The position numbers and the translations under genes are program-made. 52,476 nucleotides of DNA from an uncultured bacterium (GTDB lineage: Bacteria > Cyanobacteriota > Vampirovibrionia > Gastranaerophilales > Gastranaerophilaceae). The stretch lies in the NCBI GenBank assembly GCA_946622415.1, contig CAMOPX010000012.1:1-52476 (forward strand), written 5' to 3'. The notes below the pieces were generated by a model. That model made no database searches and was not told the DNA's origin. It saw only the letters and a program-made list of their open reading frames with translations. Shown here in pieces: positions 1 through 52,476 of this stretch. Positions within the stretch are counted from its first letter, which is position 1, and each line of letters starts with the position of its first letter.

Positions 1-513
1 CAAATGCTAATCAAAAATTCTACAGTAAACGGCGCAAACGCAGTTCTTGCAGAATCTACAAAAGGTAAAGCAATGGTTCAAAAATCAAAACTTAATTCAT
101 CAAAAGGCAGCGTAACAGTAAAATCTGATGTATCAACTGCTCAAGTATATGATAGCTCCGCAATCAAAGCAGCAACTACAGCTAATGTAAACGGTAAAAC
201 AGCAAACGTGTTAAATTCAAACGCAGAAGCTAAAAACATTAACGTAACCGGTTCAAAGAACACTGAAGTTCTTTCATCAAAACTATCTGCTGGTGACAAA
301 ATAGTATTAAATTCAACATCAGATAGAACATATGTAAAAGGTTCTACTCTTACATCCAAAAATTCAAATGTTCAAGTAAAATCCGGCAAAAATACATATG
401 TTTACGATTCAACCGTTAAAGGAAAATCAAAAACAGCTATTGCAGGAAAAACAACAGATGTAAGAAATTCAACGATTGACGGAACAAAAATCAAAAGCAA
501 ACAAACAAAATAA
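1..513 (+). CDS. C-terminal part of a repetitive solenoid-like protein (partial)
   Basis: The reading frame is open from the first base (the codon before the first ATG at 4 is CAA), so this is probably the end of a longer gene whose start lies outside the window. The visible 170 residues are rich in Ser, Thr, Asn, Lys and Val. They fall into about seven imperfect repeats of roughly 21 residues with the pattern V-x-x-S followed by a second V about ten residues later, for example AQVYDSS, NVLNSN, EVLSSK, TYVKGST, TYVYDST, TDVRNST. This regular alternation suggests a right-handed beta-solenoid, as in many secreted or surface proteins. There is almost no Cys, Trp or charged cluster, and no anchor or sorting domain at the C-terminus. 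Function is unknown, and export is inferred only from composition. Confidence 0.6.
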   Translation, partial: QMLIKNSTVNGANAVLAESTKGKAMVQKSKLNSSKGSVTVKSDVSTAQVYDSSAIKAATTANVNGKTANVLNSNAEAKNINVTGSKNTEVLSSKLSAGDKIVLNSTSDRTYVKGSTLTSKNSNVQVKSGKNTYVYDSTVKGKSKTAIAGKTTDVRNSTIDGTKIKSKQTK

Positions 514-546
514 GCAGATGAAATTCGTTTTAATTAATAAATAAAT

Positions 547-574
547 AAGAGAGTCCATAAAGACTCTCTTATTT
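547..574 (+). terminator. Rho-independent terminator of the repeat protein
   Basis: A perfect 9-bp stem (547-555 with 562-570) has a 6-base loop, continues into TTATTT and lies 34 bases after the stop codon. The following bases TTATTTGTATGC recur after two other hairpins in the window (18629-18646 and 18685-18707, read on minus). Confidence 0.8.
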
Positions 575-724
575 GTATGCTAAATATTAAGAAATGTAAC
601 AAAAATATAATTTAAAGCAATTCAAGATTAACTATATACTTTATATATATGTAAGAAATAAATTAATCGGTAATAATAAAAAATTATATAACACAAGGAA
701 GATTATAGAGAGAGAATACATATT

Positions 725-743
725 AGCCCGTTTTAAACGGGCT
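725..743. terminator. Hairpin directly after the RND-like gene; possibly bidirectional
   Basis: The arms AGCCCGTT and AACGGGCT form a GC-rich stem two bases beyond the stop of the minus-strand gene. The better T-tract (TTTTATATTA) lies on the plus side, although no plus-strand gene ends here. The interval 575-724 holds no ORF that I can support, only very AT-rich sequence with TATATA-like boxes near 645-650. A short plus-strand RNA ending at this hairpin is possible but unproven. Confidence 0.55.
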
Positions 744-744
744 T

Positions 745-1971
745 TTATATTATGTTTCCGTCTTTTCTTACTATAAATATATACTTTTCTTTGATATCTT
801 TCGTTAAAAGTGAAGATAGATTTATTAAATTTTTATATTTTTTTGAGTATATAAAATCTGAATTTTGCATATTTTTTAATATAATTTTTATTCTTTTTGA
901 ATCTTCAAAATAATAATCGCAAAATAAACCCCCGCTATTTGCCAAAATGCTTTCTGTTAATTCTCTGTTGTTTAAAAAATAACTGTTTAAATCACTTTGA
1001 TTATATTTATAGCTGATTATTTTTTCTTTTTTTGATGAAATATTTATGAAATGTTTGTTTAGATTCTTTGCTTCAATAACTTCATATTTAAGGGGTAAAT
1101 TGTTTTTATTTAACTCGTTTTTGATTAAAAAATTAAACAGCACATTCAGAATAAAATTTTTCTTTTTTATACCAAATAATATTGCTTCTCTATTTTTATA
1201 AATTAATGAATAATTATAAATCTGAGATTTTTCAACATAGAATATATTTCCTAATGTGTTAGAGTAATTTTTATCCTGATAATAAAAACTGATTTTTTTT
1301 AAGTCTTCTATGTTTTTTATATTAGAGGTGCAGTTTAAAATACGATTGCTATTTGACAACGTTGTATTTTGGTTTATATTGTTTTCTTTGATAATATTTT
1401 TTATATCGGACGGATTCAGGTTATAGGTTAATAAATCGGAATCTTTAAAATAAATATAATTTAGTGTTTCAAAGTTAAAATCATAAATTTTATCAATAAA
1501 ACCTAATTTTGATAATTTATCAAATGTGATTTTTGAATATTTAATTAAATCCTCATTTATTTTTTTATCATTGAAAATTAAAAGAAAATAATCGTATTTA
1601 TTTTGAAATTCAATATCAAAATCAATTTCTGGGTTTGAATTTGTTTTGGATATAAAATCATCAAGAAGAAATTTTATTTTTTGAATTTCTTTTGTTTTGT
1701 CTAAAACAAAACCAAATTTTATATAAATATCACAATAATTAAAAGAAGAAATACTATAAACGGTTTTTATTTTTTTTGTTTGTAATATTTTTTCGGATAA
1801 ATTTTTTCCATAAACCCTATCCAGAAATTCACAATCAAAATTATTTTCTCGGATTGAAATTTTTATGTCAAAATTGTCTTTTAGATTAAACCAATTTAAA
1901 AATAAAAATATAAATAATGCTAAAAACAAAATTATTTTATATTTTGATTTTTTTATTTTGTTTATTATCAT
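745..1971 (-). CDS. RND efflux permease-like periplasmic protein lacking the membrane domain
   Basis: 408 residues with a single N-terminal membrane helix (about 14-28) and then a long periplasmic region. Its layout follows the porter domain of RND pumps. Residues about 45-105 match the PN1 pattern, a 'pairs of helices then gv-xx-i-S-x-S' stretch (KIKTVYSISSFNYC) followed by an f-x-x-g-x-x-x-x-x-a segment. About 140-200 match the strand 'GFIDKIYDF' and the helix 'YNLNPSDIKNIIKENN', equivalent to the ygls-xx-dv-xx-al-xx-n motif. About 340-405 resemble the end of the C-terminal porter half (GG, then LINLSSLL and a final R-x-DG). The helices TM2-TM12 of a normal pump of about 1,040 residues are absent. 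The start overlaps the upstream HlyD-type gene by 35 bases and has a good AGAGG site. The frame is intact, so this is not an obvious pseudogene. Family assignment comes from pattern reading, not a search; transport by this protein alone is unlikely. Confidence 0.55.
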   Translation of the reverse strand: MIINKIKKSKYKIILFLALFIFLFLNWFNLKDNFDIKISIRENNFDCEFLDRVYGKNLSEKILQTKKIKTVYSISSFNYCDIYIKFGFVLDKTKEIQKIKFLLDDFISKTNSNPEIDFDIEFQNKYDYFLLIFNDKKINEDLIKYSKITFDKLSKLGFIDKIYDFNFETLNYIYFKDSDLLTYNLNPSDIKNIIKENNINQNTTLSNSNRILNCTSNIKNIEDLKKISFYYQDKNYSNTLGNIFYVEKSQIYNYSLIYKNREAILFGIKKKNFILNVLFNFLIKNELNKNNLPLKYEVIEAKNLNKHFINISSKKEKIISYKYNQSDLNSYFLNNRELTESILANSGGLFCDYYFEDSKRIKIILKNMQNSDFIYSKKYKNLINLSSLLTKDIKEKYIFIVRKDGNII

Positions 1972-2971
1972 TCCATCCTCTTAAAATAATATAATCTCCG
2001 ATTTTTAATCCGAAAGTTACTTCTTGAAAATCGTCTTTAATTTTATCCGTCAAAACCTCTGCTTTTCTTATTGTTCCTATATTTTCTTTAATATCTTCTA
2101 TTTTATAAACATATTTTTTGTTGTTTTCTTTAATGATTGCATCAATAGGTACTAAAACCTTGTCTTTATTAATATTTAAAATCTCCACATCCAAATTCAT
2201 ACCCTCTTTTAAATCAGGATAAAATTTATCAAGTAATATTTTAACGGCATAACCCCCTGTATTGTTGCTCGATTGCGAAATATGGGAAATTTTCCCCATA
2301 TACTTAATGTTGTTTTTACTTAAAACAACATTATCATTTAGATGAAGCTCATTTATGATATTGTTTTCAACCATAATTTCTACCTGAGTTTTAGATGAAC
2401 CTATGATAGAAATAACGGGTTTGCCGGAAGAAGCAAATTCTCCTATTTCTCCTGTTTTTTCATATACAAATCCGTCATAGGGTGAAAATAAAGTTGCATA
2501 CTGTATTTGCTTATTGGAATAATTCAGTTTTTCTTTTTGCAGGCTTATTTCTTTTAATCTTGCTGAAGTTTCATATCCCGCTGTTTCCCAGTCATTATCG
2601 GATATTGCACCTGCATTATGCAAAATTGTGATTCTGTCATAATAGCTTTTTGATTGTTTATATTTAATTTCCAATTCCGATAAAAGTGCGCTTTCTTCGT
2701 TTCTTTTTATTCTGTATAGCGTATCATCGATTTTTGCCAAAACTTGCCCTTTCTTGACAAAATCCCCTCTTGCTAAAGGGCTGTACGTTATTATTCCGCT
2801 TTCCTGAAAAGATAATGTTGATACATACTGAAATTTAACTGTTCCCGTATAAATCGTTTTGGGTGAATGAATAATTTTATATATTTCAGGGGTTTCTTCC
2901 GTTATTTTATTAACGCAGCCCGATATAACAACAAGACTAAAAAGCAAAAATATAAGTGCTAAAGCTCTCAT
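1937..2971 (-). CDS. HlyD/AcrA-family membrane fusion lipoprotein
   Basis: 344 residues. A lipoprotein signal with the lipobox ISGC (Cys19) is followed by the usual order of a periplasmic adaptor: a lipoyl half (about 50-80, with GDFVKKGQVLAKID), a helical hairpin (about 85-150), the second lipoyl half (SPYDGFVYEKTGEIGEFAS), and then a beta-barrel and membrane-proximal domain (about 190-330). Such proteins link an inner-membrane pump to an outer-membrane channel. Here the only pump-like partner is the overlapping downstream gene, which lacks a channel-forming membrane domain. No TolC-like gene is visible nearby. It is the fourth gene of an operon that starts with a histidine kinase and response regulator, so expression is probably tied to an envelope signal. 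Confidence 0.85.
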   Translation of the reverse strand: MRALALIFLLFSLVVISGCVNKITEETPEIYKIIHSPKTIYTGTVKFQYVSTLSFQESGIITYSPLARGDFVKKGQVLAKIDDTLYRIKRNEESALLSELEIKYKQSKSYYDRITILHNAGAISDNDWETAGYETSARLKEISLQKEKLNYSNKQIQYATLFSPYDGFVYEKTGEIGEFASSGKPVISIIGSSKTQVEIMVENNIINELHLNDNVVLSKNNIKYMGKISHISQSSNNTGGYAVKILLDKFYPDLKEGMNLDVEILNINKDKVLVPIDAIIKENNKKYVYKIEDIKENIGTIRKAEVLTDKIKDDFQEVTFGLKIGDYIILRGWNDNKQNKKIKI

Positions 2972-3018
2972 TTCAAAATTTTATTTTATTTGTTGAATAA
3001 AATAATTATTCTTTTGTG

Positions 3019-3969
3019 CTATTCGAGAACTTTTGTGAGGATTAGCCCGTTTGCACTAACTGAAACCTGATTATTTGTCGTTGAAAAGAGCATACTTTCG
3101 TTTGTTGAAGTATTATACCCCCAAGTACCGAGAAAAATTTTTTTATTATTTTTGTCATAAACATAAACAAGTGTAACAATAATATCGTCATTATCCTGAC
3201 TAAAACCCAGCGGAAAAATATCATAGCGATATTCAATAATATTTAAATCACGATAATTCGTATAATATCTTTTTATTGCGTTATCAAAATTTTCAAGCTT
3301 TATTGTGTATCCTCTTGTTATGTCATTTCCCATAAAATGAACATAAAGATATGTTTTATAAACCCCTTCAACGGTAGAACCTACTCTCTCTTTAATCAGA
3401 AGTCTTTTTCCGTCTTTACTCCAATCAACAAGTGACAATCCGCTGAATAAATGCTGATAGTGTTCTTTTTTACCTGATATAATAATAGAATTTCTTACTT
3501 TTTGGTTATGATTATAGTCGAGCATTCTTTGGACTTTTGTTTTTGATGTGTCCAATTCTTCAACAAAAAATTCGGAACTTATTTGATTGTTGTCGGGCGA
3601 AAAGTAATATCTCGGATATGCTGCATAATGACACTTGTTGTCCGATACAATATACGGATAAGAATATAAATTTCTTTTGACATCATCAATATTTATTTCT
3701 CTCATCCCCGGCGGGCTGTTATACAATTCAAAAACAAAATGAGGATCGGGATATGTAATATTTTTATCTGATTTTGGCGGAGTATAGGGTTCTATTGTTC
3801 TATCTTCAAGCGGAACATTTTTTGCCTTTTGTTCCCACTCTTGTTTTGTTTCAACCATCTTTTCTTTTTGGGGTGCAGGTGCTTTTTTAAAGGGATTTTT
3901 TATCGTAAAAGAGTATGCTCTGTTTGCCAACAAAATTGACAATACAAATACAAAAGCAATTATTCTCAT
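3019..3969 (-). CDS. Secreted protein of unknown function, beta-propeller-like
   Basis: 316 residues with a clear signal peptide (about 1-20, cleavage likely after AYS) and then a Pro/Lys-rich linker (about 25-70). The remainder contains beta-strand-rich segments such as 'SLVDWSKDGKRLLI', the W-S-x-D-G-K-x-L pattern seen in TolB/WD40-like propeller blades, but too few blades are recognisable to call a full propeller. It starts immediately after the response-regulator stop (TAA then ATG, no gap), so translation is probably coupled. It lies between the two-component genes and the HlyD-type gene and could be the periplasmic component of the same system. I do not recognise a named family. Confidence 0.75.
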   Translation of the reverse strand: MRIIAFVFVLSILLANRAYSFTIKNPFKKAPAPQKEKMVETKQEWEQKAKNVPLEDRTIEPYTPPKSDKNITYPDPHFVFELYNSPPGMREINIDDVKRNLYSYPYIVSDNKCHYAAYPRYYFSPDNNQISSEFFVEELDTSKTKVQRMLDYNHNQKVRNSIIISGKKEHYQHLFSGLSLVDWSKDGKRLLIKERVGSTVEGVYKTYLYVHFMGNDITRGYTIKLENFDNAIKRYYTNYRDLNIIEYRYDIFPLGFSQDNDDIIVTLVYVYDKNNKKIFLGTWGYNTSTNESMLFSTTNNQVSVSANGLILTKVLE

Positions 3970-4653
3970 TTATTGCACCAGTCCTTCTTTTAGGGCAATA
4001 ATCGCAGCTTTTGTTCTATCTTTTAAATATAATTTTTGTAAAATGCTATGCACATGAGCTTTTGTTGTTGACATTGCAACCACCAATTTTTCCGAGATTT
4101 CCTGATTGGATAAACCGTCAACAATCAAAGATAAAACTTCTAATTCTTTTTTTGTAAGTCCGTATTTTTTGTTTGCTTCCTTTTGGCTTTGTAGTTTTGT
4201 GTTGTCTTGAATTTCATTTTCATGCTGAATATTTGACAACACTACTCTTGCGATAGCAGAATCAATCCATGCGCTGTGGTCACGCACGGTATTTATTGCA
4301 TTAATCAGATTTTGCGCACTTGTGCCTTTCATAATGTATCCGTCGGCACCGGCTTTAAATGCTGCAAAAATATCTTCTTTGCTATCTCTTGATGTGAACA
4401 TTAAAATAGAACAATCCAGTTTTAATTCTTCTTTAATTTTCTTAGTCGCCGTGATTCCGTCGATTTTTGGCAATCCGATATCCATAAGAATAACATCGGG
4501 ATTGTATTCTTGTGCCATAATAATTGCTTCTTGTCCGTCTGTTGCTTCTGCCACAAGATTGAGATTGGGAATGGTTTTTATTGTCATAGAAAGTCCCATT
4601 CGTGTAAATTCGTGGTCTTCCACAAGTAGTATGTTTATATTTTTTTCTGTCAT
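3970..4653 (-). CDS. NarL/FixJ-type response regulator
   Basis: 227 residues from the ATG at 4653. The frame also allows a TTG 15 bases upstream, but the ATG has an AAGG site at good distance and overlaps the kinase stop as ATGA. The N-terminal receiver domain (about 6-122) has acidic residues ED near 12-13, phospho-acceptor Asp58 in VILMDIGLP, and the switch Thr and Lys in FTS and YIMKG. The C-terminal LuxR-type helix-turn-helix (about 163-225) reads GLTKKELEVLSLIVDGLSN and then EISEKLVVAMSTTKAHVHSI. It is almost certainly phosphorylated by the kinase encoded just upstream. Likely targets include its own operon, but no binding site is identifiable from one locus. Confidence 0.93.
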   Translation of the reverse strand: MTEKNINILLVEDHEFTRMGLSMTIKTIPNLNLVAEATDGQEAIIMAQEYNPDVILMDIGLPKIDGITATKKIKEELKLDCSILMFTSRDSKEDIFAAFKAGADGYIMKGTSAQNLINAINTVRDHSAWIDSAIARVVLSNIQHENEIQDNTKLQSQKEANKKYGLTKKELEVLSLIVDGLSNQEISEKLVVAMSTTKAHVHSILQKLYLKDRTKAAIIALKEGLVQ

Positions 4654-6209
4654 AAAATTACCTTGCAATCATTTATTGAATCTTTTAATTCAAAAGTAAA
4701 TTTTGAACCTTTGTTTATTTTTGAATCAACGTAAATTTTTCCGTTGTGTGCTTCTATAATCTGTCTTGATAAATAAAGACCAAGACCGGTTGAGCTTGAG
4801 CGTTTTTGGTTTGTACCTTGTGAAAATCTGTTGAATAATTTGTTGCAATCGTCTTTTGATAATCCGATACCGTCATCAATTACGTCAAATTTCAAATCTT
4901 TATTGTCTTTATTTATATCTATTTCTATCTTAGAGCTTTCCTGAGAATGTTTAATCGCATTTCCTATTAGATTTGTAATCACCCTTCTTATTTCATTTTT
5001 ATCCGCATTAACAAAAAGCTCGTTTTCGTTGCATTTTATATTCATTTGGATATCATATTTTTGAGCAAGCGGGTTTAACTCTTCTTTGCATTCTTGGGTA
5101 AGTTTTAATATATCAAATTTTGTTTTGCAAAGATACGTTTTTCCTGCTTCATATTTATAAACTTCTAATAATGCGTTGACAAGACCGAGCATATCTTCTG
5201 AGCTTTTTTTCATGGCCTGAAATAAATTACTTTGCTCCGGTGTAATTTCACCTAATGATTTATTTAAAATAAAATCTAATCCGGAAAGTGTTGCAAGGAG
5301 TGGAGTTCTAAGGTCATGGGTTAAAGTTGCAATAAAATCATCTCTCAGACGTTCTGTTTCTTTTTGATACGTTACATCTCTGATTACTGCGATATAGGAT
5401 TTTTCTTTTTCGCTTTCACTTTCGGTTTTTATATGCGCAATGCTGATTTCAACAGGGATTTTTGTATCATGCAAATAATTAATTATATTGTAGTTTCTTA
5501 AAAACAGACTTTCTTTTTTTGATAAATCCGATTTTGAAAATTGTTTCTTTTCCGAAAAAGCCAAATCAAAGAGATTTGTTGAAATTATATTTTCTTTTTC
5601 TTGTCCGAAAAGTCTTATACCCGCTTCGTTTATATTTGTTATTAAAAGATTTTCATTTAATACCACAATGCCGTCGGCACAACTTGAAATAACTGCGCTC
5701 AACTTCATATTACTGTCGGATAATTCTTTAGTTCTTTGTTGAACTTTGTGTTCAAGTGTTTTTGAATAGTTTTCAAGTTTGTTGTTTGCTGCTTCAAGCT
5801 CTGCGATTTTTTTGTTGAGTTCTTTTTTTAACCTTGTTTGGGTAAGTGCGTTTTTTATATTGATTATTAGATTTGTATTGTCCCAAGGCTTTTCTATGTA
5901 TTTAAATATTCCTATTTCGTTTATCGCGCGGATAGCATTTTCTTTATCGGCATAGCCGGTTAAAAGTATTGTTGAAACTTCATGCTGAAGTTTTTTTGCT
6001 TCCGTTAAAAAATCAATGCCGTTCATTTCGGGCATTATAAAATCGCTGATAATTAAATCCACTTCTTCATTTTTTAAAAAAATTAACGCTTCATTTGGGT
6101 TATTGTATGTGTACACATTAGAAAACCCCTCTAGTCCAAGGAGCATTGATAATGTTTTGGTGACCATGGCTTCGTCATCAACTATGACTATTTTACCCAA
6201 CTTTTCCAT
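4650..6209 (-). CDS. Receiver-PAS sensor histidine kinase
   Basis: 519 residues, no membrane helix, so probably cytoplasmic. An N-terminal receiver domain (about 6-120, Asp56 in IISDFIMPE) is followed by a coiled coil (about 125-165) and a PAS domain (about 170-285). The kinase core has the H-box IATLTHDLRTPLL (His298), N-box NLIGNAIKHS, G1 DDGIGLS and G2 STGLGLYLS. The N-terminal receiver suggests it acts downstream of another kinase or belongs to a phosphorelay. It is the first gene of the minus-strand operon ending at 745 and diverges from the gene at 6348, so 6210-6347 should hold promoters in both directions. Which ligand the PAS domain senses cannot be told. Confidence 0.93.
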   Translation of the reverse strand: MEKLGKIVIVDDEAMVTKTLSMLLGLEGFSNVYTYNNPNEALIFLKNEEVDLIISDFIMPEMNGIDFLTEAKKLQHEVSTILLTGYADKENAIRAINEIGIFKYIEKPWDNTNLIINIKNALTQTRLKKELNKKIAELEAANNKLENYSKTLEHKVQQRTKELSDSNMKLSAVISSCADGIVVLNENLLITNINEAGIRLFGQEKENIISTNLFDLAFSEKKQFSKSDLSKKESLFLRNYNIINYLHDTKIPVEISIAHIKTESESEKEKSYIAVIRDVTYQKETERLRDDFIATLTHDLRTPLLATLSGLDFILNKSLGEITPEQSNLFQAMKKSSEDMLGLVNALLEVYKYEAGKTYLCKTKFDILKLTQECKEELNPLAQKYDIQMNIKCNENELFVNADKNEIRRVITNLIGNAIKHSQESSKIEIDINKDNKDLKFDVIDDGIGLSKDDCNKLFNRFSQGTNQKRSSSTGLGLYLSRQIIEAHNGKIYVDSKINKGSKFTFELKDSINDCKVIL

Positions 6210-6347
6210 ACTAAAAACATAGTTTATTTTTTAAAATAAGACAAATTATTAACAAAACTATAACAAAACTTAAAATTATGGCAAAAAATAAGATTCACAT
6301 GTTTTGTTATGGTAGTGTGTTATTAGTAGGCTGGTAAAACCAAAAAA

Positions 6348-8468
6348 ATGAAATTATCATCAAATAGCATTAACAACTCTCCGGAATTAGTAAGACATCG
6401 AAAACAAAACAATGGTGTTTTTGGAGTTTCTATCCCCAAAAAATCCGAGTTAGCTTTTACATCGGGTATAGATGCGGGTAAAGTTGTTCAAAAGGCAAGT
6501 TCTACCATTCAAACCCTTACAAAAGACCAATGTATTTTTATTGATAAAGAAATCGGAAACGGTTTCTTTGCAAAAACATTACAAGAATGCGGTTTTGATG
6601 TTAATGATGCACTGCTTACTTTTAAACAACCCAATTTATTTATAGATTTATTTAAAACTTTAAAATATCCGTTTACGGATATGTGGCTTGATATCGCTGC
6701 GTATTTCAATAAAAACCCGAAACCCGGCGGAATTGTTTCAAAATATCTTCAAAAAACCGACCTTCAAAAAAAACAGGAATTGCTCTTTAATATAGCAGCT
6801 CAATTTAATCAAAATCCGGATGAAAAATTTGCAGCTTCTGTTGCAAACAATATTACTCAAGCCGTAAAAAACTATAGAAGCAGAGATGAAAGAACTTTAA
6901 ACAGACTTTTGACTGCCAGTGTTTCCGCTCTTTATTCATCAAATGATTTCTTTAATATTTCAATGCTTCAAAAAGATGACAAGTCGGAAGCTAAAAAAGC
7001 CCAAAAAGCACGTCTGAAACAAGAATTGTATAGAGCAGGATTATCTGCAGGATTGACATTTATTTCATTAGGTGCGCTTGATAAACATATTAAAAACAAT
7101 ATGTACTTATCCGCATTTACTATTGCAGGAAGCGCTTTGATATCGGAAATTGTATCCAGATTATTAAGCAAGACACCTCTTGCTCCTTTGTCTTCCGAAA
7201 AGGCAAAAGAAATTGCGGAAAAGAAAAACAATGAAATCCAAAAAACAAAAAACAATGACCAAAAAACAAAACAACCCGAAAGCAAACAGGCTGACGCACA
7301 AAATAAAACAGTTGTTTCATTTAAAGCCGGAGTTGAAAAAAATATATTTAAAGATTTTGCAAAAAAAGACGGAACTTTTGCACCAGTAAATATAATTAAT
7401 AACACAGAAAACAGTCAAAATGTCAAAACTGATTCAAAACCAAAAGAAAACAAAAAAGGAAAATTCGGAATTCTCAATATTGCATTTGCTGCGCTTGCCG
7501 CTGTAAGTTTAATTGAGGTATTATCCAAAACTTCAGGCGGAAAAGTAATCGGTACCAAGTTAAAAGATATTGAAAGTTTTATCAAAACGAAAACTATTAC
7601 TTTATCAGGCAAAGAACTTCAAAAATTCAAAGATTCGGTTTCAGAATTATCTTCCGATAAAGATATTGAAAAAGTTATAAAAGAATATTCAGATGCGCTT
7701 CAAGGTAAAACCGAATTGGAAATTAAATCAAACAGATTTTTGATTTCAGGTTTTTATGACGGTTTGACAAGAGTATTTAAAACTATTTATACAATTTTAT
7801 CCGCACCTGCAAAGGGAGTAATGAAATTATTAAATCCGAAGGCTGAAGAAGGGGTAGTCGGTGTTACAGATAAATCATTAGGCGCTTTGTATGCTATTTT
7901 AGAAGAAAATAAAGGCGATAAAGCAAAAATGATTGAAGAAATAAAAAAACGTACAAGAAATTTTGGTCAATGTGTAGAAACAGGTGATTTGGCTAATTTC
8001 TCAAGAACGCTTGTTACTGTTTTAGGTTCATATTTCTTCGTAAATGACTACAGAAACAAAGTTTTAATTGAATCGGGCGGAAAAGACATAGAAGGTGCAA
8101 ATGCAGAAGCTAAACAAAGAATTGGTCATAAACTTGCCAACTTTATAATAAACGGTACGATAATGAACCTTGGAAATTCAATATTCAAAGGACCGTTAAA
8201 CAGCAGTCTTATTGCTGCGGGCTTAATTGCGATAGGTGAAGAAACTACCAATGAAGCTTTAGTTAGAAAATCCACTTGTCAACCTATATTAAAGAAAAAA
8301 TCAAAACAAGATATTATTCAATTTGAACAAAAACAACTTTCCAAAAAAGGTTTCATGGGTGCTTGGACAAGATTATTTATGAAGCTTACGGGTAAAAAGA
8401 CTTTGACCCAAAAAGCCGGCATAGATAAAAAACCCGAAGAAAAAAATAAAGAACAAAAGAAAGCATAA
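6348..8468 (+). CDS. Large membrane-associated protein of unknown function
   Basis: 706 residues, Lys-rich. Hydrophobic segments occur near 229-247, 252-275, 377-395, 560-580 and 610-640, and a highly charged Lys/Gln linker spans about 285-325. The N-terminus carries the short motif LAFTSG (about residues 35-40), and TVVSFKAG occurs again after the linker. Similar F-x-G/A motifs are found near the N-termini of the proteins at 26135 and 28952. No recognised domain, signal peptide or catalytic motif is visible. The upstream sequence has no clear Shine-Dalgarno site, but codon use matches neighbouring genes and the frame is uninterrupted. Function unknown; a lineage-specific protein is likely. 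Confidence 0.8.
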   Translation: MKLSSNSINNSPELVRHRKQNNGVFGVSIPKKSELAFTSGIDAGKVVQKASSTIQTLTKDQCIFIDKEIGNGFFAKTLQECGFDVNDALLTFKQPNLFIDLFKTLKYPFTDMWLDIAAYFNKNPKPGGIVSKYLQKTDLQKKQELLFNIAAQFNQNPDEKFAASVANNITQAVKNYRSRDERTLNRLLTASVSALYSSNDFFNISMLQKDDKSEAKKAQKARLKQELYRAGLSAGLTFISLGALDKHIKNNMYLSAFTIAGSALISEIVSRLLSKTPLAPLSSEKAKEIAEKKNNEIQKTKNNDQKTKQPESKQADAQNKTVVSFKAGVEKNIFKDFAKKDGTFAPVNIINNTENSQNVKTDSKPKENKKGKFGILNIAFAALAAVSLIEVLSKTSGGKVIGTKLKDIESFIKTKTITLSGKELQKFKDSVSELSSDKDIEKVIKEYSDALQGKTELEIKSNRFLISGFYDGLTRVFKTIYTILSAPAKGVMKLLNPKAEEGVVGVTDKSLGALYAILEENKGDKAKMIEEIKKRTRNFGQCVETGDLANFSRTLVTVLGSYFFVNDYRNKVLIESGGKDIEGANAEAKQRIGHKLANFIINGTIMNLGNSIFKGPLNSSLIAAGLIAIGEETTNEALVRKSTCQPILKKKSKQDIIQFEQKQLSKKGFMGAWTRLFMKLTGKKTLTQKAGIDKKPEEKNKEQKKA

Positions 8469-8511
8469 AAACATATAAATCTTTATTTAAATTTAATTTT
8501 GCTGTTTTTGT

Positions 8512-8520
8512 GTTAGAATT
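8512..8520 (+). promoter_or_regulatory. Extended -10 promoter of the phosphohexomutase-lysS operon
   Basis: TGTTAGAAT is an extended -10 box (TG-N-TAGAAT) placed 30 bases before the start codon. The same form, TGATAGAAT, occurs before the prepilin gene (33197) and rsgA (45191). No convincing -35 is present, as expected for extended -10 promoters. Confidence 0.5.
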
Positions 8521-8550
8521 TTATTACGGTATTAATAAAGAGAGTAAAGT

Positions 8551-10782
8551 ATGACAATGACAATTTGTAATTTGGAAAGTATGTTAAAGGATAGCGTTGA
8601 AAAAAATACGCCGTCTGAAATTAAGCAAAATAAGATTTTTGATTATAATGATAAAAATTCATTTACATTCACTTTAACGCGTGAACTTGTTGAAAAATTA
8701 AAGTTGAAATCTTGGTTTGAAGCATATAAAAAAGAAGCCATGGTATCAACTGCAGGGATAAGAGGGCCTCAAAATATTCTTTATCCTCACGATACCCGTT
8801 TTCCGATTAATACAATAGGTGTTACGCTTGCAACACTTGCAAAAGCGCTTGTATTAAAAGAAAAATATCCGAATAAAGAACTTTTAAAGCTTGCAGGATG
8901 TGAAGTGAGATACAATTCAAAAACTTATCTGGATATAATATCAAGAATCCAAGCGGCAATCGGAATAAGAACGCTTGTTCCTGTTGAAAGACAAACCATT
9001 CCTATTTGGCTTGCTTCTTTTTTAGCTTTTAAATTGGATTTGGTCGGTGCTGAATATATTACTTCTTCCCATGGAATTTCGGTTAAAAATGCGACAAAAG
9101 ATTTAAATAATCAAGGGTCACAATTTTTACCCAATGAAAGTATTGAATTTGTCAATAAAATTGAACAAATTTTATCGGAAGTTGATGAAAAAGGCTTCTA
9201 CAAAATAGAATTTTCGGCGTCAAATGATTCTTTAATTGACGAAGAAACAATGAAAAATCTGAATAACGGAATTGATTTATATGTTGAATATTTAAAAAAC
9301 GGTGTTGCAAACGAAAAAAATATTAATGCAATAAAGAATTTTAAAAACAAAATAGTAATTGATTCCGTTGGCGGTTGTGCTTATAATACATTATCAAAAA
9401 TTTTGAATAAGCTGGATATTAGCAATAATTTTGTATGGCTGAATAAGGAAGAAGACCCGTTTTTTCATTCTATCGGAAAAGATATTAAAAAAGATAAAAA
9501 CGGTAACGATGTTTTTTACGATTGGTCTTTGGATGTTACGGTTTTGGCAAAAAAAGAAGGAAAAGAATATTTCCCTGTTGTTGAATCCTTAAATTACGGA
9601 GAAAAATTAAAAGATTATCCGGTTAATACTGTTGTATTAATAACAGACCCTGACCATGACAGATTAAATATTGTACAAATTGTTTCATCGGATAAAAAAG
9701 GAATTCTTGAAAAAACGGGAACCGATTATGTAGAGTTGGATGACAAAAGAATACTCTGCGTATTTTCCGCAAATCAATCCTTCTTGATGATAATGGATTA
9801 TTGGTATAAGGCTCTTGAAAAATCCAAAGACAGTAAATATTTCATGATTAAAACTACCGCTTCATCCCGTGCATGGAACGAATGGGCAAAGAGCAAAAAT
9901 ATAGAAGTGATAAACACTCCTGTTGGTTTTAAAGAAATAGCCGGTGCTGTTAAAAAAATAGAAGCACAAATGCAAGAAGGTATAGAAAATATTACAATAT
10001 ATGATGTTTTCAATAACAAAATTGAGCTTGGCAAAAACCCCAGAATGATATTTGGCGGAGAAGAATCAGGCGGAATGATTATCGGTGCAATTGAACCCAT
10101 AAAATCATTAAGCGGTCGACTTGCACTCGCCATGAGGGAAAAATCCGCAACAGAAGCAATTATTGTTGCAAGTGCTTTGGTATCGTCTATTGATACAACA
10201 TTAGCTGATTATCTTCAAAAAATTTACGATGAAAATAACATAATTGCAAGAAACGACGTCAGAGTTGATATTGCATATTATAATGAATCAGAACCCGATA
10301 TTGAAAAATTAAAAGCTGCAAAAACAGAAGGCGAAAAACAAAGAACAAAAAACGATTTATTTTATCTCGCGCTTGCTGTTGCAAAATATGAAAACAAAAT
10401 CACTATTGAAAATATAAAAGAAATACTTTCTTCTATATTCAAAGACTTAAATTTTGATAATTTGTCGGATGTATTGTTTGTGGGCGACGGTACTTATCTG
10501 CAATTTGAAGATAAGTTTGTTGAAATAAGACCTTCGGGAACTGACGCAAAAACAAAAGCATATGCCGGCGGAAGCGATAAAAATATGCTCGTTAAATACG
10601 CAGATACTTTAGGTAACTATTCTGGTGAATTGAACGATGTTTATAAAAAATATCTGAATAGTGATTATGTTGAAGCTTCAAAAGAAAAATCTTTTGAAAT
10701 TTATAACAAATACACTCTAAAAGATGAAGACAAAAGAGAATTTAACATTCCAAAATATAATTTTTTAAAAGGAGCAAATTAA
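8551..10782 (+). CDS. Phosphohexomutase family protein (phosphoglucomutase/phosphomannomutase-like), enlarged
   Basis: 743 residues, whereas most family members have 450-580. All four landmarks are present in order: a Ser loop TSSHG (about residue 171, in place of the usual TASHNP), the metal loop DPDHDR (about 365), the sugar-binding loop GGEESGG (about 503) and the phosphate loop RPSGTD (about 660). The spacing between them is larger than usual, so insertions are spread through all domains. The expected reaction is interconversion of hexose 1- and 6-phosphates for glycan precursor supply, but the altered Ser loop leaves substrate uncertain. The start has an AGAGAG site. The stop overlaps the lysS start by one base (TAATG), giving a two-gene operon. 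Confidence 0.85.
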   Translation: MTMTICNLESMLKDSVEKNTPSEIKQNKIFDYNDKNSFTFTLTRELVEKLKLKSWFEAYKKEAMVSTAGIRGPQNILYPHDTRFPINTIGVTLATLAKALVLKEKYPNKELLKLAGCEVRYNSKTYLDIISRIQAAIGIRTLVPVERQTIPIWLASFLAFKLDLVGAEYITSSHGISVKNATKDLNNQGSQFLPNESIEFVNKIEQILSEVDEKGFYKIEFSASNDSLIDEETMKNLNNGIDLYVEYLKNGVANEKNINAIKNFKNKIVIDSVGGCAYNTLSKILNKLDISNNFVWLNKEEDPFFHSIGKDIKKDKNGNDVFYDWSLDVTVLAKKEGKEYFPVVESLNYGEKLKDYPVNTVVLITDPDHDRLNIVQIVSSDKKGILEKTGTDYVELDDKRILCVFSANQSFLMIMDYWYKALEKSKDSKYFMIKTTASSRAWNEWAKSKNIEVINTPVGFKEIAGAVKKIEAQMQEGIENITIYDVFNNKIELGKNPRMIFGGEESGGMIIGAIEPIKSLSGRLALAMREKSATEAIIVASALVSSIDTTLADYLQKIYDENNIIARNDVRVDIAYYNESEPDIEKLKAAKTEGEKQRTKNDLFYLALAVAKYENKITIENIKEILSSIFKDLNFDNLSDVLFVGDGTYLQFEDKFVEIRPSGTDAKTKAYAGGSDKNMLVKYADTLGNYSGELNDVYKKYLNSDYVEASKEKSFEIYNKYTLKDEDKREFNIPKYNFLKGAN

Positions 10783-12281
10783 TGTTAGAAAAAACAGAAA
10801 ATATTAATACAAGTACAGCATCAGGTATAAGAGAAAACAGAATACAAAAGTTGACCGATTTAATAGATATGGGTGTTAATCCGTATCCTTATACTTTTGA
10901 TAAAACGGCTAATGCAAAGACGCTTCAGAAAAAATATGAAAATCTTGAAAACGGTGCAGAAACCGAAGACGTGTATTCTGTTGCAGGTCGTGTTATGGCA
11001 ATCAGAAATACAGGCATGTTTATAGATTTAATGGATTCAACAGGTAAAATTCAAGTATTTTCCCATAAATCAAATTTACCTGAAGAAAAAATGAAATTGT
11101 TAAAATTAATAGATGTAGGCGATATCGTAGGTTTTACAGGTTCAATAAGAAGAACTCCCAGAGGTGAATTATCAATCAAAACTACTGATTTAAAATTATT
11201 ATCAAAATCACTTCTGCCTTTGCCTGAAAAATTCCACGGATTGTCGGATGTTGAAATCAGATACCGTCAAAGATATCTTGATATGATTGTAAATCCTGAA
11301 GTTAGAGATACATTCAGAAAACGCAGTCTTATAATCCAAAAAATTCGTGAATTTTTAGCTCGTGACGGTTTTATGGAGGTTGAAACCCCGACTTTGCAAA
11401 CAACTGCATCAGGTGCTAATGCGCGCCCCTTCTTTACCCATCATAATGCGCTTGAAATGGATTTAACCCTTAGAATCGCGCTTGAATTATATTTAAAAAG
11501 ATTAATCGTGGGTGGAGTATCGGAAAGGGTTTATGAAATAGGAAAATGCTTCAGAAACGAAGGTATTGATACCCGCCATAACCCTGAATTTACAATGATA
11601 GAATTATATCAAGCGTACGCTGATTATAATGATATGATGACCTTAACGGAAAATATGGTTGCATACGTTGCGCAGGAAGTTTTAGGAACAACTAAAATTA
11701 AATACGGCGAAAATGAAATTGACCTTACTCCTCCATGGGATAGAAAAACTATGCTTGGCTCTATCAAAGAAGCAACCGGTGTAGATTTCTTGGAAGTTTA
11801 TAGTGCAAAAGATGCGATAGAACTTGCAAAATCAATCGGTGTATATCCTGATGAAAATTCAAATTGGGGTCAGGTAGTTGAGCTTGTGTTTGAAGAAAAG
11901 ATTGAGCCTTCTTTAATTCAACCCTGTCATATTATAGACTACCCGAGAGAAATTTCGCCTTTAGCAAAAGTACACAGAGATAACGACAGATTAACGGAAC
12001 GTTTTGAAACAAGAGTTAACGGCTGGGAAATCGCAAATGCGTTTTCTGAATTATCAGATCCGATTGACCAAAGAAATCGTTTTGAAGCCCAAGCGCTGGC
12101 AAAAGCAAACGGCGATGAAGAAGCTATGGAAATCGATGAAGATTTCATAAATGCTCTTGAATACGGTATGCCTCCGACAGGCGGTATGGGTATGGGTATA
12201 GATAGACTCGTTATGCTATTGACGGATTCTCCTTCGATTCGTGACGTTATAGCATTCCCAACTATGAGAACCCGAATGTAG
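10782..12281 (+). CDS. lysS: Lysyl-tRNA synthetase, class II
   Basis: 499 residues; charges tRNA-Lys with lysine. The N-terminal OB-fold anticodon domain spans about 60-170. The class II core shows motif 1 (FRKRSLIIQKIREFLARDGF), motif 2 (FRNEGIDTRHNPEFTMIELY) and motif 3 (GMGIDRLVMLLTDSPSIRDV). A strong AAAAGGAG site precedes the ATG, which overlaps the phosphohexomutase stop. The last codons and the TAG stop (12270-12281) lie inside a repeat whose second copy is at 12577, so the final residues TRM may be repeat-derived rather than native. The catalytic core is unaffected. Confidence 0.97.
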   Translation: MLEKTENINTSTASGIRENRIQKLTDLIDMGVNPYPYTFDKTANAKTLQKKYENLENGAETEDVYSVAGRVMAIRNTGMFIDLMDSTGKIQVFSHKSNLPEEKMKLLKLIDVGDIVGFTGSIRRTPRGELSIKTTDLKLLSKSLLPLPEKFHGLSDVEIRYRQRYLDMIVNPEVRDTFRKRSLIIQKIREFLARDGFMEVETPTLQTTASGANARPFFTHHNALEMDLTLRIALELYLKRLIVGGVSERVYEIGKCFRNEGIDTRHNPEFTMIELYQAYADYNDMMTLTENMVAYVAQEVLGTTKIKYGENEIDLTPPWDRKTMLGSIKEATGVDFLEVYSAKDAIELAKSIGVYPDENSNWGQVVELVFEEKIEPSLIQPCHIIDYPREISPLAKVHRDNDRLTERFETRVNGWEIANAFSELSDPIDQRNRFEAQALAKANGDEEAMEIDEDFINALEYGMPPTGGMGMGIDRLVMLLTDSPSIRDVIAFPTMRTRM

Positions 12282-12335
12282 TGAGGCGTAGTGCGATGCA
12301 CTAGCCGAACAAAATGAGGGCAAAAGTGTGCGAAG
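12270..12335 (+). repeat. Direct repeat, copy 1 (66 bp)
   Basis: Starts inside the last lysS codons (ACCCGAATGTAG). It matches 12577-12642 with a single T/C difference near its end. It contains the palindrome TAGTGC-GAT-GCACTA at 12289-12303. Confidence 0.95.
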
Positions 12336-12576
12336 TGCGTAGGGGAAAGCGATGAGCTTTGCCGTTAGCACAAAGACCGTACTAAACCGCCGTTTGAAAT
12401 CTTTGATTTCACAGGCGGAGAACCGTAAACAAGTGAGTTTTAGTTTGCGAAAGCAAACTTAACGAACGCAGTTTACGGCATAAGGATGTGAAGCACGCAC
12501 TCGGTTGCGATGAGCAAGCGAGAAGTGCGAAACTGGACTAAGGCGACGTGGAAATTTTTAATTTCCGCAGGAGCAT

Positions 12577-12642
12577 ACCCGAATGTAGTGAGGCGTAGTG
12601 CGATGCACTAGCCGAACAAAATGAGGGCAAAAGTGCGCGAAG
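12577..12642 (+). repeat. Direct repeat, copy 2 (66 bp)
   Basis: Second copy of the 12270 repeat, with its own palindrome at 12596-12610. It runs on into the second copy of the 29-bp repeat and ends about 30 bases before the glycosyltransferase start, so it probably lies in that gene's 5' untranslated region if transcription reads through from lysS. Confidence 0.95.
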
Positions 12643-12697
12643 CACGCACTCGGTTGCGATGAGCAAGACTGATAGGGTGAAACCTGAATAAGTGACT

Positions 12698-13723
12698 ATG
12701 CTTAAAAATAAAAAAATACTTTTAATAAGACTCAGTGCACTGGGGGATGTTGTTTTTAATATCCCGCTTGCAAATTTGCTCAAAAAAAACGGTGCTACGC
12801 TTCATTGGCTTGTATCGGAAAAAGGATTTGATATTGTGAATACAAATCCTTGCGTTGATAAAACGATTCTTGCGCCTGTTGAAAAATGGAAAAAAGAAAA
12901 AAATAAAATAAAAAACTTTATAGAATATATAAAAATTCTTCGTCAATTGAGAAAAGAAAAATACGATATAATGATTGATACTCAGTTGATTTTAAAGAGT
13001 CTTGTTTGGTCATTTTTTATTAATGCCAAAAGGAAAATTGTTTCAAAAAGTGCAAGAGAAGGTGCTATTATAGGCGGAAATGAGGTTATTGAACCGTTAT
13101 TTAATGATTTTAAACTTCATGCTGTTTATAACTACTTTAAATTTGCAAATTATTTAGGTATAAAGGATTCTGAAATCAAAAGAACACTTCCTTTGATTCC
13201 TGAAGAAATAAAAAATAAAGTTGATGAATTATTATCTTCAACAGATTCAAATAAACCGATTTTAACAATTGCCCCTGCTACTACTTGGGATAATAAGCAC
13301 TGGAATAAAGAATATTGGAAGGAATTAATATCTAAAATTGATGATTCAAAATACAATATTGTATTTGTCGGTACAAACAAAGACAATAGTTTAATTGAAT
13401 ACATTTCGAATAAGAAATATTTGAACCTTGCAGGAAAAACAAATCTAAAAGAGCTGTTAGAGGTTTTTAAGCGAACTGATGTTTTGATTTCTTTGGATTC
13501 CGGAAGCACTCATCTTGCTTGGTTATGTGAAAAACCAAAAATTATTTCAATCTTCTGTTGTACTCCAAAACAAAGGTATGCTCCTCTTGATTCAAAATCA
13601 ATTGCCCTGCAGGGAAATTTGCCTTGTCAGCCTTGTCATAAAAAGAAATGTCCGTTATCAACCGATGAATGCACAAAATATCCCCTTGTTGATGAAGTTT
13701 TATCAGCTTTAAACAGAATTTAA
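12698..13723 (+). CDS. Glycosyltransferase family 9 (heptosyltransferase-like)
   Basis: 341 residues from the ATG at 12698; a GTG six bases upstream is an alternative, and neither has a good ribosome site. The N-terminus ILLIRLSALGDVVFNIPL is the classical GT9 start, and the C-terminal nucleotide-sugar domain carries LISLDSGSTHLAW. The motif CQPCHKKKCP near the end fits the Cys-containing tail seen in WaaC/WaaF-like proteins. Such enzymes transfer heptose or related sugars to lipopolysaccharide core on the cytoplasmic face, which suggests a Gram-negative-type envelope. The acceptor cannot be told from sequence. The gene follows the palindromic island and may depend on read-through from lysS. 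Confidence 0.88.
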   Translation: MLKNKKILLIRLSALGDVVFNIPLANLLKKNGATLHWLVSEKGFDIVNTNPCVDKTILAPVEKWKKEKNKIKNFIEYIKILRQLRKEKYDIMIDTQLILKSLVWSFFINAKRKIVSKSAREGAIIGGNEVIEPLFNDFKLHAVYNYFKFANYLGIKDSEIKRTLPLIPEEIKNKVDELLSSTDSNKPILTIAPATTWDNKHWNKEYWKELISKIDDSKYNIVFVGTNKDNSLIEYISNKKYLNLAGKTNLKELLEVFKRTDVLISLDSGSTHLAWLCEKPKIISIFCCTPKQRYAPLDSKSIALQGNLPCQPCHKKKCPLSTDECTKYPLVDEVLSALNRI

Positions 13724-13726
13724 TTC

Positions 13727-13755
13727 TTGACTGAATATTTTGATTATTGTATTAT
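13727..13755 (+). promoter_or_regulatory. Promoter of tRNA-Leu
   Basis: TTGACT (13727-13732), a 17-base spacer and TATTAT (13750-13755) make a near-consensus housekeeping promoter about 85 bases before the tRNA. The leader between them carries a 7-bp hairpin ATTTTGC-GAA-GCAAAAT (13801-13817). Confidence 0.75.
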
Positions 13756-13839
13756 GGGTGAGTTGAAAACTTAATATTTTCAGTCAGTGGCACTGTTTAT
13801 ATTTTGCGAAGCAAAATTAAACAAATTAAGAATAAATAT

Positions 13840-13920
13840 GGGCCTGTGGCGAAATTGGTAGACGCGCTAGATTTAGGATCTAGTGCCTATGGTGTGAGAG
13901 TTCGAGTCTCTCCGGGCCCA
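13840..13920 (+). tRNA. tRNA-Leu (anticodon UAG)
   Basis: An acceptor stem GGGCCTG pairs with CGGGCCC (one G-U pair) and is followed by discriminator A. The anticodon arm is CTAGA-TTTAGGA-TCTAG with anticodon TAG at 13874-13876. A long variable arm follows (class II tRNA, expected for Leu), then the T arm GAGAG-TTCGAGT-CTCTC. The 3' CCA is not encoded, so the CCA-adding enzyme (see 51023) must complete it. It is followed directly by a terminator. Confidence 0.97.
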
Positions 13921-13935
13921 TACTTAATAAAAAAT

Positions 13936-13963
13936 ACCTTCGATAGTTTAATCGAAGGTTTTA
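13936..13963 (+). terminator. Terminator of tRNA-Leu
   Basis: A perfect 9-bp stem (ACCTTCGAT with ATCGAAGGT), a 6-base loop and a TTTT tail lie 16 bases after the tRNA. Confidence 0.9.
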
Positions 13964-13981
13964 TAATATATAGGTAAATAT

Positions 13982-15145
13982 ATGAATCAAGCAAAAAGAG
14001 CGTTATGGGGAATATCAACAGGACATTTTATTTTAGATATGCATGTTGCGATTTTGATTCCTCTTTATCCTCTGATTGCTCAAAGGCTTGATATTAATCT
14101 TGCAACAATAAGTATTGTTATTGCTTTGGGTCACAGTATGGCATCTGTATTGGAGCCTCTGTTTGGTTTTATTTCGGATAAAATTCAAAAAAGATTTTTT
14201 ATGTTTTGGGGTTTGGTATTGGTCAGTTTATTTATGCCTTTAGGGTATATTGCGCCGAATGCAAAAATCCTGACCCTTTGTCTTGTTATGGGTATGGCGG
14301 GAAATGCCTTTTATCATCCGCAAACAACTTCGATTATAAAGGATTTTTATAAAGATAAAATTGAATTATCCCACAGTATTGGAGTTTTTTTAGGTTTAGG
14401 AACAATAGGATATTCTATGGGGCCTTACTTATCAAGTTTTATTGTTGAAAAATTCGGTTCTAATTTTGTATATATAGGAATCATCGGTATTTTTACAGCT
14501 ATTTTTGCTTTATTTTTTGTACCGAAAATCGAAAAAAGAGAATTTAAAAGTGAGTCTAATTTTCTTTTGGCATTAAAAAATATTTTAAAAAATAAAGTTT
14601 GTGTTGTTTTGATTCTGCTTACTGTTTTAAAAGCCTGTCTTGTAATGAGCTTTGGAACATATATTCCTTTTCTCTTGAAACAATTCGGATACACTGTAAC
14701 GCAAACAGGCTTGATAATGACTGCTTTTTTTATTGCGGGCGGTCTTTCTATGATTTTTGCTTCTCATTTTGAAAAGAGGCTAAAATTAAAAGGCTTGATT
14801 GTGGCATCATATTTTCCGTTATTGCCGTTAGTAGTATTTGCAATAATATCTTTAAAACACTGTCCGAAAATAATTTCCGCAATATTATTTATTTTAATAG
14901 GATTTTTTATATTGCTTGCAGCGGGTGCAATTTTAGCGGGTGCTCAAAGGCTCATTCCGAATAATACGGGAACAATTTCCGGAATAATACAAGGTTTTAC
15001 TTTAGCTATGGGGTCATTACTTTTGATTCCCTTGGGAAATTTCGGTCAGCATTTCGGTGTTTCTTGGATTTTGATTTTTGTTAGCGCGGTTGCTTTATTT
15101 AGTGCTTTATTTTGCTTAAAATCGGATTTGCTCAATAACGAATAA
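13982..15145 (+). CDS. MFS exporter, fosmidomycin-resistance (Fsr)-like
   Basis: 387 residues with about 12 membrane helices, the normal size for the major facilitator family. The start GISTGHFILDMHVAILIPLY and the loop GNAFYHPQ resemble the Fsr group (GHF-x-x-D and fHP motifs), and the intracellular loop after helix 2 carries GFISDKIQKR. Fsr-type proteins export small drugs or metabolites by proton antiport; the natural substrate here is unknown. An AGG site precedes the ATG. It lies just after the tRNA terminator, and the gene converges with the WG-repeat gene, leaving only 7 bases between the stops. Confidence 0.85.
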   Translation: MNQAKRALWGISTGHFILDMHVAILIPLYPLIAQRLDINLATISIVIALGHSMASVLEPLFGFISDKIQKRFFMFWGLVLVSLFMPLGYIAPNAKILTLCLVMGMAGNAFYHPQTTSIIKDFYKDKIELSHSIGVFLGLGTIGYSMGPYLSSFIVEKFGSNFVYIGIIGIFTAIFALFFVPKIEKREFKSESNFLLALKNILKNKVCVVLILLTVLKACLVMSFGTYIPFLLKQFGYTVTQTGLIMTAFFIAGGLSMIFASHFEKRLKLKGLIVASYFPLLPLVVFAIISLKHCPKIISAILFILIGFFILLAAGAILAGAQRLIPNNTGTISGIIQGFTLAMGSLLLIPLGNFGQHFGVSWILIFVSAVALFSALFCLKSDLLNNE

Positions 15146-15152
15146 TATTTTT

Positions 15153-16205
15153 CTACATCCCCTCACGTTCTTTTGACCAAACCCATTCTCCCTTTTTGTT
15201 AATATATCCTTCTTTATTTTCAAATTTTACATAAGCTAAATCTCCGATAAAATCGTGCGCAAATTCGTATATCGGAGGAATTACAAGTTTAAATTCTTTA
15301 TTTATATAGCCTGTTTTATAATCAATTGTAATTTGTGCCATATTTGAATTAAAGTCTTCAAAAGCATTAAATTCACCTTCAGATACATTTTCTGGAATTG
15401 AAAAAAGCATAGAATATTTTATTTTGCCTTTTTTATCCATATATCCGGTTAAGATGTTGTGCGGGTCATTATCAATAAACACTACTCGCAAACCCTCATA
15501 AAAATTTCCGCAATAGGAATTTATGGGGTTGATTTTTGCTTTGTCTATTACGATTTTGCCTTTTTTATTTATATAAGAGCAGGATTTATCTTCACCTTTT
15601 AAAACGGGTGCAAGTCCTTCTTTAAATTCTTTTGGGTCTAAATTATTTTCGTTAAAAGTAATTACGATTTTGCCATTTTTATTAATATAGCCTGCGGTTT
15701 TATATTTTTCATAAGAAATTGCGGCTAAACCATCAGAAAAATTGCTTACATCAAAATATTTTGCTTCTATTACAGTTTCACCTTTTTTATTGATAAATCC
15801 CCATTTATTGTTAATACAAACGGCAGCTAACCCTTCTTTAAACGGTCTTATTCTATCATATATTGCTTTTGATTTTATATTTTTTTCTATGTCAATTATC
15901 CCGTATTTATTATTTTCTTTATATATTACAAAATTTTCGCTCAAATCGCTTAAATCTTCGTATTCAAAATTTAATACAATTTTACCGGATTTATCTATTA
16001 TCCCGTATTTTTGATTTTTACTCTGTACAATTGCATAATTTCCGATAAATCTAAAGGTAAAATTGAATTTTTGTTCTATTATTATATTTCCTTTACTGTC
16101 TATAAAACCGCCGCCTGATTTATCGTTTATGGGGTATAAATTGTTAGAAAATACATTTTCCGTGCTTAAAAATAAAATCGCTAAAATTAATAAAATTCTT
16201 TTCAT
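15153..16205 (-). CDS. Secreted WG-repeat protein
   Basis: 350 residues. A signal peptide (about 1-20) is followed by about eight WG-type repeats of 35-50 residues. Each has the pattern G-x-I/Y-x-x-K-G-K/N-x-V/I-I (GFIDSKGNIIIEQKF, YGIIDKSGKIVLNFEY, WGFINKKGETVIEAKY, AGYINKNGKIVITF and so on). WG repeats form beta-structured scaffolds in many bacteria, usually of unknown partner; this one should be periplasmic or secreted. No catalytic residues are apparent. It appears to be a single gene, oriented away from the terminator at 16281. Confidence 0.9.
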   Translation of the reverse strand: MKRILLILAILFLSTENVFSNNLYPINDKSGGGFIDSKGNIIIEQKFNFTFRFIGNYAIVQSKNQKYGIIDKSGKIVLNFEYEDLSDLSENFVIYKENNKYGIIDIEKNIKSKAIYDRIRPFKEGLAAVCINNKWGFINKKGETVIEAKYFDVSNFSDGLAAISYEKYKTAGYINKNGKIVITFNENNLDPKEFKEGLAPVLKGEDKSCSYINKKGKIVIDKAKINPINSYCGNFYEGLRVVFIDNDPHNILTGYMDKKGKIKYSMLFSIPENVSEGEFNAFEDFNSNMAQITIDYKTGYINKEFKLVIPPIYEFAHDFIGDLAYVKFENKEGYINKKGEWVWSKEREGM

Positions 16206-16280
16206 AATAATTTATTTTACTCTAATTTAAAAATAGTCCTTATTGTGTAACAAATATTAATAAATAAAAGTCCTATAATT

Positions 16281-16313
16281 AAAAAGGACAAAGAGTATCC
16301 CTTTGTCCTTTTT
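16281..16313. terminator. Strong terminator after the acyl-CoA synthetase gene
   Basis: A 13-bp stem (AAAAAGGACAAAG with CTTTGTCCTTTTT) and a 7-base loop. The A/T arms provide T-tracts in both directions. It lies 20 bases after the stop of the minus-strand synthetase and upstream of the WG-repeat gene, so it insulates the two. Confidence 0.88.
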
Positions 16314-16332
16314 AATTATTTATTAGAAAATA

Positions 16333-18492
16333 CTATTTGCAGCAGCCTGCACATGCACCACAAGTGCAAGCATCTAATTTTTCTGCAGCTTCTTCAAGGC
16401 GAACCTTGATTCTGCCGTCTACTGCGATACCTTCACCTGTTTTTTCTGATATAAGTAAAGGATTGATATCTAATTCATCGATAAACGGATAATCAGAAAC
16501 AAGTTGTGATAATCTTAACAATGTTTCTTGGATTTGTTCCATTTGTGCGGGAGTTGTACCTCTTGCGCCTTCCAGTAATTTGTATGCTTTTACTGATTTA
16601 ATCATTTCTGAAGCATCAACATCTGATAAAGGTGCGATTCTGAAGGTTACATCCTTCATAACTTCAATGAATACACCGCCTAAACCGAACATCATCATAG
16701 GACCGTATTGCGGGTCTGTTGCAATACCGCAAACCATTTCACGATTACCTTTAACCATTTCTTGAATGATTACACCTTCAAGACCGTCTATAAGTCCTTT
16801 TTCTGTTAATTTTGCAATTAAGTCGTTATATTCGTTTCTTAATTGTTCTTCTGATTGAATATTTACTCTTACACCGCCAACATCGGTTTTGTGTGATGTT
16901 GTTTTTGATGTCATTTTCATTACAACAGGATATCCGATTCTGTTTCCGACTTCAACAACTTCGTCAATATTTGTTGCAAAGCCTGATTTACAAACTCTGA
17001 TTCCGTATGCATCTAATACATCGATTGATTCACGAGTAGTTAATTGTGCTCTGCCTTCTGAAATTGATTGCTTCATGATAGATTCAGCTTTTGCTCTGTC
17101 AACATTGTATGTCGGGATTTTGCCTTCCGGGCGGTTCATCCAGAGTCTTTGTTGGTTTAATCTGTTGAAGCCGTCTGCTGCTTCTTCTGCATACATAAAG
17201 AACGGCATATTAACATCCATATCGGATAATTTTGTGAAGAATTCTGATTTTGTCATAAATACGCCGATAACGGGTTTATGAGGATATTGTGCTTTGATTT
17301 CCATAACGGCGCGAGCAACATCAATATCTTTTAATCCTAAGAATGGCAAGTAAATTACCATAATCATATCAACGTTATCATCTGCAATTACTGTTTCAAG
17401 TGTTTGCTTGTAATGTTCAATAGGAGCTGATGCTATCATATCAATCGGGTTTTTAACCGATGCGGCTGACGGCAAGAAGCTTCTTAATTTTTCTTTTGTA
17501 GCATCTGTGATTTTTGCCATTTGCATACCGTATTCACAAACAGCATCGGTTGCCATGATGCCGGGGCCGCCTGAATTTGTGATAATTGCTACTCTGTCAC
17601 CTTTTGGAATCGGGCAATTAGCAAAAACTTTGGCTGTTGCAAACAAGTTTTTTAATGAGTATTCTCTGATTACACCTGATTGGTTCAATAAAGCGTTAGC
17701 TGCTTTATCTGCACCTGCAAGTGAACCCGTGTGAGAAGAAGCTGCAGATGCACCTGCTGCTGAACGGCCTGCTTTTAAGGCTAAAATAGGTTTCTTTTTA
17801 GAAATTCTTGATGCTAATTTTCTGAAATTAGCAGGGTTTTGGATTGATTCCATATAAAGAAGAATTTGTTGAACGTCATCTTCGTTTTCCCAATATTCTA
17901 ATGCTGTTTCTGCGTTAACGTCTGCTTGGTTACCGATTGAAATGAATTGTGCAAAACCTAAGTTTAAGTCTTTTAATATATTTAAAATGCCGCCGCCTAA
18001 AGCACCTGATTGAGAAACAAAACCGATATGTCCTCTTTCGGGTAATGATTCTGCGAAACATCCATCCATTGATACTTCGGGTAATGTGTTAACAACACCT
18101 AAGCAATTCGGACCTACGCAGCGCATTCCGTATTCTTTAACTTTTGATAATAATGATTTTTCAAGTTCGGCACCTTGTGCACCTGTTTCTTTAAAGCCTG
18201 CCGTAATTACACATAATCCTTTAATACCTTTTTGGTGGCATTGGTCTATTGTATCCAGTACAAATTTAGCGTTAACAACGATAATAGCTAAATCAACTTC
18301 TCCCGGGATTTCCAATACGTTTGTGTATGCTTGCAATCCTTCGATTATTCCGCCTTTCGGGTTAACCGGATAGATTGAACCTTTGAATTTGTATTCTTGT
18401 AATCTTTTCATAATGTCTGAACCAATTGTATGTTCTTTGGTAGAAGCACCAATAACAGCAATTGATTTAGGTTTCATAATTTTGCTTAACAT
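16333..18492 (-). CDS. ADP-forming acetyl/acyl-CoA synthetase, alpha-beta fusion
   Basis: 719 residues. Domain order is CoA-binding Rossmann domain (about 1-130, SIAVIGAST), ligase-CoA domains (about 150-460, with the phospho-His loop SSHTGSLAG near 250) and a C-terminal ATP-grasp domain (about 490-705, with YPVVMKMTSKTTSHKTDVGG). These enzymes convert acetyl-CoA, ADP and phosphate to acetate, CoA and ATP, the last energy-yielding step of sugar fermentation in anaerobes. The protein ends with a Cys-rich tail (residues about 707-719, CTCGACAGCC) that is not part of the known fold and could bind metal. A GAGGAAAGGA site precedes the ATG. The gene stands alone. Confidence 0.92.
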   Translation of the reverse strand: MLSKIMKPKSIAVIGASTKEHTIGSDIMKRLQEYKFKGSIYPVNPKGGIIEGLQAYTNVLEIPGEVDLAIIVVNAKFVLDTIDQCHQKGIKGLCVITAGFKETGAQGAELEKSLLSKVKEYGMRCVGPNCLGVVNTLPEVSMDGCFAESLPERGHIGFVSQSGALGGGILNILKDLNLGFAQFISIGNQADVNAETALEYWENEDDVQQILLYMESIQNPANFRKLASRISKKKPILALKAGRSAAGASAASSHTGSLAGADKAANALLNQSGVIREYSLKNLFATAKVFANCPIPKGDRVAIITNSGGPGIMATDAVCEYGMQMAKITDATKEKLRSFLPSAASVKNPIDMIASAPIEHYKQTLETVIADDNVDMIMVIYLPFLGLKDIDVARAVMEIKAQYPHKPVIGVFMTKSEFFTKLSDMDVNMPFFMYAEEAADGFNRLNQQRLWMNRPEGKIPTYNVDRAKAESIMKQSISEGRAQLTTRESIDVLDAYGIRVCKSGFATNIDEVVEVGNRIGYPVVMKMTSKTTSHKTDVGGVRVNIQSEEQLRNEYNDLIAKLTEKGLIDGLEGVIIQEMVKGNREMVCGIATDPQYGPMMMFGLGGVFIEVMKDVTFRIAPLSDVDASEMIKSVKAYKLLEGARGTTPAQMEQIQETLLRLSQLVSDYPFIDELDINPLLISEKTGEGIAVDGRIKVRLEEAAEKLDACTCGACAGCCK

Positions 18493-18628
18493 TGCTTATA
18501 TCCTTTCCTCTTACACGCTTTTTATTATATTTTACAACGTAAATTATTACACTGTACTGTATTTAATATAATTTTACACTTTAAAGGATGAATAACAATA
18601 TTAAAATAAAATTTATGCATACAAATAA

Positions 18629-18646
18629 GTCGGGTTTCAACCCGAC
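18629..18646 (-). terminator. Second hairpin downstream of the 40-residue gene
   Basis: A perfect 8-bp stem GTCGGGTT with AACCCGAC. Read on minus it runs into TTATTTGTATGC, the same tail found after the hairpin at 547-570. Confidence 0.5.
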
Positions 18647-18684
18647 AATCAAATCGTTTTAAATAAAAAAATTCCGCATACAAT

Positions 18685-18707
18685 AAAGAGGGCTTTAAAC
18701 CCTCTTT
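18685..18707 (-). terminator. Hairpin just after the 40-residue gene
   Basis: The stem AAAGAGGG/CCCTCTTT with a 7-base loop lies 5 bases after the stop at 18713. Read on minus the tail is TTTATTGTATGC, resembling the tails at 18629 and 547. Confidence 0.65.
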
Positions 18708-18712
18708 AAAAC

Positions 18713-18835
18713 TTATTTTTCTAAAAATGAGAAGAATTTCATTGCTTCTTCAATTTCTTTTGCTTTTTCAATTTCTTCTTGTTGGAAATTTAATAAAACA
18801 TTGTTTCCGCCTAATTCTTTTAACTCTTGTTTCAT
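18713..18835 (-). CDS. Small acidic helical protein of 40 residues, unknown
   Basis: The gene begins ATG-AAA-CAA-GAG and encodes MKQELKELGGNNVLLNF, then a Glu/Lys/Ile-rich amphipathic helix and the end MKFFSFLEK. A good AAAGGA site lies 8 bases before the ATG. A possible -10 (TATATA near 18864-18869) lies about 30 bases further upstream, and a hairpin follows the stop directly. Together these make a complete small transcription unit, about 100 bases beyond dapL. There is no signal peptide, and the LGG near the N-terminus alone is not enough to call a peptide precursor. I do not recognise it. It lies in the 440-base gap between dapL and the acyl-CoA synthetase. Confidence 0.65.
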   Translation of the reverse strand: MKQELKELGGNNVLLNFQQEEIEKAKEIEEAMKFFSFLEK

Positions 18836-18935
18836 TTTAAATTCCTTTATTACCTTACTCTCCTATATATAAAAAGTATTTAAAAAGTAAATAATTGCTA
18901 AAAAAATCAGAATTGTAAAAATTTGTTAACAGTTT

Positions 18936-20117
18936 TTATTTTAAAATTTTATCTAATCTTTCCATTGCTTCTTTTGTGTTTTCGTAAGTACCGAAGGAAG
19001 TTAATCTGAAGAAGCCTTCTCCGTTCACACCGAAGCCTGAACCCGGAGTTCCGACAACCTGAATTTCGTTTAAAAGGTAATCGAAAAATTCCCAGCTTGT
19101 CATATTGTTAGGACACTTCATCCAAATATAAGGTGAATGAATCCCGCCTGTGTAGAAGATATTGTGTTTATCAAGCGTATCTGCGATAAGTTTTGCATTT
19201 TTCTTGTAGTAATTGATATTTTCAAGAATTTCTTTTTGACCTGCTTCCGTAAATACTGCCGCAGCACCCCTTTGTACAATATAAGGTACGCCATTGAATT
19301 TTGTTGTTTGTCTTCTGAGCCACATTTTATTTAACTTCATTTCGCTAAATTCAAGCTCTAAAGGTACAACGGTATAGCCGCAACGGGTACCCGTAAAGCC
19401 TGCTGTTTTAGAAAACGAACAAAATTCGATTGCACAATTTTTTGCGCCCTTAATTTCAAAAATACTTCTCGGCAGATTGCTGTCTGAAATGAAACATTCG
19501 TAAGCCGCATCAAATAAAATAATTGCATTGTTTTTATTTGCCCAAGCCACCCATTTTTCGAGTTGTTCTTTATTATAAACGGCACCCGTCGGGTTGTTTG
19601 GTGAGCATAAATAAACAATATCGGCTTTTACGTTATCATCAGGCATAGGGAGAAATTTATTTTCTTCGTCGGCTTTTGCAAAGATAATTTTTCGATTCTG
19701 CATTGTATTTGTATCAACATAAACAGGATACACGGGGTCCGGAATAAGAACAGTATTTTCCGTTGAAAATAAATCCAAAATATTTCCCAAATCAGATTTT
19801 GCACCGTCTGAAATAAAGATTTCATCAAGTTCAAGTGCTACATTTCTTTTTGAATAATATTTTTTGATTTCTTCTTTTAAAAAATCATATCCTTGTTCTG
19901 GGCCGTAACCGTGAAATCCTTCCGGAGTTCCCATTTCTATTGCCGCATTTTTTATTGCTTCTACAACTGTTTTGCAGAGCGGTTTTGTAACATCGCCAAT
20001 TCCCAAACGAATAATTTTCTTGTCGGGATTTTTTTCCGTAAATTCCGCTACTTTTTTTGCAATAGTGGAAAACAGATAACTTGCTTTTAATTTTTTGTAG
20101 TTTTCATTGATTTTCAT
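18936..20117 (-). CDS. dapL: LL-diaminopimelate aminotransferase
   Basis: 393 residues; a PLP enzyme that converts tetrahydrodipicolinate directly to LL-diaminopimelate with glutamate as amino donor, for lysine and peptidoglycan. Recognised by the N-terminus IIRLGIGDVTKPL, the loop GFHGYGPEQGYDFLKEEI, the cofactor loop SPNNPTGAVY and the Lys motif SFSKTAGFTGTRCGYTVVP. This route is typical of cyanobacteria, plants, chlamydiae and some anaerobes. A perfect AAGGAG site precedes the ATG, and comEC ends only 15 bases upstream, so it is the last large gene of the nusB-ftsY-comEC-dapL operon. Confidence 0.95.
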   Translation of the reverse strand: MKINENYKKLKASYLFSTIAKKVAEFTEKNPDKKIIRLGIGDVTKPLCKTVVEAIKNAAIEMGTPEGFHGYGPEQGYDFLKEEIKKYYSKRNVALELDEIFISDGAKSDLGNILDLFSTENTVLIPDPVYPVYVDTNTMQNRKIIFAKADEENKFLPMPDDNVKADIVYLCSPNNPTGAVYNKEQLEKWVAWANKNNAIILFDAAYECFISDSNLPRSIFEIKGAKNCAIEFCSFSKTAGFTGTRCGYTVVPLELEFSEMKLNKMWLRRQTTKFNGVPYIVQRGAAAVFTEAGQKEILENINYYKKNAKLIADTLDKHNIFYTGGIHSPYIWMKCPNNMTSWEFFDYLLNEIQVVGTPGSGFGVNGEGFFRLTSFGTYENTKEAMERLDKILK

Positions 20118-20132
20118 TTTTTTTCTCCTTAT

Positions 20133-22682
20133 TTAAATATTATTTTTTATAAAATTTTGTACTAAATGTGTTTTGTTAAAAGGAATTTCTTCCTGTTTTT
20201 TAAATGTAATATCGGTAAGTTTTTTATTTTCAAAATGTTTAAACTTTATAATGCTATCTTTAAACATTATCTTTGTAAAACCATAATTTTTAGATGAAAT
20301 AATTTTAACATTATTTTCGTTTAAAAGGTTTATTGTTGAAAAATGCGGGTGATTAAATTTATTTATACCTGTCGAAATCAGTGCATAGTCGGGTTTTATT
20401 TTGTTTAACATATCTTGGCTTATTACGTTTTCCGCACCGTGGTGACCGACTTTTAATATATCTGTTTTTTCGGGCAGGTATTTTTTTATGTTTTCAAAAC
20501 CCATTATTCCGCTATCTGCCATAAATAATACATTTTTGTTTTTGTATTTTAAAAGCGTAATTATTGATGTTTCGTTATCAAATTTATCCTGTGAGGATAA
20601 ATTTTTGATTTCAGGTACAAGGGTCACTATTTTTAAATTGTTTTCCGAATATATTTCTTCATTGTTTTTTGCCAATTTGTAATTTAATTTATTCTGTTTT
20701 AAATAGTTTAAAATGTCCGATGAGTGTTCGGATTTTGCTTTGAGGGTTTGAATATAGATGTTTTTTACTTTTAAAAGTTTTAAGATATCAATTGCTCCGC
20801 CGCAATGGTCAATATCAAAATGGGTTATTATCATTGAATCAAGCTTATTTATCCTTTTATTTTTAAAATAAGGATTGATAATACTTTCAGCTGAGGTTAT
20901 GCCTTTATATGATTTTTTGCCTGTATCTATTAGGATGTATTTGTGTTTTGGTGTCTTAATTAAGAAACTGTCGGCATTTCCGACATCAAACATAATAACT
21001 TCCAAGTCATGATTAAAATAATCGAATTTTATAAAACTCAATGAAAAAATAATCAAACAAGAAATAAATGCATATGAATACTTTTTATTTTTAAAATCAA
21101 ATTTTATATTCAGCATCAAAAGGAGTATTAATGTCCAGAAAAATAATATCTGATAAACATTCATACCCATAGTGGTCATAAGTGAATATTTAAAAGATGC
21201 AAAAAATGCGCTTATTTTAACAAGTATAAAAAGCAACGGCTTTGCAATTATATCAAAAATATAAACAATCGGGGAAGAAAACGCAGGAATAAGCGCAATA
21301 ACAGAACTTAAAAAACCTATAAAGCTTAAAACCCCGATAAAAGGAACAACGGCAATGTTTGCGAAAACGCTCAAGGGTGCAAAATTATTAAAATAATGCA
21401 TTTGTAAAGGAATTACCCATAATTGTGCGATTATAGGCACCATAATGACAGATATCATATTTTTTGGAGTAAAAGTATATAACAAAACCTTAAATTTAAA
21501 ATTTTTGTGCTTTTCGAGAAAATTTTTATCAATATCATTAAATTTTTCAATTACTATGGGACAGCATACAATTAAACCTAAAGTGACCGCAAATGACAAT
21601 TGAAATCCGACATCAAAAAGCATATTAGGGTTAAATACCAGTATTATAAAACCGACAAGAAAAATAAGAGCAATAGAATTTACGCTTCTGTCTATAATTT
21701 TTCCCAATAATACAAATAAAAGCATTAAACCCGCTCTTAATATGGAAGGCGGAAAACCTGTCATAAAAGTATAAAAAACAACAAAAATCGCACCTGTTGC
21801 AACTGAAAGATTGTATGGGAATTTGATTAATTTCGCAATCCACCACCATAATCCGTAAATAAGCGCCACATTTAAACCGCTGGCAGCTAAAAGATGCAAA
21901 AGGCCTGAATTTTTAAAGTTTTCCTTGATATCTTCGTCGGGATTTATTGCCTCATCTCCGAAAACAATACCGCCTAATACTTCTAAATAAGGTGATTTGA
22001 TATTTTTTGCGTGTTGTTTAATTATTTTTGTTCTTATTTTTTCAAATTTATTTAAAATGTAATACCATTTGTTTTCTTTTCCTGTTTTAAATTCAGGGGT
22101 GCTAATTAACTTGATATCTTCTGTTTTTCCGTACAAAATATTTTTTGTATTTTTATTTTCAAGATATTTTTTGTAATTAAATTGATAGGGATTTGTTGCA
22201 TCAGACGGGGTTCTTAAATTTCCCGTAAGCTCTATTGTGTTTCCAATTGCGATTTTTTTTGAGATATCATCCGTGATATCCATATTTACAAATATTTTTG
22301 AATTTAAATTATTAAATTCTTTTTCATAGGCTGTTGCATTTGTTGCTTTTATATAAAATTTTACTTTTTTTGTTTTTGGCGAGATATCTTTTGTGCTAAT
22401 TATTCTACCTGTTATTTTTGCATTGTTGCAATTATAGTTGTTTAATACGTTATCGGTTTTTATAGCAGTATTGCATCTTATTATTCCGAAAAAGAATATT
22501 AAATATAAAAAGATTAGTTTTCTGCTTCCGTATTTTACGAAAAATAAAAGACAGAGAAGTAGAATTAAACAAATAAAGGAAAATATTATTTCTGATTTAT
22601 AAAAAACACTAAAAACACCCAATATATAAAATATTGAAATAAAAACCGTGAAAGTTTTATCGTGTAAAATAAGATTTTTCAT
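20133..22682 (-). CDS. comEC: ComEC/Rec2 DNA-uptake channel protein
   Basis: 849 residues. N-terminal helices and an OB-like domain (about 1-190) precede the multi-helix Competence core (about 230-520, with HLLAASGLNVALIYG). The C-terminal metallo-beta-lactamase-like domain (about 560-800) carries THFDIDHCGG near residue 620, plus DTG and GHHGA motifs. The protein moves single-stranded DNA across the inner membrane in natural transformation. All expected domains are present, so the gene looks functional. The nearby prepilin at 33232 could belong to the uptake pilus, although no assembly genes are in the window. There is no strong ribosome site; ftsY ends 18 bases upstream. Confidence 0.93.
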   Translation of the reverse strand: MKNLILHDKTFTVFISIFYILGVFSVFYKSEIIFSFICLILLLCLLFFVKYGSRKLIFLYLIFFFGIIRCNTAIKTDNVLNNYNCNNAKITGRIISTKDISPKTKKVKFYIKATNATAYEKEFNNLNSKIFVNMDITDDISKKIAIGNTIELTGNLRTPSDATNPYQFNYKKYLENKNTKNILYGKTEDIKLISTPEFKTGKENKWYYILNKFEKIRTKIIKQHAKNIKSPYLEVLGGIVFGDEAINPDEDIKENFKNSGLLHLLAASGLNVALIYGLWWWIAKLIKFPYNLSVATGAIFVVFYTFMTGFPPSILRAGLMLLFVLLGKIIDRSVNSIALIFLVGFIILVFNPNMLFDVGFQLSFAVTLGLIVCCPIVIEKFNDIDKNFLEKHKNFKFKVLLYTFTPKNMISVIMVPIIAQLWVIPLQMHYFNNFAPLSVFANIAVVPFIGVLSFIGFLSSVIALIPAFSSPIVYIFDIIAKPLLFILVKISAFFASFKYSLMTTMGMNVYQILFFWTLILLLMLNIKFDFKNKKYSYAFISCLIIFSLSFIKFDYFNHDLEVIMFDVGNADSFLIKTPKHKYILIDTGKKSYKGITSAESIINPYFKNKRINKLDSMIITHFDIDHCGGAIDILKLLKVKNIYIQTLKAKSEHSSDILNYLKQNKLNYKLAKNNEEIYSENNLKIVTLVPEIKNLSSQDKFDNETSIITLLKYKNKNVLFMADSGIMGFENIKKYLPEKTDILKVGHHGAENVISQDMLNKIKPDYALISTGINKFNHPHFSTINLLNENNVKIISSKNYGFTKIMFKDSIIKFKHFENKKLTDITFKKQEEIPFNKTHLVQNFIKNNI

Positions 22683-22700
22683 AAAGTTTTAATTGTCTGA

Positions 22701-23663
22701 TTAATTAAAAATTGCATTCACAAATTCTACGCTGTCGAAATCAGCAATATCGTCTATTCCTTCCCCGATGCAGATTAATTTTGTAGGTAATTTTAATTCT
22801 TTTGCAATAGCAAAAACGATTCCGCCTTTAGAGGTGCTGTCCATTTTTGTAATTGCAAGTGCTGTTATATCGACTGCTTCGTTAAAAACAGAAGCTTGCG
22901 AAAGACCGTTTTGTCCTTGTGTTCCATCGAGAACAAGCATTGTTTCAAGATTTGCATCCTGTAATTTTTTTAATATTACATTTTTTATTTTTTTAAGTTC
23001 TTCAATTAAATTAAATTTGTTTTGGAGTCTTCCTGCGCTATCTATAATGATTACGTTATAATTTTCACATCTTGCCTTATCTATTGCGCGATAAACCAAA
23101 GAAGCACTGTCTGCTTTATCTTCTCTGACTATATCAACACCCGCTCTTTTTGACCAAACATCAAGTTGTTCTTCTGCTGCAGCTCTAAACGTATCTCCTG
23201 CAACAAGAAGCACTTTATTTCCTTGATTTTTAAATCTGTTTGCGAGTTTTCCGATTAGGGTTGTTTTTCCCGCACCATTGACGCCAACTACAAAATATAT
23301 GTTGAGTTTATCTTTTTCAAATTTTAATTTGTTGTCTTTTTCAATATTTAAAACTTTTGAAAATTCTTCTCTTAAAAAATCCTTTATTTTTGCGGTTTTT
23401 ATTTTTTCTGATTTAATTTTTTCAACAAGCTCAACCGCATAATCTACCCCGATATCTGCCTTAATAAGCATTGTTTCGATATCTTCAAGCTCAAATTCGT
23501 CCGGTATTTCTCCTGATACAACATTTAATACGTTATCAACAAGCGAATTCGTTGTTTTGGATAATGCGTTTTTTAAAAACCCAAAAGCACTATCTTTTTT
23601 GGAAGATGTGCTTTCTTTTATATCTTTGGTTTCTTCTTTTTTGTTTTTAAAAAAATTAAACAT
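22701..23663 (-). CDS. ftsY: Signal recognition particle receptor FtsY
   Basis: About 320 residues from the ATG at 23663; a TTG nine bases upstream is also in frame. The gene overlaps the end of nusB by 8 bases. A short charged A-region (about 1-50) is followed by the helical N domain and the GTPase G domain with G1 GVNGAGKTT, G2 DTFRAAAEEQL, G3 DSAGR, G4 TKMD and the closing GEGIDDIADF. It docks ribosomes carrying nascent membrane proteins at the inner membrane together with Ffh. The A-region is short, as in cyanobacteria and Gram-positives. Confidence 0.95.
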   Translation of the reverse strand: MFNFFKNKKEETKDIKESTSSKKDSAFGFLKNALSKTTNSLVDNVLNVVSGEIPDEFELEDIETMLIKADIGVDYAVELVEKIKSEKIKTAKIKDFLREEFSKVLNIEKDNKLKFEKDKLNIYFVVGVNGAGKTTLIGKLANRFKNQGNKVLLVAGDTFRAAAEEQLDVWSKRAGVDIVREDKADSASLVYRAIDKARCENYNVIIIDSAGRLQNKFNLIEELKKIKNVILKKLQDANLETMLVLDGTQGQNGLSQASVFNEAVDITALAITKMDSTSKGGIVFAIAKELKLPTKLICIGEGIDDIADFDSVEFVNAIFN

Positions 23664-24309
23664 ATTTTTCAACTACTCTTGCTAAAATTCCGTTAATAAA
23701 AGACGGAGAATCGTCTGTTGAATATTTTTTTGCAAGCTCAAGCGCTTCATCGATAACAACTTTATGTGGCGCATCTTTTATATATGCCAGCTCTGTTATT
23801 GCTATTCTTAAAATGTCTCTGTCTATTTTGAAAATTCTTTCCAAATCCCAGCCGAAAGCAAATTCGCCAATCATTTTATCAATTTCATCTTTATGCTCTT
23901 TATATTCAAAACATATTTTCATTATGTATTCTCTGACATCCTCTTTGTTTGCCAGTGCCGATAATTCAGCTATTTCTAACGCAGATTGTGCTTTGTCAGC
24001 TGCATTTAAAAGTGTGTCAATTTTTCCTTCAAATTCGGAAGTCAGAATCATGGGGACAGGAATGTTAGTTGCGTCAATCGGTCTTGATAGGTTATCTTTG
24101 TGATTGTTTTCGTATTCTATTATTTGATTTTTCAGTTCACTTAATGACGAAGCACAAATTGAAACCTCATCATACAAAGAAGAAATAAGTGTTCTTACCG
24201 ATTTTAATATAATGTCCGCGAAATCTTCGCTTTTGTATTTTTCTAAATTCTTATCCAGTTGAGAAAATAAAATTAAAGCCAATTCTCTACTAGCACGTCT
24301 TGCTTGCAT
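23656..24309 (-). CDS. nusB: Transcription antitermination factor NusB
   Basis: 217 residues, longer than the roughly 140 of E. coli NusB. The start MQARRASRELALILFSQLDK is very close to cyanobacterial NusB, and the C-terminal half holds the conserved helices (DRDILRIAITELAYI, VVIDEALELAKKYS, FINGILARVVEK). A central helical insert (about 45-115) accounts for the extra length. NusB binds boxA RNA with NusE (S10) during rRNA transcription. It heads the minus-strand operon with ftsY, comEC and dapL. Confidence 0.9.
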   Translation of the reverse strand: MQARRASRELALILFSQLDKNLEKYKSEDFADIILKSVRTLISSLYDEVSICASSLSELKNQIIEYENNHKDNLSRPIDATNIPVPMILTSEFEGKIDTLLNAADKAQSALEIAELSALANKEDVREYIMKICFEYKEHKDEIDKMIGEFAFGWDLERIFKIDRDILRIAITELAYIKDAPHKVVIDEALELAKKYSTDDSPSFINGILARVVEKYV

Positions 24310-24403
24310 TTTTCATTCCTTTATTGTTAAAAGATACCTTCCAAAATGATTATATTTTAAATAAAATTTATTAGCTGTAAATTTTTGTAACGTAATTGTT
24401 TAA

Positions 24404-24433
24404 AAAAAGCAGGAGCCATAACTCCTGCTTTTT
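24404..24433. terminator. Terminator of fba
   Basis: The stem AAAAAGCAGGAG with CTCCTGCTTTTT, a 6-base loop and T-tracts on both strands lies 18 bases after the fba stop and before the nusB operon. Confidence 0.9.
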
Positions 24434-24450
24434 GATGATTATTATAAAAA

Positions 24451-25410
24451 CTAATCTTTTGCGTGTCCTGCTGTACCTAATACGTCACGCATTTTGTGCA
24501 TAACCATTTCTTTTACCGCAGTTCTTCCGGGACCCATATATTCACGAGGATCGAATTTTTCAGGGTGTTCGATAAAGAATTCTCTGATTGTAGATGTCAT
24601 TGCCAATCTTAAATCTGTATCAATATTGATTTTTGCAACGCCGTGTTTAGAAGCGTAGTTAAGCATTTCTTCCGGAACACCTTGTGCATCTGGTAAATTT
24701 CCGCCGTATTTATTACATTTTGCAACAAATTCTTTAGGTACTGAAGATGAACCGTGAAGTACAATCGGATAATCGCCGAAACCTGCTTCTTTTAATGCAT
24801 CTTTGATTTCTTTTAATCTTTCAAAGTCTAATTTAGCTTCACCTTTGAATTTATATGCACCGTGAGAAGTACCGATTGCGATAGCTAATGAATCGCAACC
24901 TGTTTGTTTTACAAATTCAACTGCTTCTTTAACGTTAGTGTATTTAGCATCTTTAGCATCAACATTAACATCATCTTCCACACCTGCTAATTTTCCGAGC
25001 TCAGCTTCTACTGAAACACCTCTGGCATGGGCATATTCAACTACTTGTTTTGTTACTTTAACGTTTTCTTCAAACGGGAATCTTGAGCCGTCAATCATTA
25101 CTGATGAAAAACCGCCATCAATACATGCTTTACAAATTTCAAAATCTGCACCGTGGTCAAGGTGAAGTGCTATAGGAACAGTAGTTGTAGCTAATGCTGC
25201 TTCTACTAATTTGATTAAATATGTTTGATTAGCATATTTTCTTGCACCTGCAGAAACCTGTAAGATAATTGGAGATTGAGTTTCTTCTGCGGCTTCTGCA
25301 ATACCTTGAAGAATTTCCATGTTGTTTACATTGTAAGCTCCGATTGCATAACCGCCTGCAAGAGCTTTTTTGAACATTTCATTTGTTCCGACTAATTTTC
25401 TTTCTGTCAT
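24451..25410 (-). CDS. fba: Fructose-bisphosphate aldolase, class II
   Basis: 319 residues. Converts fructose 1,6-bisphosphate to the two triose phosphates using a metal ion. Metal-binding His residues lie in IALHLDHGAD and in IGTSHGAYKF, VLHGSSSVPK supplies the third ligand and phosphate contacts, and NIDTDLRLA is the usual dihydroxyacetone-phosphate loop. An AAAGGA site lies 9 bases before the ATG. It is a single gene between a terminator and the unknown operon at 25489, and fits glycolytic fermentation together with the ADP-forming synthetase. Confidence 0.96.
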   Translation of the reverse strand: MTERKLVGTNEMFKKALAGGYAIGAYNVNNMEILQGIAEAAEETQSPIILQVSAGARKYANQTYLIKLVEAALATTTVPIALHLDHGADFEICKACIDGGFSSVMIDGSRFPFEENVKVTKQVVEYAHARGVSVEAELGKLAGVEDDVNVDAKDAKYTNVKEAVEFVKQTGCDSLAIAIGTSHGAYKFKGEAKLDFERLKEIKDALKEAGFGDYPIVLHGSSSVPKEFVAKCNKYGGNLPDAQGVPEEMLNYASKHGVAKINIDTDLRLAMTSTIREFFIEHPEKFDPREYMGPGRTAVKEMVMHKMRDVLGTAGHAKD

Positions 25411-25488
25411 AAGCTTTTATCCTTTAAATAAAATACCTCTACATATCTTAATGTATATCAAAAATATTTTACTTACAAGATTATTATT

Positions 25489-26139
25489 TTATGACACATA
25501 TTCTTCAATTATTTTTCTGATTTCGGGGTCTTCTATTTCATCAATTCCATCTTCAACGTAGGTGTTTACTATTTGATATGCCTTCTTTGAAGCTCTTGAA
25601 AATTCTTCCGTTCCTGCTTCTTCCCAGAAAGATTTTCTGTATTCATTTATTTTTATTTGTTCGGGTTTTGTCAGAGTTTCTGTTTTTTCTACATCGTCGC
25701 TGCTTTGTCTGATTCTGGCTTCTTTTTCTATAACTTTGGCTAAATAGCCGTCGTCTTTTGCTAATTCCAATGCAACTTGTCTTGTGTAAAGAGAAAGATG
25801 CCATGCAATCTTTACTCTCAGTCCGATTAAACTTTTATTTCTTTCTTTTTTGTTTGGTTCTTCGGTAACTAATGATGCTTTGGCTTGTTCTTCAAATGCA
25901 AGTTTTTCAATAAATTGTCTGTTGATATTGTTATATAAACATATACCGGATTCTTGTTTATCGGGACCGGAGAACAGATATTCATTGTTTGCAATAAGGT
26001 CACCGTTTATTATCGCACGTTCTATTTCGCATCTTTTTACTTTTAACTGTTTAGCAAGTTCTGCTACGGATAAATAATTTTTATTTTTTCGTTTTAATAA
26101 ATCAAGGTTTTCTTCTGCGATTTGCGAAGAAATATCAAT
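25489..26139 (-). CDS. Helix-turn-helix protein with no standard start codon (probable ATT start)
   Basis: The frame is open from a stop at 26176-26178 down to the stop at 25489, about 216 codons, but its only ATG/GTG/TTG codon in the useful part is a TTG at 25770, which would remove the recognisable domain. The upstream part encodes NYLSVAELAKQLKVKRCEI and then ERAIINGDLIAN, a MerR/excisionase-like helix-turn-helix. The C-terminal half is helical and charged (KNKSLIGL-like basic stretch, then a Glu-rich end). The most attractive start is the ATT at 26139-26137, which overlaps the upstream stop as ATTGA in the way ATGA couples genes. Codon use matches the neighbours. A +1 frameshift from the upstream gene or a sequencing error are alternatives. 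Confidence 0.55.
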   Translation of the reverse strand: MDISSQIAEENLDLLKRKNKNYLSVAELAKQLKVKRCEIERAIINGDLIANNEYLFSGPDKQESGICLYNNINRQFIEKLAFEEQAKASLVTEEPNKKERNKSLIGLRVKIAWHLSLYTRQVALELAKDDGYLAKVIEKEARIRQSSDDVEKTETLTKPEQIKINEYRKSFWEEAGTEEFSRASKKAYQIVNTYVEDGIDEIEDPEIRKIIEEYVS

Positions 26140-26470
26140 ACGAGTGTATGATTTTAATTTCTTCTTCGAGTTTTTTTATTTCGGCTTTAGCATCTGCAAT
26201 TTTTGTTTTTGCGTGCATTACGCCGGAATTATATTCTTTTTCGGAAATTTCCCCTGCTTCATATGATGCTTTTAATTCTGATAATCTTTTTTTGTAATCC
26301 GATATTAAACCGTTTTGATATTTAACTTTCGAATTTCTGTAATCTATATTTGAAAGTTTGCCGAATGATATTTCGTTAGTACCGGATAAAGAATTTGCTT
26401 TTATCGGATTTGTGCTTAGTTTTTTAATATTATTTAAACTTGGTTTGAAAGCGGCAAAATTAATGTTCAT
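26135..26470 (-). CDS. Small coiled-coil protein of unknown function
   Basis: 111 residues. The N-terminus is polar with an NEISFGKL motif (about residues 32-39). From about 55 on it is a long helical segment with a SHOCT-like stretch (LKASYEAGEISEKEYNSGV) and a Glu/Lys coiled coil. An AAGGAA site is well placed before the ATG. It is the middle gene of a three-gene set: 14 bases after the gene at 26485 and overlapping the helix-turn-helix gene. No catalytic residues are seen. Confidence 0.7.
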   Translation of the reverse strand: MNINFAAFKPSLNNIKKLSTNPIKANSLSGTNEISFGKLSNIDYRNSKVKYQNGLISDYKKRLSELKASYEAGEISEKEYNSGVMHAKTKIADAKAEIKKLEEEIKIIHSY

Positions 26471-26484
26471 ATTTATTCCTTCCG

Positions 26485-26820
26485 TTATTCAAAAGATTTT
26501 TTCAATTCGTTTAAATTTTCAATTTTTTCATTTAAAAATGAAATCAAAACTTGTTTTTTATTTTCATCGGTTTCTTTTACTATTCTTAGTTTTAAGTTTT
26601 CAATTTCAATATTCAGTCGTTGAATTTTGTTATAGAGTTTTATATCTTCGTCTAAGCTTGCCATTTGAGCTGTTAATAATTTTCTGCTAAAATCGACAGG
26701 ATATTGGTATGCTTCTTGTTCTGAAACATAACCCTGTGTTGTTTGCGGTTTTGTTTTTTTGATTTTTTGTTGTTTTTTGGTATCGTTATTACTTGAAAAA
26801 ACGGGGAGTCTGATAATCAT
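26485..26820 (-). CDS. Small coiled-coil protein of unknown function
   Basis: 111 residues from the ATG at 26820, which has an AACAGG site; a TTG 24 bases upstream is less likely. The N-terminal 45 residues are basic and unstructured (KKQQKIKKTKPQ). The rest is a predicted heptad-like helix (about 60-110, IQRLNIEIENLKLRI and so on). It is the first gene of the minus-strand set running to 25489 and diverges from uvrB. I do not recognise a family. Confidence 0.65.
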   Translation of the reverse strand: MIIRLPVFSSNNDTKKQQKIKKTKPQTTQGYVSEQEAYQYPVDFSRKLLTAQMASLDEDIKLYNKIQRLNIEIENLKLRIVKETDENKKQVLISFLNEKIENLNELKKSFE

Positions 26821-26908
26821 TTTTAAACCTGTTGAATAAAACAATATAATAAATGTCTCTAAAAAAATAAATTGTTTGTTTAATGACTCTTGTTAACAAA
26901 AATTTACA

Positions 26909-26936
26909 TTGAAACAAAAATTAATTAAGCTAAAAT
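26909..26936 (+). promoter_or_regulatory. Promoter of uvrB, probably giving a leaderless mRNA
   Basis: TTGAAA (26909-26914), a 16-base spacer and TAAAAT (26931-26936). The -10 ends only 6 bases before the uvrB ATG and no Shine-Dalgarno site exists, so transcription should begin at or beside the ATG. Confidence 0.55.
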
Positions 26937-26942
26937 TTAATT

Positions 26943-28955
26943 ATGAAACACAATAAGTTTGAAATAGTATCCGATATGATACCCTCGGGCGATCAGCCAA
27001 AAGCAATAAAAGAATTAACCGAAGGTTTATTGAATGGTGAAAATACTCAGACATTGCTGGGGGTAACCGGATCCGGAAAAACCTTTACAATAGCAAACGT
27101 TATTCAAAATATTCAAAAACCGACCCTTGTTATTGCACACAATAAGACACTTGCTGCGCAACTGTATAATGAATTTAAGGAGCTTTTTCCCAAAAATGCC
27201 GTTGAATATTTTATTTCTTATTATGATTACTATCAACCTGAAGCCTATATTCCAAGAACCGACACATATATAGAAAAATCCGCTTCGATTAATGATGAAA
27301 TAGACAGATTAAGACACAATACGACAAGAAGTTTGTATGAAAGAAACGATGTTATTGTTGTTGCATCTGTTAGCTGCATATATGGTTTGGGTTTGCCCGA
27401 AAATTATTTTAAAGGCACAATTTCTCTTAATATAGGGCAAGAAGTTTCACGAAAAGACCTTTTAACTTATCTTGTGGGTGTAAGATATGAAAGAAATGAT
27501 GTTGAATTAAAGCGTTCAACTTTCAGAGCCAGAGGTGACGTTGTTGAGATTATGCCGAGTTTTGAAAAAGTTATAAACAGAATTTCATTTTTTGGAGACG
27601 AAATAGAATCAATCACAAGAATAGACGCCTTGACGGGTGAAATAATAGAAAAACCCTCAGAAATTGTTATTTATCCTGCGGTTCATTACTTATCTTATGA
27701 TGAAAATGTTGATGAAACCTGCGATTTAATTAGAAAAGAACTAAATGAAAGGCTTGTTGAATTAAAAAACGAAAATAAAATAGTTGAAGCACAAAGACTC
27801 TCTCAAAGAGTGAATTACGATATAGAAATGATTAAAGAAATGGGATATTGTTCTGGTATAGAAAACTATTCAAGAATAATCGAAAGAAGAGAAAAGGGGA
27901 CTCATCCTGCGACTCTGCTTGATTATTTCGGAGATGATTACCTTGTTGTAATAGATGAATCCCACGTGACAATTCCGCAATTGAGAGGAATGTACTTTGG
28001 CGACAAGGCAAGAAAAGAAGTTCTTGTGGATTACGGCTTCAGATTGCCTTGCGCAAAGGATAACCGCCCTTTAACGTTTGATGAATTTTATAATAAAATT
28101 TCTTTTGAAAACAATAACGGCCAAGGTCAAAAGATTTTTATTTCGGCAACACCTGCAGAATTCGAAAGAAAAGAAAGTTCTAAAATTGTTGAACAAATAA
28201 TACGTCCGACAGGTTTATTAGATCCCGAAATAACAGTAAAACCCACAATAGGACAGATTCAGGATTTAATGAAGGAAGCAAAATCGGCAATTGAAAAAGG
28301 GAATCGTGTACTTGTAACCACGTTAACCAAAAAAATGGCTGAAGAATTAACAAATTACCTTCAAAATCAAAATCTAAAAGTTCAATACCTCCATAGTGAA
28401 GTAAAATCTTTAGAAAGAGTTGAAATACTGAGAGATTTGAGGTTAGGAGAATTTGATATTTTAGTCGGTGTTAATTTGTTAAGAGAAGGTCTTGATATAC
28501 CCGAGGTTTCTTTGGTTGCTATTATGGACGCTGATAAAGAAGGATTTTTGAGGTGCGAAACATCTTTAATTCAAACAATCGGAAGAAGTGCCAGAAATTC
28601 AGACGGCAGAGTAATTATGTATGCCGATAAAATCACTGATTCTATGAATATAGCAATAGAAGAAACAAAAAGACGCCGTGAAATTCAGTTAGAACACAAT
28701 AAAAAGTATAATATTACTCCGAAAACAGTTAAAAAATCAATTCAAAATAATCTTCTATCGCTTGTCCAAAGTTATAGAAGCACGGAAGATATCGTTGCGG
28801 AACAAATGGTAGAATTAAATGTTCAAACAAAAGATTTGCCGAAATTACTCGATAAATTGGAAGAAGATATGCACAAAGCCGCAAAATTACTCGATTTTGA
28901 AAGAGCAATCCAAATCAGAGATGAAATCAAAAAAATAAAAAGTTTAATAAATTAA
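26943..28955 (+). CDS. uvrB: Excinuclease ABC subunit B
   Basis: 670 residues, normal length. The DNA-damage helicase-like subunit of nucleotide excision repair, loaded by UvrA and followed by UvrC. Walker A GVTGSGKT (about 40-47), the beta-hairpin region [20 protein letters not shown], the DEAD-like box VIDESHVT, helicase motif [11 protein letters not shown] and the C-terminal UVR coiled coil (about 635-670) are all present. There is no ribosome binding site and the -10 box adjoins the start. The 3' end overlaps the convergent HNH gene by 4 bases. Regulation by an SOS operator is not evident. Confidence 0.98.
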
Positions 28956-29776
28956 ACCACAAGGTCAATTTCGCCTTTACTTAAATACTTTATTGTTTTT
29001 GAAAGTCTTTTCGGATAATACGAATATATTGAATCCAGTTTGGATTCTTGAATTGCTCTATTTATCTGGTCAATTTGAATTTGCAGATTTTCTTCAAAAT
29101 TGGGTATTTGCTTAGCCCAAAGATAAAAAGGCATTGAACCTCTGTTACGGTTACATTCGCTGCAATCACACATATAGTTTCTGTCTTCGTTTTTACCTTT
29201 TCTTGAAACAGGTATAAGATGTTCTATTGTCGGGTATTTTTCTTTAATAAAGTTTTGCGCAATTTCGTATGAATTAAATTTCCTGTTCCTGCAATTTAAA
29301 AAGAAGACATCCGCATAATCTTCATCTGATAACGTGGGTAGAGAATTATGATAAGTCGGTGTATAGCACTGTGTAATTTTGCTTGTTGAAAAAGTTGAAT
29401 ATTTTCTTGCAACTTCACTGCCCAAAATGTCTGTTAATTCATCCAAATATAAATCATCGTTTTCAAGTGCCGCTATTTTAATTCTGTCTATGATTTCCTG
29501 TTGTCTTGAATTAAAAACAGGCAAATCTTTTGCAAAATTATCATCAAGATTCATATTTTCGTATTTTTCTATTGTTCTGACAAGATCTTCTCCCGTTACA
29601 TCTGTCAAATCGGAACAAAATTCTCTGCTTTGTTCTTTTGTGAACATCGTACTTGCACAAACGGGGCAATATAAATGCTCAAGCTTTCTTACGTCAAATA
29701 CTTTTCCGAACTGAACTGGACGAGACAAATCTCGTCTTTTACATGAGCATATACTTGTGATAGAGCTTATTTTCAT
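28952..29776 (-). CDS. HNH-endonuclease-like protein
   Basis: 274 residues. The C-terminal half carries [31 protein letters not shown], the H-x(n)-N-x(n)-C-x-x-C-N layout of HNH nucleases (catalytic His in EHLIP, Asn in the loop, zinc Cys pairs). An N-terminal CPVC pair (about residues 36-39) may add a zinc site. The first 30 residues contain PVQFGK, similar to the SFGK motif in the 26135 protein. A TATAAT box lies about 20 bases before the start, but there is no clear ribosome site. No methylase or phage gene is adjacent, so a restriction role is not indicated. The target is unknown. Confidence 0.7.
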
Positions 29777-29817
29777 AGCTAAAACCGATGATACGATTAT
29801 AATAACTCAAAAAATAA

Positions 29818-29831
29818 ACTTTTGCAAAAGT
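29818..29831 (-). terminator. Possible terminator of the SNF2 gene
   Basis: A perfect palindrome ACTTTTGCAAAAGT lies 5 bases after the helicase stop. On minus it is followed by TTATTTTTT. The stem is short and AT-rich, so termination is uncertain. Confidence 0.4.
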
Positions 29832-29835
29832 AATA

Positions 29836-32800
29836 TTAAACGGAGAAGATATCTTTAATGTCTTGATAAGTAAGAGTTTTAACAATATTTCTATCAATAG
29901 ATATTACGCTATCAACAAGTGAACGCTTCTTGGATTTGAGTGCTTGAATTTTTTCTTCAACAGTACCTTTTGTGATTAACCTGTATACAAACACTTTTTT
30001 CGTTTGACCTATACGATACGCTCTGTCTGTTGCTTGGTCTTCTACTGCAGGATTCCACCACGGGTCATAATGTATTACATAATCTGCACCGGTCAAATTC
30101 AAACCTGTTCCGCCTGCTTTTAAAGATACAAGGAATATAGGTATAGTCGGGTCTTCGTTGAATCTTTCGACTACTGCTTGACGGTCTTTTGTTTTTCCTG
30201 AAAGGTATTCGTGTTTAATTCCTTTCTTTTCAAGCCAATCTTTTATGATATCAAGCATACCGACGAATTGTGAGAATAAAAGGATTCTGTGTTTTTCCGA
30301 TATAATTTCTTCCAGCATATCTTGCAAGTGTTCAAATTTACCGGATTCATTAATACCCAACTGTCCTTCCTTGTCGTACAATCGCGGGTGACAGCATATT
30401 TGTCTTAATCTCAATAATGCTGAGAATATGGACATTCTCGATTTTTCTAAGCCGACAGTTTCAATTGATTTGAACAATTCTTCTTTTGTAGAATCCAATA
30501 CCTGCAAATACAAGTCTTTTTGGTCGGGCGTAAGTTCGCAGTATGCAACGGATTCGATTTTGTCGGGCAAATCTTTTGCAACGTCACGTTTCATACGTCT
30601 TAAAATGAATGGGAATATTTGTGTTTTAAGGCGTTTTTGAACTTCTGTATCGTTATTTTCCACAATAGGAAGTACAAAACGATGATTAAATTCATTCGGA
30701 TCAAATAAGAATCCCGGCATCAAAAAGTCAAAGATTGACCAAAGTTCTTCCAGTCTGTTTTCAATTGGGGTGCCTGAAAGCGCTAATCTGTGAATTGAAT
30801 TTAGAGATTTGCAGGCATGTGAAGTTTGGCTTGTTGCATTTTTAATGTTTTGAGATTCATCCAAAATTACATATCTGAATTCAAGCTTCTTTAAATCCTC
30901 AACATCTCTTCTGATTAAAGCATAGCTTGTTATTATGACATCATATTTTTCTATGTCTTTAAATTTATCTTTCCTGTTTGGGCCCGTGAGGGTTAAATAT
31001 TTTAAATTAGGAGTAAATTTTTCAATTTCTTGTTCCCAGTTAAAGACAACAGATGTGGGACAAATAACAAGGTTTGGTTTTTTAGCATCTTTTTCTTTGG
31101 CTTTTTGTAATAATGCCAGAGTTTGAACGGTTTTACCAAGACCCATATCATCTGCCAAAACCCCATTCAGACCGTATTTATATAAAAACCATAACCAAGA
31201 ATAACCTTTTAATTGGTATTCTCTTAATTCTGCTTTTAAATTCTTAGGCAGCGGAGTAGATTCCATATCCGAAAATGTAGAAATTTCTTTCCAAAAAGCT
31301 GAGAATTTTCTGCTCATTTTGAGAACAATTCCCATTTTTTCCATTTCGGTTACAACGCCCGCTCTGTACGTTTTTACGATATATTTTTCTTCGTCATTTT
31401 TATAAACATCATAAGTATTGAATGATTTTAATAAAGATAAAACATCATCGACAGGGATAGGCGCCTGACCGCCTGAGGGGATGTTATAGTATTTTGCACC
31501 TTCATAAGTTAAATCTATTATTTTTTCAAAATCAACTTCCGTTTCATCAATTTGTGCTTTCAATTTTATGCCGAAGCTATCGGTTCTATCTTCTAAAAAG
31601 TCAATATCTGCAATAAGTTTTAAGCCTTTTTTATTTAATTTATAAAAAGACAAATCATCTTTTTCTATAAATTTCCAGCCGTCGCCTGCTTTTGAAATGT
31701 AATAATTATAAAAATCTATTGCATATTCTTTATCAAGTGCGAGGTTGTTTGATTGAACGGGTGCAAATCTGCATGCAAGAAGCATTTTGTATGCTGCCTG
31801 TTCAAATTCCATATCTCTTTTTATCCAGTATAGAAGGTCTTTTGACGGGTCTTTTATTGTAACATAGGGACTCTTGAATTGTTTTTGATAAGGTACTCTG
31901 ACGCCGTCATATTCAAATTCTAAAGACGCTTTTAAAGATTGGTCATAATCAACGCCCAATTCCACAACGCAAATCGGAGGTCTTTTTTCAAATGTCAGTT
32001 TTTCCATTTCATCTGACATGTTTACCGTCATAACTTCTTTTAGTTTTGGCAGTTCTTCGTAGACAAACTTTCCGCCGTCAGCATCTTTAATATCGGAAAA
32101 ACTTGATTTTGTAAGATTTTGCGGAATAACACTAACCGATGTATCTGTTTGGAAGATGACATCTTTATATCTTCCCCATTTTAGTTGTCTTGAAAAATAT
32201 CTTACTTCTTCAAAAGGATAGATTTCATCTATGTCGTTTCTTTTCCAATATAAGCTCAATAAAATATTTCCGACATAAGATACATTAACATCCAAACAAA
32301 GATTCCAAATTGAATCCGAAAATTTTATTTTTTGGTGAGTTTTAGCATCAATAACGTCATCCATTTTGGATAACATTTTGAAAAATTCGTCAAATTTGTT
32401 TATTTGAACATCATACCAGCCTGATTTTTTATCAAGTCTTGATTGATTCAAAAGCATTTTAAACATTAAAACTTCGAGTTTTTGTGAATTATTTAATTGA
32501 AAATTTTCATCTTCTTTTTGTTTTAAAATTATTTGTTTAAATACGGCTTCCAAGTCACGAATAACTTTTTTTGTGTGCCTATTCATAACTAAAATGGAAA
32601 AGAAATTTTGTCTGCGTTTGGGGTTGAAGTGGAAAATAAAATCTCCCTGAGGGTCAGGATTCATAGGCAAATCTTCATCAATAAGATTCGGTTCTATGTT
32701 CATTTTTTCATATAAAAATTCTTCCCAAAAGTGATTTTTTAAGGAATAAAACCCCAATGCAATAGCGTGTTTGCACCATGGTTCCTCTAAAGGACAATTG

Positions 32801-33015
32801 CAGGTGGGTCTTGCCTCTCCTTTTGTAAATTTAATACCCGTTTCATAGTGGGATTTAAAGTTACCTTTTACTTTTGCACGGACAATGTTTTCGTTGAATT
32901 TAACTTCTTCAACCATTCCGTTTTGGTAGGTTTCGTATCCGCGTCTGTAGGAACCGGGTTTTGAATTATCTTTAAGGTATTTGTTGCTAAATGTATATTT
33001 CACAGAATAATCCAC
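29836..33015 (-). CDS. SNF2-family ATPase with SWIM zinc finger
   Basis: 1,059 residues from a GTG start (a stop lies just upstream in frame). An N-terminal SWIM finger shows C72-x-C74-x6-C81-x-H83. A long middle region (about 100-590) has no recognised motif and is probably a bacterial SNF2-associated domain. The C-terminal helicase core has Walker A DDMGLGKT (near 620), DESQ (near 715), SGTPIENRLEELWSIFDFL and the late motifs GGTGLNLTGADYVIHYDPWW and DRAYRIGQ. These ATPases translocate on DNA and remodel protein-DNA complexes, HepA/RapA-like in bacteria. It stands alone with an inverted repeat in its leader. Confidence 0.93.
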   Translation of the reverse strand: MDYSVKYTFSNKYLKDNSKPGSYRRGYETYQNGMVEEVKFNENIVRAKVKGNFKSHYETGIKFTKGEARPTCNCPLEEPWCKHAIALGFYSLKNHFWEEFLYEKMNIEPNLIDEDLPMNPDPQGDFIFHFNPKRRQNFFSILVMNRHTKKVIRDLEAVFKQIILKQKEDENFQLNNSQKLEVLMFKMLLNQSRLDKKSGWYDVQINKFDEFFKMLSKMDDVIDAKTHQKIKFSDSIWNLCLDVNVSYVGNILLSLYWKRNDIDEIYPFEEVRYFSRQLKWGRYKDVIFQTDTSVSVIPQNLTKSSFSDIKDADGGKFVYEELPKLKEVMTVNMSDEMEKLTFEKRPPICVVELGVDYDQSLKASLEFEYDGVRVPYQKQFKSPYVTIKDPSKDLLYWIKRDMEFEQAAYKMLLACRFAPVQSNNLALDKEYAIDFYNYYISKAGDGWKFIEKDDLSFYKLNKKGLKLIADIDFLEDRTDSFGIKLKAQIDETEVDFEKIIDLTYEGAKYYNIPSGGQAPIPVDDVLSLLKSFNTYDVYKNDEEKYIVKTYRAGVVTEMEKMGIVLKMSRKFSAFWKEISTFSDMESTPLPKNLKAELREYQLKGYSWLWFLYKYGLNGVLADDMGLGKTVQTLALLQKAKEKDAKKPNLVICPTSVVFNWEQEIEKFTPNLKYLTLTGPNRKDKFKDIEKYDVIITSYALIRRDVEDLKKLEFRYVILDESQNIKNATSQTSHACKSLNSIHRLALSGTPIENRLEELWSIFDFLMPGFLFDPNEFNHRFVLPIVENNDTEVQKRLKTQIFPFILRRMKRDVAKDLPDKIESVAYCELTPDQKDLYLQVLDSTKEELFKSIETVGLEKSRMSIFSALLRLRQICCHPRLYDKEGQLGINESGKFEHLQDMLEEIISEKHRILLFSQFVGMLDIIKDWLEKKGIKHEYLSGKTKDRQAVVERFNEDPTIPIFLVSLKAGGTGLNLTGADYVIHYDPWWNPAVEDQATDRAYRIGQTKKVFVYRLITKGTVEEKIQALKSKKRSLVDSVISIDRNIVKTLTYQDIKDIFSV

Positions 33016-33040
33016 GACAAATTACTTTTATCATTCCTCA

Positions 33041-33084
33041 AGTACAATAAACTTAAAACCAATTAGGTTGGTAATTTTTGTACT
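33041..33084. promoter_or_regulatory. Nested dyad upstream of the SNF2 gene
   Basis: The outer arms AGTACAA and TTGTACT (33041-33047, 33078-33084) enclose inner arms ACCAA and TTGGT (33058-33062, 33068-33072). It lies 26 bases before the SNF2 start in a 216-base gap shared with the prepilin promoter. It could be an operator or a leader RNA fold; nothing else in the gap stands out except the promoter at 33197. Confidence 0.4.
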
Positions 33085-33196
33085 CCCTTGTTTTTAAGAT
33101 AACATTATATTTAAAAAAATGCAAGAAGAATTTTGTTCAAAAAACTACAATAAAATGATTATTTTTTATATTCCATAAAAATATTTATGTATAACA

Positions 33197-33205
33197 TGAT
33201 AGAAT
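33197..33205 (+). promoter_or_regulatory. Extended -10 promoter of the prepilin gene
   Basis: TGATAGAAT (TG-N-TAGAAT) lies 26 bases before the ATG at 33232, the same form as at 8512 and 45191. Confidence 0.5.
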
Positions 33206-33231
33206 CATATTGGTTAATCAGAGGAAAATTT

Positions 33232-34062
33232 ATGAAATTTTTATACAAATTAAAAGCATTTACTTTGGCGGAAGTAATGATAACATTGACAATTATCGGA
33301 GTGATTTCTGCAATTGTTGTACCTGTCGCTTTTCATTCAAGGCCTGATGAAAATGTGATGAAGTTTAAAAAAGCGCACAATACGCTTTATGAGATAATAA
33401 ATACACTTGTGACGTCAGATAAATATTATTGTAAAGGTGACTTAGGGATAAAGGCGGATTGCGAGACAGAACTAACCAATTCAGACAATCTGAGAAATTA
33501 TTTTTGTCAAACTATAGCGGATTTATTGTCAACAAAAAATGTAAACTGCATATCTGATAAGCTTGTATTTCCTGATTCTCCGGGCCATATATTAATGTCT
33601 AACGAAACTGTAGATGATGTTGTAGCTGGAATTGTTGATGCCGAATTACAGGAAGGGACTGTGAAACGTCCTGTAACAAGTGCTTCTATATCAGGTACAA
33701 AGGCAAAACTGGATTCAATTTGTAAAAAAAATGCAGGAGGCATGGGGGAAGAAATTGTAACAACAGACGATGTAGTTTATTATAATGGAAGTACTGTTGC
33801 TCTCGGTGGCTTAAAGAAAGAAATACGCCAATTTACTCCACCGAATCAATCTCAGGCAAATTTTGGTGACGAACTGGGTAATGATATTTCTTACAAAATC
33901 TTCTGCATAGATATAGACGGTATTCCTGATGGTGGAAGTGAAAGCTGTGATGATAACAGTGATTTATGTCCATTCGGCTATGGCATTAGGGCAGACGGAA
34001 AAATCATGAACGGCGCTCGTGCAGATGAATGGCTCGAAAAAGATATTCAGATGGAAAATTAG
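33232..34062 (+). CDS. Type IV prepilin / pseudopilin-like protein
   Basis: 276 residues from the ATG at 33232, which has an AGAGG site; upstream ATGs in the frame at 33187 and 33196 lack one and would spoil the leader. The class III signal is KLKA/FTLAEVMITLTIIGVI: cleavage by prepilin peptidase after Ala9, Phe at +1, Glu at +5, then the hydrophobic helix. The globular part has paired cysteines and a C-terminal segment CPFGYGIRADGKIMNGA that recurs in pilin-like proteins of this lineage (from memory). It probably forms a minor pilin or a secreted pilus-like fibre. It is a lone gene without neighbouring assembly proteins. Confidence 0.88.
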   Translation: MKFLYKLKAFTLAEVMITLTIIGVISAIVVPVAFHSRPDENVMKFKKAHNTLYEIINTLVTSDKYYCKGDLGIKADCETELTNSDNLRNYFCQTIADLLSTKNVNCISDKLVFPDSPGHILMSNETVDDVVAGIVDAELQEGTVKRPVTSASISGTKAKLDSICKKNAGGMGEEIVTTDDVVYYNGSTVALGGLKKEIRQFTPPNQSQANFGDELGNDISYKIFCIDIDGIPDGGSESCDDNSDLCPFGYGIRADGKIMNGARADEWLEKDIQMEN

Positions 34063-34107
34063 AATAAAAACCCTTCGTTGCGTGAGTTTTAGCTACCACA
34101 ACCTGTC

Positions 34108-34128
34108 ACCCTGAATTTATTTCAGGGT
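34108..34128. repeat. Palindromic intergenic element
   Basis: ACCCTGAA and TTCAGGGT flank a 5-base loop, within a GC-richer stretch (about 34075-34195) that has no gene. The sequence GTCACCCTGAA-TTTAT-TTCAGGGTC resembles dispersed intergenic palindromes common in bacterial genomes. It might also end the prepilin transcript, but there is no strong T-tract. The rest of the 208-base gap is AT-rich promoter DNA for nanE. Confidence 0.5.
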
Positions 34129-34256
34129 CTTATTCCATGGGATTCCGAAACAAGTTTAACATGGCTCTGTTTAAAATAGCCCAACCTGCTATAAATGCAT
34201 TTTTAATTCATTTATTAAAAAATATTAAAAATTATTACATATCCGTATGTGAATTG

Positions 34257-34262
34257 TATAAT
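34257..34262 (+). promoter_or_regulatory. -10 box of nanE, probably leaderless
   Basis: A perfect TATAAT with a weak -35 (TTACAT, 34235-34240, 16-base spacer). It ends 8 bases before the ATG at 34271 and no ribosome site is present. Confidence 0.5.
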
Positions 34263-34270
34263 GGTTGTTG

Positions 34271-34972
34271 ATGAATATGTTAGGTGAATTAAAAAACAAA
34301 GTTATAATTTCAATACAAGCCATGCCGGATGAGCCTTTGTATGATGCAACGTGTATTGAGGCAATGGCAGAAAGTGTGATTAAACTTGCAGGCATAAATG
34401 CTGTTCGACTTGCAGGAGAAAGAGATATTAAAAATATAAAAAACAAATTTCCTTTTGTTGCGGTTATCGGTATTACAAAACCGAAAAAAATTCCTGAAAA
34501 CTATAAAGAAATTGTTTATATTACACCGACTGTCGGCGATTGCGAAAAAATAATAAAAGCGGGTGCGGATATTGTAGCGTTTGACGGAACTTTAAGACCA
34601 AGACCAAATGATGAAACAATAAAAGATATTGTTGATTATATTCATTCAAATAAAAAGCTTGCTATGGCTGATATTGCAACATACGATGAAGCAATAAATG
34701 CTAAAAAACTGGGTTGTGATATTGTTTCTACAACATTAAGCGGTTATACAAAAGAAACCGAAAATTACCCTGATATACCTGATTATGAATTGGTTAAAAA
34801 AATAAAAAAGAACTTGGATATATTTACGATTCTTGAAGGTAAAATCTGGGAAAAGAATGACGTAAAAGAAGCATTTAATTCTGGTGCGGATGCGGTTGTT
34901 ATTGGTTCTGCGGTAACACGCCCCCAATTAATTGCAAAACGTTTTAAATCCGCATTGGAGGAATCAAGATAA
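34271..34972 (+). CDS. nanE: N-acetylmannosamine-6-phosphate 2-epimerase
   Basis: 233 residues from the ATG at 34271; in-frame TTG codons lie at 34265 and 34268, and another ATG at 34277. A TIM-barrel enzyme converting N-acetylmannosamine 6-phosphate to N-acetylglucosamine 6-phosphate. Family landmarks: KVIISIQAMPDEPL near the start, YITPT, GADIVAFDGTLRPRP, MADI, DIVSTTLSGYT, EGKIW, and VIGSAVTRPQLIAKRF at the end. With the overlapping ROK kinase it suggests use of sialic acid or host amino sugars. The lyase NanA is not in the window. Confidence 0.92.
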   Translation: MNMLGELKNKVIISIQAMPDEPLYDATCIEAMAESVIKLAGINAVRLAGERDIKNIKNKFPFVAVIGITKPKKIPENYKEIVYITPTVGDCEKIIKAGADIVAFDGTLRPRPNDETIKDIVDYIHSNKKLAMADIATYDEAINAKKLGCDIVSTTLSGYTKETENYPDIPDYELVKKIKKNLDIFTILEGKIWEKNDVKEAFNSGADAVVIGSAVTRPQLIAKRFKSALEESR

Positions 34973-35844
34973 TGAAAGCATTAGGAATAGATATAGGCGG
35001 AACAAAGATTTCATACTGTCTTATAAATGAAAAGGGTGAAATTTTAAATGATATAGAAAAAATTTCAACACCAAAAACCAAAGACGATATTGAAAAAGAA
35101 TTAAAAAATATAATTTCAAAATATGAAAAAGAAGCCGAATTTACGGCTATTGCAACAGCGGGAACAGTAAATAATTCAAATACAAAAGTAATAGGTTCAA
35201 CCGCAAATCTTCCTTCAGGCTATAAAGACATAGATTTTCAAGGGTTATCAAATAAGAAGGTTTTTCTTGAAAATGATGCAAATTGCGCCGCAATCGCAGA
35301 AGCTAAAATAGGTGCCGCAAAAGATACAAAAGATTCTATCACTCTTACTTTGGGAACGGGAGTTGGCGGCGGAATTATTATCGATGGAAAATTGTTAAAA
35401 GGAAAATCAGGTGCCGCAGGCGAAATGCATTTTCCCATGTCACGAACACCAGAAAGAAGTTGTACTTGCGGATTTTATGATTGTTATGAAGCTTATGCGA
35501 GCGGAAACGGCCTCAGAAGAACAGGAATTGAAATTTCAAAAAATTCTGATATAACAACATACGATATTATTGCGGGTGTTAAAAATGATGATTCGATTTC
35601 AAAAGAAATTTTAGACTTGTGGCAGCATGATATTGCACTGGGTATTGTCGGTCTGGTCAATATTTTTGATACGGAAGTTGTTGTATTATCAGGTTCAATG
35701 GGGGAATTTGCAGATACGAAAAAAATTGAGGATTTTGTAAATAAAAATATTGTTACGACAAAAGTTAAAATTAAGCATGCAAAATTAAGCAATCATTGCG
35801 GCATGATAGGCGCGGTGTTATTGGGTTTTGATAAAATAAAATAA
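34972..35844 (+). CDS. nanK: ROK-family sugar kinase, probably N-acetylmannosamine kinase
   Basis: 290 residues. ATP-binding start ALGIDIGGTKISYCLI, catalytic region LENDANCAAIAEA, glycine loop LGTGVGGGIIIDGKLL, the ROK loop GAAGEMHFP and a zinc motif C-x-CGFYDCYEAYAS. Starts by TAATG overlap with nanE and has a GGAGG site. The pairing with nanE argues for N-acetylmannosamine phosphorylation, although ROK kinases vary in sugar preference (glucose, GlcNAc) and sequence alone does not settle it. Confidence 0.85.
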   Translation: MKALGIDIGGTKISYCLINEKGEILNDIEKISTPKTKDDIEKELKNIISKYEKEAEFTAIATAGTVNNSNTKVIGSTANLPSGYKDIDFQGLSNKKVFLENDANCAAIAEAKIGAAKDTKDSITLTLGTGVGGGIIIDGKLLKGKSGAAGEMHFPMSRTPERSCTCGFYDCYEAYASGNGLRRTGIEISKNSDITTYDIIAGVKNDDSISKEILDLWQHDIALGIVGLVNIFDTEVVVLSGSMGEFADTKKIEDFVNKNIVTTKVKIKHAKLSNHCGMIGAVLLGFDKIK

Positions 35845-35942
35845 TGTAAATTTTTCTTAATAATGTCGTCTGAAATAGTCAATAAAATATTTGTTTTTAC
35901 TTGTTATATATGCGTTTTCAATGATTCTTCGGGAGAATTTAT

Positions 35943-37430
35943 ATGATAAATGAAGTATCACCAATAATTAAAACTGACAAATGCCAACCAAAACCGGCAA
36001 GAAGAAGGAAAAGAGTTTCGGTAAATCCGGATAAAAGGACTCCTGAAATAAGAGTAACCATTCCAATCGGTAATATATACGGAATTAATATCAATAAAAC
36101 CAAGCTTGCAACTCCGCTTCAACAAATAGCATATCAAATTACAAAAGGAAAAGGTGCAAAGTTTGACGGTTGGACAGATTACAATACATATTACGGATGC
36201 GAACGACCGGATAAAAAATGGGTTTATGCAAAACCGTCGGATGCTTTAAAAAGAAGTTTGGAAGATGCTTTTAACTCTAATTTGACTCTTGCTTACGGCA
36301 ATAATATTCCGCAAAATCTTCCCGAAAAAATTGAAACCCCTGATTATGGCCATAATTGGGGTCGACATGCAAATTATATTGAAATTAACAATAGAGCAAT
36401 AGCAAATATGGACGGAAACAGAACAAATTCCGCCATATTAAATACAATAAAGCTCTTACCTCTCATTCCGCCATCACACGACAAGTGGGCAAATTGTCTT
36501 CTTATTTCTCAATTATTTCCCAATATTTGGGGTGACGGTTGGAATAATAACGGCGAAAATTCAATCTACGGAATCAAGCTTGAAAATGAAAGATTATCGG
36601 ATAATATAGGTTACGAAAAAATCGGTGATAAATATTTTACTCCGGAAGAACAAGTCCGTGCTTTTAATGATTTAGCTCATTTAAGAGGTTTTAAGACATC
36701 ATTCAGAATGTTGGTTTCTGAGGATCAAATTAAGCTTGGTGATTCAGGGCAATTCAGATGGAGCGACCCGAGTCACGTAGAAGCATTTATTATTGCCTGC
36801 TGCAAAGGAATTGATTTAGGATTTGACGGAATATTTTTTGATAGTGTAAAACACGTCGGAAATTACGATATGGGTAATTACGCAGGTGTCGGTGCCGTCC
36901 CCACAAATGACCAAATGGCATATATTTTGGATGAAATCAGAAAGCGTACGGGAAAATTCGATTTAGCATTTTCGGGCGAAAAAGCGGAATACAATACATC
37001 AAGATATAAAAATATGGGGCTTGATGCAGGTGCAAGTTCAATGGACCCCGATAACATAGAAAATATTTTAAATTCAAGTGTCGAACAAAAAGATTCACCT
37101 GTTTTTGCTTGGGGTCCGACGGTATCTGACGATAACGATGAAAACTGGTTTAATTATGACCAAAGAACCGGAAGAGTAATTTCTTGTTTATACGGATACT
37201 ACAACGCAGAAGATAAAATCCCGACATTTATGCAGATGAACGATTTATTTCCATTGAATCATGATATAAATACTCACAAATTAATGATGGAAAATATAAA
37301 TTTTTCCGATAATAATGACCCGAATACTCATTTTAACAGGCTTTTTGCAGATGATAAAGAAGCAAATGAATACCGAGACAGAATTAATTGGGAATTTGCA
37401 AACTGTTATAAATATTACGGTAAAAGATAA
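35943..37430 (+). CDS. Amylase-superfamily (GH13-like) protein, divergent
   Basis: 495 residues, no signal peptide, with a basic N-terminal tail (ARRRKR near 19-24). The segment GFDGIFFDSVKHVGNYD (Asp near 300) resembles conserved region II of GH13 enzymes (GFR-x-DAVKH). FSGEKAEY (Glu near 345) could be the acid/base region, and SDDNDENWFN the third acidic site. An opening barrel pattern (PLIPPSHDKWANCLL, IYGIK) fits as well. Region I (D-x-V-x-NH) is not recognisable: FRMLVSED occupies that place. It may act on an unusual glycan or have lost activity. A GGGAGAA site precedes the ATG. It follows nanE and the ROK kinase by 98 bases, so a shared role in glycan use is possible. Confidence 0.5.
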   Translation: MINEVSPIIKTDKCQPKPARRRKRVSVNPDKRTPEIRVTIPIGNIYGININKTKLATPLQQIAYQITKGKGAKFDGWTDYNTYYGCERPDKKWVYAKPSDALKRSLEDAFNSNLTLAYGNNIPQNLPEKIETPDYGHNWGRHANYIEINNRAIANMDGNRTNSAILNTIKLLPLIPPSHDKWANCLLISQLFPNIWGDGWNNNGENSIYGIKLENERLSDNIGYEKIGDKYFTPEEQVRAFNDLAHLRGFKTSFRMLVSEDQIKLGDSGQFRWSDPSHVEAFIIACCKGIDLGFDGIFFDSVKHVGNYDMGNYAGVGAVPTNDQMAYILDEIRKRTGKFDLAFSGEKAEYNTSRYKNMGLDAGASSMDPDNIENILNSSVEQKDSPVFAWGPTVSDDNDENWFNYDQRTGRVISCLYGYYNAEDKIPTFMQMNDLFPLNHDINTHKLMMENINFSDNNDPNTHFNRLFADDKEANEYRDRINWEFANCYKYYGKR

Positions 37431-37501
37431 TTTTTCTTTCTTGTTTTAATATTTGTTAGAGTTAGAATTTTTATGTTATAGATACCAAAAACGAGAGAAA
37501 A

Positions 37502-38131
37502 ATGAATAACGAAAACCTTTTATATTTTTTAGACGGAAATCCGTATATTAATATTACTAATGCCTGCACAAATTCGTGCGTCTTTTGTATCAGAAATCAA
37601 AAGGATGATGTGCAAGGTGCGAATTTGTGGCTTGATAAAGACAATACGACATCAAACGATGTTGTTGAACAGATTGAAGCAAACAAACAAAAAGTAAAAG
37701 ATGCGCATGAAATAGTTTTTTGCGGCTACGGTGAACCTTTAATTAAAATCAATGAAGTTGTTGAGGTCTGTAAATATTTAAAAGAAAATTTTCCCGATTT
37801 AAAAATAAGAATCAATACAAACGGACACGCAAACGCAATTCACAAAAGAAACGTTGCACAAGATATTGCGCCTTATGTTGACAGTATTTCAATCAGTCTT
37901 AATGCTGAAAATGAAGAAAAATACAATCTTGTATCCAATCCTAAAATTGAAAACGCATACGAAGAAGTAAAAAGATTCACAAGAGCCTGCATAGAAGAAA
38001 AAATCCCGACTACATTAACGGTTGTAACAGATGTTCCGAATTATCCCGTTGATGTTGAACGTTGTGAAGTTGTTGCAAAATCGCTCGGTGCAAAATTCAG
38101 AGCGAGAGAATTTATTCCGCAAGGCTATTAA
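37502..38131 (+). CDS. Small radical SAM protein (TatD-associated type)
   Basis: 209 residues. The N-terminus LDGNPYINITNACTNSCVFC carries C22-x3-C26-x2-C29 for the iron-sulfur cluster that cleaves S-adenosylmethionine. The SAM-binding segment IVFCGYGEPL and strand IRINTNGHA follow. Size and N-terminal wording match the group often found next to or fused with TatD nucleases (recalled as 'TatD-linked radical SAM'); no tatD lies in the window. The reaction is unknown. An AGAGA site precedes the ATG. Confidence 0.85.
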   Translation: MNNENLLYFLDGNPYINITNACTNSCVFCIRNQKDDVQGANLWLDKDNTTSNDVVEQIEANKQKVKDAHEIVFCGYGEPLIKINEVVEVCKYLKENFPDLKIRINTNGHANAIHKRNVAQDIAPYVDSISISLNAENEEKYNLVSNPKIENAYEEVKRFTRACIEEKIPTTLTVVTDVPNYPVDVERCEVVAKSLGAKFRAREFIPQGY

Positions 38132-38193
38132 TTACTGCCACAGGTTTTCAAGACTGTATTTAAAATAATTTACAAAGTTTTACAATTTAGATG

Positions 38194-38222
38194 TTGACGG
38201 CAAATTTTGTTTATTTTATGCT
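38194..38222 (+). promoter_or_regulatory. Promoter of the ribosomal protein cluster
   Basis: TTGACG (38194-38199), a 17-base spacer and TATGCT (38217-38222). A second -10 candidate, TATAAT, lies at 38224-38229. It is about 40 bases before rpsJ, which has an AAAGG site. Confidence 0.55.
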
Positions 38223-38262
38223 TTATAATACTGTAAAGTATAATTAAAAAGGTTAAATACAA

Positions 38263-38580
38263 ATGAGCACAGCAAAAAGACAAAGAATTAGAGTATGTTT
38301 AAAAGCATATGATCATCAATTGATTGATAGTTCTGCTCAAAAAATTGTAGAAACGGCAAAAAGAACTGATGCCAGCGTGTCAGGTCCTATTCCGATGCCT
38401 ACAAAACGCAGAGTATATTGCGTTCTTCGTTCACCTCACGTTGATAAAAAATCTCGTGAACATTTTGAAATGAGAACACACAAAAGAATTATCGACATTT
38501 ATGAACCAACTCAACAAACAACAGAAGAATTATCCAGAATGGATTTGCCTTCAGGAGTTGATATTGAAGTAAAACTATAG
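38263..38580 (+). CDS. rpsJ: 30S ribosomal protein S10
   Basis: 105 residues with the characteristic [20 protein letters not shown] start and the [20 protein letters not shown] loop. Also acts as NusE with NusB in antitermination. First gene of the cluster. The 142-base gap to rplC holds no ORF or clear terminator, only AT-rich leader. Confidence 0.97.
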
Positions 38581-38722
38581 TTTTCTTCAAAAGAACACAT
38601 GACAATTTAATATTTAATGTGATCTATTTAGAAAGACAGAGTTTGAATCAAAACAAACAAAGTCAGTAAGTACAAAAGAGAAACACTTTAAAGAAGTAGC
38701 TCTCACAACAGAAAGGTTTAAC

Positions 38723-39358
38723 ATGACAATCGGTGTTATCGCGCAAAAGCTTGGAATGACACAAATATATGACGAAGCCGGATTATGCATACCGGTTACC
38801 GTTGTAGCAGTTAAAGACGCTGTTGTAACTCAAGTGAAAACAGTGGCAACTGATGGCTATGAAGCAATTCAAGTCGGTGTTATTCCTGCAAAGGAAAAAC
38901 ATTTAACAAAAGCACAAATTGGTCATTTCAAGAAAAACAATCTTGAAAATTACAGACATTTGCAAGAATTCAGAGTGGAAGATGCATCAAAATATTCCGT
39001 TGGTCAAAAAATTTCTTTAGAAGTTTTAGATAATGTAGAAAAAGTTGATGTTACAGGTCGCTCAATCGGTAAAGGTTTTCAAGGTACCGTTAAAAGACAC
39101 AACTTCTCAAGAGGACCTATGGGACACGGTTCTAAGAATCACAGAGCTCCCGGTTCAATAGGTGCCGGTACTACACCCAGCCGTGTTGTTAAAGGTAAGA
39201 GAATGGCAGGCAACATGGGTAATGAAAAAGTTACCGTTACAAAATTAACAATAGCAAAAGTTATTGCTGACAAAAATTTATTACTTATTAAAGGTGCTAT
39301 TCCGGGTCCCGAAGGAAAACTGGTTACAGTAAAACCGGCTAGGACTAAGTGGAATTAG
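38723..39358 (+). CDS. rplC: 50S ribosomal protein L3
   Basis: 211 residues; start IGVIAQKLGMTQIYDEAG and the conserved loop RGPMGHGSKNHRAPGSIGAG that reaches the peptidyl transferase centre. An AAAGG site lies before the ATG. Typical S10-operon position. Confidence 0.97.
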   Translation: MTIGVIAQKLGMTQIYDEAGLCIPVTVVAVKDAVVTQVKTVATDGYEAIQVGVIPAKEKHLTKAQIGHFKKNNLENYRHLQEFRVEDASKYSVGQKISLEVLDNVEKVDVTGRSIGKGFQGTVKRHNFSRGPMGHGSKNHRAPGSIGAGTTPSRVVKGKRMAGNMGNEKVTVTKLTIAKVIADKNLLLIKGAIPGPEGKLVTVKPARTKWN

Positions 39359-39369
39359 AGGTGCGTATC

Positions 39370-40026
39370 ATGACTAAAAATACAAAAACAGAAAATAAAA
39401 CAGTAAAAATTGTTTCAGCTCAGGGTTCTGAAGTCGGTCAAATGAATTTGGAAGGCTCAGTTTTCGGAGTTGAACCAAATACTCACGTTATGTACCTTGC
39501 TCTTAAGAGACAACTAAATAATGCAAGAAGCGGTTTAGCTTGTGCAAAAACAAGAGCTGAAGTTTCAGGTGGCGGTAAAAAACCGTGGAAACAAAAAGGT
39601 ACAGGTAGAGCTCGTGCAGGTTCATTAAGAAGCCCCTTGTTCAGAGGTGGTGGTGTTATCTTTGGACCTAAACCGAGAAGCTATGAAACAGCTCTTCCTC
39701 AAAAAGCAAGAAAATTAGCTTTAAAATCTGCACTATCTGCAAAACTTGAAATCATGACAGTTGTTAAGGATTTTTCAGAAATAACTGAACCCAAAACAAA
39801 AGTTATGGCAAAAGTTTTAAAAGATTTAAATGCAACAGGTAAAATCTTAATTATCGCTGACCTTAATGCTGATGAAAACAAAAACCTTGTTCTTTCAGCA
39901 AGAAATATACCGAGCGTTAAATTATTATTACCGTCAAATTTAAACGTTAAAGATATTGTTGATGCCGATACTATTATTGCAACGGAAGCTGCAATCAATT
40001 CTATTACGGAAAGGTTGGCAAAATAA
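39370..40026 (+). CDS. rplD: 50S ribosomal protein L4
   Basis: 218 residues from the ATG at 39370 with a GAGGTG site; a GTG 21 bases earlier is unlikely. The exit-tunnel loop AEVSGGGKKPWKQKGTGRAR is intact. In some bacteria L4 represses its own operon. Confidence 0.96.
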   Translation: MTKNTKTENKTVKIVSAQGSEVGQMNLEGSVFGVEPNTHVMYLALKRQLNNARSGLACAKTRAEVSGGGKKPWKQKGTGRARAGSLRSPLFRGGGVIFGPKPRSYETALPQKARKLALKSALSAKLEIMTVVKDFSEITEPKTKVMAKVLKDLNATGKILIIADLNADENKNLVLSARNIPSVKLLLPSNLNVKDIVDADTIIATEAAINSITERLAK

Positions 40027-40322
40027 TGACTAACAAAGAAAAATTATACAGTATTATCAAAAAACCCATCATTACAGAAAAATCAATGATGGCTACAGCA
40101 AATAATACATATACATTTGAAGTTACAAAAGATGCTTCAAAAGTTGAAATTGCACAAGCGGTTGAACTCGCTTACCCTAACCGCAAGGTTAAGAAAGTTA
40201 GAACGGTTTACATGCCTTCTCACCAAAAGAGAATGGGTATGAAATTCGGCAGAACTCAGAGTGGAAAGAAAGCTATAGTTACTATAGTTGGCGATCCGAT
40301 TGAAGAATTGACAGGAGTATAA
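40026..40322 (+). CDS. rplW: 50S ribosomal protein L23
   Basis: 98 residues. Start [12 protein letters not shown] and tail AIVTI fit L23, the docking site for SRP and trigger factor at the tunnel exit. Starts in a TAATG overlap with rplD. Confidence 0.96.
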
Positions 40323-40326
40323 GATT

Positions 40327-41154
40327 ATGGCTACTAGAAAAATTAATCCAACTTCCCCCGGTCAACGCGGAATGACAAGACCGGATTATTCTGAAATTAC
40401 CACTTCTACTCCTGAAAAATCTCTGGTTAAATCATTAACTAAAACAGGCGGAAGAAATAACACAGGCAGAATCACAACTCGTCACATCGGCGGTGGTCAC
40501 AAACGTGCATACCGTGTTATAGATTTCAAAAGAGATAAAATCGGTGTAGAAGGAACTGTTATGACAGTTGAATACGATCCGAACAGAAACGTTAGAATAT
40601 GTTTAATTAACTATATCGACGGTGAAAAAAGATACATTCTTTGCCCCGAAGGATTAAACGTAGGCGACAAAATTGTTTCAGGTCCTGAAGCTGACATCAA
40701 AACAGGAAATGCACTTCCTCTTGATTCTATTCCTCTTGGTGTTTTGGTTCACAACATTGAATTAAGACCTGGCAGAGGCGGCAAGATGGCAAGAAGCGCA
40801 GGTAATTCCGCACAAGTTATGGCAAAAGAAGGAAACTATGTTACTTTAAAACTTCCATCATCAGAAATGAGAATGGTTAGAAAAGATTGTTATGCAACAA
40901 TCGGTGTTTTGGGTAACTCTGAATACAAAAACCTTTCAACAGGTAAAGCCGGTAGAACCAGATATTTAGGTATTAAACCGACAGTTCGTGGTGTTACAAT
41001 GAACCCTGTTGATCACCCTCACGGTGGTGGTGAAGGTAAAACCGGCCCCGGCGGCAACCCGAAGACTCCTTGGGGTAAACCTGCTCTTGGTTACAAAACA
41101 CGTAACAAGAAAAAGGCTTCAAGTAAGTTAATTGTAAGAAGAAGAAAAAAATAG
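40327..41154 (+). CDS. rplB: 50S ribosomal protein L2
   Basis: 275 residues. [20 protein letters not shown] near the N-terminus and the universally conserved [11 protein letters not shown] near the C-terminus, next to the peptidyl transferase centre. Starts 4 bases after rplW. Confidence 0.98.
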
Positions 41155-41168
41155 GAGAACATAAATAG

Positions 41169-41447
41169 ATGGCTCGTTCATTAAAAAAAGGTCCATACGT
41201 TCATCCGTCTTTATCAAAAAAGATTGATGCAATGAATGAAAAAAACGAAAAGAAAGTTATTAAAACTTGGTCAAGAGCTTCTATGATTGTGCCTGACATG
41301 TTAGGACACACTATCGCAGTTCACAATGGTAAAACTCACGTACCGGTTTATGTGACAGAACAAATGGTCGGACATAAATTAGGTGAATTTGCACTGACAA
41401 GAACATACAGAGGTCATGCAGCTGACAAAACAGCTAAGAAGAAGTAA
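41169..41447 (+). CDS. rpsS: 30S ribosomal protein S19
   Basis: 92 residues. Start [14 protein letters not shown] and the end [16 protein letters not shown]. An AGGAG site precedes the ATG. Confidence 0.98.
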
Positions 41448-41478
41448 TTAGAGAAAATAACTTTAAGGAAAAAATAAA

Positions 41479-41814
41479 ATGCAAGAAGCTATATCAAAAC
41501 AAACAGATATTAAGATGACGGTTAGGAAAATCCGCAGAGTGATTAATCTAATCCGTGGCAAAAAAGTAACTGAAGCACAAAGAATGCTTAAGTTCATGCC
41601 ATATTTTGCAGCTCGTATAGTTGAAAAAAACTTAAATGCTGCAATTGCGAATGCATCAGAAAAGTTTGGTGCAACTGCTGAAGTTCTTAAGATTTCTGAA
41701 ATTTTTGCTGATGAAGCTCCCACATACAGACGTGTCAGACCGAGAGCACAAGGCAGAATGTACAAGAGATTAAAAAGAACAGCACATTTGACAGTGAAAG
41801 TAGCGAAGGACTAG
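41479..41814 (+). CDS. rplV: 50S ribosomal protein L22
   Basis: 111 residues. Contains VRKIRRVINLIRGKKV and the tunnel hairpin PTYRRVRPRAQGRMYKR. An AAGGA site lies 9 bases before the ATG. Confidence 0.97.
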   Translation: MQEAISKQTDIKMTVRKIRRVINLIRGKKVTEAQRMLKFMPYFAARIVEKNLNAAIANASEKFGATAEVLKISEIFADEAPTYRRVRPRAQGRMYKRLKRTAHLTVKVAKD

Positions 41815-41823
41815 GAGAAAGAC

Positions 41824-42564
41824 ATGGGACAAAAAACACATCCAACCGGATTTAGAGTAGGTATTATTGAACCATGGGTTTCTACATGGTATGCAAAAAA
41901 AGGTCAATATGCTCTAAACATTGCACAAGATGCACAAATCAGAAAATTTATTAAGAAAAAATTGTACACAGCCGGTGTTTCAAGAATTAATATTGCAAGA
42001 AAAGCAAACAATGTTAATATCACGGTTGTTACAGCAAAACCCGGTATCGTTGTAGGTCGTGGCGGTCAAGGTATTGATGATCTTAGAGTAGCGGTTCAAA
42101 AACTCATAAAAACAAACACGGTTTCAATTGATGTTGTAGAAGTTGCAAGAATTGATGTTGATGCTCAATTGGTTGCTGAAAATATTGCACTTCAATTAGA
42201 AAAACGTATTGCTTTTAGACGTGCTATGAAACAAGCTATGCAAAGAACAATGCGTGCAGGTGTTCAAGGTATCAAAGTTATGGTATCAGGACGTTTGGGC
42301 GGTGCGGAAATTGCTCGTTCCGAATGGGCAAAAGAAGGCAGAATCCCGCTTCAAACATTGAGAGCTGACGTTCAATACGGTTTTGCGGAAGCCGATACTA
42401 TTATGGGTAAAATCGGTGTTAAAGTTTGGGTGTTCAAGGGTGACCTTATGCCCGGCGAAAAAGCAGATCAAAACATAAAAGTTAAAAAACCGGCTGCAAA
42501 AGAAAACATTCGTTTTCAAAGACGCTCAAAACGCGGTGAACAAAATGCATCTGCTGATGCGTAA
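41824..42564 (+). CDS. rpsC: 30S ribosomal protein S3
   Basis: 246 residues. Start [15 protein letters not shown] domain with [13 protein letters not shown] and the C-terminal domain with [13 protein letters not shown]. The last 25 residues are a basic tail. An AGGAGA site precedes the ATG. Confidence 0.98.
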
Positions 42565-42593
42565 TTTTAGAAATAACTAGGAGAAATATAAAA

Positions 42594-42998
42594 ATGTTAA
42601 TGCCTAAAAAAACAAAATTTCGTAAAAAAATGAAAGGCAATATGAAGGGATGTGAAACCAGAGGATGCCAATTAGAATTTGGTGATTATGGTTTACAAGC
42701 ACTTGAACCTGCTTGGATTACTTCAAGACAAATAGAAGCTGCACGTCGTGTTATTACAAGAAAAATCAAACGTGGCGGTAATGTTTGGATTAAGATATTC
42801 CCTGATAAACCAATTACGGCTAAACCTGCTGAAACTCGTATGGGTAAAGGTAAAGGTAATCCTGAATATTGGGTAGCTGTTGTAAAACCAGGCAGAGTTT
42901 TATTTGAAGTTGCTTTTGATGTAAAAGAAGAAGCAATTGAAGCGTTAAATCTTGCTGCTCAAAAATTGCCTATCAAATTAAAAGTAATAGAAAAGTAG
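42594..42998 (+). CDS. rplP: 50S ribosomal protein L16
   Basis: 134 residues. Start [11 protein letters not shown], the usual L16 beginning, and [18 protein letters not shown]. An AGGAG site supports the first ATG. Confidence 0.98.
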
Positions 42999-43017
42999 CT
43001 AAAAGGTAAATAAAACT

Positions 43018-43215
43018 ATGAAACTTCAAGAAATAAAAGAAAAAACAATAGATGAATTAAAGGAATTGATTCTTGAATCAAAAAAAGAATTATTCACTTT
43101 AAAAATGGGACACAACAAGTTAAAACAGCTTGAAAATACTGCTTCTATTTCCAATAAAAAAAGAGAAATAGCTCGTATGAAAACTGTTTTAAGACAAAAA
43201 GAACTAAATGTGTAA
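43018..43215 (+). CDS. rpmC: 50S ribosomal protein L29
   Basis: 65 residues, two-helix protein. Typical segments LKELILESKKELFTLKM and NKKREIARMKTVLRQ. Located between rplP and rpsQ as usual. Confidence 0.95.
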   Translation: MKLQEIKEKTIDELKELILESKKELFTLKMGHNKLKQLENTASISNKKREIARMKTVLRQKELNV

Positions 43216-43226
43216 AGGATAAATCA

Positions 43227-43472
43227 ATGCCTAAAAAAGTTAAACAAGGAACTGTTGTGAGTGACAAAATGGAAAAAGCAATTGTAGTTGAAGTTGCTGA
43301 ACATAAAGCTCACAAGAAATACAAAAAGACAATGACATTCACCAAGAACTTCAAAGTTCGTGATGAACAAAACACATGTCATGTAGGCGACGTCGTTACA
43401 ATCGTTGAATCTAAGCCTTTATCAGGTTCAATCCGTTGGGTATTAGACAAAGTAGTAAGCGTTGCAAAATAG
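43227..43472 (+). CDS. rpsQ: 30S ribosomal protein S17
   Basis: 81 residues. GTVVSDKMEKAIVVEV start and VGDVVTIVESKPLSGSIRW. An AAAGGA site precedes the ATG. Confidence 0.96.
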   Translation: MPKKVKQGTVVSDKMEKAIVVEVAEHKAHKKYKKTMTFTKNFKVRDEQNTCHVGDVVTIVESKPLSGSIRWVLDKVVSVAK

Positions 43473-43498
43473 TTAAATGAGTATAAGGTAGCAAAGAA

Positions 43499-43867
43499 AT
43501 GATACAACAAGAAACAAGATTACGAGTTGCTGACAACACAGGTGCAAAGGAACTTCTTTGTATTCGTGTTATGGGCTCAAGTAATAAAAAATACGCAAGC
43601 GTTGGCGATACTATTATCGCTGCCGTTAAAGATGCCGCTCCAAATATGGTTGTTAAAAAATCAGATGTTGTAACTGCTGTTGTTGTAAGAACTGTTGCAG
43701 ATATCAAACGAAATGACGGTTCTGTAATCAGATTTGATGATAACGCTGCAGTAATTATCAACAAAGACGGTGCTCCTCGTGGAACTCGTGTTTTTGGACC
43801 GGTAGCAAGAGAACTCAGAGATAAAAACTTTATGAAAATAGTTTCTCTGGCACCTGAAGTAATATAA
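43499..43867 (+). CDS. rplN: 50S ribosomal protein L14
   Basis: 122 residues. [19 protein letters not shown] start and [20 protein letters not shown] end, both standard for L14. A start of the spc-like gene group. Confidence 0.98.
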
Positions 43868-43880
43868 TAAATTAAGGAAT

Positions 43881-44240
43881 ATGGGAAAAATGGCTAAGAA
43901 TAACAAATCTTTGGCAACTAACAAACTTCATACCAAAGTAGGTGACCGTGTTATTGTTGTTTCCGGAAAAGATAAAGGAAAACAAGGTAACGTTAAAGAT
44001 GTAAATCTGGCAAAAGGTACAATACTTGTTGACGGCGTGAATGTTGTTACAAAAGCACAAAAATCAAATCCGATGGCAGGTGTGCAAGGCGGTTTAAACA
44101 AAGTTAATAAACCGATTAACGCATCTAAAGTTATGATTTGCTGCCCGTCTTGTGATAAAGCTGTTCGTGTAAGACACGAAGTAAAAGACGGAAAAAAAGT
44201 CCGTGTTTGTGCAAAATGCGGCGAAACAATTGATGTATAA
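43881..44240 (+). CDS. rplX: 50S ribosomal protein L24, zinc-ribbon form
   Basis: 119 residues from 43881, or 116 from the ATG at 43890. AAGGA lies 3 bases before the first and 12 before the second, so the start is uncertain. KOW motif VGDRVIVVSGKDKGKQGNV. The C-terminal part has two C-x-x-C pairs (CPSC and CAKC), the zinc-binding version of L24. Confidence 0.96.
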   Translation: MGKMAKNNKSLATNKLHTKVGDRVIVVSGKDKGKQGNVKDVNLAKGTILVDGVNVVTKAQKSNPMAGVQGGLNKVNKPINASKVMICCPSCDKAVRVRHEVKDGKKVRVCAKCGETIDV

Positions 44241-44243
44241 TTA

Positions 44244-44310
44244 CCACTTCAGTGGGGCATTGAAATTCGACAGGTTCGGGAAGCTTTTTATAAGCAGGGC
44301 AGAATTTCAA
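44244..44310 (+). ncRNA. Structured leader between rplX and rplE, tmRNA 5'-end-like
   Basis: A 92-base gap in an otherwise tightly packed cluster. A small hairpin CCAC-TTCA-GTGG (44244-44255) is followed by 9-bp arms TTGAAATTC (44260-44268) and GAATTTCAA (44302-44310), enclosing GCTT-TTTAT-AAGC. The string TTCGACAGGTT (44266-44276) after GGGGC, and CAAAGGCT further on, resemble the 5' part of cyanobacterial tmRNA as I recall it. However, the rest of a tmRNA (tag, pseudoknots, 3' acceptor) is absent. In E. coli, S8 represses the spc operon at this same junction. Either a regulatory leader or a tmRNA remnant is possible. Confidence 0.4.
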
Positions 44311-44332
44311 AGGCTAAGAAAAGGAAACAGAA

Positions 44333-44890
44333 ATGTCTAAAAGCACTGGAAACTTAAAAGACCGTTACATAAACGAAGTTAGAGCAAAATTGAAAGAAGA
44401 ATTTTCATATACAAATGATATGCAAATTCCTAAAATGTCTAAAATCGTTTTAAATATGGGTGTTGGTGAAGCTTCACACAATTCAAAGCTTGCTGAATCC
44501 ATCGTTAATCAATTAACAAAAATTGCCGGTCAAAAAGCACTTGCAACAAAAGCAAAAAAATCAATCGCATCTTATAAGTTGAGAGAAGGAATGCCGGTTG
44601 GTGCAATGGTTACATTAAGAGGGGAAAGAATGTATGACTTCTTCCAAAAATTAGTTTGCGTTGTTCTTCCTCGTATACGTGACTTCAGAGGTGTTAGCCC
44701 AAAAAGTTTCGATGGTCGTGGAAACTATACTTTTGGTTTAAAAGAACAATCTTTGTTCCCTGAAATTCACTATGATGAAGTTGATATTGTTAAAGGTATG
44801 AATGTATCAATAATCACAACTGCTCGCAGTGATGAAGAAGCAAGAAGCTTGCTCAAACACTTAGGTATGCCTTTTAAACATGTTAAATAG
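44333..44890 (+). CDS. rplE: 50S ribosomal protein L5
   Basis: 185 residues. Contains [13 protein letters not shown], the [18 protein letters not shown] loop and RDFRGV[11 protein letters not shown]. An AAGGAA site lies 7 bases before the ATG. Preceded by the structured leader at 44244. Confidence 0.98.
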
Positions 44891-44905
44891 GAGATAGGTA
44901 GGAAA

Positions 44906-45112
44906 ATGGCTAAAAAAGCAATGATTAACAAAGAACATACTCGTGAAGAATTAGCTGCAAAAGGTAAATATCCTAAAGTTCGTCTTCATAACCGTTGTTC
45001 TATTTGCGGCAGACCACACGGTTTCCACCGTGATTTCGGTATTTGCAGAATCTGCCTCAGAAAAATGGCTCATCAAGGCTTATTACCCGGTGTTACCAAA
45101 GCATCTTGGTAA
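44906..45112 (+). CDS. rpsN: 30S ribosomal protein S14, zinc type
   Basis: 68 residues. [20 protein letters not shown] and [17 protein letters not shown] show the two C-x-x-C pairs of the short zinc form (type Z). Last gene of the cluster: rpsH, rplF, rplR and the other usual followers are missing here and a terminator comes next. Confidence 0.97.
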
Positions 45113-45133
45113 GAAAGTATTATTATATAAAAG

Positions 45134-45161
45134 GTACTGCTCTTATTTGAGCAGTACTTTT
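45134..45161 (+). terminator. Terminator of the ribosomal protein cluster
   Basis: A perfect 9-bp stem GTACTGCTC with GAGCAGTAC, a 6-base loop and a TTTT tail, 21 bases after the rpsN stop. Confidence 0.92.
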
Positions 45162-45190
45162 AGCATTTTTTAAATAAATTTAAAATTATG

Positions 45191-45199
45191 TGATAGAAT
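45191..45199 (+). promoter_or_regulatory. Extended -10 promoter of rsgA, probably leaderless
   Basis: TGATAGAAT ends 6 bases before the rsgA ATG and there is no ribosome site, so the transcript should begin at the start codon. Confidence 0.55.
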
Positions 45200-45205
45200 T
45201 ATCCT

Positions 45206-46207
45206 ATGCAGTTTCAAGTTTTTAAAATACATTCTGATTTTTATTATGTAAAAGATTCAAATAATGTTGAATATACTTGTAAACTGCGTGATGTTTTAAA
45301 AAAACAAAAAATAGAAATTGTTGTTGGTGACTACGTAGAACTGAGCGAAGATAAAAATTTTATTGTCGCTTTATTGAAAAGAAATAATTTTCTAAAAAGA
45401 CCCAAAACCTCAAACATTGATTTGGCTCTTGTAGTGGTATCTTTTGAGGAGCCAAAGCTTGATTTTAATCAATTGGACAGATATCTTATTTATTTAAAAT
45501 ATCATAAAATTAACACGGCAATCTGTTTTAATAAAGAAGATTTAGAATCGGATATTGATTCCTTTGCTCCAAAAATAAAAAGCATATACGAAAAATTAGG
45601 ATATAAGCTCTTTTTTGTCAGTGCAAAAAATAATATCGGACTTGAGGATTTAAAAGAATATATTAAAAATAAAAACATTGTTCTAACAGGCTCCAGTGGT
45701 GTCGGAAAATCTACGCTTATTAATGCTTTAGCACCTGAATTTTATGCAAAAACAGGTAATGTTTCTCTGAAAACTTTAAGAGGCTGCCACACAACAAGAC
45801 ATTCTGAGATTATACAATGTGAAAATTGTAGAATTACGGATACCCCCGGGTTTTCCTGTTTAAAATTTGATTTTATGTTACCCTATGATTTATTAGATTT
45901 GTTTGATGATTTGAAGCCATATAAAAACTTATGCAAATACAAAGATTGTCTTCATAATACAAAAGAAAACGGCATCTGTGGGATTGTTGATAACATAGAT
46001 AAAATCGATAAAACGAGATACGAAAGCTATCTTTTGTTTTTGGAAGAAGCGCTCGAATACAAAAAAAAGATATCTAAAAGAAGCATAAAAGAAGAATCAT
46101 CAAATAAAAACGTAGGGAATAGAATTGCTTCTAAAATTTCAAAAAGAAAGCGTACAGGCGCCAGAAACACAGTTAATCAGAGTATCGGAGAAGAAGATGA
46201 CAGATAA
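45206..46207 (+). CDS. rsgA: Ribosome small-subunit biogenesis GTPase RsgA
   Basis: 333 residues. An N-terminal OB fold (about 1-70) is followed by a circularly permuted GTPase domain: NKED-type G4 (CFNKEDL) comes before G1 GSSGVGKST (near 162), then the RsgA signature LRGCHTTRH and G3 DTPGF. The C-terminal zinc domain shows C-x4-C-x-H followed by C (CKYKDCLH). It releases RbfA and checks maturation of the 30S decoding centre. The tail is basic (KRKRTGAR). Its end overlaps the next gene by 11 bases. Confidence 0.95.
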   Translation: MQFQVFKIHSDFYYVKDSNNVEYTCKLRDVLKKQKIEIVVGDYVELSEDKNFIVALLKRNNFLKRPKTSNIDLALVVVSFEEPKLDFNQLDRYLIYLKYHKINTAICFNKEDLESDIDSFAPKIKSIYEKLGYKLFFVSAKNNIGLEDLKEYIKNKNIVLTGSSGVGKSTLINALAPEFYAKTGNVSLKTLRGCHTTRHSEIIQCENCRITDTPGFSCLKFDFMLPYDLLDLFDDLKPYKNLCKYKDCLHNTKENGICGIVDNIDKIDKTRYESYLLFLEEALEYKKKISKRSIKEESSNKNVGNRIASKISKRKRTGARNTVNQSIGEEDDR

Positions 46208-47090
46208 AAAATACCTTGAATATAAAGATAAAATCCAAAATAAATTAAAAGAATATTTTGATGAATATAAAAAGGATTCGTCATATTCATCAAAAATTTG
46301 GGATTCTATGGCATATACAACCCTTCTTGACGGTAAAAGATTAAGAGCTGTCATGACACTTGAAACCGGCAAGGTATTTGGCGCAAAAGAAGAAGTTTTA
46401 ATGCCTTCGGCTTGTTCTATGGAAATTATGCATGCCTATAGTTTAATCCATGACGATTTGCCGTGTATGGATAACGACGATTTACGCCGTGGAAAACCCT
46501 CTAATCACAAGGTGTTTGGAGAAGCAATTGCCGTACTTGCGGGTGATGCGCTTATTCCTTTTGGTGCTCAATTGATAATAGAAAAAACTCCTTCCTTTGT
46601 CTCGGAAAAACTTTTATTAGAAATTGCAAATGACTATTTAAAAACCGCAGGTGCCTTGGGTATTGTTGCGGGACAAACGGCAGATATTGAAGCCGAAAAC
46701 AAAAAAATTGATATTGAAAATTTAAAATATATTCATAAATATAAAACAGGCGCGCTTTTTAAGTGTTCAATTTTAACAGGTGCAAAACTTGCAAATGCCA
46801 ACAAAAATATAATTAACAAATTAAGCGAATATTCGGATAATTTTGGCATACTGTTTCAGGTTTATGATGACATAATTGATGCGACTTTAACAACACAAGA
46901 ATTAGGTAAAACCTCAGGTAAAGATGCATTAGAAAATAAAATGACTTACGTCACGATGTACGGAACAGAAAAATCCAAAAATATTTTTTATAGCCTAATT
47001 GATAAAAATCATGCTATACTTGATGAGGTTGGAATAAAATCCGATATTTTTGAATATATATATGAAATTTTAAAGAATAAATTAATTTAA
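46197..47090 (+). CDS. ispA: Polyprenyl (farnesyl/geranylgeranyl) diphosphate synthase
   Basis: 297 residues from the ATG at 46197, supported by a GGAG site; upstream in-frame codons overlap rsgA further and are not needed. First Asp-rich motif DDLPCMDNDD followed by LRRGKPSNHKVFGEA; second motif YDDIIDAT; also GKRLRAVM and GQTADIEAE. Builds C15-C20 isoprenoid diphosphates by chain elongation for quinones or undecaprenol. Product length cannot be fixed from sequence; ispA and crtE names are both used for this group. Followed by a DUF212 gene as in cyanobacteria. Confidence 0.93.
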   Translation: MTDKKYLEYKDKIQNKLKEYFDEYKKDSSYSSKIWDSMAYTTLLDGKRLRAVMTLETGKVFGAKEEVLMPSACSMEIMHAYSLIHDDLPCMDNDDLRRGKPSNHKVFGEAIAVLAGDALIPFGAQLIIEKTPSFVSEKLLLEIANDYLKTAGALGIVAGQTADIEAENKKIDIENLKYIHKYKTGALFKCSILTGAKLANANKNIINKLSEYSDNFGILFQVYDDIIDATLTTQELGKTSGKDALENKMTYVTMYGTEKSKNIFYSLIDKNHAILDEVGIKSDIFEYIYEILKNKLI

Positions 47091-47105
47091 GAAAGTAGAT
47101 TTATA

Positions 47106-47576
47106 GTGGACAATTTTGTATTTTTTAATACCGGTTATGAGGCATTATGCAGCGGTCTTGTTGCGGCATTTGTTGCACAATTTATAAAAGTGGTTACATA
47201 TTTATGTACGCATAAGAAAATAAATTTTAAAATATTCACAACAACCGGCGGAATGCCAAGCTCTCATACGGCAGGTGTTATTGCTCTTTCTACTTCTGTT
47301 GCCATTATTGAAGGACTCGATTCCATGCTTTTTGCTGTTTCAATGGGTTTTTCTCTTGTTATTATGCAAGATGCGGCAGGACTACGAAGAGCAGCGGGAA
47401 AAACCGCTGCCACATTAAATCGTCTTGTTGATGAATTTATTCAACGTAATCAGGAAATCAAACCCTATGCAACCCTAAAGGAACTCTTGGGTCACACTCC
47501 GCTGGAGGTTTTTTGCGGAATGATATTGGGTATTGTGATTCCTTTTATAATACACAATATCAAAGTTATTTTTTAA
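47106..47576 (+). CDS. Divergent PAP2 (DUF212) membrane protein
   Basis: 156 residues from a GTG start with an AAGAAAG site, 15 bases after the prenyl synthase. About four membrane helices. Conserved segment TTGGMPSSHTAGVIALSTSV and DAAGLRRAAGKTA match the divergent PAP2 family, thought to be phosphatases acting on lipid diphosphates. Its position after a prenyl diphosphate synthase fits a role on isoprenoid phosphates, which is inference. Confidence 0.9.
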   Translation: MDNFVFFNTGYEALCSGLVAAFVAQFIKVVTYLCTHKKINFKIFTTTGGMPSSHTAGVIALSTSVAIIEGLDSMLFAVSMGFSLVIMQDAAGLRRAAGKTAATLNRLVDEFIQRNQEIKPYATLKELLGHTPLEVFCGMILGIVIPFIIHNIKVIF

Positions 47577-47740
47577 TATGCGCGTCTTAGCATTTGAGAA
47601 AGGGTTATTTCATCCTTAATTTTGGATTTGATTTTTTCTTTTGCTTTTAAAGATTTATAAAATTCATCGTTAAATTTGCACAATCCTATTGCAGATGTTT
47701 CATCACCATTGAAAGAAAATAGTTTTTTTATTAATTCCAT
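47573..47740 (-). CDS. Small basic protein of 55 residues, unknown
   Basis: The gene begins ATG-GAA-TTA-ATA and encodes MELIKKLFSFNGDETSAIGL, then a Lys-rich helix (FYKSLKAKEKIKSKIKDE) and the end LRRAY. A good AAAGG site lies 7-8 bases before the ATG. Its stop overlaps the stop of the convergent DUF212 gene by 4 bases. It fills most of the 230-base gap before the helical protein at 47855, with which it shares a divergent AT-rich promoter region. It has one Cys and no signal peptide. I do not recognise a family. Confidence 0.65.
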   Translation of the reverse strand: MELIKKLFSFNGDETSAIGLCKFNDEFYKSLKAKEKIKSKIKDEITLSQMLRRAY

Positions 47741-47854
47741 TACATCACCTTTCTTTTTTATATGTTTAATAATTTTTTTAAAAAAGACAATTAAAATTAT
47801 AATTAATTGCTTTTGTTTTTTGTTTATCTCTTTTGTTATGGTTTAATAGTAAAT

Positions 47855-48550
47855 ATGGTTAATGATTTTTTTGAAAAAGAATATACATACTCAGAAATTA
47901 TCGAAAATTTAAAAAATAGTGATGCAGATGACTTTGTTAAGATTTTTTCCGTCATAAATCTTGAAAATATTAAAAACACAGACGATTTTAAATTGCTTTT
48001 ATTTCATTTAACAAATCATTCTACCCCAATCAGAGAAGCGGTTGCTTTAAAATTGGAAGAAATTTCAAAAAATGGTATTGATTTATTTTTAAATGATTAT
48101 TCAAAAATACAGCTTCTCGGTGGAATTATAGATATCAATCCCAATATTTCCCGTGCAATTTGTTCTATTTTAGAAAATAATATAGAAATTCAAGATTTGA
48201 TATTTGATGATTTAATTGAAAAAACAAAAAATCTTATTGCTTCAATTAAGGAAGATTCGGATTTTAAAATAAATATCAATAAAAAAAGTCATGCTAAAAA
48301 TAAAAAAAATTTTGCGCTGTATTGGTATTTGGAAGCTTTAAGTTTTTGCGAAAATATAAAAAATAATTCTGAAGCATTAGAAATTGTAAACTTTGCGATA
48401 AATTTTTATGATTATACAATAAGGGAAAAAGGTGCAAAAATACTGGCAAAAATGGAAAAACCCCCTTCTGAATTATTACAAAAAGCAAAATCTGACCAAA
48501 ATTTCTATGTAAAAAATTTGGTTTATGGTAAAATCGACTATGGCGAATAG
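47855..48550 (+). CDS. Helical repeat (HEAT-like) protein of unknown function
   Basis: 231 residues from the ATG at 47855. A TTG 48 bases upstream would add a hydrophobic stretch but lies in promoter-like DNA. Almost wholly alpha-helical, with pairs of helices reminiscent of HEAT repeats (LLFHLTNHSTPIREAVALKL, YTIREKGAKILAKMEKPPSE, 'NFYVKNLVYGKI'). There is no ribosome site, and TTTAAT 8 bases upstream could be the -10 of a leaderless transcript. It precedes efp by 18 bases and so heads the efp-accB-accC-cca operon. Confidence 0.75.
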   Translation: MVNDFFEKEYTYSEIIENLKNSDADDFVKIFSVINLENIKNTDDFKLLLFHLTNHSTPIREAVALKLEEISKNGIDLFLNDYSKIQLLGGIIDINPNISRAICSILENNIEIQDLIFDDLIEKTKNLIASIKEDSDFKININKKSHAKNKKNFALYWYLEALSFCENIKNNSEALEIVNFAINFYDYTIREKGAKILAKMEKPPSELLQKAKSDQNFYVKNLVYGKIDYGE

Positions 48551-48568
48551 ATTATACAGGAATATTTT

Positions 48569-49126
48569 ATGATTTCAGTAAATGATTTAAAAACAGGTTT
48601 AACATTAGAAGTAGACGGAAAATTGTGGTCCGTTGTTGAATTTTTACATGTAAAACCCGGAAAAGGTGCAGCTTTTGTCAGAACAAAATTAAAAAATGTT
48701 GAAACAGGACAAGTTGTTGAACGTACGTTCAGAGCAGGCGAAAAAGTTGCCAAAGCTACGCTTGATAGACGTGAAATGCAATATTTATATAAAGAAGGTA
48801 ATGACCTTGTTATGATGGATTTGGAATCTTATGAACAAATCCCTGTTCCCGCTGATACGGTTGGTGACGGAATAAAATATTTAAAAGAAAATATGAATGT
48901 TCAAATATTAATGCATGACGCTAAAATTATCGGTATAGATTTACCGAATTTTGTTGAATTGGCTGTTATTGATACACCACCTGCAGAAAAAGGAAACACT
49001 GCTCAAGGCGGTTCAAAACCTGCTACTCTTGAAGGCGGTGCAATTGTTAACGTTCCTTTCTTTATTCAAGTAGGTGATGTATTAAAAATTGACACCAGAA
49101 CAAACGAATTTTTATCAAGAATTTAA
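48569..49126 (+). CDS. efp: Elongation factor P
   Basis: 185 residues. The KOW-like domain I has the modification loop [10 protein letters not shown] with Lys32 at the tip, and domains II-III end with [16 protein letters not shown]. It relieves ribosome stalling at polyproline. Which tip modification is used (EpmA, rhamnose or none) is not indicated; a Lys tip excludes the EarP type. An AGGA site precedes the ATG. Confidence 0.97.
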
Positions 49127-49136
49127 GGACAATGAA

Positions 49137-49601
49137 ATGAAATTTGAATTAGAATATATTGAAAAAATTGCCAAAATCGTTTCCGATAATCAGTTAAGTG
49201 AAATTACTCTTGAAGACGGTGAAGAAGCGATTTCAGTTAGAAAAGAAAATAATGTTATCACAACACAAGTTAGTCCTGCACCTGTTGTTCAACAAGCTGC
49301 TTTACAACCCGCACAAACGGCTAGCAATAACGTTGTAAAAGAAGAAAAAGCGGCTTCTCAACCTTCAGGGAATGCAATAACTTCTCCCATGGTAGGTGCG
49401 TTTTACGCTTCTCCGGCACCCGGTGCAAAACCGTTTGTTAAAGTCGGAGATGTTGTTACTCCGGGGCAGGTTGTATGTATAATTGAAGCTATGAAATTAA
49501 TGAATGAAATTGAATCCGAAGTTTCAGGAAAAATTACGCAAATCTGTGTTGAAGACGGACAAAGTGTAGAATACGGTCAAGTATTAATGTATGTTGAATA
49601 A
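49137..49601 (+). CDS. accB: Biotin carboxyl carrier protein of acetyl-CoA carboxylase
   Basis: 154 residues from the ATG at 49137 with a GGAC site; the longer frame upstream overlaps efp. A short helical N-terminus (about 1-40), an Ala/Pro/Gln linker (about 45-80), and a biotinyl domain with EAMKLMNE, whose Lys near 120 carries biotin. Delivers CO2 for malonyl-CoA synthesis. Confidence 0.96.
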
Positions 49602-49655
49602 AGGACTATAACGAAAGCATATTTTTTGCTTTTTGTTTTTCACAAGGTATTATTT

Positions 49656-51023
49656 ATGTTTAAAAAAGTACTAATTGCAAACAGGGGTGAAATTGCCATC
49701 CGAATTATAAGAGCGTGCAGAGAATTAGGTATTGCAACGGTTGCTGTGTATTCACAAGCAGATGCGGAAAGTCTTCATGTTTCACTTGCAGATGAAGCTT
49801 ATTGTATTGGACCTGCTCCGAGTACAAAAAGCTACCTTCATATACCTGCGCTAATATCTGTTGCATTAACAACGGGTGCTGATGCCATACACCCCGGATA
49901 CGGCTTTTTGTCAGAAAGAGCTGATTTTGTCGATATTTGTGAAGAACATCATATTAAATTCATTGGTCCGAGTGCAGAGGCCATGCTTAAAATGGGTGAC
50001 AAAGCAAATGCACGTGCGACTATGGAAAAAAATAACGTTCCTATTACCCCGGGATTGGGCATAGTAGAAGACACAGATACTATAAGAAAATTTGCTGCCC
50101 GTGTAGGGTATCCTATAATCATCAAAGCTACAGCAGGCGGCGGCGGTAAAGGTATGAGAATAGTGCGCAGCGATAACGAGTTGGATGATGCATTCAATCT
50201 TTGTCGTGCGGAAGCTCAGAGCGCTTTTGCAAACCCAAGCGTTTATGTTGAAAAATTTATTGAAAATCCAAGACATATAGAAGTACAAATTTTGGCAGAT
50301 AGCTATGGTAACGTTATTCATTTGGGCGAAAGAGACTGTTCTATTCAAAGAAGAAACCAAAAACTCTTGGAAGAAGCGCCTTCTATCGCAATAACAGATG
50401 ATATAAGGGAAAAAATGGGAAAAGCTGCGGTTAATGCTGCAAAATCAATAAATTACGAAGGTACGGGAACAATTGAATTTCTTTTGGATGAATCTAATCC
50501 GAAGGATAAAAAATTCTATTTTATGGAAATGAATACCCGTGTTCAAGTAGAACACTGTGTTACGGAAATGATATCCAATATTGATATCGTAAAAGAACAA
50601 ATAAAAATTGCTCAAGGCGAAAAACTTTCGTATTCTCAAAAAGATGTTAAATTATCGGGCCATGCAATAGAATGCAGAATTAACGCAGAAGACTATGAAA
50701 AATGTTTCATGCCCTGCCCTGGAACTATAGAAGGTTATATTGCCCCCGGTGGTTTTGGTACAAGAGTTGATTCTCACGTCTATACGGGATACAAAATTCC
50801 TCCATACTATGATTCTTTGGTTGGTAAATTAATTTGCTGGGGCAGAGACAGAGAAGAAGCAAGAAAAAGAATGTTAAGAGCCTTGAATGATTATGTAATC
50901 ACGGGAGTAAAGACAACAATAGGCTTCCATAAAAAAATTCTAAACAACTACAATTTTATATCAGGCGACTTTAATACAAGCTTTATCGAAAAAAATTACC
51001 CCGAAGTTTTGAGTAAAAAATAA
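49656..51023 (+). CDS. accC: Biotin carboxylase subunit of acetyl-CoA carboxylase
   Basis: 455 residues from the ATG at 49656 (start FKKVLIANRGEIAIRIIRAC); an upstream in-frame codon at 49626 lacks support. ATP-grasp loop KATAGGGGKGMR, the ERDCSIQRRNQKLLEEAPS segment and MNTRVQVEHCVTEM are all present. Carboxylates the biotin on AccB using ATP and bicarbonate. The transferase subunits accA and accD are not in the window. Confidence 0.97.
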   Translation: MFKKVLIANRGEIAIRIIRACRELGIATVAVYSQADAESLHVSLADEAYCIGPAPSTKSYLHIPALISVALTTGADAIHPGYGFLSERADFVDICEEHHIKFIGPSAEAMLKMGDKANARATMEKNNVPITPGLGIVEDTDTIRKFAARVGYPIIIKATAGGGGKGMRIVRSDNELDDAFNLCRAEAQSAFANPSVYVEKFIENPRHIEVQILADSYGNVIHLGERDCSIQRRNQKLLEEAPSIAITDDIREKMGKAAVNAAKSINYEGTGTIEFLLDESNPKDKKFYFMEMNTRVQVEHCVTEMISNIDIVKEQIKIAQGEKLSYSQKDVKLSGHAIECRINAEDYEKCFMPCPGTIEGYIAPGGFGTRVDSHVYTGYKIPPYYDSLVGKLICWGRDREEARKRMLRALNDYVITGVKTTIGFHKKILNNYNFISGDFNTSFIEKNYPEVLSKK

Positions 51024-52147
51024 TGAAATTTAATTTTTCAAAAGAAACGGAAGAATTTTTAAAAATAATAACAAAAACCGCCCAAACAAACAATGTTCGG
51101 GTGTTTTTTGTAGGCGGTATTGTTCGTGATTATTGCTTGAATATGGTAAATAACGATATAGATATAATAGTTGAAGGAAATGCAATAGAATTAAGTAAAA
51201 AATTTCCTTCCGATATTACAATAAAATCGGTTCATGGTGATTTTGGAACGGTAAAAATCGAATACAAAGGTATAAATATCGATATAGCTTCAACCAGAAC
51301 AGAAAAATATCCATATAGCGGCTGTTTGCCTGAAATTATTGAATTGGGTGTTGATATAGAGCGTGACGTTAAAAGACGCGATTTTACGGTAAATTCTCTG
51401 TATTCTGAAATCACTCTTATTGATAATAAATTAAATTATAAATTAATTGATTTAACAGATGGTGTTTCTGATATTAAAAATAAGATTTTAAGAGTCTTGC
51501 ATAAAAAATCCTATAGGGACGATCCGACAAGAATATTGAGAGGCTTGAACTTTAAATACAGATTCGGCTTTGATTTTTCAGATATTGATAAAATTCTGAT
51601 TAGCGAATATATGAAATCAATTAATCTTGAAAATGCTAGTAAGGATAGAATTAAAGAGGTTTTCCAAATAATTTTATCTAATAAGTATCAAGATGAAATC
51701 TTTAGAGAAATAATTGATAACGAATATTATAAAATTATTTCTAATTCGGATTTATCTGTTGATTTTACCTTATTAAACAAGACTTTAGCAAATATTAATT
51801 TAAATATTGAAGAAAAATCTTGTCTTTATTTGGATATATTATTTTCAAAAGAAATTCTTTTGCCTGAATTTAAAGATAAAATTTCAAAATATAAGTTTTA
51901 TTCAAATCTAAATTCTGTTCAAAAAGCACTTTTATTTTATAAAACACAAGATTCGGATATAATTTTGTACACGAATATAAAAATAAATTTAAAGGGAAAA
52001 GATTTAATAAATTTAAATTATAAAGAAGGAAAAACGATAGGCGAGATTTTAGATGCAATTTTAACGGCAAAACTCGACAATCCTTCAGCTTTTTCCGATT
52101 TATCGGATGAAATAAATTGGGTTGAAAATCGCTTTCCCAAAAAATAA
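51023..52147 (+). CDS. cca: CCA-adding enzyme / tRNA nucleotidyltransferase
   Basis: 374 residues. Class II nucleotidyltransferase head: FVGGIVRDYCLN, the metal-binding DIDI pair, RRDFTVNSL and DDPTRILRG. The C-terminal helical body is AT-rich and weakly conserved. It adds or repairs the tRNA 3' CCA, which the tRNA-Leu gene here does not encode. Some related proteins are poly(A) polymerases or A-only enzymes, so the exact activity is not certain. Starts by TAATG overlap with accC. Confidence 0.9.
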   Translation: MKFNFSKETEEFLKIITKTAQTNNVRVFFVGGIVRDYCLNMVNNDIDIIVEGNAIELSKKFPSDITIKSVHGDFGTVKIEYKGINIDIASTRTEKYPYSGCLPEIIELGVDIERDVKRRDFTVNSLYSEITLIDNKLNYKLIDLTDGVSDIKNKILRVLHKKSYRDDPTRILRGLNFKYRFGFDFSDIDKILISEYMKSINLENASKDRIKEVFQIILSNKYQDEIFREIIDNEYYKIISNSDLSVDFTLLNKTLANINLNIEEKSCLYLDILFSKEILLPEFKDKISKYKFYSNLNSVQKALLFYKTQDSDIILYTNIKINLKGKDLINLNYKEGKTIGEILDAILTAKLDNPSAFSDLSDEINWVENRFPKK

Positions 52148-52241
52148 ATTTTATAACAAGAATTTAAAAAATTTACATAACTTAACGTATTAAATTGAAT
52201 TAAAAATCAATCAAATTAATTATTTTGAGAATAATTGTATT

Positions 52242-52279
52242 TTTAACAATTGTTAAATATGAACTTGTTTTGTTATAAC
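52242..52279 (+). promoter_or_regulatory. Palindromic operator and promoter of the flagellin gene
   Basis: A 16-bp perfect palindrome TTTAACAATTGTTAAA (52242-52257) overlaps the possible -35 (TTGTTA, 52250-52255). The extended -10 TG-T-TATAAC lies at 52271-52279. Further on, GAGCTCC (52280-52286) is complementary to GGAGCTC (52356-52362), which contains the ribosome site. The leader also has a T/A-rich hairpin near 52303-52331. No sigma-28 type box is obvious. Confidence 0.5.
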
Positions 52280-52366
52280 GAGCTCCGTTTTGTGAATATA
52301 CAACTTGTTAGTTTTTTTTAAAAACACAAGGATTGTATTACAAAGCTTTATGAAAGGAGCTCATTT

Positions 52367-52476
52367 ATGTCAGTAGTAATTAACACTAACGTGGATTCAA
52401 CGAAAATCCAAAACATCTTAGCGTCTTCAACAGACAAATTGTCACAATCAATGCAACGTATGTCTTCAGGTTTGAA
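52367..52476 (+). CDS. Flagellin, N-terminal fragment (cut by the window edge)
   Basis: The first 36 residues are visible. MSVVINTNVDSTKIQNILAS and then KLSQSMQRMSSGL follow the flagellin N-terminal D0 pattern (INTN, n-L-x-x-S-x-x-x-L-x-x-S-x-x-R-L-SSG). A strong AAAGGAG site lies 7 bases before the ATG. The cell is therefore probably flagellated. The rest of the gene lies beyond the window. Confidence 0.88.
   Translation, partial: MSVVINTNVDSTKIQNILASSTDKLSQSMQRMSSGL

Follow-up and report, generated by a model that had tools for sequence, protein, structure and literature searches.

RND permeases are textbook proton-driven transporters, and their periplasmic part is thought to depend on the membrane motor. 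Their proton-relay residues lie in TM4 and TM10-11, and SecD/SecF and MMPL are branches of the superfamily that keep the membrane helices. AcrBper, a construct built for drug co-crystals, comes without TM1. As described in PMC8277102, PN1 of AcrB-type RND proteins lies at the inner face of the trimer, the DN and DC hairpins link neighbouring protomers, substrate enters between PC1 and PC2, and TM2 is coupled to PN2/PC1 and TM8 to PN1/PC2. In AcrBper, which is soluble (PDB 5EN5, 7B8R and others), the two porter halves are fused, and TM2-TM7 and everything from TM8 onward are missing. The proteins described here, which we call TM-less porters, are a natural counterpart of this laboratory construct, but they keep one helix and are encoded with an adaptor. 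They have the PN1-PN2-DN plus PC2-DC fold, its order and the adaptor linkage in common with the RND permeases AcrB, MexB, OqxB, TriC and MexK (Pfam ACR_tran), whereas TM2-TM12, and hence the proton relay, are absent. No natural TM-less RND porter was described in the titles and abstract openings of the literature searched, which left subscription journals mostly outside.

The window is the whole of contig C12 (52,476 nucleotides) from a Gastranaerophilaceae genome of 1.88 Mb in 50 contigs. In order of transcription, its minus strand carries a hybrid histidine kinase, a response regulator, the protein Y316, an HlyD/RND_mfp adaptor and a 408-aa porter (Table 1), and the start of the porter gene overlaps the end of the adaptor gene by 35 nt. 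The porter frame is not a chance one, since 408 open codons have a probability of about 5e-15 at this composition. The N terminus of Y316 looks signal-like. No energised inner-membrane gene is listed in the 744 bp that remain downstream of the porter up to the contig start, and a search of this remainder for the missing helices, as if encoded next door, did not find them. A 170-aa frame open at the contig start (window 1-513) has a weak NosD-like match (E 0.23) and is probably the tail of a longer protein.

Table 1. Features of the porter locus (coordinates in the window; aa, residues of the protein concerned).
Feature	Coordinates	Strand	Remarks
Terminator-like hairpin past the porter stop codon	725..743	both strands listed	consensus match only
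TM-less RND porter protein, 408 aa	745..1971	-	shortest among 25 genus members
PC2b first strand, about aa 391-408	748..801	-	protein stops before TM8
DC docking subdomain, about aa 313-390	802..1035	-	
Junction, about aa 303-312	1036..1065	-	TM2-TM7, PC1 and most of PC2a absent
PN2 (about aa 136-182, 245-302) with inserted DN docking subdomain (about aa 183-244)	1066..1566	-	limits approximate, from AcrB alignment and structure model
PN1 subdomain, about aa 35-135	1567..1869	-	limits approximate, from AcrB alignment and model
Single hydrophobic helix, aa 12-30 (predicted helix aa 2-28), equivalent of RND TM1	1882..1938	-	
HlyD/RND_mfp periplasmic adaptor, 344 aa	1937..2971	-	TIGR01730 169.4 bits, cut-off 94.9
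RLS motif R-x3-L-x6-S, adaptor hairpin tip, aa 113-124	2600..2635	-	motif as defined in PMC3391258
Y316, 316 aa, unknown family	3019..3969	-	47 bp upstream of the adaptor gene start
Response regulator	3970..4668	-	older neighbour
Hybrid histidine kinase	4650..6209	-	older neighbour

A first-pass annotation had proposed that the protein is an RND porter with a single membrane helix and without TM2-TM12, and the AcrB alignment, the hydrophobicity profile and the structure models agree with it. The window protein is homologous to the periplasmic porter and docking domains of the RND superfamily (ACR_tran); it does not have the twelve helices (2 x 6) of RND permeases, and in alignments to full-length RNDs TM2-TM12, including the segments bearing the proton relay, are absent. 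Each of the 25 porters from the window's genus (g1) has one hydrophobic segment, and they align with full-length RNDs from TM1 across PN1, PN2 and DN. In a 555-aa relative, AcrB residue about 318-328 is joined to 567-569 and the end precedes TM8; the AcrB subdomains, with approximate boundaries, are taken in the order and with the contacts given in PMC8277102. The same annotation had called for comparing structure predictions with known RND porters, and in Foldseek AcrBper was the top match for both porter models, which are models of monomers. As its sequence stands, the window protein is an RND-derived porter and, because the helices with the proton relay are absent, not a working RND permease by itself. 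Its N-terminal helix is likely a membrane anchor and not a cleaved signal.

The porter-domain pattern described in the first reading held for PN1, PN2, DN and DC, whose columns are at least 92% filled in the window copy, but it had been overlooked that PC1 and the greater part of PC2 are gone. Occupancy there is 5% for PC1, 21% for PC2a and 44% for PC2b, based on domain limits placed manually on L008 with the help of the AcrB alignment and predicted secondary structure; by the same measure, occupancy is 91% or more for PC1 and 76% or more for PC2a in 20 of the 25 genus members. AcrBper, by comparison, retains the PC1 and the part of PC2 that the window copy lacks. Within the genus, porter length grades from 558 to 408 aa, with shortening mainly in PC1/PC2, and the cleft between them is lost or eroded in five of the 25 members, the window's among them. 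The other four (442-477 aa), in which PC1 and PC2 are less eroded than in the window copy, form one group in the porter tree (98/96). Since that group excludes the window copy, the erosion probably arose at least twice.

At all 25 genus loci an adaptor gene lies no more than 80 bp away, on the strand of the porter, in keeping with the linkage to an HlyD-type adaptor that had been proposed from the window, and it directly precedes the TM-less porter at 23 of 23 named-record loci (mostly the same genomes). The N terminus of the window's adaptor is lipobox-like. R, L and S stand at the RLS positions in all 25 members. The R-x3-L-x6-S motif is reported as TolC-binding in PMC3391258. In the window genome the OEP family has 14 domain matches: 12 fall in six frames of 442-551 aa, and the remaining two are weak and lie in adaptor frames. 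Several further adaptors are encoded in this genome.

The TM-less porter is present in 25 of the 28 genomes of the genus. Profile searches did not find it in G006, G012 and G014, all three of which retain Y316. Two genus loci with sufficient flank (L090 and L097) have neither the porter nor the adaptor gene, and a third, L158, runs into a contig edge. The reading frames are unbroken at the 25 genus loci and in five genomes of a second genus, g41, one of whose frames is truncated at the edge of its contig. Stops were flagged inside the search matches of G008, G027, G007 and the window's second match; by their coordinates these matches extend beyond the ORF start or stop. Close relatives with the missing helices in frame had been named beforehand as the sign of a recent deletion or assembly error, and all the full-length forms of the locus that were found belong to other genera. 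The unbroken TM-less genes in 25 of 28 genomes rule out both a recent deletion and an assembly error.

Of the 383 family genomes searched, 60 gave a match: the 25 of the genus, eight of g41 and 27 others, the last with frames of 969-1087 aa except in G345. Within the g41 sample of nine genomes, G168, G255, G280 and G295 carry TM-less porters of 570-573 aa (G295 cut at 553 by the contig end), G141, G163 and G174 carry full-length forms of 989-1001 aa, and G296 gave no match. The ninth, G241, has a strongly diverged 506-aa TM-less porter beside its own adaptor (L218:7318-8838), at a locus position different from that in the other g41 genomes; it went unmatched with a single query and was matched in a later, wider profile search. 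Full-length RNDs of g37 (including Candidatus Galligastranaerophilus, L106), g41, g45 and g57 measure 989-1023 aa with 10-11 hydrophobic peaks and have the same adaptor family directly upstream; g37 also has kinase, regulator and Y316. Among 386 genomes sampled from the phylum, to which the search for TM-less forms was confined, 45 matched and none had a TM-less form outside the two genera. The family and phylum profile searches scored the best three candidates per genome, and an earlier search the best five, so copies may have been missed.

Three apparent short forms were set aside. G055 is a full-length form cut by a contig end, and G345, judged from search rows only, is a broken full-length form on two contigs. 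G426 was excluded as a broken full-length form: at L219:3171-6388 its RND permease is divided between successive frames of 510 and 553 aa, each with five hydrophobic peaks, through either a natural split or a frameshift.

Given TM-less forms in two genera, we asked whether the membrane domain was lost once or several times. The porter tree (42 rows) joins both TM-less groups (92/99), as do trees of the N half (85/99) and C half (76/90), which omit seven fast rows including the window, and a tree with G241 added and 18 genus rows omitted (49/94); the fusion junctions of the two groups also lie at nearly the same position. These results would suit a single loss followed by transfer between genera. 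The adaptors and the flanking genes, however, argue against it. In the adaptor tree (39 rows) all g41 rows, full-length and TM-less, group together (100/99), and the adaptor data reject a union of g1 with the g41 TM-less forms (p-AU 0.0004, and 0.002 in a larger tree with more rows that omits 16 genus rows); a single g41 TM-less group is not rejected by the adaptor data with more rows (p-AU 0.22). Both g41 forms have upstream neighbours in common (genes of 234 and 189 aa in G141, G163 and G174), and a SulP gene lies downstream of the full-length form in G174 as it does after the TM-less porters of G168, G255 and G280. The window's genus instead has its kinase-regulator-Y316 flank in common with the full-length g37 form, in which some five genes lie between Y316 and the adaptor. 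The porter data themselves are compatible with one g41 group (p-AU 0.28, 0.24, 0.41 and 0.33), and their joining of the TM-less groups is suspect because long branches may group falsely. On these alignments and trees, at least two independent losses of the membrane domain seem the better reading, and G241 may represent a third, because its adaptor falls among full-length ones; we consider a single loss with transfer rather unlikely.

To gauge how these genes are maintained, we compared close relatives. Porter dN/dS was 0.07-0.19 in 14 close g1 pairs and 0.12-0.14 in three g41 pairs, within the adaptor range of 0.05-0.26 for the same 17 pairs, all of these values being rough because they come from a simple Nei-Gojobori count in which dS approaches or exceeds 1 for most pairs. 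The porter value (0.15-0.19) was about twice that of the adaptor (0.06-0.09) in three of the 14 g1 pairs. Pooled over the 14 pairs, dN/dS was lowest in DC (0.05) and PN1 (0.07) and highest in TM1 (0.44) and PC2b (0.28), two segments in which pS is also below that of the rest of the porter. The window copy is 23-34% identical to its relatives and has no close one, and the pairs come from other members. The genus evolves fast, with end branches up to 1.55, and the window's porter gene has a GC content of 19% against 30% for the adaptor gene. The AT-richness of porter genes fits weak constraint and counts against a strongly conserved role. Across the genus, porter genes have 17-27% GC and adaptors 26-32%, the porter being more AT-rich at all 25 loci; the g41 TM-less porter genes are more AT-rich than their loci. 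Such composition and rates, the graded shortening in PC1/PC2 and the three genomes without a copy could be those of a relic in slow decay, its motor lost and the remainder being trimmed with no present function. Against this stand the unbroken frames in both genera, dN/dS values comparable to those of the adaptors and the TM-less form in a second genus, and we regard a relic as improbable; the first-pass view that the gene is retained rather than freshly decaying is borne out by its relatives.

Tentatively, we favour the view that an RND tripartite pump lost its motor while its periplasmic half survived as an unpowered docking ring. The computational evidence shows that TM2-TM7 of an RND permease were lost when the end of PN2 became fused in frame to the start of PC1, and that the protein was truncated before TM8, with one N-terminal helix, PN1, PN2, DN, DC and the adjoining adaptor gene retained; in the window's lineage the substrate-entry cleft, made up of PC1 and PC2, went as well, except for a minor part of PC2. 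The single helix would hold the porter in the inner membrane, PN1 and the DN/DC hairpins could form an AcrB-like trimer, and this ring may keep the HlyD-type adaptor assembled with its RLS tips docked to a TolC-type channel. Such an assembly would serve as a duct, passive or gated, leading from the periplasm out of the cell, or would offer another transporter a seat. A docking ring is suggested by the retention of PN1, DN and DC and of the RLS motif and by the OEP channels in the genome; without the proton-relay helices, the porter itself would be unable to use the proton gradient. The AT-rich gene, the fast evolution of the members, the three g1 pairs in which porter dN/dS is about double that of the adaptor, and the three genus genomes without a copy count against such a ring. 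It would also require a gate or closed state, because an open passive duct could damage the permeability barrier, and the adaptor may serve elsewhere, since the window genome has several others. That RND pumps repeatedly became motorless, tethered docking rings with trimer core, docking funnel and adaptor retained, in at least two lineages and perhaps three with G241, and in the window's line an unpowered duct or scaffold that is also cleft-less, is possible but doubtful.

A separate energised partner could also supply the power, the porter joining a full-length RND or another transporter as a hetero-oligomer or acting as its adaptor-recruiting extension. Adaptors can be shared between pumps, and RND matches above the cut-off occur in each of the 28 genus genomes, 26 of them having a single frame of 1077 aa or more and G008 and G026 having pieces on several contigs; PF00873 matches at profile positions 327-483, in genus frames of 436-482 aa, are presumably SecD-like. 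A SulP-type gene, moreover, directly follows the pair in four g41 genomes. The window genome's other RND, however, sits beside an adaptor and an outer-membrane gene of its own and stands a long way off in the porter tree; G174 has the SulP gene after its full-length form too, so this gene is not a replacement motor; and at the six genus loci checked, genes with more than two hydrophobic peaks are missing from the position directly after the porter. We consider such a partner unlikely. Still less probable is a ligand-binding sensor, sponge or decoy that binds substrate or sequesters the adaptor and so regulates other pumps: engineered AcrBper still binds drugs (according to PMC8617272) and a kinase and response regulator lie upstream, but the PC1/PC2 binding cleft is the very part lost or eroded in five of 25 members, the window's included, and related genomes carry the kinase module without this operon.

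Whatever its role, a natural motorless form, with close relatives under selection, would uncouple energy use from assembly and gating, and it makes testable what adaptor, porter ring and outer-membrane channel are capable of without energy. A conserved motorless pump protein in gut bacteria suggests conversion to an unpowered structural or channel component. It is also a warning for annotation, as an ACR_tran match does not always equal an efflux pump.

The initial statement that the operon is under a two-component system comes down to adjacency. Kinase, regulator (LuxR-type) and mostly Y316 are grouped at 80 Gastranaerophilales loci found via the kinase; an adaptor-RND or adaptor-porter pair is visible at 37 of them and absent from the stretch at 43, some of which are cut by contig ends. 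The g41 operon stretches read have no kinase-regulator-Y316 neighbours. Co-transcription of the regulators with the adaptor and porter genes is plausible in the window, and the kinase and response regulator are probably not dedicated to the pump.

A SulP-type permease gene directly follows the adaptor-RND or adaptor-porter pair in G168, G255, G280 and G174 (L062, L063, L064 and L067), whether the RND has helices or not; the L062 permease matches Sulfate_transp (1.1e-60) plus STAS. This 9-10-TM gene was considered as a split-off motor of the g41 porters and ruled out, being SulP-type and also accompanying the full-length form of G174.
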